A stretch of DNA of 27,075 nt, taken from the IMG/VR virus record IMGVR_UViG_3300042691_029707, positions 1-27,075 of that record; one strand, written 5' to 3'. Shown here piece after piece: positions 1 to 27,075 of this stretch (position 1 is its first letter; the number at the start of each line of letters is the position of its first letter). A program made the translations under genes and the position numbers. The DNA comes from a virus. Below the pieces are notes generated by a model, which saw nothing but the letters and a program-made list of their open reading frames with translations, was not told the origin of the DNA and did no database searches.

Positions 1-11
1 ACTTATTGCGC

Positions 12-512
12 ATGAACCTCAAGAAGTTTGATCCTGTAAAAATAGAGGATCCAAAGACTACCCCAATTCAAAAAAACCCGTACGGGTTCCCTGACGTAGA
101 AAACGAATCAGTTACAATTATCAAGTGTGAGTTTAAATACCCTGCCACAGAACCCATGATTCAGCAAATGGTTCAACTTATGGGTAAAAATGTTAATCAA
201 GTTCGATTAATCACAACAGAATACAATGATAGCATCAATCATGAAATAGAACAGTATGCAAATGAACAAAGTCACAGTCCAGTTCTACTACACTCAGAAT
301 TAGAAGATGATGGAAAAGAAGCTAGTAAAGATTATGCTAATCAATATCTAGACAAAGTAGTACCAAAGAAGCCAACATTTGATTACCAATACGCAGCAAA
401 AAGAACTCCTGATAGCCCTAATAAGACCAAAGAGGGCATTCAAACTAAAAGTCCAATGACAAATGTTACTAGACAACCTAAACCTAAGACAGGAGCTAGT
501 TTTAACAAATGA
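12..512 (+). CDS. Unknown phage protein, 5' end uncertain
   Basis: I do not recognise this protein. The reading frame is open to the left window edge. An in-frame TTG lies at 6 and an ATG at 12, and I chose the ATG (167 residues), but the gene could begin before the window. The N-terminal half looks folded, with a mixed alpha/beta pattern around ESVTIIKCEFKYP followed by an amphipathic helix. The C-terminal half is charged and then Lys/Pro/Thr-rich and probably disordered. There is no signal peptide, membrane segment or catalytic motif. Its stop overlaps the next start by four bases (ATGA at 509), so it belongs to an operon with the small membrane protein and the giant disordered protein downstream. 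That context suggests a virion-related role, which is inference only. Confidence 0.65.
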   Translation: MNLKKFDPVKIEDPKTTPIQKNPYGFPDVENESVTIIKCEFKYPATEPMIQQMVQLMGKNVNQVRLITTEYNDSINHEIEQYANEQSHSPVLLHSELEDDGKEASKDYANQYLDKVVPKKPTFDYQYAAKRTPDSPNKTKEGIQTKSPMTNVTRQPKPKTGASFNK

Positions 513-724
513 TAGATTTTACAACAAGCCAATTAACATGGATAGTAGTAGGTGCTTGTAGCCTAGGTGGCGGCGGCTATTTGACTATGACCTCTACAGT
601 AGGTGATCTAGATAAGAAGATTGAAGTATCAAACGCTAGAGCAGAGGCAATGAATGAAAAGCTAGGTTCACTTAAACAACAACTTGATCGCATTGAAGAA
701 AAAATTGATTCGGGTAAAAAATGA
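509..724 (+). CDS. Small membrane-anchored coiled-coil protein
   Basis: This 71-residue protein has one hydrophobic segment near the N-terminus (about residues 8-28, with a run of four glycines inside). A charged heptad-like helix follows (about 33-68, with the pattern LDKKIE, MNEKLGSLKQQLDRIEEKI). The layout of one membrane anchor plus a coiled coil resembles phage spanin or small inner-membrane components and some membrane-anchored assembly factors, but no family motif settles it. The start overlaps the stop of the upstream gene (ATGA), and its own stop overlaps the ATG of the next gene (ATGA at 721), so the three genes are translationally coupled. No endolysin is adjacent, so a lysis role is only a possibility. 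Confidence 0.7.
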   Translation: MIDFTTSQLTWIVVGACSLGGGGYLTMTSTVGDLDKKIEVSNARAEAMNEKLGSLKQQLDRIEEKIDSGKK

Positions 725-3700
725 AATCAAAAGATATTATTAAAGAAGCAAGCGTAATGGATGTTGAGCCGTCTAGAGATTGGCGTACAGATCCTGCGGC
801 ACGTAGAGCTAAAGAAAGAGAGCAAGCATTAGGAGCAGATGAGATTTCACAAATATTAACTCCTGGTGTTAGTTCTGCACAAGATATTGGTGATGTAGCT
901 CAAGGTGATTATGGTGCATTGCCTTTAGTAGCTTTAGGCATGTTACCAGGTGGCGGCGCAGCAAAAAAACTTTATAAAAAACTTTTTGGTAAAAGTGATC
1001 GTGAAGTATCAAAGGCAGCAGCAAAGGCAGAAAGAGATAGATTATCTAACTTATCGCCAGCACAAAGACAAGCAGATAAAGAAACACGCAGTGGAAAATT
1101 CGAACCTTCTTCTAAATCGAAAAAAGGAGAAGAACCTGTAAAACGTGATGAACCTGATTTATGGAAAGATCAAAAGAACTATAAAGACTTAGATCGTCCT
1201 ACCGTACAAAGAAAAGTTGATAAAGATAAAGCTGATAGAGACACAGCGACTAAAGATAAAAGTTCTGAGCCAAGATACAAGAAAGATATAAAAACAGGTG
1301 AAAATATTCCGTTAAACGTTCAGGCACAATTACAACAAAAATTACAAGGTAAGGGTTTTAAAGAACCAGAATCTGGTAGTATAAGTGGATTCAAAGCAAG
1401 ACCTGATAGAAGCACTGCAAAGAAAGACACCAAAGCAGAACCTAAAACTGAACCTAAAACAGAACCTAAGGCAGAACCTAAGGCAGAACCAGCAAAAGTA
1501 GAGCCTAAAACAGATCAAAAAATGGTATTTGATCCTTGGTCTAAAAAAATGATTCCTGCAAGTGATTGGGCTAAGGCAATACCTAGAAATGTAGATCCCA
1601 CATTGGTTCAAAATATTATTAAAGGAATTAAAGGCCTTCCAGGAAGAGCAACAGATATCATTACGTCACCTGTCGCTGCAGCCAAATATCTTTGGCCAAA
1701 AAACAAAACTGAATTTACTATTAGTGCAGCAGCACATGCTGCTTTAGTAGCGTACTTATGGAATATATACAAGCAACAATCTGGAGCTGAAAAAGCACAA
1801 AATGCAGGAACTGGAAACCAACCATTGTCAGTAACTTTAATACAAGATCCTGGATCTGAAAAAGCTGCTAACGCTGCATCCACATCACCATCAGATGCAC
1901 CTGTAGCATCTAAAACAACAACAGATAAATCTGCAGAACCTGCTACTACAACACAACCTGCTGCCGCCAAAGAACCATCAAAAGATTCAGGAGAAGAAAA
2001 ATCATTACCACCTGTTGTAGTAACTGCAAAAAAAGATGCACCACAGCCTGAAAAAAATCAACCTGTAAAGGCAGTAGATCCTACTAAAAAAGCTGAAGAA
2101 CCTAAAGCAGATACAGTTATCGCAACAGATAAGCCAACCAGTTGGGAAGTTGAGTTAAAGAAAGATCAAGAAAGAGCAGAAGCAGATCAAGTTAATGACA
2201 AACAAAGTGCTAAAACTACACAAGCAGTAACACAGCCAGAAGAAGATGAAAAAGACATTATTGAAAAGCTTAAGAAACTATTAGGTTTAGAAAAAAATGC
2301 ACAACAAGCTAACGTTCAACCTGAAAAGGAACCTGCTGAAACTGAAAAGGAACGTCTAGAAAGATTGAGTAAGCTACTTGATTTAGATAAAAATGCACAA
2401 CAGGCTAATGCTCAACCTGATCAAAAACCAACTGTAGCAAACGAACCTAGAAGTGAACTTAAACCCGAACCAGTGAAAATACCACAAGACGGACCTGGTA
2501 AAGGGGACGCAGAAAAAGGAGATGATAGTAAGAGGGGCGATCAAACAATAGCTTATCCAAAATATCCTGCAGATAATAGAAACGATAAACCTCAAGATAC
2601 AGAAAAAACTGGACAGGATACTATTACAAGAAAAACTGATAGTATTGTAGATATAGGTCCAGCTGCAACAGGCAGAGATCCTACAACTAATTATGCACCT
2701 CCTCCTCCTGCAACATCTGCAAATACAGACAATGATAGATCAAGTATTTTGCGTGATTTAAGACGTAGAGAAAGAGAACAAAAAAGGCAAGAGGTTCCAG
2801 ATCAAATTAGAATGGAACCAGTAAGAGAAGATATAAACCATATCTTAAATTTAGCAAATATTACCAAGAAAGAAATTGTGGAGTCAACTATGAACCTAGA
2901 CATGAGACAAATGATTGCTTTATTAGATGAAGCAACTAAAATGGCCGATATCAAAGGCAAAAAGCATACCGGTAAGTATGGTAAAGAATACGATACAGAT
3001 GAAGAAGGTGATGCAAAAGATAAAAAAGCTGAGCCTGCTGAAAAGAAAGGACGTGGTCGCCCTAAGAAAGACAGCAACGTTGAAGCTGGTAAATATAAAG
3101 GTGCAGACGATGCTGCTAGTCATGTCATTGGTGGAAAAGCTCCTAAAGGTAAATCAAATCTACCTAGCAAAAAGCATACACTAAAAGACTGGGTAGAGTA
3201 CGCTGAACAGTCCTTAAACGAGTCAGAACAAATTGATGAAAAAGCAGTTAGTAAAGCCCAACAAAAATTTATGGGTATGGTACATGCTGCACAAAAAGGC
3301 AAAAAGCCAGCAAGCAAAGAAGTAGCTAAAGTTGCAAAAACTATGGGGAAGAAAGATGCAAAAGATTTTGCAGCAACAAAGCATAAAGGTTTACCTGAAA
3401 AAGTTAAAGAAGGTGAAAAATTCACTAGTAACGGTAAAACAATTAGTAAAGATCAATATGATGCACTAAGGATAGCGGCTGGTAAGAATCCTAGTCCAGC
3501 CAATGTTAAAGAAGCACTAAAAGGTGGGCAAAAGAACCTTGACGTTGCAGAGCCTAAAGGTAAATTAGATGCAAAGGATTTCGCTAAATTGAGAGCAAAG
3601 AAAAAGATTAAAGAAGGTGTTAATTTCGCAGAAATGATGAAAGAAACACAGATGGGCATTGAAGAAATGCTGGAAGAATTACAACAGGAAATAGCTGAGT

Positions 3701-5682
3701 TTAAAGCAACCGGCAATATGGGCGATAAGTTACGTGACGCATTTGATATCCATCGTCATAGTAAAAACAAATTAATGGGCGAAGCTCCTGTGATGCCACA
3801 GACAGTAGTAGAAGAACCATTAGAAGAAAATCCATTTACTTACGCAGCAAGACAGGCTAAAGCATCAGGTGATGATAGCTTTAAGTTGGGTGGCGAAACA
3901 TTCCCTGTTAAGGAATCACAAGAAGAAGTTGACGAAAGTGGGCTTCAGGCTTACTTAGGAAACAAGAAGTATGGTAAAGAAGGAATGGATGCACTACGTA
4001 AGGCAGGTCGTGAGGGCGCAAGCAAAGAGAAAATGGCAAAGATCCGTGCTAAACATGATAAGATGGATGAAGACGGACCCGGTGCATCAAGATTGTACGG
4101 TGACAATGAAAAATCAGATTTTGATGTTGTGGACACAATGAAAAAATTTGCCAACAAAGGAATAGATGCATATAATGATTACGAGCAGAGTAAAAAAGAT
4201 CGCTGGGATTCAATAAAATGGCCGGATGGTTCAGGTGGCAAGCCTGGTAGCAGTGGTCCTGCAATGAAAATACCTAGATTTGATACAAAAGATGATAATT
4301 ACCCAGATGAATTCAATCGTGGTATAAAACCTGAAAAAGAATTGCCCCCTGTAATAGTAAGAGCGAAAAAAGAACCAGAATCTGACATCTTTGATCGTGA
4401 AAAACCATATAGAGATCCTAGAACAGGCAAAATGGTAACACCACCAAAAGGTTTAAGCATCAGTGAACCATATGGTAAAAAAGGATATCCAGATGCAGTT
4501 GATATCAACGCTCCGCAAAGAGGAAAAGAACGCAAATCTATGAAAGAAAACTTTGATTTTTCATTATGGGATAATCAACTTGAAAAAATGATTAACGAAA
4601 GTTTAACGATTACAACAACTCAAGGTGACGATGAAAAAGATAATAGTGTAAGTATTACAGCAAGTGGCGAAAAAGCTGCAGAAATAATGGCATTATTACG
4701 AAATGCTGGTATGGAATCAATGGGTGGTCAAATGCAAGACGAACCTGTAGTAGTAGAACCTGAGCAACTATTATCAGCTTACGGTGTTCCAATGTCAAGT
4801 GATAGTTCAGAATCAGGACACGATGATATTGTGTCATTAATGCAGAAATTAACTGGATTAGGTTCAGACGAAGGTGATTCAGAAGAAATGGAATTCGATG
4901 CTGTTGAACCAGAACATGAAGAACATGATTCCGAGGATTACGAAGAAGAGGATAATGAAGATGAAGGCGAGGAAGAAGACCAGGCTGAAGAAGATTCTGA
5001 TGAAGAAGATAATTCAGACGAGGAAGAAGTAGATGAGTCTTATGGTCAAACTGATGAAGGCAACAAATTCACCGGTAATCTAGCAAAGGCTAGAGCAGCA
5101 GGTAAAGACGAAGCTGATTTAGATGGTGACGGCGACATGGAAAAAGTTCGTGAGGGCGAAGGTGAGACTTGCAATGAGTGCGGTATGTACGAGTCAAAAT
5201 GCAGTTGTGATCATGAAGAAACGAATGAAGGCGTAAAAGCAATGGGTATGATAACTCCAAAGGATGACGGTGATGAATATCAACCTGCTCCTGGCTACAG
5301 AGTTCGAAGCACCTTTAGTAAAGGGCAGGATAAGCCTGAAATGAGTTTTGTTAAAGACAAAGAGGGATTAAATCCTTCTAAGATTCCAGATCAAAGCGAA
5401 TTACCATTACAAAACGAACCATTTCATGGACCACGCAGTCTATCTACTCAACCTGAAAAAACAGGATTTGAAAGTTTAGAAAGCGCACGTCCGATTGAAG
5501 AAGAATTGGCTAACGGAGCTGATGATACTACGATGCAAGATATTAAGTATCTAATCAAAACGCTTGCAGGTGGGTTAAATAGCGAAAAACGTGATCAGAC
5601 TACTTTACCGCATACAGCAGTAAAAATGACTGAAAGTAAGGAAATGCTAAATGAATGGAAGAAATTAAGTGGTATAAAATAA
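721..5682 (+). CDS. Giant disordered virion-like protein (1653 aa) with AT-hook, Cys cluster and acidic tract
   Basis: I know of no assigned function. The product is mostly Lys/Glu/Pro/Ala-rich and predicted disordered. Visible elements in order: an N-terminus MKSKDIIKEASV; TEPK/AEPK tetrapeptide repeats at about 238-265; a hydrophobic helix at about 330-350; LPPVVVTAKK at 429-438; two 32-residue-spaced copies of a leucine-rich segment ending KNAQQAN (about 512-570); an AT-hook core RGRP with flanking lysines (777-783); LPPVIVRAKK at 1208-1217; a structured-looking module near 1275-1330; an Asp/Glu tract at about 1389-1440; a DLDGDGD calcium-loop-like stretch at 1466-1472; and a C-x2-C-x6-C-x-C-D-H cluster at 1484-1498. 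Six (L/I)xE sites followed by A, S or G match the T4 gp21 prohead-protease rule. It ends in a strong terminator. An internal head or core protein is my best inference. Confidence 0.85.
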   Translation: MKSKDIIKEASVMDVEPSRDWRTDPAARRAKEREQALGADEISQILTPGVSSAQDIGDVAQGDYGALPLVALGMLPGGGAAKKLYKKLFGKSDREVSKAAAKAERDRLSNLSPAQRQADKETRSGKFEPSSKSKKGEEPVKRDEPDLWKDQKNYKDLDRPTVQRKVDKDKADRDTATKDKSSEPRYKKDIKTGENIPLNVQAQLQQKLQGKGFKEPESGSISGFKARPDRSTAKKDTKAEPKTEPKTEPKAEPKAEPAKVEPKTDQKMVFDPWSKKMIPASDWAKAIPRNVDPTLVQNIIKGIKGLPGRATDIITSPVAAAKYLWPKNKTEFTISAAAHAALVAYLWNIYKQQSGAEKAQNAGTGNQPLSVTLIQDPGSEKAANAASTSPSDAPVASKTTTDKSAEPATTTQPAAAKEPSKDSGEEKSLPPVVVTAKKDAPQPEKNQPVKAVDPTKKAEEPKADTVIATDKPTSWEVELKKDQERAEADQVNDKQSAKTTQAVTQPEEDEKDIIEKLKKLLGLEKNAQQANVQPEKEPAETEKERLERLSKLLDLDKNAQQANAQPDQKPTVANEPRSELKPEPVKIPQDGPGKGDAEKGDDSKRGDQTIAYPKYPADNRNDKPQDTEKTGQDTITRKTDSIVDIGPAATGRDPTTNYAPPPPATSANTDNDRSSILRDLRRREREQKRQEVPDQIRMEPVREDINHILNLANITKKEIVESTMNLDMRQMIALLDEATKMADIKGKKHTGKYGKEYDTDEEGDAKDKKAEPAEKKGRGRPKKDSNVEAGKYKGADDAASHVIGGKAPKGKSNLPSKKHTLKDWVEYAEQSLNESEQIDEKAVSKAQQKFMGMVHAAQKGKKPASKEVAKVAKTMGKKDAKDFAATKHKGLPEKVKEGEKFTSNGKTISKDQYDALRIAAGKNPSPANVKEALKGGQKNLDVAEPKGKLDAKDFAKLRAKKKIKEGVNFAEMMKETQMGIEEMLEELQQEIAEFKATGNMGDKLRDAFDIHRHSKNKLMGEAPVMPQTVVEEPLEENPFTYAARQAKASGDDSFKLGGETFPVKESQEEVDESGLQAYLGNKKYGKEGMDALRKAGREGASKEKMAKIRAKHDKMDEDGPGASRLYGDNEKSDFDVVDTMKKFANKGIDAYNDYEQSKKDRWDSIKWPDGSGGKPGSSGPAMKIPRFDTKDDNYPDEFNRGIKPEKELPPVIVRAKKEPESDIFDREKPYRDPRTGKMVTPPKGLSISEPYGKKGYPDAVDINAPQRGKERKSMKENFDFSLWDNQLEKMINESLTITTTQGDDEKDNSVSITASGEKAAEIMALLRNAGMESMGGQMQDEPVVVEPEQLLSAYGVPMSSDSSESGHDDIVSLMQKLTGLGSDEGDSEEMEFDAVEPEHEEHDSEDYEEEDNEDEGEEEDQAEEDSDEEDNSDEEEVDESYGQTDEGNKFTGNLAKARAAGKDEADLDGDGDMEKVREGEGETCNECGMYESKCSCDHEETNEGVKAMGMITPKDDGDEYQPAPGYRVRSTFSKGQDKPEMSFVKDKEGLNPSKIPDQSELPLQNEPFHGPRSLSTQPEKTGFESLESARPIEEELANGADDTTMQDIKYLIKTLAGGLNSEKRDQTTLPHTAVKMTESKEMLNEWKKLSGIK
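1432..1515 (+). repeat. 12-bp tandem repeat coding TEPK/AEPK
   Basis: About five imperfect 12-base units (pattern cctaaaactgaa / cctaaggcagaa) sit in frame and encode Glu-Pro-Lys-Thr/Ala tetrapeptides inside the giant protein. They give an extended, charged, Pro-rich linker. Copy number is likely to vary between relatives. Confidence 0.7.
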
Positions 5683-5699
5683 TAAAACCACATTTCACG

Positions 5700-5726
5700 A
5701 TAGCCCGGTCAACGGGCTATTTTTTT
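5700..5726 (+). terminator. Rho-independent terminator after the giant gene
   Basis: An 8-bp GC-rich stem (atagcccg ... cgggctat) with a 5-base loop is followed by a run of seven T. It lies 18 bases past the stop at 5682 and ahead of the late promoter of the fibre gene, so it separates the two transcription units. Confidence 0.9.
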
Positions 5727-5749
5727 GGGCTTATCCTTTATAAAATTAC

Positions 5750-5757
5750 GATAAATA
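5750..5757 (+). promoter_or_regulatory. T4-type late promoter (GATAAATA)
   Basis: The box GATAAATA followed by CTA matches the late-promoter consensus TATAAATA of T4-like phages and its (G/A)ATAAATA marine variants. It lies directly after a terminator and 23 bases before the fibre ATG at 5781, with an AAAGG ribosome site at about 5765 between them. The same GATAAATACT string recurs at 16945 and 22423. Confidence 0.75.
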
Positions 5758-5780
5758 CTACATAAAGGTAGAAATTAAAA

Positions 5781-7877
5781 ATGGCTCAAGAAATTATCGA
5801 CTTCGGTTCATATCCAAATGACCCTGATTCCGACGCTATAAGAGTAGCGTTTCAAAAAACTCAAAACAATTTTAATGAATTATTTTCAATTCAATACCAA
5901 ACTGGTGTTTCTCAAGTCCTTGAGGGGGCAGGAATAACAGTAAATCAAAATACTGGAAATGTTACTGTAACAAATAGAATTGCTAATATAACTATTCAAA
6001 CCGACACTAATTTTTTGATAGGTGTAACGACAGCTAGTTCAAATACTGCTACGATAAACTCAGGAACTACACCATTTGTATTAAATTTAGCTAATTCAAT
6101 AAGTACAGGAAATATAACAGCCACTGGAACACTGACTGGAACATTTTCGAACACATCAAACAGTCAACCAAATATCACAAGCATTGGTAATTTAGGTAAT
6201 TTATCAGTTGTAGGAACAATAAGATCAAATAGTTTTGTAAGTAATAATGTCAATGCTTTAAATTTTACAGCAACTTATATGACATCTCCTGGCAGTAATA
6301 CTCAATTATTATTAAATGATTCAGGCAATGTTGGAACATCTTCAAACTTAACTTTTAACGGTAATACCTTGTTAGTTACAGGTGCTATATCTGCAACTGG
6401 TAATATAATAGGTTTAAATTTTATTAACACAGGAACTGTAAGCGCAATTGGTAACATAACAACAAATGCTAATATAACATCAAACTCAAATATAAGTGCT
6501 ACCGGAAACATTATTGCTAATAACTTTATTGGTAGGCTTGCAAATGGAACTTCAAATGTAAGTATTCCAACTGCCAATGGTAATATCAGACTTGGAGTGT
6601 CAGGAGTAGCGGATGTTATAGTAGTTACTAGTGCAGGAGCAGTTATTAATAATAGTTTAAATGTCTCTAGTACAATTAATACAGTAGATTTAATTGCGTC
6701 TGGTTTAGTAGATGCAGCAGGTGACATTGAAGCGGGGGGAGATTTAACCGTTTATGGAAACGCAAACATAGTAACAAATGCTAACATAGGTAATGTTTTT
6801 ACATCAAGGGTAGTAGCTACTGGAAATATTTCTGGTGGTAATATAACAATAAGCAGTGCCCTAAGTGCTACAGGAAATGCAAATGTTGGTAATTTAGGCA
6901 CAGGTGGACTAATTACTGCAACTGGTAATGCAACTGCAGGCAATATTATTACTAGTGGACTAATTACTGCAACTGGTAATGCAACTGCAGGCAATATTAT
7001 TACTAGTGGACTAATTACTGCAACTGGTAATGTTCAGGCAGGAAATATTAGAACTGTCGGATCAGTTAGTGCTACAGGTAATCTAACTGCCAATACAGCT
7101 AATTTAGGAAATTCAGTAACAGCAAACTTTTTTATTGGTAATGGTAATTCACTGTTTAGTTTGCAAGGAGCAAACATTATAGGTAATGTACCAGTATCAA
7201 ATCTAGCATATTTTTCCAATATAACTGCAACTAGTAATGCTAATGTAATTAATTATATTCCATTTGTTAATACCACAAGTGGTAACGCTAATTTAGTTGC
7301 AGACAGCATTCTTACATATAACTCAAACTCAAAAGTTTTAAGTTCTCAGGCACTTAGTATAACCGGAAACATCGTTGCAGGAAATTTAAATGTACAAAAT
7401 GGAACACTAACAGGTAGAGCATTAAGTACAGGAGCTAACACAACTCAAGGTAATATAACAGGCAATTGGGTATTAACAGCAGGTTCACTGCTCAGTGCAA
7501 CTTATGCTGACTTGGCTGAATATTATGCAGGAGATCAAAACATCGACTCCGGCACGGTTGTTGAATTTGGTGGAATAAATGAGATTATAATTTGTAACAC
7601 AGAGCTAAGCGATAAAATTGCAGGTGTTGTATCAACTAATCCCGCCTATGTTATGAATAGTATGATAGAGGCTGAATTTCCAATCGCTGTTGCATTACAG
7701 GGAAGAGTACCAGTTAAGGTAACTGGTGTTATTCGCAAAGGAGACATGTTAGTAAGCGCAGGTAATGGGTTAGCTAAATCACACAAGTTCCCAACAATTG
7801 GGTCAGTTATAGGTAAAGCACTTCAAGATTTTTCAGGAAGTTATGGAGTTATAGAAGTTGCAGTTGGAAGATTATAA
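5781..7877 (+). CDS. Repeat-built tail fibre protein with C-terminal chaperone/peptidase G2-like domain
   Basis: This is a 698-residue structural protein, probably a tail fibre or baseplate-attached spike. The first 35 residues (AIRVAFQKTQNNFNELF) look like the short anchoring segment found at the start of many marine phage fibre proteins. Residues about 100-560 are low-complexity Asn/Thr/Ser/Gly/Ala with a recurring ATGN motif and alternating hydrophobics, as expected for a beta-solenoid or trimeric fibre shaft. The last 125 residues (from YADLAEYYAGD, about 573 onward, including VVSTNPAYVMNS and ALQGRVPVKVTG) are compact and resemble C-terminal intramolecular-chaperone or peptidase G2 domains of fibres. 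That family call is from memory and moderate. An endolysin gene follows 10 bases after its stop. Arginine codons are almost all AGA/AGG. Confidence 0.8.
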   Translation: MAQEIIDFGSYPNDPDSDAIRVAFQKTQNNFNELFSIQYQTGVSQVLEGAGITVNQNTGNVTVTNRIANITIQTDTNFLIGVTTASSNTATINSGTTPFVLNLANSISTGNITATGTLTGTFSNTSNSQPNITSIGNLGNLSVVGTIRSNSFVSNNVNALNFTATYMTSPGSNTQLLLNDSGNVGTSSNLTFNGNTLLVTGAISATGNIIGLNFINTGTVSAIGNITTNANITSNSNISATGNIIANNFIGRLANGTSNVSIPTANGNIRLGVSGVADVIVVTSAGAVINNSLNVSSTINTVDLIASGLVDAAGDIEAGGDLTVYGNANIVTNANIGNVFTSRVVATGNISGGNITISSALSATGNANVGNLGTGGLITATGNATAGNIITSGLITATGNATAGNIITSGLITATGNVQAGNIRTVGSVSATGNLTANTANLGNSVTANFFIGNGNSLFSLQGANIIGNVPVSNLAYFSNITATSNANVINYIPFVNTTSGNANLVADSILTYNSNSKVLSSQALSITGNIVAGNLNVQNGTLTGRALSTGANTTQGNITGNWVLTAGSLLSATYADLAEYYAGDQNIDSGTVVEFGGINEIIICNTELSDKIAGVVSTNPAYVMNSMIEAEFPIAVALQGRVPVKVTGVIRKGDMLVSAGNGLAKSHKFPTIGSVIGKALQDFSGSYGVIEVAVGRL
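6906..7032 (+). repeat. 51-bp exact tandem repeat in fibre shaft
   Basis: Two identical 51-base units (6906-6956 and 6957-7007) plus the first 25 bases of a third (7008-7032) encode a 17-residue unit, GLITATGNATAGNIITS. I see no mismatch between the copies, so the duplication is recent or kept uniform by recombination. Changes in copy number would lengthen or shorten the shaft by whole units without a frameshift. Confidence 0.92.
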
Positions 7878-7887
7878 GGAATAAAAA

Positions 7888-8505
7888 ATGATTACATTGG
7901 AAGTTTTAAAATTAATATGCCCTAAAACAAAAGAGGCTGTCTTAAAAAAATATGCACTCTCATTACATGAAACAGCAGAATATTATGACATGTACGTAAA
8001 CAAAAAACGTGCAGCAGCATTTTTAGCACAAACCGCACACGAATCAGGTGGTTTTAATTTTGTAAAAGAAAATTTGAACTATAGTGCCAAAGGATTAATG
8101 GGCACATTCAAAAAATATTTTCCTAACGAAGCACTAGCAAAACAATATGAACGTCAACCAGAAAAGATTGCTAATCGTGTTTATGCAAATCGTATGAGCA
8201 ATGGTGATGAAGCAAGCGGTGATGGATATAAGTTTTGTGGAAGAGGATTAATTCAATTAACGGGCAGGGCAAACTATACTAAATTTTCACAAGATTTGGG
8301 TATAAGCCTAGATGAAACTGTTGCTTATTTAGAGACTCCGGAAGGTGCTGTAAGTAGTGCAGGTTGGTTCTGGGATCAAAATAACCTTAATAGTTATTGT
8401 GATAAAGATGATTTCATTGGGCTTACTAAAAGAATTAATGGTGGCACAATTGGATTAGAAGATCGTAAACATCATTATGAAATAGCTTTAAAAGCTTTAG
8501 GATAA
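7888..8505 (+). CDS. Endolysin, GH19 chitinase/lysozyme-like
   Basis: This 205-residue product has the single-domain layout of phage GH19-type muramidases, which cut the glycan strands of peptidoglycan. The motif AQTAHESGGF holds the likely general-acid glutamate (E52). YKFCGRGLIQLTGRANY (about 114-130) is the characteristic GH19 substrate-groove segment. There is no signal peptide, so access to the wall needs a holin; the candidate holin lies about 10 kb away at 18123. A good ribosome site (AAGGA) precedes the ATG. The gene is sandwiched between a fibre and an adhesin gene, so the enzyme could instead be virion-associated and help entry; the sequence alone does not decide. Confidence 0.88.
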   Translation: MITLEVLKLICPKTKEAVLKKYALSLHETAEYYDMYVNKKRAAAFLAQTAHESGGFNFVKENLNYSAKGLMGTFKKYFPNEALAKQYERQPEKIANRVYANRMSNGDEASGDGYKFCGRGLIQLTGRANYTKFSQDLGISLDETVAYLETPEGAVSSAGWFWDQNNLNSYCDKDDFIGLTKRINGGTIGLEDRKHHYEIALKALG

Positions 8506-8506
8506 T

Positions 8507-10669
8507 ATGGCACAACCTATTTGGGAAACTCCAGCAGGAAACCTAGGAAGTTTTTCTTCTACTTTACCTTTTAGTATTGAAATACGAGCTACTCCTGTGT
8601 ATCCTGCCTTACTTCTAAATTATTCAATTTTAAATGGTAAGTTACCTGATAACTTTGAGATTACAACATTTAATAATACATGTATTGTAGCAGGATTGCC
8701 TACTGGACTTAACACAAATGTAACTTATAATTTTACATTACGTGTATTTGATGAGATAGGAAATTTTGCAGATAGAACCTTTTCTATTGAGTTACTTACC
8801 GCAGGATTTCCTAAATTTGTAATTTCTTCTGGAAATCTTTTAACAATTTTTGATAGTACTTTTATAGATTATAAAATTGATTATACTACGCCTATCGAAA
8901 AGGATGAGGTTAAATTCTTTATCGCTTCAGGTAACTTACCTGAAGGACTATTTTTAGATGAAACCACTGGTATAATTTCAGGTTACGCAGTACCTCCAAC
9001 TAGCGTCAATGGCACCCCGTCAACTAGAGTAAGTAATTTTACAATTACACTTATAAGTTTATTAGGAAGCATTAATGCGGATTACACTATTACCGTAAAA
9101 AATCTTCAACTTGTAAATCCAACCATAAGTCCTAGAAGACCGGTTATATTAAATTATTTCCCCAGACGTATTCCAATAGAAGATACAGATCCCTTTTATG
9201 AATATTATCTTATTGGGTCTACCAGCATACCAGTTTTAAAAAGTGGAGACTTTTTTTCCTTTAAAATAATTGGATATGATTTTGATGGTGGAACCTTAAA
9301 TTACTATTTTGCAGATTTACCCCCTGGTCTTAATGGAGATCCTAACAGTGGTTGGATTACAGGTACAGTTAATATAGCGAAAGGATTAAGCCAATATATA
9401 TTTAAAGTTTTTGTTGGAAAACCTAATGGTTTAATAAGTGATACTTACGAATTTTATTTAACAGTATCGAATGAAGTATTGAACGATATAGTTTGGCAAA
9501 CAAATTCAGATTTAGGTACAGTAAACAATAATTCTATAAGCAATTTAAAAATTTCAGCGACTTCTGATCAAGAGTTAACATATAGATTAGTTTCAGGGAG
9601 TTTGCCATCACAATTAACACTCGATACATACGGAGAGTTAATAGGACAAATTGCATACCAACCAACTAAAAAACTTCTAAAACAATTTACTACAACAAAT
9701 TTCAGCTTTACAGTAGAGGCAATTTCATTACAATATCCTTTGGTAAAAAGTACAAAAACTTTTGATTTAAAAGTTTACCAGGCAAATGAAAAAGTAACAG
9801 AAACGGTGTATCTGAAGGCTTCACCTCCGTTAACTCAAAGAAGTATATTAAACGATTTACTTGATGATACAACTTTAATTCCAACTGAATTTTTATATAG
9901 ACCTAATGATTATAATTTTGGCAAAGCCAAAGATGTATCATTCGTTCATGCCTATGGTATTGATGCTAGTAGCGTTGAAAGTTATATTGAAGCTATGCAA
10001 AAAAATCATTATTGGAGAAGTCTCATATTGGGAGAATTAAAAACCGCTATAGCAAGAGATAAAGATAACAATATAATTTATGAAGTTGTGTACAGTCAAA
10101 TTATTGACGATTTGATAAATGAAAAAGGTAAAAGTGTTTCATCTACTATAAAATGGCCAACTACTGTAAGTTTAGAGCTTGGTCCATATTTAACTAGTGA
10201 AGATTTTTTATATACTAGTTTTGCAGATGTACAAGACAATTTATTTTATACAAGCTTAACACCGGGATCAACAAATACTTTTTACCCGGCTAGTTTAGAT
10301 AATATGGCTAAACAGCTAGTAAATAACTTAGGTAATGATCCTAGTAGTGGTCTTTTACCAAAATGGATGACAACACAGCAATTAAATGGGAACGTATTAG
10401 GATACGTAAGAGCATGGGTAATTTGTTATACCTTGCCAGGTAAATCAACAATCATAAAAAACAATATTAACAATAATTGGCCATATAAGCTTAATACAAT
10501 TGATTTTACCGTAGATAGGTACTATATTGATAAGAGTAACACGTATAATTGGAATGATAATTTAGACATTCCGAGTTGGAGTGAATTGCCAAGTGCTACC
10601 CCAAAACCTAATCCAATTAATTCACGTGATGTGGTAATATCGTTTCCTCAAAAAACAATTACCCCATAA
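8507..10669 (+). CDS. Ig-like (He_PIG-type) repeat adhesin / virion structural protein
   Basis: This is a 720-residue, beta-rich, mostly extracellular-type protein without a signal peptide, as expected for a virion component. At least four segments follow the putative-Ig (He_PIG) pattern, in which a phrase like LPxGLxLDxxTGxIxG is followed by FTLxVxD: see about 44-100, 141-165, 275-310 and 363-400. The C-terminal third (from about 440) lacks these repeats, is richer in aromatics and is probably a separate domain. Such proteins decorate tails or baseplates and may bind surface glycans; that role is inferred from the fold family. The start follows the endolysin stop at a distance of one base. 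It is one of the larger structural genes here. Confidence 0.8.
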   Translation: MAQPIWETPAGNLGSFSSTLPFSIEIRATPVYPALLLNYSILNGKLPDNFEITTFNNTCIVAGLPTGLNTNVTYNFTLRVFDEIGNFADRTFSIELLTAGFPKFVISSGNLLTIFDSTFIDYKIDYTTPIEKDEVKFFIASGNLPEGLFLDETTGIISGYAVPPTSVNGTPSTRVSNFTITLISLLGSINADYTITVKNLQLVNPTISPRRPVILNYFPRRIPIEDTDPFYEYYLIGSTSIPVLKSGDFFSFKIIGYDFDGGTLNYYFADLPPGLNGDPNSGWITGTVNIAKGLSQYIFKVFVGKPNGLISDTYEFYLTVSNEVLNDIVWQTNSDLGTVNNNSISNLKISATSDQELTYRLVSGSLPSQLTLDTYGELIGQIAYQPTKKLLKQFTTTNFSFTVEAISLQYPLVKSTKTFDLKVYQANEKVTETVYLKASPPLTQRSILNDLLDDTTLIPTEFLYRPNDYNFGKAKDVSFVHAYGIDASSVESYIEAMQKNHYWRSLILGELKTAIARDKDNNIIYEVVYSQIIDDLINEKGKSVSSTIKWPTTVSLELGPYLTSEDFLYTSFADVQDNLFYTSLTPGSTNTFYPASLDNMAKQLVNNLGNDPSSGLLPKWMTTQQLNGNVLGYVRAWVICYTLPGKSTIIKNNINNNWPYKLNTIDFTVDRYYIDKSNTYNWNDNLDIPSWSELPSATPKPNPINSRDVVISFPQKTITP

Positions 10670-10675
10670 ATTTAT

Positions 10676-10683
10676 AATAAATA
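10676..10683 (+). promoter_or_regulatory. Probable late promoter (AATAAATA)
   Basis: AATAAATA followed by TATTA lies 18 bases before the ATG at 10702, with a weak GGAAGA ribosome site in between. The position and box match the other late-type promoters of this window, and the first base is A rather than G. Confidence 0.55.
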
Positions 10684-10701
10684 TATTACGGAAGAATACG
10701 C

Positions 10702-11730
10702 ATGAGTTCAATTAACACTAACAATATAAATGTAAATTACCCGATTCCAGGAGTTAACAATAGCACTCAAGGATTTAGGGACAATTTTACATCCATTAAA
10801 ACTAATTTAAACACAGCAGGCACAGAAATTACAGACTTGCAGAATAAAGCTGTTTTAAAGGCCGCTTTAGATGGACAAACAATTAACAATGATATGGCTA
10901 ACACTCTGATAAGTAATGCCCTAACTAGGTCATTTAGAGCAAGCACATATAATTTAGGAAATAATATACAAGGAAATTTGACAGTAAATGTAAGTCAGGG
11001 AGATGTACAGTACGGAACGATTACAGCAGACACTACTTTAACGTTTGCAGGTTGGAGTCCTTCTGATACACAAAGCAACGTAGAGCTAAACTTTTTTATA
11101 TCCAATTCAAGTGCCAATATTGTTTTTCCAAATACACAAAATAATGATAGCAATGTTCCTGCACAAGGAATGACCTATACAGCTTTACAATTAGAAAATT
11201 ATTTTAGTAATGCAACTCCTTCCAATAGTAATACTTACACTAATCAAGTAAGTATTCCAGCTGGAGTTACACAAATAAATTATTTAATTTCAACAATAAA
11301 TTGTGGTCAAACTTTAGACATTTATCCTATTACAAGACCAAAAAAATCCACTGCTTTAATAAACGGAACACCTACTTCATCAAATTTAACAGCCCAAGGT
11401 ACAATTACTACCTCAACAAGTAGTAATTCCGTCACTGGAAGCGGTACTTTTTTCACAACAGAGCTAGCAGTGGGTAGACAAATCCTTAGTAATGCAAATG
11501 TCTTTATAGGAACTGTAGCTAATATTGTAAGTAATACATCAATGACATTAACATCTAATGCAAATATTGCATTAGCTGCTGGTAATAGTTATCGTAGAGT
11601 TATGCGTATCGGAAATCAAGGAGATGTGGCAGGGGCTATTGAAACAGATGGTACTTACATATATTTGTGTACAGCAAATTACAATGGCACAACATCTATT
11701 TGGAAAAGAGTCACTCCTAGCGATTATTAA
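10702..11730 (+). CDS. Fibre-like virion structural protein
   Basis: This 342-residue protein is rich in Asn, Thr and Ser with alternating beta-strand patterns, and I read it as a second fibre or fibre-tip protein. The N-terminus (GFRDNFTSIKTNLNTAG) has the same R-x2-F-x5-N-x-N pattern seen at the start of the fibre at 5781, which suggests a common docking site on the baseplate. The middle (about 95-215) looks like a jelly-roll. The C-terminus has GTITTS...GSGTFF repeats ending with an aromatic-rich knob (TYIYLC, TSIWKRV). No enzymatic motif is seen. It has its own late-type promoter. Confidence 0.72.
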   Translation: MSSINTNNINVNYPIPGVNNSTQGFRDNFTSIKTNLNTAGTEITDLQNKAVLKAALDGQTINNDMANTLISNALTRSFRASTYNLGNNIQGNLTVNVSQGDVQYGTITADTTLTFAGWSPSDTQSNVELNFFISNSSANIVFPNTQNNDSNVPAQGMTYTALQLENYFSNATPSNSNTYTNQVSIPAGVTQINYLISTINCGQTLDIYPITRPKKSTALINGTPTSSNLTAQGTITTSTSSNSVTGSGTFFTTELAVGRQILSNANVFIGTVANIVSNTSMTLTSNANIALAAGNSYRRVMRIGNQGDVAGAIETDGTYIYLCTANYNGTTSIWKRVTPSDY

Positions 11731-11734
11731 GTTA

Positions 11735-11971
11735 ATGCAACATCCTTTTATAAATGACCTTTCAAAAAAAAGTCTAGAAGAATTATCTAAGGTTATTTCA
11801 GAATTAAACACAAAATTAAATTTTGCATATAGAATGCAAAACGGCTCTTTAATTAATCAACTTAATATGGCTATCAATAGTTATAATACTGAATATAAAA
11901 AACGTATGGATGAAATGTACAAGAAAAACAATTTAGACAATCAAATTAACATATCTAGCGATAGAAAATGA
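11735..11971 (+). CDS. Small helical protein of unknown function
   Basis: I chose the ATG at 11735, giving 78 residues, because an upstream in-frame ATG at 11624 would run deep into the preceding gene. The protein is largely alpha-helical with heptad-like leucines (LSKKSLEELSKVISELNTKL), a second helix ending YKKRMDEMYKK, and a polar tail. It has no membrane segment or catalytic motif. Its stop overlaps the next ATG (ATGA at 11968). I do not recognise the family. Confidence 0.68.
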   Translation: MQHPFINDLSKKSLEELSKVISELNTKLNFAYRMQNGSLINQLNMAINSYNTEYKKRMDEMYKKNNLDNQINISSDRK

Positions 11972-12585
11972 CAGCAAGAATAAAAAGAAATTTTTCTCTA
12001 CAGTCGGGAGTGTATTTTAAAGATAATTTTTATCTTAATTTTTATACAATCTTAATTTATTTTGATATTGATACAGTGTCTCCTGTAGAACAATTTGTTT
12101 CGATGGAAAGAGTAAAATATTTTTTTAGTCAATGTTTAGAAAATTCTATATTTGTGAACGAAAATCAAAATGCAGTCATAGAAAAATACATTGAAGCATC
12201 ACTTAAAATTTGCACACTTCCGGCAGATCCGTTTGATCAAATTATTGCAATAATGTTGGTCAAAAAATTAAATGCAATTTTAGAAGGAAAAATGTTAGTG
12301 ACAGATATCTCTGTCACTAGTTTATATAGTGATGACATTCACCATTTACATTCTATCGAAGAAAACTTTGGACCATTTAACGAAGTGGGATGGTGGTCGG
12401 ACTCAACTCCAAAATATAATAACATAAACTTCATAAATTCAACAAAATCTAAAAAATTAATAAAATTAGTTAAGCAAACCACATCATGGGAAGAGCTTAA
12501 CCTGAGCTATGATTTAAAAGATCCATTTGATTCTCAAAAAAATTCCGAAATTGTTTTTGTAAATTTTGACAAAAAGAAAGGTTAA
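11968..12585 (+). CDS. Unknown protein
   Basis: This is a 205-residue protein with no motif I recognise. Aromatic/hydrophobic strands at the N-terminus (YFKDNFYLNFYTILIYF) are followed by helices and a polar C-terminal part with a WW pair (about 142-143). There is no signal peptide, and the hydrophobic stretch is interrupted by charges and is not a convincing membrane span. It is translationally coupled to the small helical gene upstream (ATGA). An 8-bp inverted repeat lies within the gene at 12298-12317. Confidence 0.65.
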   Translation: MTARIKRNFSLQSGVYFKDNFYLNFYTILIYFDIDTVSPVEQFVSMERVKYFFSQCLENSIFVNENQNAVIEKYIEASLKICTLPADPFDQIIAIMLVKKLNAILEGKMLVTDISVTSLYSDDIHHLHSIEENFGPFNEVGWWSDSTPKYNNINFINSTKSKKLIKLVKQTTSWEELNLSYDLKDPFDSQKNSEIVFVNFDKKKG

Positions 12586-12592
12586 AATTTAT

Positions 12593-12621
12593 TTGTAATA
12601 TCTAGATTTTTATGTTATCAT
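12593..12621 (+). promoter_or_regulatory. Sigma70-like promoter for the DnaE-like gene
   Basis: A TTGTAA -35 at 12593-12598 and a TATCAT -10 at 12616-12621 are separated by 17 bases. The predicted start of transcription falls on or next to the A of the ATG at 12628, and no Shine-Dalgarno is present, so the message would be leaderless. The -10 context TATGTTATCAT resembles TATGTTATAAT before dnaJ at 18675. Confidence 0.5.
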
Positions 12622-12627
12622 AGAAAT

Positions 12628-13134
12628 ATGAGAGAAGATATTTTTGGTCAACAAATATTGTCTGAAGATGACATATGCAATTTTTATATGTCCAATCCAG
12701 ACAAAGTTATAAAAATGTGTTTGACCGATAAAGTTATTCAAAATATATCAACTATTGAGTTCGTTCAATACCCAAATATTGTTCCTTATACAGAACCATG
12801 TGTTTCGTTGCAAGAATTTGATAAAAATCAGCAACAAAAATGGTTTATGCCAAAAGAATACCATACCATGGATATTGCACTCTATGTTTTAAATAAATGC
12901 AAAACCGAAGCCGAGTTGCAACGAGCAGGGGAAGAATTGTTCTTATACCAAGAACGGGGTCTGTTTCCATTATTACAATATCTAAAATATCTAGTAGATA
13001 CTATGAAAGCTAACAATATTGTTTGGGGAGTAGGCCGTGGGTCGAGTGTTGCAAGTTATGTTCTGTTTTTATTAGAAGTCCACAGAATAAATAGTTTGTA
13101 TTATGATTTGTCAATAGACGAATTTTTAAAATAG
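12628..13134 (+). CDS. Truncated DNA polymerase III alpha (DnaE)-like protein
   Basis: This 168-residue protein matches only the stretch of bacterial DnaE that joins the PHP region to the palm. The key match is WGVGRGSSVASYVLFLLEVHRINSLYYD followed by LSIDEFL (about 133-167), equivalent to the GRGSxxGSLVAYxLxITDxDPLxYxLxFERFLN block. The preceding helices (GEELFLYQERGLFPLLQYL) also fit. The protein ends just where DnaE would continue to its catalytic PDFDVDF aspartates, so it cannot be a polymerase. Short DnaE-like proteins of this type occur in T4-like marine phages; their role is not established to my knowledge. It might bind nucleotide or the host replisome. No Shine-Dalgarno precedes the ATG, but a promoter box does. 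Confidence 0.75.
   Translation: MREDIFGQQILSEDDICNFYMSNPDKVIKMCLTDKVIQNISTIEFVQYPNIVPYTEPCVSLQEFDKNQQQKWFMPKEYHTMDIALYVLNKCKTEAELQRAGEELFLYQERGLFPLLQYLKYLVDTMKANNIVWGVGRGSSVASYVLFLLEVHRINSLYYDLSIDEFLK
13086..13093 (+). promoter_or_regulatory. Possible internal late promoter (AATAAATA)
   Basis: AATAAATAG lies inside the end of the DnaE-like gene, 50 bases before the ATG at 13144 that heads the GroES-like operon. It fits the late-box pattern, but coding constraint in AT-rich DNA can produce it by chance. Confidence 0.3.
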
Positions 13135-13143
13135 GAGATCATC

Positions 13144-13416
13144 ATGTCAAAATATAGAACAGCAATGGGAAGAACTGTTGATATGGGAGCAATGGCTACC
13201 CGTAACGAAAAAACACGTGCAGTAGGTAATATGAAATCAAATGCAAGAGGGGATTTACTTGATGCTCAAAACAGAGTTATCCAAGACGCTTCCAGCAGAG
13301 TGGCTGAAGCATATAATAAAACTGTTGTAAATGTACCTAAGCCTATTGTAAGCACTCCGCCGGTTGTGCGTGACCAAATAAATTTATCTGAACTCAATGA
13401 TTTTGACGATGAATAA
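13144..13416 (+). CDS. Small unknown protein at head of GroES operon
   Basis: This 90-residue polar protein has the basic N-terminus MSKYRTAMGRTVDMGAM, a helical Arg/Asn-rich centre and an acidic C-terminal tail ending LNDFDDE. It has no membrane segment. A strong ribosome site (AGGAG at about 13133) overlaps the end of the upstream gene, so it should be well expressed. It lies 9 bases before the GroES-like gene. The acidic tail after a proline linker is typical of small interaction proteins. I do not recognise the family. Confidence 0.72.
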   Translation: MSKYRTAMGRTVDMGAMATRNEKTRAVGNMKSNARGDLLDAQNRVIQDASSRVAEAYNKTVVNVPKPIVSTPPVVRDQINLSELNDFDDE

Positions 13417-13425
13417 AGGAGAGTT

Positions 13426-13785
13426 ATGAAATTTCAGTACCAAGCTACCAAAGTTAATTCACTTACTGCATTACATGACAATATTATAGTCAGTGATATG
13501 TCATTTGATGCTAGAATTACAAATGGTGGAATTATATTACCGGGTGACGATACCAAATTATCTGGTATAAGACCAAGATGGGCAAAAGTTTATGCAGTTG
13601 GTCCCGAGCAAAAATCAGTAAATGTTGGTCAATATGTCCTAATCGCTCACGGTCGTTGGACCAGAGGTATTAAAATTGAAGATGATGATGGTGAAAAAAC
13701 TATTCGTAAAGTAGATCCTAATGATGTGCTTATGGTTAGTGATGAACCCGTTCAAGATGATACGCTAAGCGATAAGGTGATTTAA
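13426..13785 (+). CDS. GroES-like cochaperonin (T4 gp31 functional analogue)
   Basis: This 119-residue protein has the GroES beta-barrel pattern: an early LHDNIIVSDMSF strand (about 17-28), a mobile-loop region carrying ITNGGIILPGDD (about 32-43; the GG-I-hydrophobic signature contacts GroEL), then WAKVYAVGPEQKSVNVGQYVLIAHGRW and a final DVLMV strand. GroES is about 97 residues and T4 gp31 about 111, so it is slightly longer, with a polar C-terminal extension. It would replace or supplement host GroES on GroEL, in T4 to fold the major capsid protein. It has an excellent ribosome site (AAGGAG) and its stop overlaps the next ATG (TAATG). The assignment is confident. Confidence 0.9.
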   Translation: MKFQYQATKVNSLTALHDNIIVSDMSFDARITNGGIILPGDDTKLSGIRPRWAKVYAVGPEQKSVNVGQYVLIAHGRWTRGIKIEDDDGEKTIRKVDPNDVLMVSDEPVQDDTLSDKVI

Positions 13786-14144
13786 TGAAATGGTTCGATA
13801 ATTGGTTTGCAAAAAAATCTAAAGAAGTTTGGGAAAAAGCAGCACAAAAAGATAGTGTTGTTAGTTCGGCAATTGCAGGCGCCAATTTTGATGTACAGAA
13901 AGCAATAGCACTGTCTCAAAATATTAAGATTAATAGCAATGTTCCAACTCCAAATACCCAGTGTATAAATTTTCAAATTTATCCTGCAACTGGTGGTCAT
14001 GTAGTTGAAGTCTCTTTTACTGATCCAATGCAAGCTCACATAAACGGGTATGGATCAAATAAATCATTGCATATTATTCCTAGCTCAGACGATCTAGGAC
14101 AGGCAATTAGCAAAATCATTACTCTTGAAATGTTAAAAAAATAG
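13785..14144 (+). CDS. Unknown protein downstream of GroES-like gene
   Basis: This 119-residue protein begins with an aromatic/basic amphipathic helix (MKWFDNWFAKKSKEVWEK) that could sit on a membrane surface. A beta-rich section (INFQIYPATGGHVVEVSF) and a C-terminal helix follow. The start overlaps the stop of the GroES-like gene (TAATG), and a Bax-inhibitor-like membrane gene follows after 11 bases. No known motif is visible. Confidence 0.7.
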   Translation: MKWFDNWFAKKSKEVWEKAAQKDSVVSSAIAGANFDVQKAIALSQNIKINSNVPTPNTQCINFQIYPATGGHVVEVSFTDPMQAHINGYGSNKSLHIIPSSDDLGQAISKIITLEMLKK

Positions 14145-14155
14145 GAGATTAAATT

Positions 14156-14833
14156 ATGTATGCCGATACAGTTTATAAGTCAGCTACCGAAATTAATTCA
14201 GCAATGGGTAGAGTGTATAGTCAAATGGCCTTGGCTATTTGTACATCAATGATAGTTAGTTTGTTAGTAAGTTCGAGCGCAGTACTAATGGGTTTTCTAT
14301 TCACTGGTGTTGTAAAATACGCAGTTATGTTTGCACCTTTGATTGCTATAGTTGCTATTACAATCGCACTTAATAGTAATCCACCAAAAGAAATTGCAAT
14401 GTTAATGTTGCATGGATTTGCAGCACTAATGGGACTAAGTTTTTCGGCTATCTTTGTAGTTTACACAGCTATGAGCATTTTTAATGCATTTATGGGTGCT
14501 GCTGTATTATTTGGAGTAATGAGCTTTTATGGTTACTTCACAAAACAAAGTTTAGATAGTGTTGGTAAATTTATGTTTGTTGGACTAATAGCAATTATTA
14601 TTGCTAGCATCATCAACATCTTTGTAGGTAGCAGTGTTGCATCTATGGTTATATCCGCACTCGCAATCATTATATTTTTAGGTCTAACAGCTTATGACAC
14701 ACAGCAAATTCGTGAAATGGTAAGTGTTCAAAATAGTGGGAATGCTGAAATTGTCGGGGCATTGACATTATACATGGATTTCATTAATATATTTCTTAAT
14801 TTGTTACAACTATTTGGTGATCGAAAAGAATGA
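14156..14833 (+). CDS. Bax inhibitor-1 / YccA-like multipass membrane protein
   Basis: This 225-residue protein has about seven hydrophobic helices, the length and layout of the bacterial BI-1 (TMBIM, YccA/YbhL) family, which forms inner-membrane proteins linked to ion leak and to modulation of FtsH. The C-terminal signatures LTAYDTQQIREM and ALTLYMDFINIFLNLLQLFG are typical, with the paired aspartates of the family present. The N-terminus (YKSATEINSAMGRVYSQMALAI) also fits. A strong ribosome site (TAGGAG) precedes it, and its last codons overlap the clamp-loader start (ATGA). In a phage it could protect membrane proteins from FtsH or alter the host membrane; this is inference. Confidence 0.88.
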   Translation: MYADTVYKSATEINSAMGRVYSQMALAICTSMIVSLLVSSSAVLMGFLFTGVVKYAVMFAPLIAIVAITIALNSNPPKEIAMLMLHGFAALMGLSFSAIFVVYTAMSIFNAFMGAAVLFGVMSFYGYFTKQSLDSVGKFMFVGLIAIIIASIINIFVGSSVASMVISALAIIIFLGLTAYDTQQIREMVSVQNSGNAEIVGALTLYMDFINIFLNLLQLFGDRKE

Positions 14834-15753
14834 AGAATACACTTTGGGTAGAAAAATATCGTCCTAACTCTGTAAATGAATATGTTTTTGTTGATGTTAA
14901 ACAAAAAGAACAAGTGTTAGGATGGATTAAAGACGAATCTATTCCGCATTTATTATTCAGTGGTGATCCTGGCACAGGAAAAACAACGCTAGCAAAAGTT
15001 CTAATAAATGAACTTGATGTTAGTGAGTATGATGTTTTAGAAATAAACGCTAGTCGTGAAAATAGTGTGGATGTAGTAAGAAATAAAATACTAGGATTTG
15101 CACAAACTATGCCCTTCGGACAATTTAAAGTTGTTTTACTTGACGAAGCAGATTACTTAACCCCTCAAGGTCAGGCGGCACTACGAAGTGATATGGAAAC
15201 ATATCATCAAACGTGTAGATTTATACTTACATGTAATTACGAATACAGAATTATTCCAGCTCTAAAAAGCCGTTGCCATCAAGTACATATTAGCAAAACA
15301 GATTTGGCTGAATTTACTGCACGTGCAGCTACGGTTTTACTAAATGAATCTATTGATTTTGACATTGATGTTCTAGACACATATGTTCGTGCAACCTATC
15401 CAGATTTACGTAAGTGTTTAAATCAATTGCAGGTAAATAGCAATACAGGTAAACTTGCTGCGATACAAGAAGTAGGAAACACTGAAGATGATTTACTAAT
15501 AAAAGCAACAACATTATTTAAACAAAATAAAATTTTAGAGGGTAGACAGGAACTAATGCAATATCTTGATATGCACCCTACTAGATTAGAAGATATATAT
15601 CGTTGGATGTATAACAACTTAGATTTATGGGGAAATACTCACGAATCACGGGATGCTGCTATAATTAAAATTAGAAATGGCTTAGTAAATCTATCAATGG
15701 TTGGAATCCCAGAAATAAGTTTGGCTGCAACACTAGCGGAGTTAACAAATTGA
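14830..15753 (+). CDS. Sliding-clamp loader ATPase (gp44-like)
   Basis: This 307-residue AAA+ ATPase would load the phage sliding clamp (gp45 type) on primer-template DNA. Walker A GDPGTGKTTLAK is at about 45-56, Walker B VVLLDEAD at about 101-108, the sensor-1 region FILTCNYEYRI is at about 135-145, and the clamp-loader SRC arginine-finger motif KSRC is at about 146-149. T4 gp44 is about 319 residues, so this is full length, with a C-terminal collar domain. The start ATG overlaps the previous stop. The partner gp62-like small subunit is not recognisable next door: the following 85-residue gene does not look like it. Confidence 0.92.
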   Translation: MKNTLWVEKYRPNSVNEYVFVDVKQKEQVLGWIKDESIPHLLFSGDPGTGKTTLAKVLINELDVSEYDVLEINASRENSVDVVRNKILGFAQTMPFGQFKVVLLDEADYLTPQGQAALRSDMETYHQTCRFILTCNYEYRIIPALKSRCHQVHISKTDLAEFTARAATVLLNESIDFDIDVLDTYVRATYPDLRKCLNQLQVNSNTGKLAAIQEVGNTEDDLLIKATTLFKQNKILEGRQELMQYLDMHPTRLEDIYRWMYNNLDLWGNTHESRDAAIIKIRNGLVNLSMVGIPEISLAATLAELTN

Positions 15754-16007
15754 GATACTTTTTAATAACCTTTAAAAAGAAAGCGGGAGGTCAAATTGAT
15801 GAAGAAGCCGCTATTGTAAAAAATTTACGAACGTCTGACATTCAAACATGTAATATAATATTGGATTTTAAAGAACGAAGTGTTGATAGGTGTCTTATTG
15901 ACGGTAAGAGAATGGATACTGATTGGGAAACAATAGTAGAATATTACAAAAAAGTGTATCCAACATTTATTCAAAACCTTGAGGATTTAAATAAAAAGGG
16001 AGAATAA
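15750..16007 (+). CDS. Small unknown protein after clamp loader
   Basis: This 85-residue protein starts at a TTG that overlaps the clamp-loader stop (TTGA). The next in-frame ATG would remove more than half of it, and the N-terminal MRYFLITFKKK is a convincing beta-strand start. It is a mixed alpha/beta protein with a helical C-terminus (WETIVEYYKKVYPTFIQNLEDL). In T4 the gene after 44 is 62, but I see no similarity to gp62. The stop codon sits inside the loop of the terminator that ends the operon. Confidence 0.68.
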   Translation: MRYFLITFKKKAGGQIDEEAAIVKNLRTSDIQTCNIILDFKERSVDRCLIDGKRMDTDWETIVEYYKKVYPTFIQNLEDLNKKGE

Positions 16008-16018
16008 TCTCCCTTTTT
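15993..16018. terminator. Bidirectional terminator between convergent operons
   Basis: An 11-bp perfect stem (aaaaagggaga / tctcccttttt) with a 4-base loop is T-rich on both strands. It ends the plus-strand operon at 16007 and the minus-strand phoH at 16021, which converge here. The loop contains the TAA stop of the plus-strand gene. Confidence 0.92.
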
Positions 16019-16020
16019 TA

Positions 16021-16830
16021 TTACTTGTACATATCTAATATATGTTCAATTATATGATGTCTTTGGACATCTTTGTAATCAAAGTAACAGACTTCAATAC
16101 CATTGACTGGTTTGAATTCTAATCTTTTTTGTAGATCAAGTAATCCATTGTCTGGTTTTTTCCTATCTGTTTGTTCAATATCTCCTGTAATAACTATCTT
16201 TGTTCCTATTCCAATTCTAGTCATTATCATTTTAAGTTGGTTTGGAGTACAATTTTGTGATTCGTCTAATATCACATAGCTATTTTTGAAATTTCGTCCT
16301 CGACAAAAGGCTAGGGGTGCAATCTCTATGATTTGTTCATCTAGCATGTGGGCTATTTCCTTAGCTGTGTAAAATTCACGCAATACGTCAAAAAGTGGTC
16401 TAGTCCAAGGTTCCATTTTAGCATTAATGTCACCTGGCAAAAATCCATGCTTTTCGTCGTCTACTCCAACAGCTGGTCGTGTTAGTAAAATTTTGTCTAC
16501 CTGCTGTAATTTAAGAGCCTTGATTGCTGCAAGCATTGCTAGATAAGTTTTTCCCGTTCCAGCTGGTCCTGTTCCTATCACTATATAGGTTTCAGGATTT
16601 AACAATTCTAAAATATATTTTTCTTGATTTACTGATTTGGGAACTAATTGTAAAACGGAGGTTTTTTTAGGTCTGAGTGTGTCGAATTGTATAGTTTTCG
16701 ATTCATTCATGTAGAAAGTTTGGTCTGTGTGTTTTTTAGTGTTAGTCATTTTTGCATCTGCTTTTCTTAAAGCTCCAGTCTTTCTCTTGCTCAAGTTGCT
16801 TCTCCTATGTGAAATGAGTACTTGACTCAT
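16021..16830 (-). CDS. phoH: PhoH-like ATPase
   Basis: This 269-residue P-loop protein of the PhoH family is very common in marine phages. Walker A GPAGTGKT is at 88-95, Walker B VILDES at about 186-191, and the family blocks LTRPAVGVDDEKHGFLPG and MTRIGIGTKIVITGDIEQTD are intact. PhoH proteins are ATPases linked to RNA metabolism and, in some hosts, phosphate stress, and their phage role is unproven. It is the only gene of the window on the minus strand. The first 40 residues are basic and atypical, and the ATG has no good ribosome site, so starts at residue 28 or 41 are possible. A TTTAAATA late-like box on the minus strand ends only three bases before the first ATG, which favours a downstream start. 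Confidence 0.93.
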   Translation of the reverse strand: MSQVLISHRRSNLSKRKTGALRKADAKMTNTKKHTDQTFYMNESKTIQFDTLRPKKTSVLQLVPKSVNQEKYILELLNPETYIVIGTGPAGTGKTYLAMLAAIKALKLQQVDKILLTRPAVGVDDEKHGFLPGDINAKMEPWTRPLFDVLREFYTAKEIAHMLDEQIIEIAPLAFCRGRNFKNSYVILDESQNCTPNQLKMIMTRIGIGTKIVITGDIEQTDRKKPDNGLLDLQKRLEFKPVNGIEVCYFDYKDVQRHHIIEHILDMYK

Positions 16831-16888
16831 CTTTATTTAAAGACTGGACTGAGTGATTAATTAGCACACTTATTGTGCAGCTTGGGGC

Positions 16889-16896
16889 GATAAATA
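16889..16896 (+). promoter_or_regulatory. Late promoter box (GATAAATA), upstream copy
   Basis: GATAAATATTAA matches the late-promoter pattern, 63 bases before the ATG at 16960. It would produce a message with a leader of about 60 bases, unlike the second box at 16945. Confidence 0.55.
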
Positions 16897-16944
16897 TTAA
16901 GCTGTCCAGTAGATTTTCAATATCCAAAGACTAATCCCTACCTT

Positions 16945-16952
16945 GATAAATA
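16945..16952 (+). promoter_or_regulatory. Late promoter box (GATAAATA) abutting the start codon
   Basis: GATAAATACTA, identical over 11 bases to the box at 5750, ends 7 bases before the ATG at 16960. There is no Shine-Dalgarno. The expected start of transcription coincides with the start codon, so a leaderless message is predicted. Confidence 0.65.
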
Positions 16953-16959
16953 CTATACT

Positions 16960-17580
16960 ATGAAAAAATTACCAGCGACCGAATTTTTTAACGATATTGA
17001 TTATGTCAGTATCATAGACACCATAAAGGGTATTTACACAAGTGATGGATCCATGTCTACCTTACTAGACTTTGAACGTGTTTTGGATGAAGCTGATTTA
17101 TACGCTTTTAAAAATTGGGATTTAGGGGAGCTAGTCGAAGGACCTGATAACAAAAAGTATACAGTAACTTGCGTATTTATGTACCCAGAAAAACTAATGC
17201 CAGACCCCAGAGGAGGAAAAAGATTAATTGGGGTAGGGTGTAGCGTCCATTTTAAAAAAACAGAAATAGAGATTCCGATAAAAATACAAGATCCAAATGA
17301 TTTTCAACAAGGAACACACTATCCAAAAATGATAAAAAGGAAAGTATGGTTAGTACGTATTGAAATGCCTAAACAACTTATGAATGAAATTCGTGAGGGC
17401 TCAATTGACCTAGCAGACCAAACTATTAATTTAGATGAGCTAGACGAAGCATATGAACAGGACTATGATCAGGAAAACAAACAAGATGATCAATTAAATC
17501 AGGATATGGGAGGTCCTATGCCGGGTGCAGCCCCGATGCCTGGACCAATGGCGGCACCTATGCCGGGAGCACCAGCATGA
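16960..17580 (+). CDS. Unknown protein with Pro/Met-rich tail
   Basis: This is a 206-residue protein I do not recognise. Residues about 1-150 look globular and beta-rich, with conserved-looking phrases YPEKLMPDPRGGKRLIGVG and PKMIKRKVWLVRIEMPK. Residues 155-180 are very acidic (NLDELDEAYEQDYDQE), and the last 25 are a repeat of Pro, Met, Gly and Ala (PMPGAAPMPGPM). It has no membrane segment. It is driven by late-type promoters and overlaps the next gene by four bases (ATGA at 17577), so a late, possibly structural role is likely. The acidic-then-PM tail may be a flexible docking arm. Confidence 0.75.
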   Translation: MKKLPATEFFNDIDYVSIIDTIKGIYTSDGSMSTLLDFERVLDEADLYAFKNWDLGELVEGPDNKKYTVTCVFMYPEKLMPDPRGGKRLIGVGCSVHFKKTEIEIPIKIQDPNDFQQGTHYPKMIKRKVWLVRIEMPKQLMNEIREGSIDLADQTINLDELDEAYEQDYDQENKQDDQLNQDMGGPMPGAAPMPGPMAAPMPGAPA

Positions 17581-18113
17581 ATAAATTAACAGAGGGCGTA
17601 GATTATAAAGATTTTGTTAGGCAAATTATGCCAACGTTATCAATTGACGAATATGAGGCTAAAACAGGAAGTGATGATGAAACGGTAACATTAGCATTTA
17701 CTGTTAAGGGAAGACAGGCAAGTGAAGATTTGGCGGCTTGGTTTGAAAAAGGGTACGATTACGTAATAGATGCTCAAGTAAGTAAAGGCGAGGTAAGACG
17801 AGGAAAACACGTAGTGTTCGTAGAAATGGAGCGTAGGTCTAAGGTTCCAGAGAGAATTATTGAAATTCTTGAAGATTTAGAAACTCTTACAAATTTAGAA
17901 TTAGCTGATTGGACTATTGAAATTAACGACATAGAAATTGAAGCAGACATTGACCAGTTAAAAGCAAACATTTTATTATCTCCTCATTTATACAGAGAAT
18001 CAAAAGAAAAAGACCTAAATGAAATGCGTGAATTATCTGGAATAGAACCGCATAAAATTTACACTGAACAAGACGCAGAGGTAAAATCTTTTAAAGCAAT
18101 GGCAGGATTATAA
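17577..18113 (+). CDS. Unknown late-operon protein
   Basis: This 178-residue alpha/beta protein has the N-terminus MNKLTEGVDYKDF, a central strand-rich part (VTLAFTVKGRQASEDLAAWF, KHVVFVEMERR) and a long acidic helix (RIIEILEDLETLTNLELADW). The C-terminal segment LNEMRELSGIEP resembles the C-terminus of the giant protein at 721 (LNEWKKLSGIK), which suggests a shared short peptide signal. The N-terminus also has an (L/I)xE-G site. It is coupled to the preceding gene by ATGA and is followed after nine bases by the candidate holin. I recognise no enzymatic motif. Confidence 0.75.
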   Translation: MNKLTEGVDYKDFVRQIMPTLSIDEYEAKTGSDDETVTLAFTVKGRQASEDLAAWFEKGYDYVIDAQVSKGEVRRGKHVVFVEMERRSKVPERIIEILEDLETLTNLELADWTIEINDIEIEADIDQLKANILLSPHLYRESKEKDLNEMRELSGIEPHKIYTEQDAEVKSFKAMAGL

Positions 18114-18122
18114 GGAGCAAAA

Positions 18123-18647
18123 ATGGGAACAACATTATTAGCAAAAAAAGCAAATGGAGAAAATCCATTTGGAACAAGTGACGATCATCATACATCAATG
18201 GCAAATGATCCAACAATAAGTCAAATACCTGCAGGAAGTAGTTTTGGGACAACACAATCTATGCCTGCGTACTCAAATACAGGAGCAAGTATGCCAAATA
18301 ATAATGTGCAAATTGTGCAAAATCAAGGGGAATCACTAAAGAGTGGTGGCGGTGCAATGAGTGAAGGCGGAGAATCAACAGTCGCATTAGATAAAGATGC
18401 AACAGATTGGATCAATAAAAAATGGCGTCCGGTTATGGGCTGGGTCTATATGATGACTTGTACTGCTGACTTTGTTGTATTCCCTATACTATGGTCACTA
18501 CTACAAGCATTAAGTAATGGTCAAGTAACTAGTCAATGGCAACCATTAACATTACAAGGTGCAGGATTATACCATATTGCAATGGGTGCAGTTCTAGGTA
18601 TCGCAGCATACGGTCGTACAAAAGAAAAAGTAGCTGGAGCAGCGTAA
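18123..18647 (+). CDS. Candidate holin-like membrane protein
   Basis: This 174-residue protein has a polar, Ser/Gly/Asn-rich first half (1-90) without hydrophobic segments. A compact membrane domain follows, with about two spans: VYMMTCTADFVVFPILWSLL (about 105-124) and YHIAMGAVLGIAAYG (about 151-165), joined by a short polar loop (QWQPLTLQGAGL). The W-RPVMGWVYM start and RTKEK end of the domain resemble three-helix holins of the gene-transfer-agent release type, as I recall the family. As a holin it would let the GH19 endolysin at 7888 cross the inner membrane. The long soluble N-terminus is unusual, and a structural membrane protein is the alternative. It has a strong ribosome site (AAGGAG). 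Confidence 0.6.
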   Translation: MGTTLLAKKANGENPFGTSDDHHTSMANDPTISQIPAGSSFGTTQSMPAYSNTGASMPNNNVQIVQNQGESLKSGGGAMSEGGESTVALDKDATDWINKKWRPVMGWVYMMTCTADFVVFPILWSLLQALSNGQVTSQWQPLTLQGAGLYHIAMGAVLGIAAYGRTKEKVAGAA

Positions 18648-18648
18648 C

Positions 18649-18656
18649 CATAAATA
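18649..18656 (+). promoter_or_regulatory. Late-type box CATAAATA upstream of dnaJ
   Basis: CATAAATATT lies one base after the holin-like stop codon and 34 bases before the DnaJ ATG. The ATAAATA core is intact, but the first base is C instead of G or A. It overlaps a sigma70-like promoter, so the gene may be read both early and late. Confidence 0.4.
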
Positions 18657-18657
18657 T

Positions 18658-18685
18658 TTGATTATTAACAAAGGTATGTTATAAT
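18658..18685 (+). promoter_or_regulatory. Sigma70-like promoter for dnaJ
   Basis: TTGATT (18658-18663) and a perfect TATAAT (18680-18685) are separated by 16 bases. Transcription should start at about 18691-18692, that is at the ATG itself. The only purine-rich ribosome-like site (AAAGG, about 18670) is 17 bases from the ATG, too far to serve it. Confidence 0.55.
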
Positions 18686-18690
18686 CAACT

Positions 18691-19491
18691 ATGGACCATT
18701 ACAAAACTTTAGGCGTTGACCGTAACGCATCACCAGACGAAATTCGTCTAGCATATAAAAAACTAGCAAGTATTCATCATCCAGACAAGGGTGGTGATAC
18801 TGCTAGGTTTCAAGAAATTCAATCTGCTTATGAAACATTAAGCGATCCTCAGAAAAAAACAGAATACGATATGCCACGCGGAGGTTTTCCAGGAGGTGGT
18901 TTCTCATTTAATGGATTCCCAGGTGGATTTAGTTTTCAAACCGGACCAATGAATATAGATGATATATTTGGTCAAATGTTTGGACACCGTCATCATCAAA
19001 CTCCTACGTATAAAACGGTAGTCAATCTAACATTGGAACAAGTTTATAATGGTGATCAACAAACACTAAATTTTTCTACCAATACAGGCCCACACAGTGT
19101 ACGCATTGAGGTACCAAAAGGTATAGAAAACGGACAACAATTGCGTTACGATAACTTAATACCAAATGGAGTTTTAATCGTAGAATTTAGAATTTACGAT
19201 CACCCAAAATTTCAGAGAAATGGTTTTAATTTAACAAGCGAAATTGAAGTAGATGTATTAGACTTAATAATAGGAACAACGATTGATTTTCAAACAATTT
19301 CGGGAAAAACTTTTAGTGTTTCTATAAAACCAAAAACACAACCTAATACTACATTGAGAATAACAGGTCAAGGATTAACAAATGGTCATTATAACGGAGA
19401 CCAATTACTGTTGATTAAACCGTATGTATCTGATAAGATAGACAACGATATTATCATTAGTATTTTAAAAGCAAAAAATAAAGGAAATTAA
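18691..19491 (+). CDS. DnaJ-type cochaperone without zinc finger
   Basis: This 266-residue J-domain protein would stimulate host DnaK. The J domain spans about 1-60, with the HPD motif at 30-32 and the helix-IV phrase FQEIQSAYETLSDP. A Gly/Phe-rich linker follows (about 64-88), then a beta-sandwich client-binding region (about 107-255, with the dimer region reduced). The four CxxCxGxG zinc repeats of classical DnaJ are absent, so this is a class B (CbpA/DnaJB-like) protein. CbpA is about 306 residues, so this is compact. It lies one base before clpA, which fits a DnaK/J-Clp disaggregation or degradation pathway. A promoter overlaps its start. Confidence 0.92.
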   Translation: MDHYKTLGVDRNASPDEIRLAYKKLASIHHPDKGGDTARFQEIQSAYETLSDPQKKTEYDMPRGGFPGGGFSFNGFPGGFSFQTGPMNIDDIFGQMFGHRHHQTPTYKTVVNLTLEQVYNGDQQTLNFSTNTGPHSVRIEVPKGIENGQQLRYDNLIPNGVLIVEFRIYDHPKFQRNGFNLTSEIEVDVLDLIIGTTIDFQTISGKTFSVSIKPKTQPNTTLRITGQGLTNGHYNGDQLLLIKPYVSDKIDNDIIISILKAKNKGN

Positions 19492-19492
19492 A

Positions 19493-21766
19493 TTGAATAG
19501 TTCAGTAGAAATTGAATCAGTTATCGAACAAGCAATTATTCTAGCAAAAGATAGATGCCATGAATATTGCACAGTTGAACATCTATTGCTTGCACTAATG
19601 AAGCATACTCCATTTAAAAAATGTTCAGAACAATTTGGTGTTGACGTTGACAACCTTACCAAAGAACTTATTGCATATTTGGACAGTCTCAAGTCAATTG
19701 TAATCAATGTAGATCAAGGACAAGAAATTCAACCTAAAAAAACAAATAGTTTGGAACGTGTTATTAATCGTAGTGTGACGCAGGTGTTGTTCACTGGAAG
19801 AAAAAACGTTACTACGGTTGACCTTTATCTAAGCATAATGAGCGAAAATAATAGTCACGCACATTATTTTCTTCTCAAATATGGTATGACTAAAAATGAA
19901 TTTGTCCCACATTGGCAAAAGACTTATAAAGGTGCAGAATATTCTGGAAATCTCACAGACAGCCAGGCAAATGAAATCCTTGACGAATATACAATCAATC
20001 TAACTAAAATGGCAGCAGAGAATAAGCTAGAGCCATTGATTGGTCGTAGCACTGAACTTAATGACATTATTAATGTATTGGCAAAACGATTCAAGTCAAA
20101 TGTATTAATGGTTGGTGATCCTGGTGTAGGCAAAACTGCAATCGCTGAAGGTCTTGCTACAATGATCGTAGAAGATAATGTACCTGAATTTTTAAAAGGT
20201 CATGAATTATATAGCCTTGAAGTAGGTATGTTACTTGCTGGTAGTAAATATCGTGGTGACTTTGAAGAAAAAATCAAAAACATCATTGATGCATTAAACA
20301 CAAAAAAGAAAGCTATCCTTTTCATTGATGAAGCACATACAATGAAGGGTAGTGGTAATACTAATAATGGTAGTATTGATTTTGCAAGTATGATTAAGCC
20401 TGCAATCACTAAAGGCACATTAAAGATTATTGCAAGTACGACTTGGGAAGAATATTACGAAAGTTTTGAAAAAGATCGTGCATTGATGCGTCGATTCTAT
20501 CGTGTGGGTATTGATGAACCAAGTACAGATAGCACGATTCGAATTTTGCGTGGATTAAGTCAAAGACTCAATGATTTTCATAATGTAAAAATTAGTGAAG
20601 AAGCTATTGAAGCCAGTGTTGATTGTTCAGCACGTTACATTCATGATAGAAAAAATCCAGATAAGTCAATTGATTTGCTTGATGCGGCTTGTGCGAAACA
20701 GCGTGTATTAGAAAACAAAGAGGCAGAGATTACTAAAGAACTTATCTATGAACAAGTTGAACGATTTACAGGCGTTCCAGCAGATAAGTTGAGTAATGAT
20801 TTTACTGACCGTGTTAAAAATCTTGAACAAAACGTTAAAGATAAACTATATGGTCAAGATGATGCTGTCAATAAAGTACTTGAGCGTGTATATGTAAGTT
20901 TTGCTGGCATCAATAATGAAACAAAGCCTGTTGGTAGTTTCTTATTCTTGGGTCCTACTGGTACAGGTAAAACTGAACTTGCTAAGCTGCTCAGTAAAAA
21001 TCTTGATATGCCACTGCTCAAATACGACATGAGTGAATACGGTGAGAAACATAGTGTTGCTAAACTAATTGGTGCACCTCCTGGTTATGTTGGTTACGGT
21101 GAAGGTAATTTAGGTGGTGGTAAACTCATCAATGATTTGAGCAAGAATCCATATTCAATCTTATTATTTGATGAGGTTGAAAAAGCACATCCAGAAGTAT
21201 TTGATATCTTCCTGCAATTACTTGATGAAGGTCGTGTTACTGGTAGTAATAGTAAGGAAGTTAATGCAAAGAATTGTATTATCATTATGACTAGTAACTT
21301 AGGCGCAAGTGATAGCGAACGTAATTCTATTGGATTTGGTAGTCAAGAAAAAACTGGTGAAGATGAACGTGCAATGAAAGAATTTTTTAAACCAGAATTT
21401 AGAAATCGTATTGATTTAATTTGCAAATTTAACAAACTTGATAAACTTGCTATTAAGAAAATTGTGGTAAAGTTTGTGGATGAGCTTAAAAAGTCATTAA
21501 AAACCGCACACGATATTGTACTCAATTTAAGTGAACCAGTTGTAGACTATCTTGCAGAAGTTGGGTACGATAGTAAAATGGGTGCGAGACCATTAGCACG
21601 TAAAATTGATGAACTAATTCGTGTACCACTATCAAAGAAAATAGTGTTTGATAATGTGAAAAATAGTAACGTATTTGCTGTTATGGAAAATGATGAAATT
21701 CAATTTGTTGTGACACCTAAAGTTGTCGCACATGTTGGTTACAATGGAGTAATTACAGTTGAATAA
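19493..21766 (+). CDS. clpA: ClpA-type AAA+ unfoldase
   Basis: This 757-residue protein matches E. coli ClpA (758) in length and layout. An N-domain (about 1-140, with TVEHLLLALM) is followed by AAA module 1 (GDPGVGKT about 207-214; ILFIDEAH about 274) and, without the long coiled-coil middle domain of ClpB, by AAA module 2 (GPTGTGKT about 487-494; ILLFDEVEKAH about 557). The ClpP-docking loop motif I-G-F lies at about 613, as in ClpA (IGL). It would thread substrates into host ClpP; no clpP is in this window. The start is TTG at 19493, with AAAGG seven bases upstream. From the middle onward Arg is mostly CGT/CGA and CTT is frequent, unlike the AGA-rich structural genes. Confidence 0.95.
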   Translation: MNSSVEIESVIEQAIILAKDRCHEYCTVEHLLLALMKHTPFKKCSEQFGVDVDNLTKELIAYLDSLKSIVINVDQGQEIQPKKTNSLERVINRSVTQVLFTGRKNVTTVDLYLSIMSENNSHAHYFLLKYGMTKNEFVPHWQKTYKGAEYSGNLTDSQANEILDEYTINLTKMAAENKLEPLIGRSTELNDIINVLAKRFKSNVLMVGDPGVGKTAIAEGLATMIVEDNVPEFLKGHELYSLEVGMLLAGSKYRGDFEEKIKNIIDALNTKKKAILFIDEAHTMKGSGNTNNGSIDFASMIKPAITKGTLKIIASTTWEEYYESFEKDRALMRRFYRVGIDEPSTDSTIRILRGLSQRLNDFHNVKISEEAIEASVDCSARYIHDRKNPDKSIDLLDAACAKQRVLENKEAEITKELIYEQVERFTGVPADKLSNDFTDRVKNLEQNVKDKLYGQDDAVNKVLERVYVSFAGINNETKPVGSFLFLGPTGTGKTELAKLLSKNLDMPLLKYDMSEYGEKHSVAKLIGAPPGYVGYGEGNLGGGKLINDLSKNPYSILLFDEVEKAHPEVFDIFLQLLDEGRVTGSNSKEVNAKNCIIIMTSNLGASDSERNSIGFGSQEKTGEDERAMKEFFKPEFRNRIDLICKFNKLDKLAIKKIVVKFVDELKKSLKTAHDIVLNLSEPVVDYLAEVGYDSKMGARPLARKIDELIRVPLSKKIVFDNVKNSNVFAVMENDEIQFVVTPKVVAHVGYNGVITVE

Positions 21767-22418
21767 CTTTAAAAAAGTCACCAAACCTAGGTTGTACTAC
21801 GACAAATACAAATATAAATCATCGATATCGTATCCAGATTGTAATTTAATTCGATATGCTAAAACTGAAAAAGATTTAGATAAATCAATAGCGTTAAGGG
21901 AAAGTTATGGTAGATCAAGTTTTTATGGATCTGTGATTGATAAAGATTTTTTATTAAAATTAATTAATTGGCGCAATGATGTCAGTGAAACGGATTCTAT
22001 GGTAAGAGTCGATTATAACTGCATAAGCACCTATAGTAATAATCTAGAAGTTGTTCAATCACTTGAAAAGTTGGTACCTAATGGTGTATCTTATGCAGAG
22101 GTTAAGATAGAGGGTAAAGTCGGGGTCTTGTTAAGAAATAACCCGAAACATAACTATAGGACACACTTTCGCAGTAAAACTGTTCCAGATGGATTTCACA
22201 AAGAGATAGAGAATTTCTTAAAACAATACAAAAATTCGGCTTTCCCTACTCCTAGTCTATTGAAATGGTTAGAACTCAAAGGTAGCTATACTTGGAGACA
22301 GCGTTATTTAGAATCTTGCTTTTTTATAGACTATGATGATGAATCCTTTCTATCCATACTTTCGCTTAATTTTGGTAGCTATTTGGGCAAAACATTTAAA
22401 GTAGAACAGCGAGACTGA
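21759..22418 (+). CDS. Unknown protein coupled to clpA
   Basis: This 219-residue, Tyr- and basic-rich protein is of no family I can name. The start is a TTG at 21759, overlapping the end of clpA by eight bases, with a GGAG ribosome site at 21746-21749 inside clpA. The next ATG would lose more than 60 residues. Notable segments are KPRLYYDKYKYKSS, RVDYNCISTYSNNLEVVQSLEKL, YAEVKIEGKVGVLLRNNPKHNYRTHFRSK and a Trp-Arg-rich end. It has no membrane span. Because of the coupling with clpA it could be an adaptor or a substrate-directing partner, which is speculation. Confidence 0.72.
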   Translation: MNNFKKVTKPRLYYDKYKYKSSISYPDCNLIRYAKTEKDLDKSIALRESYGRSSFYGSVIDKDFLLKLINWRNDVSETDSMVRVDYNCISTYSNNLEVVQSLEKLVPNGVSYAEVKIEGKVGVLLRNNPKHNYRTHFRSKTVPDGFHKEIENFLKQYKNSAFPTPSLLKWLELKGSYTWRQRYLESCFFIDYDDESFLSILSLNFGSYLGKTFKVEQRD

Positions 22419-22422
22419 TTTT

Positions 22423-22430
22423 GATAAATA
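22423..22430 (+). promoter_or_regulatory. Late promoter (GATAAATA) for the nucleotidyltransferase operon
   Basis: GATAAATACT, matching the boxes at 5750 and 16945, lies five bases after a stop codon and 22 bases before the ATG of the small gene at 22453. Its last bases are one arm of a hairpin that also holds the ribosome site. Confidence 0.75.
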
Positions 22431-22450
22431 CTCTATTAATGGAGTATTTA
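22425..22450 (+). promoter_or_regulatory. Inverted repeat covering late box and Shine-Dalgarno
   Basis: Nine-base arms TAAATACTC (22425-22433) and GAGTATTTA (22442-22450) flank an 8-base loop. The right arm, with the last loop base, contains the GGAG ribosome site (22441-22444) of the gene starting at 22453. The stem could hide the site if transcription starts upstream of it. In transcripts made from the box itself most of the left arm would be missing and the site free. Confidence 0.55.
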
Positions 22451-22452
22451 CC

Positions 22453-22620
22453 ATGGCAAAAATCGTCGAAGATGTACTGGTTATAAAATTAAGCAAAATC
22501 GTAAAAGATAGTGATACAGTAGAATCAGGGATAGCTACCTCTGAGGTACAAACAGCACTAGAGCAGGTAGTTCAAGAACTTGTTGGCAACTCTGTAGTTG
22601 TGGAAGTGATGCAAGCATAA
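22453..22620 (+). CDS. Conserved-looking small protein (55 aa)
   Basis: The gene is short but well supported. A late promoter and GGAG site lie before the ATG, codon use is like its neighbours, and its TAA overlaps the next ATG by one base (TAATG at 22618). The product starts MAKIVEDVLVIKLSKIVKDS, continues with an amphipathic segment (VQTALEQVVQELVG) and ends NSVVVEVMQA, a strand-linker-helix-strand pattern compatible with a small folded protein. I have an impression of similar small proteins in marine T4-like phages but cannot name a function. Confidence 0.78.
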   Translation: MAKIVEDVLVIKLSKIVKDSDTVESGIATSEVQTALEQVVQELVGNSVVVEVMQA

Positions 22621-22958
22621 TGTCACAGGCCACAACACTAATATTACTATCTCAAACTCCTTTCGGGTCAGGTCCCAATATCACAGGGGAAAAACAGCCT
22701 GCCGCAAGCTATTATTTGGGCAAAAGCGACTTACAGACACTTACTTGGAATTTCACAAACGTTTCTGCTACAGTAGTAGTGCAAGCTAGTTTGTCTGAAA
22801 ATCCAACTAATAGTGATTGGTTTAACGTCTATACACTAAGTCCTAGTTCAACCACTGAATTAGGATTTTATAATTTATCCGGAAACTTTGTATGGCTTAG
22901 AGTCAATATCACTAACTTTACTACCGGAGTAATTCAGTCAATAAAGGTAAGCTACTAA
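22620..22958 (+). CDS. Small beta-rich protein, probably structural
   Basis: This 112-residue protein is almost wholly beta-strand in pattern, rich in Ser/Thr/Asn, with Trp and Tyr spaced as in a jelly-roll or Ig-like sandwich (LTWNFTNVSATVVVQASL, DWFNVYTL, GNFVWLRVNITNF). It has no signal peptide. It overlaps both neighbours by one base (TAATG at each end), so it is part of the late operon. A head or tail decoration or a carbohydrate-binding module is plausible. Confidence 0.7.
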   Translation: MSQATTLILLSQTPFGSGPNITGEKQPAASYYLGKSDLQTLTWNFTNVSATVVVQASLSENPTNSDWFNVYTLSPSSTTELGFYNLSGNFVWLRVNITNFTTGVIQSIKVSY

Positions 22959-23695
22959 TGTCAATGATCTCAGAAGGTGGCAACGTTGTTCCTGATGCTA
23001 AGCCTGTCACAAGAAAAAATGTACAAACTGTAGTCAATAATCTGCAGAAATTAATGCCCAAAGGCATCAACGTCTATCCTATAGGTAGTGCGGGCAAAAA
23101 GGATGTTAGCAGTGACATGGATGTACTAATTGACGCAGCAGAATTAATGACCGCTTTTCCTACAAAAGAACTTAAGCTTAGTCGTAAAGCATTAGAAGAA
23201 TATTTTCAAAGTAAGGGCATGTTTGCTGCAAGATCAGGAGTAAGCGTTCATGTAGGTGTCCCTACAGGCGAAGGTGATGACGTTACACAAGTTGACATTA
23301 TGGCAGTAGAAAATGCTAGGGATGTTGTGCCACTGCATACACATGATTATAGTCGTGATGCATCAATGAAAGGTGGCACACTACATGGAATGTGGGCTGA
23401 TTTAACCAACATGAGTTCATTACCAGAACATCCTAGCTTAATGATGAGTCCATATAAGGGATTAGTTGATCGCCAAACAAAAGAATTAATTACAAGCAAC
23501 AAAGATAAAATAGCAAAAATTATTATAGGTCCAGATGCAAGTGCAGAAGATATGGGCAGCGTACATTCATTATTAATGGCATTAAGAAAATATCCTGACA
23601 AGTACAAGCCTATTAAGGATAAGTGGGCACCCGATCTACAGTTAAGCGAAAATGACAACAGTTGGTTTAGATACGCATTGAATTTATTAAAATGA
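22958..23695 (+). CDS. Pol-beta-superfamily nucleotidyltransferase
   Basis: This 245-residue protein has the signature of the Pol-beta/minimal nucleotidyltransferase fold. PIGSAGKKDVSSDMDVLID has the GS pair at 43-44 and the metal-binding aspartates at D53 and D55, and QVDIMAV supplies the third carboxylate (D113). Such enzymes transfer a nucleotide from NTP to RNA, protein or small molecules; the substrate is unknown. The C-terminal half (HGMWADLTNMSSLPEHPS..., ADMGSVHSLLMALR-like) is helical. The N-terminus MSMISEGG has an I-S-E-G site like those cut by T4 prohead protease. Its stop overlaps the next gene (ATGA at 23692). Confidence 0.82.
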   Translation: MSMISEGGNVVPDAKPVTRKNVQTVVNNLQKLMPKGINVYPIGSAGKKDVSSDMDVLIDAAELMTAFPTKELKLSRKALEEYFQSKGMFAARSGVSVHVGVPTGEGDDVTQVDIMAVENARDVVPLHTHDYSRDASMKGGTLHGMWADLTNMSSLPEHPSLMMSPYKGLVDRQTKELITSNKDKIAKIIIGPDASAEDMGSVHSLLMALRKYPDKYKPIKDKWAPDLQLSENDNSWFRYALNLLK

Positions 23696-24819
23696 GAATA
23701 AGTGCATTATTAGAAGCAGCGGGACAAGTAGGTCGTAAATATCAGCATATTGAGGACCTAGTAATAGCCAACGGTAGTCACGGTGGATTACATGCAGTAG
23801 AGCGTATGCGTGATATGGCACAAAATTACGGCACTATAGAATTAAAATGGGACGGAATGCCTGTAGTGTATTGGGGCCGTGATGATAGTGGTCAGTTTTA
23901 TATGATTCCAAAAAATGCATGGCAATACTTAAAGTCAGGTACTATGCAAACTAAAGCAGGTGCTTCTACGTTAACTAAAAGCCCACAAGATGTAATGAAT
24001 TTTATATTAGGCACAGGTGGTGAAGCAAATGATAGTCGTGTACAGTTTGCAAAACAGTTTGCAAGTTTATGGCCTTATTTTGAACAAATAAGCCCAGTAC
24101 GAGGTTTTATAGAAGGCGGATTACTTTTTTATCCAGGTGCTCCTGCAGTATTAAATCCTAAAACAAATACATATGATTTTAAACCAAATATCACAACCTT
24201 TCATGTACCAGCAGATAGTGAATTAGGTAAGCGTATTGCAAATGCAAAAGTTATGGTTGCTGCTACTGGTTATTATGATGCAATTGGAAGCAGTGAAGAA
24301 AAAAGATATGAGGATGCAGATCAACTTTCAACACCAGAAGTAATTGTACAAGGAACAACATACGCAGAATCAATGCCAGGAGTGGATACAACTGGATTAG
24401 ATAGACTTGAACAGTTCATAAGCACTAATGCACAAAAAATTGATAATTTTTTAGCACCAAAGCCAGGAATGAACAATCCAGGCGGTGAGGTATATAACTA
24501 CTTAAATCAACATTTAAGAACAAGTGGTTTAGTTAGAGATTTCCCTAATTGGGCACAAAATAATTTAAGTGCAAAAAAAGCACAAACAATATTATCAGAT
24601 AAAGCTGGATACGAAGCGACATTAGGTGCAGTAGAAGCACTGACTAATGAGAAAATGAAAATAATTAAATCATTAAGTTTGGGCCTACATGGTGGAATAA
24701 TGCAAACAAAGCCAGAAGGCTATGCACAAGCACACCCTGAGATTAATTTCAAGTATGCATTGCCCGGACAGTTTTTAAAATTAATAGACCAACTTAATTG
24801 GCAACCGAGAAAATTATGA
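23692..24819 (+). CDS. KxDG ligase-like (covalent nucleotidyltransferase) protein
   Basis: This 375-residue protein contains IELKWDGMPVVYWGRD, with the K-x-D-G motif I (K52, D54, G55) used by ATP-dependent DNA/RNA ligases and capping enzymes for covalent nucleotide attachment. An FIEGGLLF segment (137-144) fits motif IV (E-G-hydrophobic). The rest does not clearly follow a known ligase subgroup, so the call is at superfamily level. The N-terminus MRISALLEAAGQ carries an L-L-E-A site like a T4 capsid-targeting and cleavage peptide. The gene is tightly coupled on both sides (ATGA at 23692 and 24816), between two other nucleotidyltransferase-like genes. A nucleic-acid end-repair role is the obvious hypothesis. 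Confidence 0.7.
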   Translation: MRISALLEAAGQVGRKYQHIEDLVIANGSHGGLHAVERMRDMAQNYGTIELKWDGMPVVYWGRDDSGQFYMIPKNAWQYLKSGTMQTKAGASTLTKSPQDVMNFILGTGGEANDSRVQFAKQFASLWPYFEQISPVRGFIEGGLLFYPGAPAVLNPKTNTYDFKPNITTFHVPADSELGKRIANAKVMVAATGYYDAIGSSEEKRYEDADQLSTPEVIVQGTTYAESMPGVDTTGLDRLEQFISTNAQKIDNFLAPKPGMNNPGGEVYNYLNQHLRTSGLVRDFPNWAQNNLSAKKAQTILSDKAGYEATLGAVEALTNEKMKIIKSLSLGLHGGIMQTKPEGYAQAHPEINFKYALPGQFLKLIDQLNWQPRKL

Positions 24820-26360
24820 TACAACGCACAGGAAAAAGTGATACAGCGGTAGTAGGATGGGGCCGTGGCATGGGTCACAAAGGTCACATGCTACTGGCTA
24901 GAGCAGTCATTGTTCAAGCACAGAATATGGGAGCAGACCCATACTTCTTTGTTAGTAGAACAGTTGGTGCAGACGATCCGTTATATCCAGAAGAAAAATT
25001 ATATATCTATAAGAAAGTTTTTCCTAAACAAGCGAATATATTTCAAAGTGCAACAGATGAAATACCTGACATCAATAGATTGATGAGGACACTTGCTGAA
25101 TTAGGTTATAAGAATGCAGTTTTAGTAGTAGGTGCGGATCAAGTTAAAGCATTTCAGTATTTGGTTGGACAAGATAAAGCAGGCAACATAGTTTATAAAA
25201 CGTTAGGATTAGAAAATTTAAGTGTAATTAAACGCCAAGATGTTGATGATCCAGCACAAAGTGAAGAGGGACCAAGGGCAACTCCAATGCGTGAAATTCT
25301 TAAAGATCCAAACGCAAGTGATGAGCAAAAGTTTGCAGTATGGAGAGATGCTATGCCAAACGCACTCAGCGATAAAGAAGTTTTAGCATTAATGCAGAAA
25401 GCAAGTCAACGTATGGGCGAATTTAAACCAGCAACTAAAAAAGCAAAAGTAAAAGAATTTATTCAGCGTGTTCGTCCTATGCTTAAAGAAGCAAACGCAC
25501 AACAGAAATTAAAATTACTTAGATTAATGAAAGAATCTTTAAAAAGGATGGCAGAAGATGACGAATCCGCAATGACTTCATCTGGTGTACCTTGGCAAGG
25601 ACCTAAATTAAATCGTGAAGTAATAACTCCGCCAGAAGGTTTAGAATGGCGTTTCGGTAAAAACGCTAAAGAAGATCCTAAAGACAGAGCAGACGCAAGA
25701 CATTTTGGTACAGTAATTGCTAGCGTTCCAAATCCGATTACTAAAGCAGCAGGTATGATGATGCGTTATGCTGGACAAGATCCTAAAGATTCAACTAATG
25801 TGCGAATAGCAAAGGCGATGGACAGTGCTGGAACTCCTGACGAAATTAGTAGATATCTAAAAAAGAAGGCAGTAAAAGAAGATGACATTCCTAACGAAAA
25901 AACTCTTAAACAACAAGAACAAGATCGTTGGTCGCATTATGATGCCGCAAAAAAAGCAGCCCAAGGCGAAATTTTAGGAAGAGAAGTAGATGGCAAAGTA
26001 ATCAGTATACCGCCAGGTCACCCAGAATATGATGAAACCTTTGATGACCTATACAGACAACAAAATCCTGGGTATCCCACTCCCAATGATCCTGGTTTCT
26101 ATTTAACTCCTTTTCGATATCCTGGCGAACCAGAACCAGCGTATACAAAAGCACTAGTTGAAATAGATGAACCATTTAATTTAGAAAAACGTCATTCTAT
26201 GGATTATGGAATGCGTAAAACAATGATCCGACGTTTAGCCAAAGCTACAGATTATGATGTAAGTGATTTAAGTCTAGCAAGCGATGAAGAATTGGCTGAT
26301 TTATACAAACAAGTATTCCCAGATAATTCAATAAACGAAGATTATCTGGACGAAAAATAA
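24816..26360 (+). CDS. HxGH adenylyl/cytidylyltransferase-like domain fused to a long polar region
   Basis: I chose the ATG at 24816, which overlaps the previous stop (ATGA), rather than an in-frame TTG at 24798; this gives 514 residues. The N-terminal 150-190 residues look like an HxGH nucleotidyltransferase: GWGRGMGHKGHMLLARA holds H-K-G-H at 21-24, LGYKNAVLVVGADQVKAF fits the core strand, and RATPMREIL resembles the C-terminal (S/T)-x-x-R block of NMNAT/cytidylyltransferases. The remaining 300 residues are polar, with several (L/I)xE-A/S sites (for example LKEANA) and a Pro/Tyr-rich stretch (HPEYDETFDDLYRQQNPGY), and look more like a virion or linker region. The substrate is unknown. Confidence 0.75.
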   Translation: MIQRTGKSDTAVVGWGRGMGHKGHMLLARAVIVQAQNMGADPYFFVSRTVGADDPLYPEEKLYIYKKVFPKQANIFQSATDEIPDINRLMRTLAELGYKNAVLVVGADQVKAFQYLVGQDKAGNIVYKTLGLENLSVIKRQDVDDPAQSEEGPRATPMREILKDPNASDEQKFAVWRDAMPNALSDKEVLALMQKASQRMGEFKPATKKAKVKEFIQRVRPMLKEANAQQKLKLLRLMKESLKRMAEDDESAMTSSGVPWQGPKLNREVITPPEGLEWRFGKNAKEDPKDRADARHFGTVIASVPNPITKAAGMMMRYAGQDPKDSTNVRIAKAMDSAGTPDEISRYLKKKAVKEDDIPNEKTLKQQEQDRWSHYDAAKKAAQGEILGREVDGKVISIPPGHPEYDETFDDLYRQQNPGYPTPNDPGFYLTPFRYPGEPEPAYTKALVEIDEPFNLEKRHSMDYGMRKTMIRRLAKATDYDVSDLSLASDEELADLYKQVFPDNSINEDYLDEK

Positions 26361-26378
26361 TTTGCACCCACAATCCTT

Positions 26379-26396
26379 ATGTAAATAATATTACAT
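26379..26396 (+). promoter_or_regulatory. Inverted repeat upstream of glycosyltransferase gene
   Basis: ATGTAA and TTACAT (6-base arms) flank a 6-base AT-only loop, 16 bases before the ATG at 26412. It is too weak and too AT-rich for a good terminator. It includes TAAATAAT, a partial late-box resemblance. The function is unclear. Confidence 0.3.
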
Positions 26397-26411
26397 TTTC
26401 ATGAGGATAAA

Positions 26412-27075
26412 ATGGCTAAGAAAAAACAAACACAAGAAGAAGCTACTATACCTGTAGTACAGGCTGTAGAAGCAATTCAAGAAATACAAGAACAAGACGC
26501 TCCTGCAGCTCCTGCTCAAAATCAAGTACAAGTTAATGTAGACTTCTTAAAAACTACCCGCGTACACATAGCTATGCCATGCTATGGTGGTATGTTGACT
26601 GAATCTACGTTCATGAGTTTTATCAAATGGGCTAATACCGCACGTCAACTAGGAATCGACTGGACATTGGAAACAATGGTCAATGAAAGTCTAATCAGTC
26701 GTGCCCGTAATACATTAACAGCAAAATTCCTAGATCAAGCTGAATCAACCCACTTATTCTTTGTTGATGCAGATATTGGTTGGGAACCGTGGCATTTGTT
26801 AGTGTTGTTGAACCGTGATAAGGATGTTATTGGTGGATTATATCCCATGAAGACTATGCCAATCAAATGGGTAGTTAACGGGTTTGAGGGCGCTGAAGAA
26901 GGACCAGATGGCTTGCAAGAAGTCAGTAAAGCAGGTACAGGTTTCTTATTGATGAAGAAGCATGTATTTGAAAAACTTAATGTTCATCCTGCAGTCAAAC
27001 AGTATAAGAACGATATTGGTCTTGATCCAAAATACGACAAGTACCTAAAAACTTATTTTGACACAGCAGTTCGTC
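26412..27075 (+). CDS. Glycosyltransferase-like protein, 3' truncated by window
   Basis: The frame runs off the right edge after 221 complete codons. The start is the ATG at 26412 with GAGGA six bases upstream. Residues 1-48 are a polar Gln/Glu/Ala-rich lead. A GT-A-like domain follows: VHIAMPCYGGM (first strand and nucleotide loop), then ESLISRARNTLTAKFL and LFFVDADIGWEP, where D-A-D is the expected DxD metal/nucleotide-sugar motif. VIGGLYPMK, GTGFLLMKKHVFEKL and a DIGLDPKYD segment also occur in phage and bacterial glycosyltransferase-like proteins of this kind. It might modify phage DNA, virion proteins or host glycans; nothing here shows the acceptor. Confidence 0.8.
   Translation, partial: MAKKKQTQEEATIPVVQAVEAIQEIQEQDAPAAPAQNQVQVNVDFLKTTRVHIAMPCYGGMLTESTFMSFIKWANTARQLGIDWTLETMVNESLISRARNTLTAKFLDQAESTHLFFVDADIGWEPWHLLVLLNRDKDVIGGLYPMKTMPIKWVVNGFEGAEEGPDGLQEVSKAGTGFLLMKKHVFEKLNVHPAVKQYKNDIGLDPKYDKYLKTYFDTAVR

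Follow-up and report, generated by a model that had tools for sequence, protein, structure and literature searches.

What would a T4-like phage do with three different nucleotide-transferring enzymes encoded side by side? The question is raised by a fragment from a T4-like bacterial virus that has not been cultured (IMG/VR record IMGVR_UViG_3300042691_029707, positions 1 to 27,075; the whole 27,075-nt stretch is called here the window), in which three consecutive genes on the + strand (g1, g2 and g3) carry motifs of three nucleotidyltransferase-type families (Table 1).

Table 1. Coordinates of the operon, its motifs and its neighbours in the window (↓, cleavage-type site)
Feature	Position	Strand	Remarks
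T4-late-promoter-like element GATAAATACT	22423..22432	+	upstream of operon
Small conserved protein, 55 aa	22453..22620	+	operon's first gene; syntenic in relatives
112-aa protein, phrog_13657	22620..22958	+	PHROG match, function unknown; syntenic in relatives
g1, Pol X / Pol-beta type nucleotidyltransferase, 245 aa	22958..23695	+	by predicted fold and motifs
g1 leader MSMISE	22958..22975	+	ends in [IL]xE↓G site (ISE↓G); residues 1-6 pLDDT <50
g1 motif GSAGKKDVSSDMD, metal-binding DxD	23084..23122	+	third Asp at 23294-23296
g2, DUF6267 protein with ligase-type motifs, 375 aa	23692..24819	+	PF19782, E 4.7e-15
g2 leader MRISALLE↓A	23692..23715	+	T4 capsid-targeting-like; residues 1-15 pLDDT <50
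g2 motif I, KWDG (K52)	23845..23856	+	100% in 168 sequences
g2 motif IV, E342 G343	24715..24720	+	99-100% conserved
g2 motif V, K363	24778-24780	+	99-100% conserved
g3, HxGH nucleotidylyltransferase (NMNAT-like), 514 aa	24816..26360	+	phrog_3041, E 6.9e-20; hypervariable C-terminal tail
g3 active-site motif HKGH	24876..24887	+	GH and Arg 99-100% conserved (104 sequences)
g3 C-terminal INE↓DYLDEK, prohead-protease-like site	26331..26357	+	conserved [IV]xE..DYLxEK ending
Weakly glycosyltransferase-like gene	at 26412		immediately downstream of g3; conserved together with g3

Gene arrangement and enzyme classes

The start codon of g1 lies in a TAATG overlap with the preceding gene, and ATGA overlaps occur at both the g1/g2 and the g2/g3 junctions, the start of g3 being most likely the ATG listed in Table 1 rather than the TTG at 24798. 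The ATGA-coupled arrangement described in the initial annotation is borne out, the two small proteins that it had placed ahead of the trio are present, and its late promoter corresponds to the element GATAAATACT. The promoter-like element is a variant of the T4 sequence TATAAATA. It occurs three times in the window, always on the + strand and 15-31 nt upstream of a gene (at 5781, 16960 and 22453), whereas 0.17 occurrences were expected and none of 100 shuffled sequences reached three. The copy ahead of the operon is kept in two relatives (L010 and L037). No PHROG match was found for the 55-aa protein.

In g1, GSAGKKDVSSDMD is followed by QVDI, which together make up the GS...DxD...D catalytic triad of the Pol X / Pol-beta superfamily. 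Residues G43, S44, D53, D55 and D113 are invariant in one alignment (A3), and the glycine and the three aspartates are 99-100% conserved in 110 sequences. Searches of Pfam, PHROG and NCBIfam with g1 gave nothing above cut-off. Foldseek matched the AlphaFold2 model (pLDDT 90.2) to the Pol mu, lambda and beta structures of the PDB (E 8.8e-7, prob 1.00, about 200 columns, TM 0.47-0.51), and the predicted structure has the palm (and thumb) fold of the superfamily. On the strength of this model and the motifs we are confident in classing g1 as Pol X-like. Assignment to RlaP (PF10127) was rejected, as no match at E<=1 was obtained among 53 members of the g1 family.

g2 belongs to DUF6267 (56.3 bits against PF19782, with a gathering score of 27), and contains KxDG, EG and Lys in the order typical of the ATP-dependent ligase / covalent nucleotidyltransferase superfamily. 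Its AlphaFold2 model (pLDDT 90.0) retrieved from the PDB a weak list consisting mostly of ATP-dependent ligases, among them archaeal and fungal RNA ligases and the ligase of African swine fever virus, the best E value (0.086) not being significant. Profile-profile comparison with T4 Rnl2, gp30 and Rnl1 yielded nothing significant, including the best local match to Rnl2 at E204GYV, in an underpowered test in which the positive control failed too. The RNA_ligase models did not match g2. The motifs point to an enzyme of the lysine-adenylate ligase type, for which ligase activity is predicted.

g3 contains GHKGH and, downstream, RATPMR, and thus combines the [HT]xGH motif, the C-terminal (S/T)xxxR motif and a profile match to the NMNAT / CTP_transf_like HxGH family. 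The best matches of its family were NMN/NaMN adenylyltransferase models, but they scored far under the equivalog cut-offs; the profiles place g3 in an NMNAT-like class, with NMN or NaMN as candidate substrates. The three motif signatures are as they had been read initially and, with catalytic residues 99-100% conserved across the families, are not due to chance. That all three proteins have nucleotidyltransferase-type folds was strongly supported for g1 and, by profile, supported for g3, whereas for g2 the support was weak.

Conservation of the module in related viruses

A survey of 172 distinct g2 genes, 93 of them window-like, showed that the trio is a real, conserved module, kept together across dozens of related viruses. 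Among the window-like cases g1 adjoined g2 in 89, the other four contigs having no 1.5 kb of upstream sequence, and g3 followed g2 in 77, with one real exception. Natural fusions in this group joined g2 to g3 (33 cases) and g1 to g2 (12 cases), and 11 proteins contained all three enzymes. Further fusions were found in more distant groups. In addition, L253 has one permuted HxGH-g1-g2 protein, whose HxGH part matched Pfam CTP_transf_like with E 0.0017. The conserved synteny, the fusions in several arrangements and the permuted fusion rule out chance clustering, and confirm the co-occurrence that the initial annotation had proposed to look for. Distant relatives keep g1-g2 with no g3 detectable downstream, and most distant relatives have g1-g2 alone or g2-g3 alone.

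The g2-g3 pair is not new. It turned up long ago, with no explanation, in cultured cyanophages, where g3 is annotated as "cytitidyltransferase" and g2 as hypothetical or DUF6267. In the Kyanoviridae (T4-GC 71 and 190) the homologues of g2 and g3 are likewise adjacent, are fused in S-PM2, and g3 is virion-associated; unlike in the window, there is no g1 of this family and the neighbourhood is uvsX-gp41-mazG. With two g1 lineages as queries, g1 was not found in 50,697 records of cultured phages. In the literature and databases searched, no described system has exactly this trio. In cellular genomes g2 was present on only three contigs, all in MAGs, which we took as viral.

Leaders, cleavage-type sites and virion proteins

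In the window, g1 and g2 begin with a short leader ending in a gp21-type [IL]xE site; g3 and several of its relatives have no N-terminal leader. Across the families, leaders ending in [ILVF]xE↓A/G are found on nearly all g1 proteins, on the majority of g2 and on many of the g3 proteins. Such sites were found in 22 of 23 g1 leader clusters (2.5% of control windows), 34 of 53 g2 leader clusters (5.6%), 17 of 18 g1-g2 joint clusters (5.6%) and 6 of 14 g2-g3 joints (0.7%), where the clusters consist of related sequences and p-values therefore overstate independence. The pattern omits sites of the type E↓D, with which many Kyanoviridae g2 leaders end. The leaders of g1 and g2 are predicted to be disordered, yet they are conserved. 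A genome-wide survey of a 260-kb relative gave 7 strict leaders versus 2.7 in shuffled sequences (maximum 9), which is no significant enrichment, so the leader signal rests on conservation within the families. At the other end of g3, a DY[LIVM]xE ending was present in 39 of 63 distinct C-termini, and the density of sites in the tail was 1.11 per 100 aa versus about 0.35 in shuffles.

Similar leaders, about 8-20 aa long and ending in [IL]xE↓A, are known from the T4 internal head proteins IPI, IPII, IPIII and Alt, which have a capsid-targeting sequence, are cleaved by gp21 and are ejected. MKTYQEFIAEA of T4 may be compared with MKIQSLLEAA, MQSFKQYLSEA and MLNYQEYLTES of the relatives studied here. 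IPI, IPII and IPIII fit the pattern used above, whereas only 2 of 21 other T4 proteins did. As in T4, a T4-type prohead protease (PF03420) is encoded by relatives: it was detected in two of the ten searched (E 8e-29 and 2e-28), the contigs of the other eight being probably partial. In contrast to the T4 proteins, the cargo here comprises nucleotidyltransferases that are conserved as a set, in some cases as a single polyprotein with internal sites, and its packaging and cleavage are predicted for this clade.

Homologues of g3 have been detected in virions. Proteomics of S-SM1 particles revealed T4-GC190 (PMC3037559), which is the g3 homologue SSM1_190; it has the leader MKKFSAFLNEAE and is encoded next to a g2 homologue (GC71, and not T4-GC15, being the g2 of this phage). 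The S-CREM2 virion contains gp154 and gp156 (PMC10665884), of which gp154, with the leader MKNFSSFLTEAD, belongs to the g3 family and gp156, encoded two genes away, is an NTP_transf_2 (Pol-beta-type) protein. An NMNAT-like protein is also present in the S-SCSM1 virion (PMC9602691). In the literature we found no virion proteomics for g1-bearing phages and no report of g2 in a virion. The initial guess that the enzymes might be carried in the virion thus gains support from the leaders, the protease sites and the published proteomics of homologues.

Proposed role and alternatives

As the trio carries T4-style head-loading tags, it is probably delivered into the host together with the DNA, as a repair or cofactor kit. 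That the operon encodes an internal-head module made up of three enzymes, which a T4-like phage ejects with its DNA, is in our judgement evenly balanced between true and false. The enzymes would be made late, g1 and g2 would be loaded into the prohead core by their capsid-targeting-type leaders, and a gp21-type protease, cutting after [ILVF]xE, would remove these leaders; the two- or three-enzyme polyproteins of relatives would be cut at the same type of site at the joints. g3, which has an N-terminal leader in many relatives, could in the window enter via its C-terminal tail or via its partners. Upon infection the enzymes would reach the cell along with the DNA, where g1 might add nucleotides or fill in at broken ends, g2 might seal the ends, and g3 might produce NAD+ or another dinucleotide, a combination that would shield the entering genome, or damaged RNA, as soon as infection begins. 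Of the biochemical roles offered initially (end repair, tagging or a cofactor pathway), we infer that the kit probably serves nucleic-acid end repair with NAD supply. The full proposal, a polymerase-ligase-NAD-synthesis polyprotein (or set of coupled genes) packed by leaders, cut by the prohead protease and injected as a repair kit, is put forward tentatively, as slightly short of an even balance.

African swine fever virus has a Pol X and an ATP-dependent ligase for virion-associated repair. The minimal palm-thumb Pol X and the ligase within one virus resemble g1 and g2, as an analogy from an unrelated virus with no shown homology. If the proposal is right, some T4-like phages inject a whole repair set and not small inhibitors only, as a polyprotein matured by the head protease. 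DUF6267 and the widespread cyanophage "cytidyltransferase" would acquire a function, the recurrence of NMNAT-like proteins in cyanophage virions would be explained, and the conserved [ILVF]xE leaders and joints would provide a simple sequence rule for finding other ejected enzymes.

An unlikely alternative is an unpackaged, intracellular RNA-repair kit, in which the Pol-beta enzyme restores lost nucleotides, tRNAs that anticodon nucleases of the host have cleaved are rejoined by an ATP-dependent RNA ligase, and g3 supplies NAD+ or adenylates RNA. Pairing of a Pol-beta nucleotidyltransferase with a lysine-adenylate ligase is a described concept, RlaP occurring with Rnl1 or Rnl2 in jumbo phages (PMC7824862). 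The RNA ligases among the weak fold matches of g2, its best weak local matches at motif IV-V of T4 Rnl2 and Rnl1, and a P-loop kinase encoded between g2 and g3 in HTVC008M would fit such a kit. However, g1 does not match RlaP and has DNA Pol X enzymes as closest solved folds, g2 does not match RNA_ligase, the HxGH enzyme is extra, and the leaders and protease-type joints favour packaging. No RNA ligase of family PF09414 was found in other parts of the 260-kb relative.

Still less probable is a packaged set serving mainly NAD or nucleotide cofactors and counter-defence, with g3 converting NMN to NAD+, g1 and g2 transferring nucleotides to small molecules or proteins, and NAD-depleting defences being offset at once. 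The profile matches of g3 agree with this, and the same proposal has been published for the NMNAT-like proteins of cyanophage virions (PMC9602691, PMC10665884). g3 is, however, not the constant part of the module, because distant relatives keep g1-g2 without it, and the g1 fold and the g2 motifs indicate polynucleotide enzymes. Phage NAD reconstitution (NARP1, NAMPT-NMNAT) also uses an NMNAT-like enzyme, but here no NAMPT, Adps or Namat partner was seen. Finally, an NDP-sugar pathway, in which the gene downstream of g3 would use a nucleotide sugar made by g3 to decorate the virion or DNA, recalls the cyanophage HxGH nucleotidyltransferases described with sugar clusters (PMC7824862) and would suit the joint conservation of the two genes, but is very improbable, given that g3 is fused to g1 or g2 and not to the downstream gene, and that most distant relatives retain only g1-g2 or g2-g3.

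Conserved linkage and fusion of the three genes

The nucleotidyltransferase-type genes g1, g2 and g3 are consecutive in the window, a 27,075-base fragment of an uncultured virus, and their codon overlaps and order agree with the initial annotation. The late promoter and two small genes that it placed ahead of the trio were also found, the former as a promoter-like element 5' of the small genes, which directly precede g1. This element has three copies in the window (0.17 expected), lying 15-31 nt ahead of a gene in every case. It is followed by an inverted repeat overlapping the RBS of the first small gene. The other genes are tail-fibre, endolysin, PhoH, clamp-loader, virion and ClpA/B-like genes; a weakly glycosyltransferase-like gene (phrog_1574) comes after g3 in close relatives, with 89-99% identity.

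Coordinates of genes and elements in the window and in related loci (L numbers)
Feature	Locus and position	Strand	Remark
g1	window 22958-23695	+	gene call; start/stop codon overlap with neighbours
g2	window 23692-24819	+	gene call; start/stop codon overlap with neighbours
g3	window 24816-26360	+	gene call; start/stop codon overlap with g2
Promoter-like element	window 22423		GATAAATACT
Promoter-like element, then inverted repeat	window 22422-22450		AAATACTC...GAGTATTT
Glycosyltransferase-like gene	window 26412-27074		
Low-complexity protein	window 721-5682		1653 aa
Putative HxGH-kinase protein	L303 7933-10494		854 aa
Gene 5' of g2	L002 3260-4345; L004 3908-4966; L003 4151-4930		
Loci with g3 tail repeats	L061 8723-11365; L090 7702-10038		QGVAEG/KEQGVAEA type
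Locus with extra g3 tail domain	L044 7714-10794		GGCLTAAEVIKNR...HAVVEKNGVYHDFDGP
Extra ORF between g1 and g2	L065 7690-8260; L123 6290-7010; L126 880-1740		

IMG/VR scans returned at least 95 g1 and at least 505 g2 relatives. Retaining only the 80 best of each scan biased the sample towards close relatives; a third scan extended it to distant ones. In the window-like group of the 172 distinct g2 genes, g1 was present in 89 of 93 cases (the other four were truncated) and g3 in 77 of 93 (one real exception), with 12 g1-g2 and 33 g2-g3 fusions; this conserved co-occurrence and the natural fusions bear out the proposed association. All three domains were joined in one chain in 11 distinct proteins. 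Distant groups contained g1-g2 pairs, many of them fused, beside which no g3 was detectable, and also g2-g3 without g1, for example in Kyanoviridae isolates (fused in S-PM2). Locus L253 encodes a permuted HxGH domain-g1-g2 fusion in a single 827-aa frame. No g1 match was obtained in 50,697 cultured phage records. That the genes were joined repeatedly, and in more than one order, argues strongly for a shared function.

In the L303 protein an HxGH domain appears to be joined to a ParB-like stretch, a metalloprotease-like motif and a zeta-toxin/AAA_33 kinase, the last a Pfam match; a similar kinase sits between g2 and g3 in HTVC008M. In three Kyanoviridae-type phage loci the gene upstream of g2 appeared PD-(D/E)XK-like by eye, with no meaningful Pfam match.

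Enzyme classes

No family matched g1 above cut-off. Its AlphaFold2 model (pLDDT 90.2) matched PDB structures of Pol mu, lambda and beta (E 8.8e-7, probability 1.00, ~200 columns) with moderate TM (0.47-0.51), and the G, S and three Asp of the signature GSAGKKDVSSDMD...QVDI were invariant in 53 sequences. The g3 protein fell into the phage cytidyltransferase family (E 6.9e-20); the best matches of its family were NMN/NaMN adenylyltransferase models, yet far below equivalog cut-offs. These results support the Pol-beta and HxGH adenylyl/cytidylyltransferase types first assigned, and we count both predicted classes, Pol X-like for g1, among the computationally established steps.

The g2 protein is a DUF6267 member (56 bits, cut-off 27). 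Among the residues that do not vary between three deep groups are KWDG, EG and Lys, which match ligase motifs I, IV and V in order and type; a divergent copy at L022 is nearer to the textbook motifs (KWDG, NGEII, YEGVVKEMKDGRIIKII). Its model had no significant match to any solved fold; ~20 of the first 25 weak matches were ATP-dependent DNA, RNA or tRNA ligases, and a helical insert of ~100 residues between the motifs may explain the poor superposition. The motifs of the covalent ligase type originally proposed are conserved, and a ligase-type class is probable.

Leaders, fusion joints and protease-type sites

The N-termini of g1 (M..[IL]xE|GGN) and g2 (MKIxxLLxE|A), predicted to be disordered in AlphaFold2 models, share the leader pattern of T4 IPI, IPII and IPIII. 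This pattern, [ILVF]xE[AGS], fitted these three and 2 of 21 other T4 proteins tested. In T4, such leaders serve core targeting, gp21 cleavage and ejection (PMC9026906, PMC9958956, PMC7411985). Counted in clusters of similar sequences, with control windows taken inside the same domains, it occurred in 22/23 g1 leaders (control 2.5%), 34/53 g2 leaders and 17/18 g1-g2 joints (5.6% each), and 16/35 g3 leaders and 6/14 g2-g3 joints (0.7% each); p-values for this enrichment are not literal, because clusters share ancestry. Fusion joints, although of other sequence origin, retain a site just before the catalytic domain, and this is what is telling in these counts. A T4-type protease gene was found in two relatives. 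In a genome-wide survey of a 260-kb relative the pattern was not enriched, so by itself it does not predict cargo.

The g3 tails are hypervariable, end in a conserved DYLxEK or in a second tail type, and carry protease-type sites three-fold over shuffles. Repeats recurring in the tails at L061 and L090, each fitting the site pattern, are possibly inserted elements, and the L044 tail contains an extra folded-looking domain with such sites on both flanks. The extra ORF between g1 and g2 has a leader (M(K/R)xxEIITEAANPxQQAA), a basic stretch (SGMSxKxVxxYRRENPGSKLxTAVTTKPSKLKxGSKxAxRR) and a ANPAQQAAIAINMKK motif that recurs in fused g3 tails.

Virion data and proposed role

T4-GC190, a putative citidylyltransferase, is present in S-SM1 virions (PMC3037559); its gene, SSM1_190, which adjoins a g2 homologue, is homologous to g3 and encodes the leader MKKFSAFLNEAE. 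S-CREM2 virions contain gp154 and gp156 (PMC10665884); the first is a g3-family protein with the leader MKNFSSFLTEAD, and the second scores just over the cut-off for NTP_transf_2. An NMNAT-like protein is present in S-SCSM1 virions (PMC9602691), and entry of such proteins into the host was already proposed in cyanophage virion studies (PMC10665884, PMC9602691). In the article texts that were read, g2 is not reported from a virion.

Linkage, fusions, leaders, sites and the protease gene of relatives are computationally shown; the best-supported reading of the trio is an internal-head enzyme module, in which g1 and g2 would be packaged in the head and the packaged enzymes cleaved, then ejected. 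The early guess of virion carriage agrees with the g3 homologues in published virions and with the leaders and sites, and for g1 and g2 it stands as a prediction. Packaging of the window g3 is the weakest link, since its N-terminal leader is missing. The role could be end repair with NAD supply; repair of nucleic-acid ends is the reading we favour, as a polymerase-like and a ligase-like enzyme make up the constant pair. The predicted Pol X fold of g1 would slightly favour DNA as substrate, and the ligase motif details and the precedent of RlaP (a Pol-beta nucleotidyltransferase paired with RNA ligases) would favour RNA.

Capsid-targeted proteins, DUF6267 beside a cytidyltransferase and a virion NMNAT are already known; what is new, within the library searched, is that three enzymes including g1 form a conserved set, that they also occur as polyproteins and that the joints of these carry protease-type sites. 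The 1653-aa protein of the window begins with a capsid-targeting-like leader, MKSKDIIKEASV, and may also be internal-head cargo.
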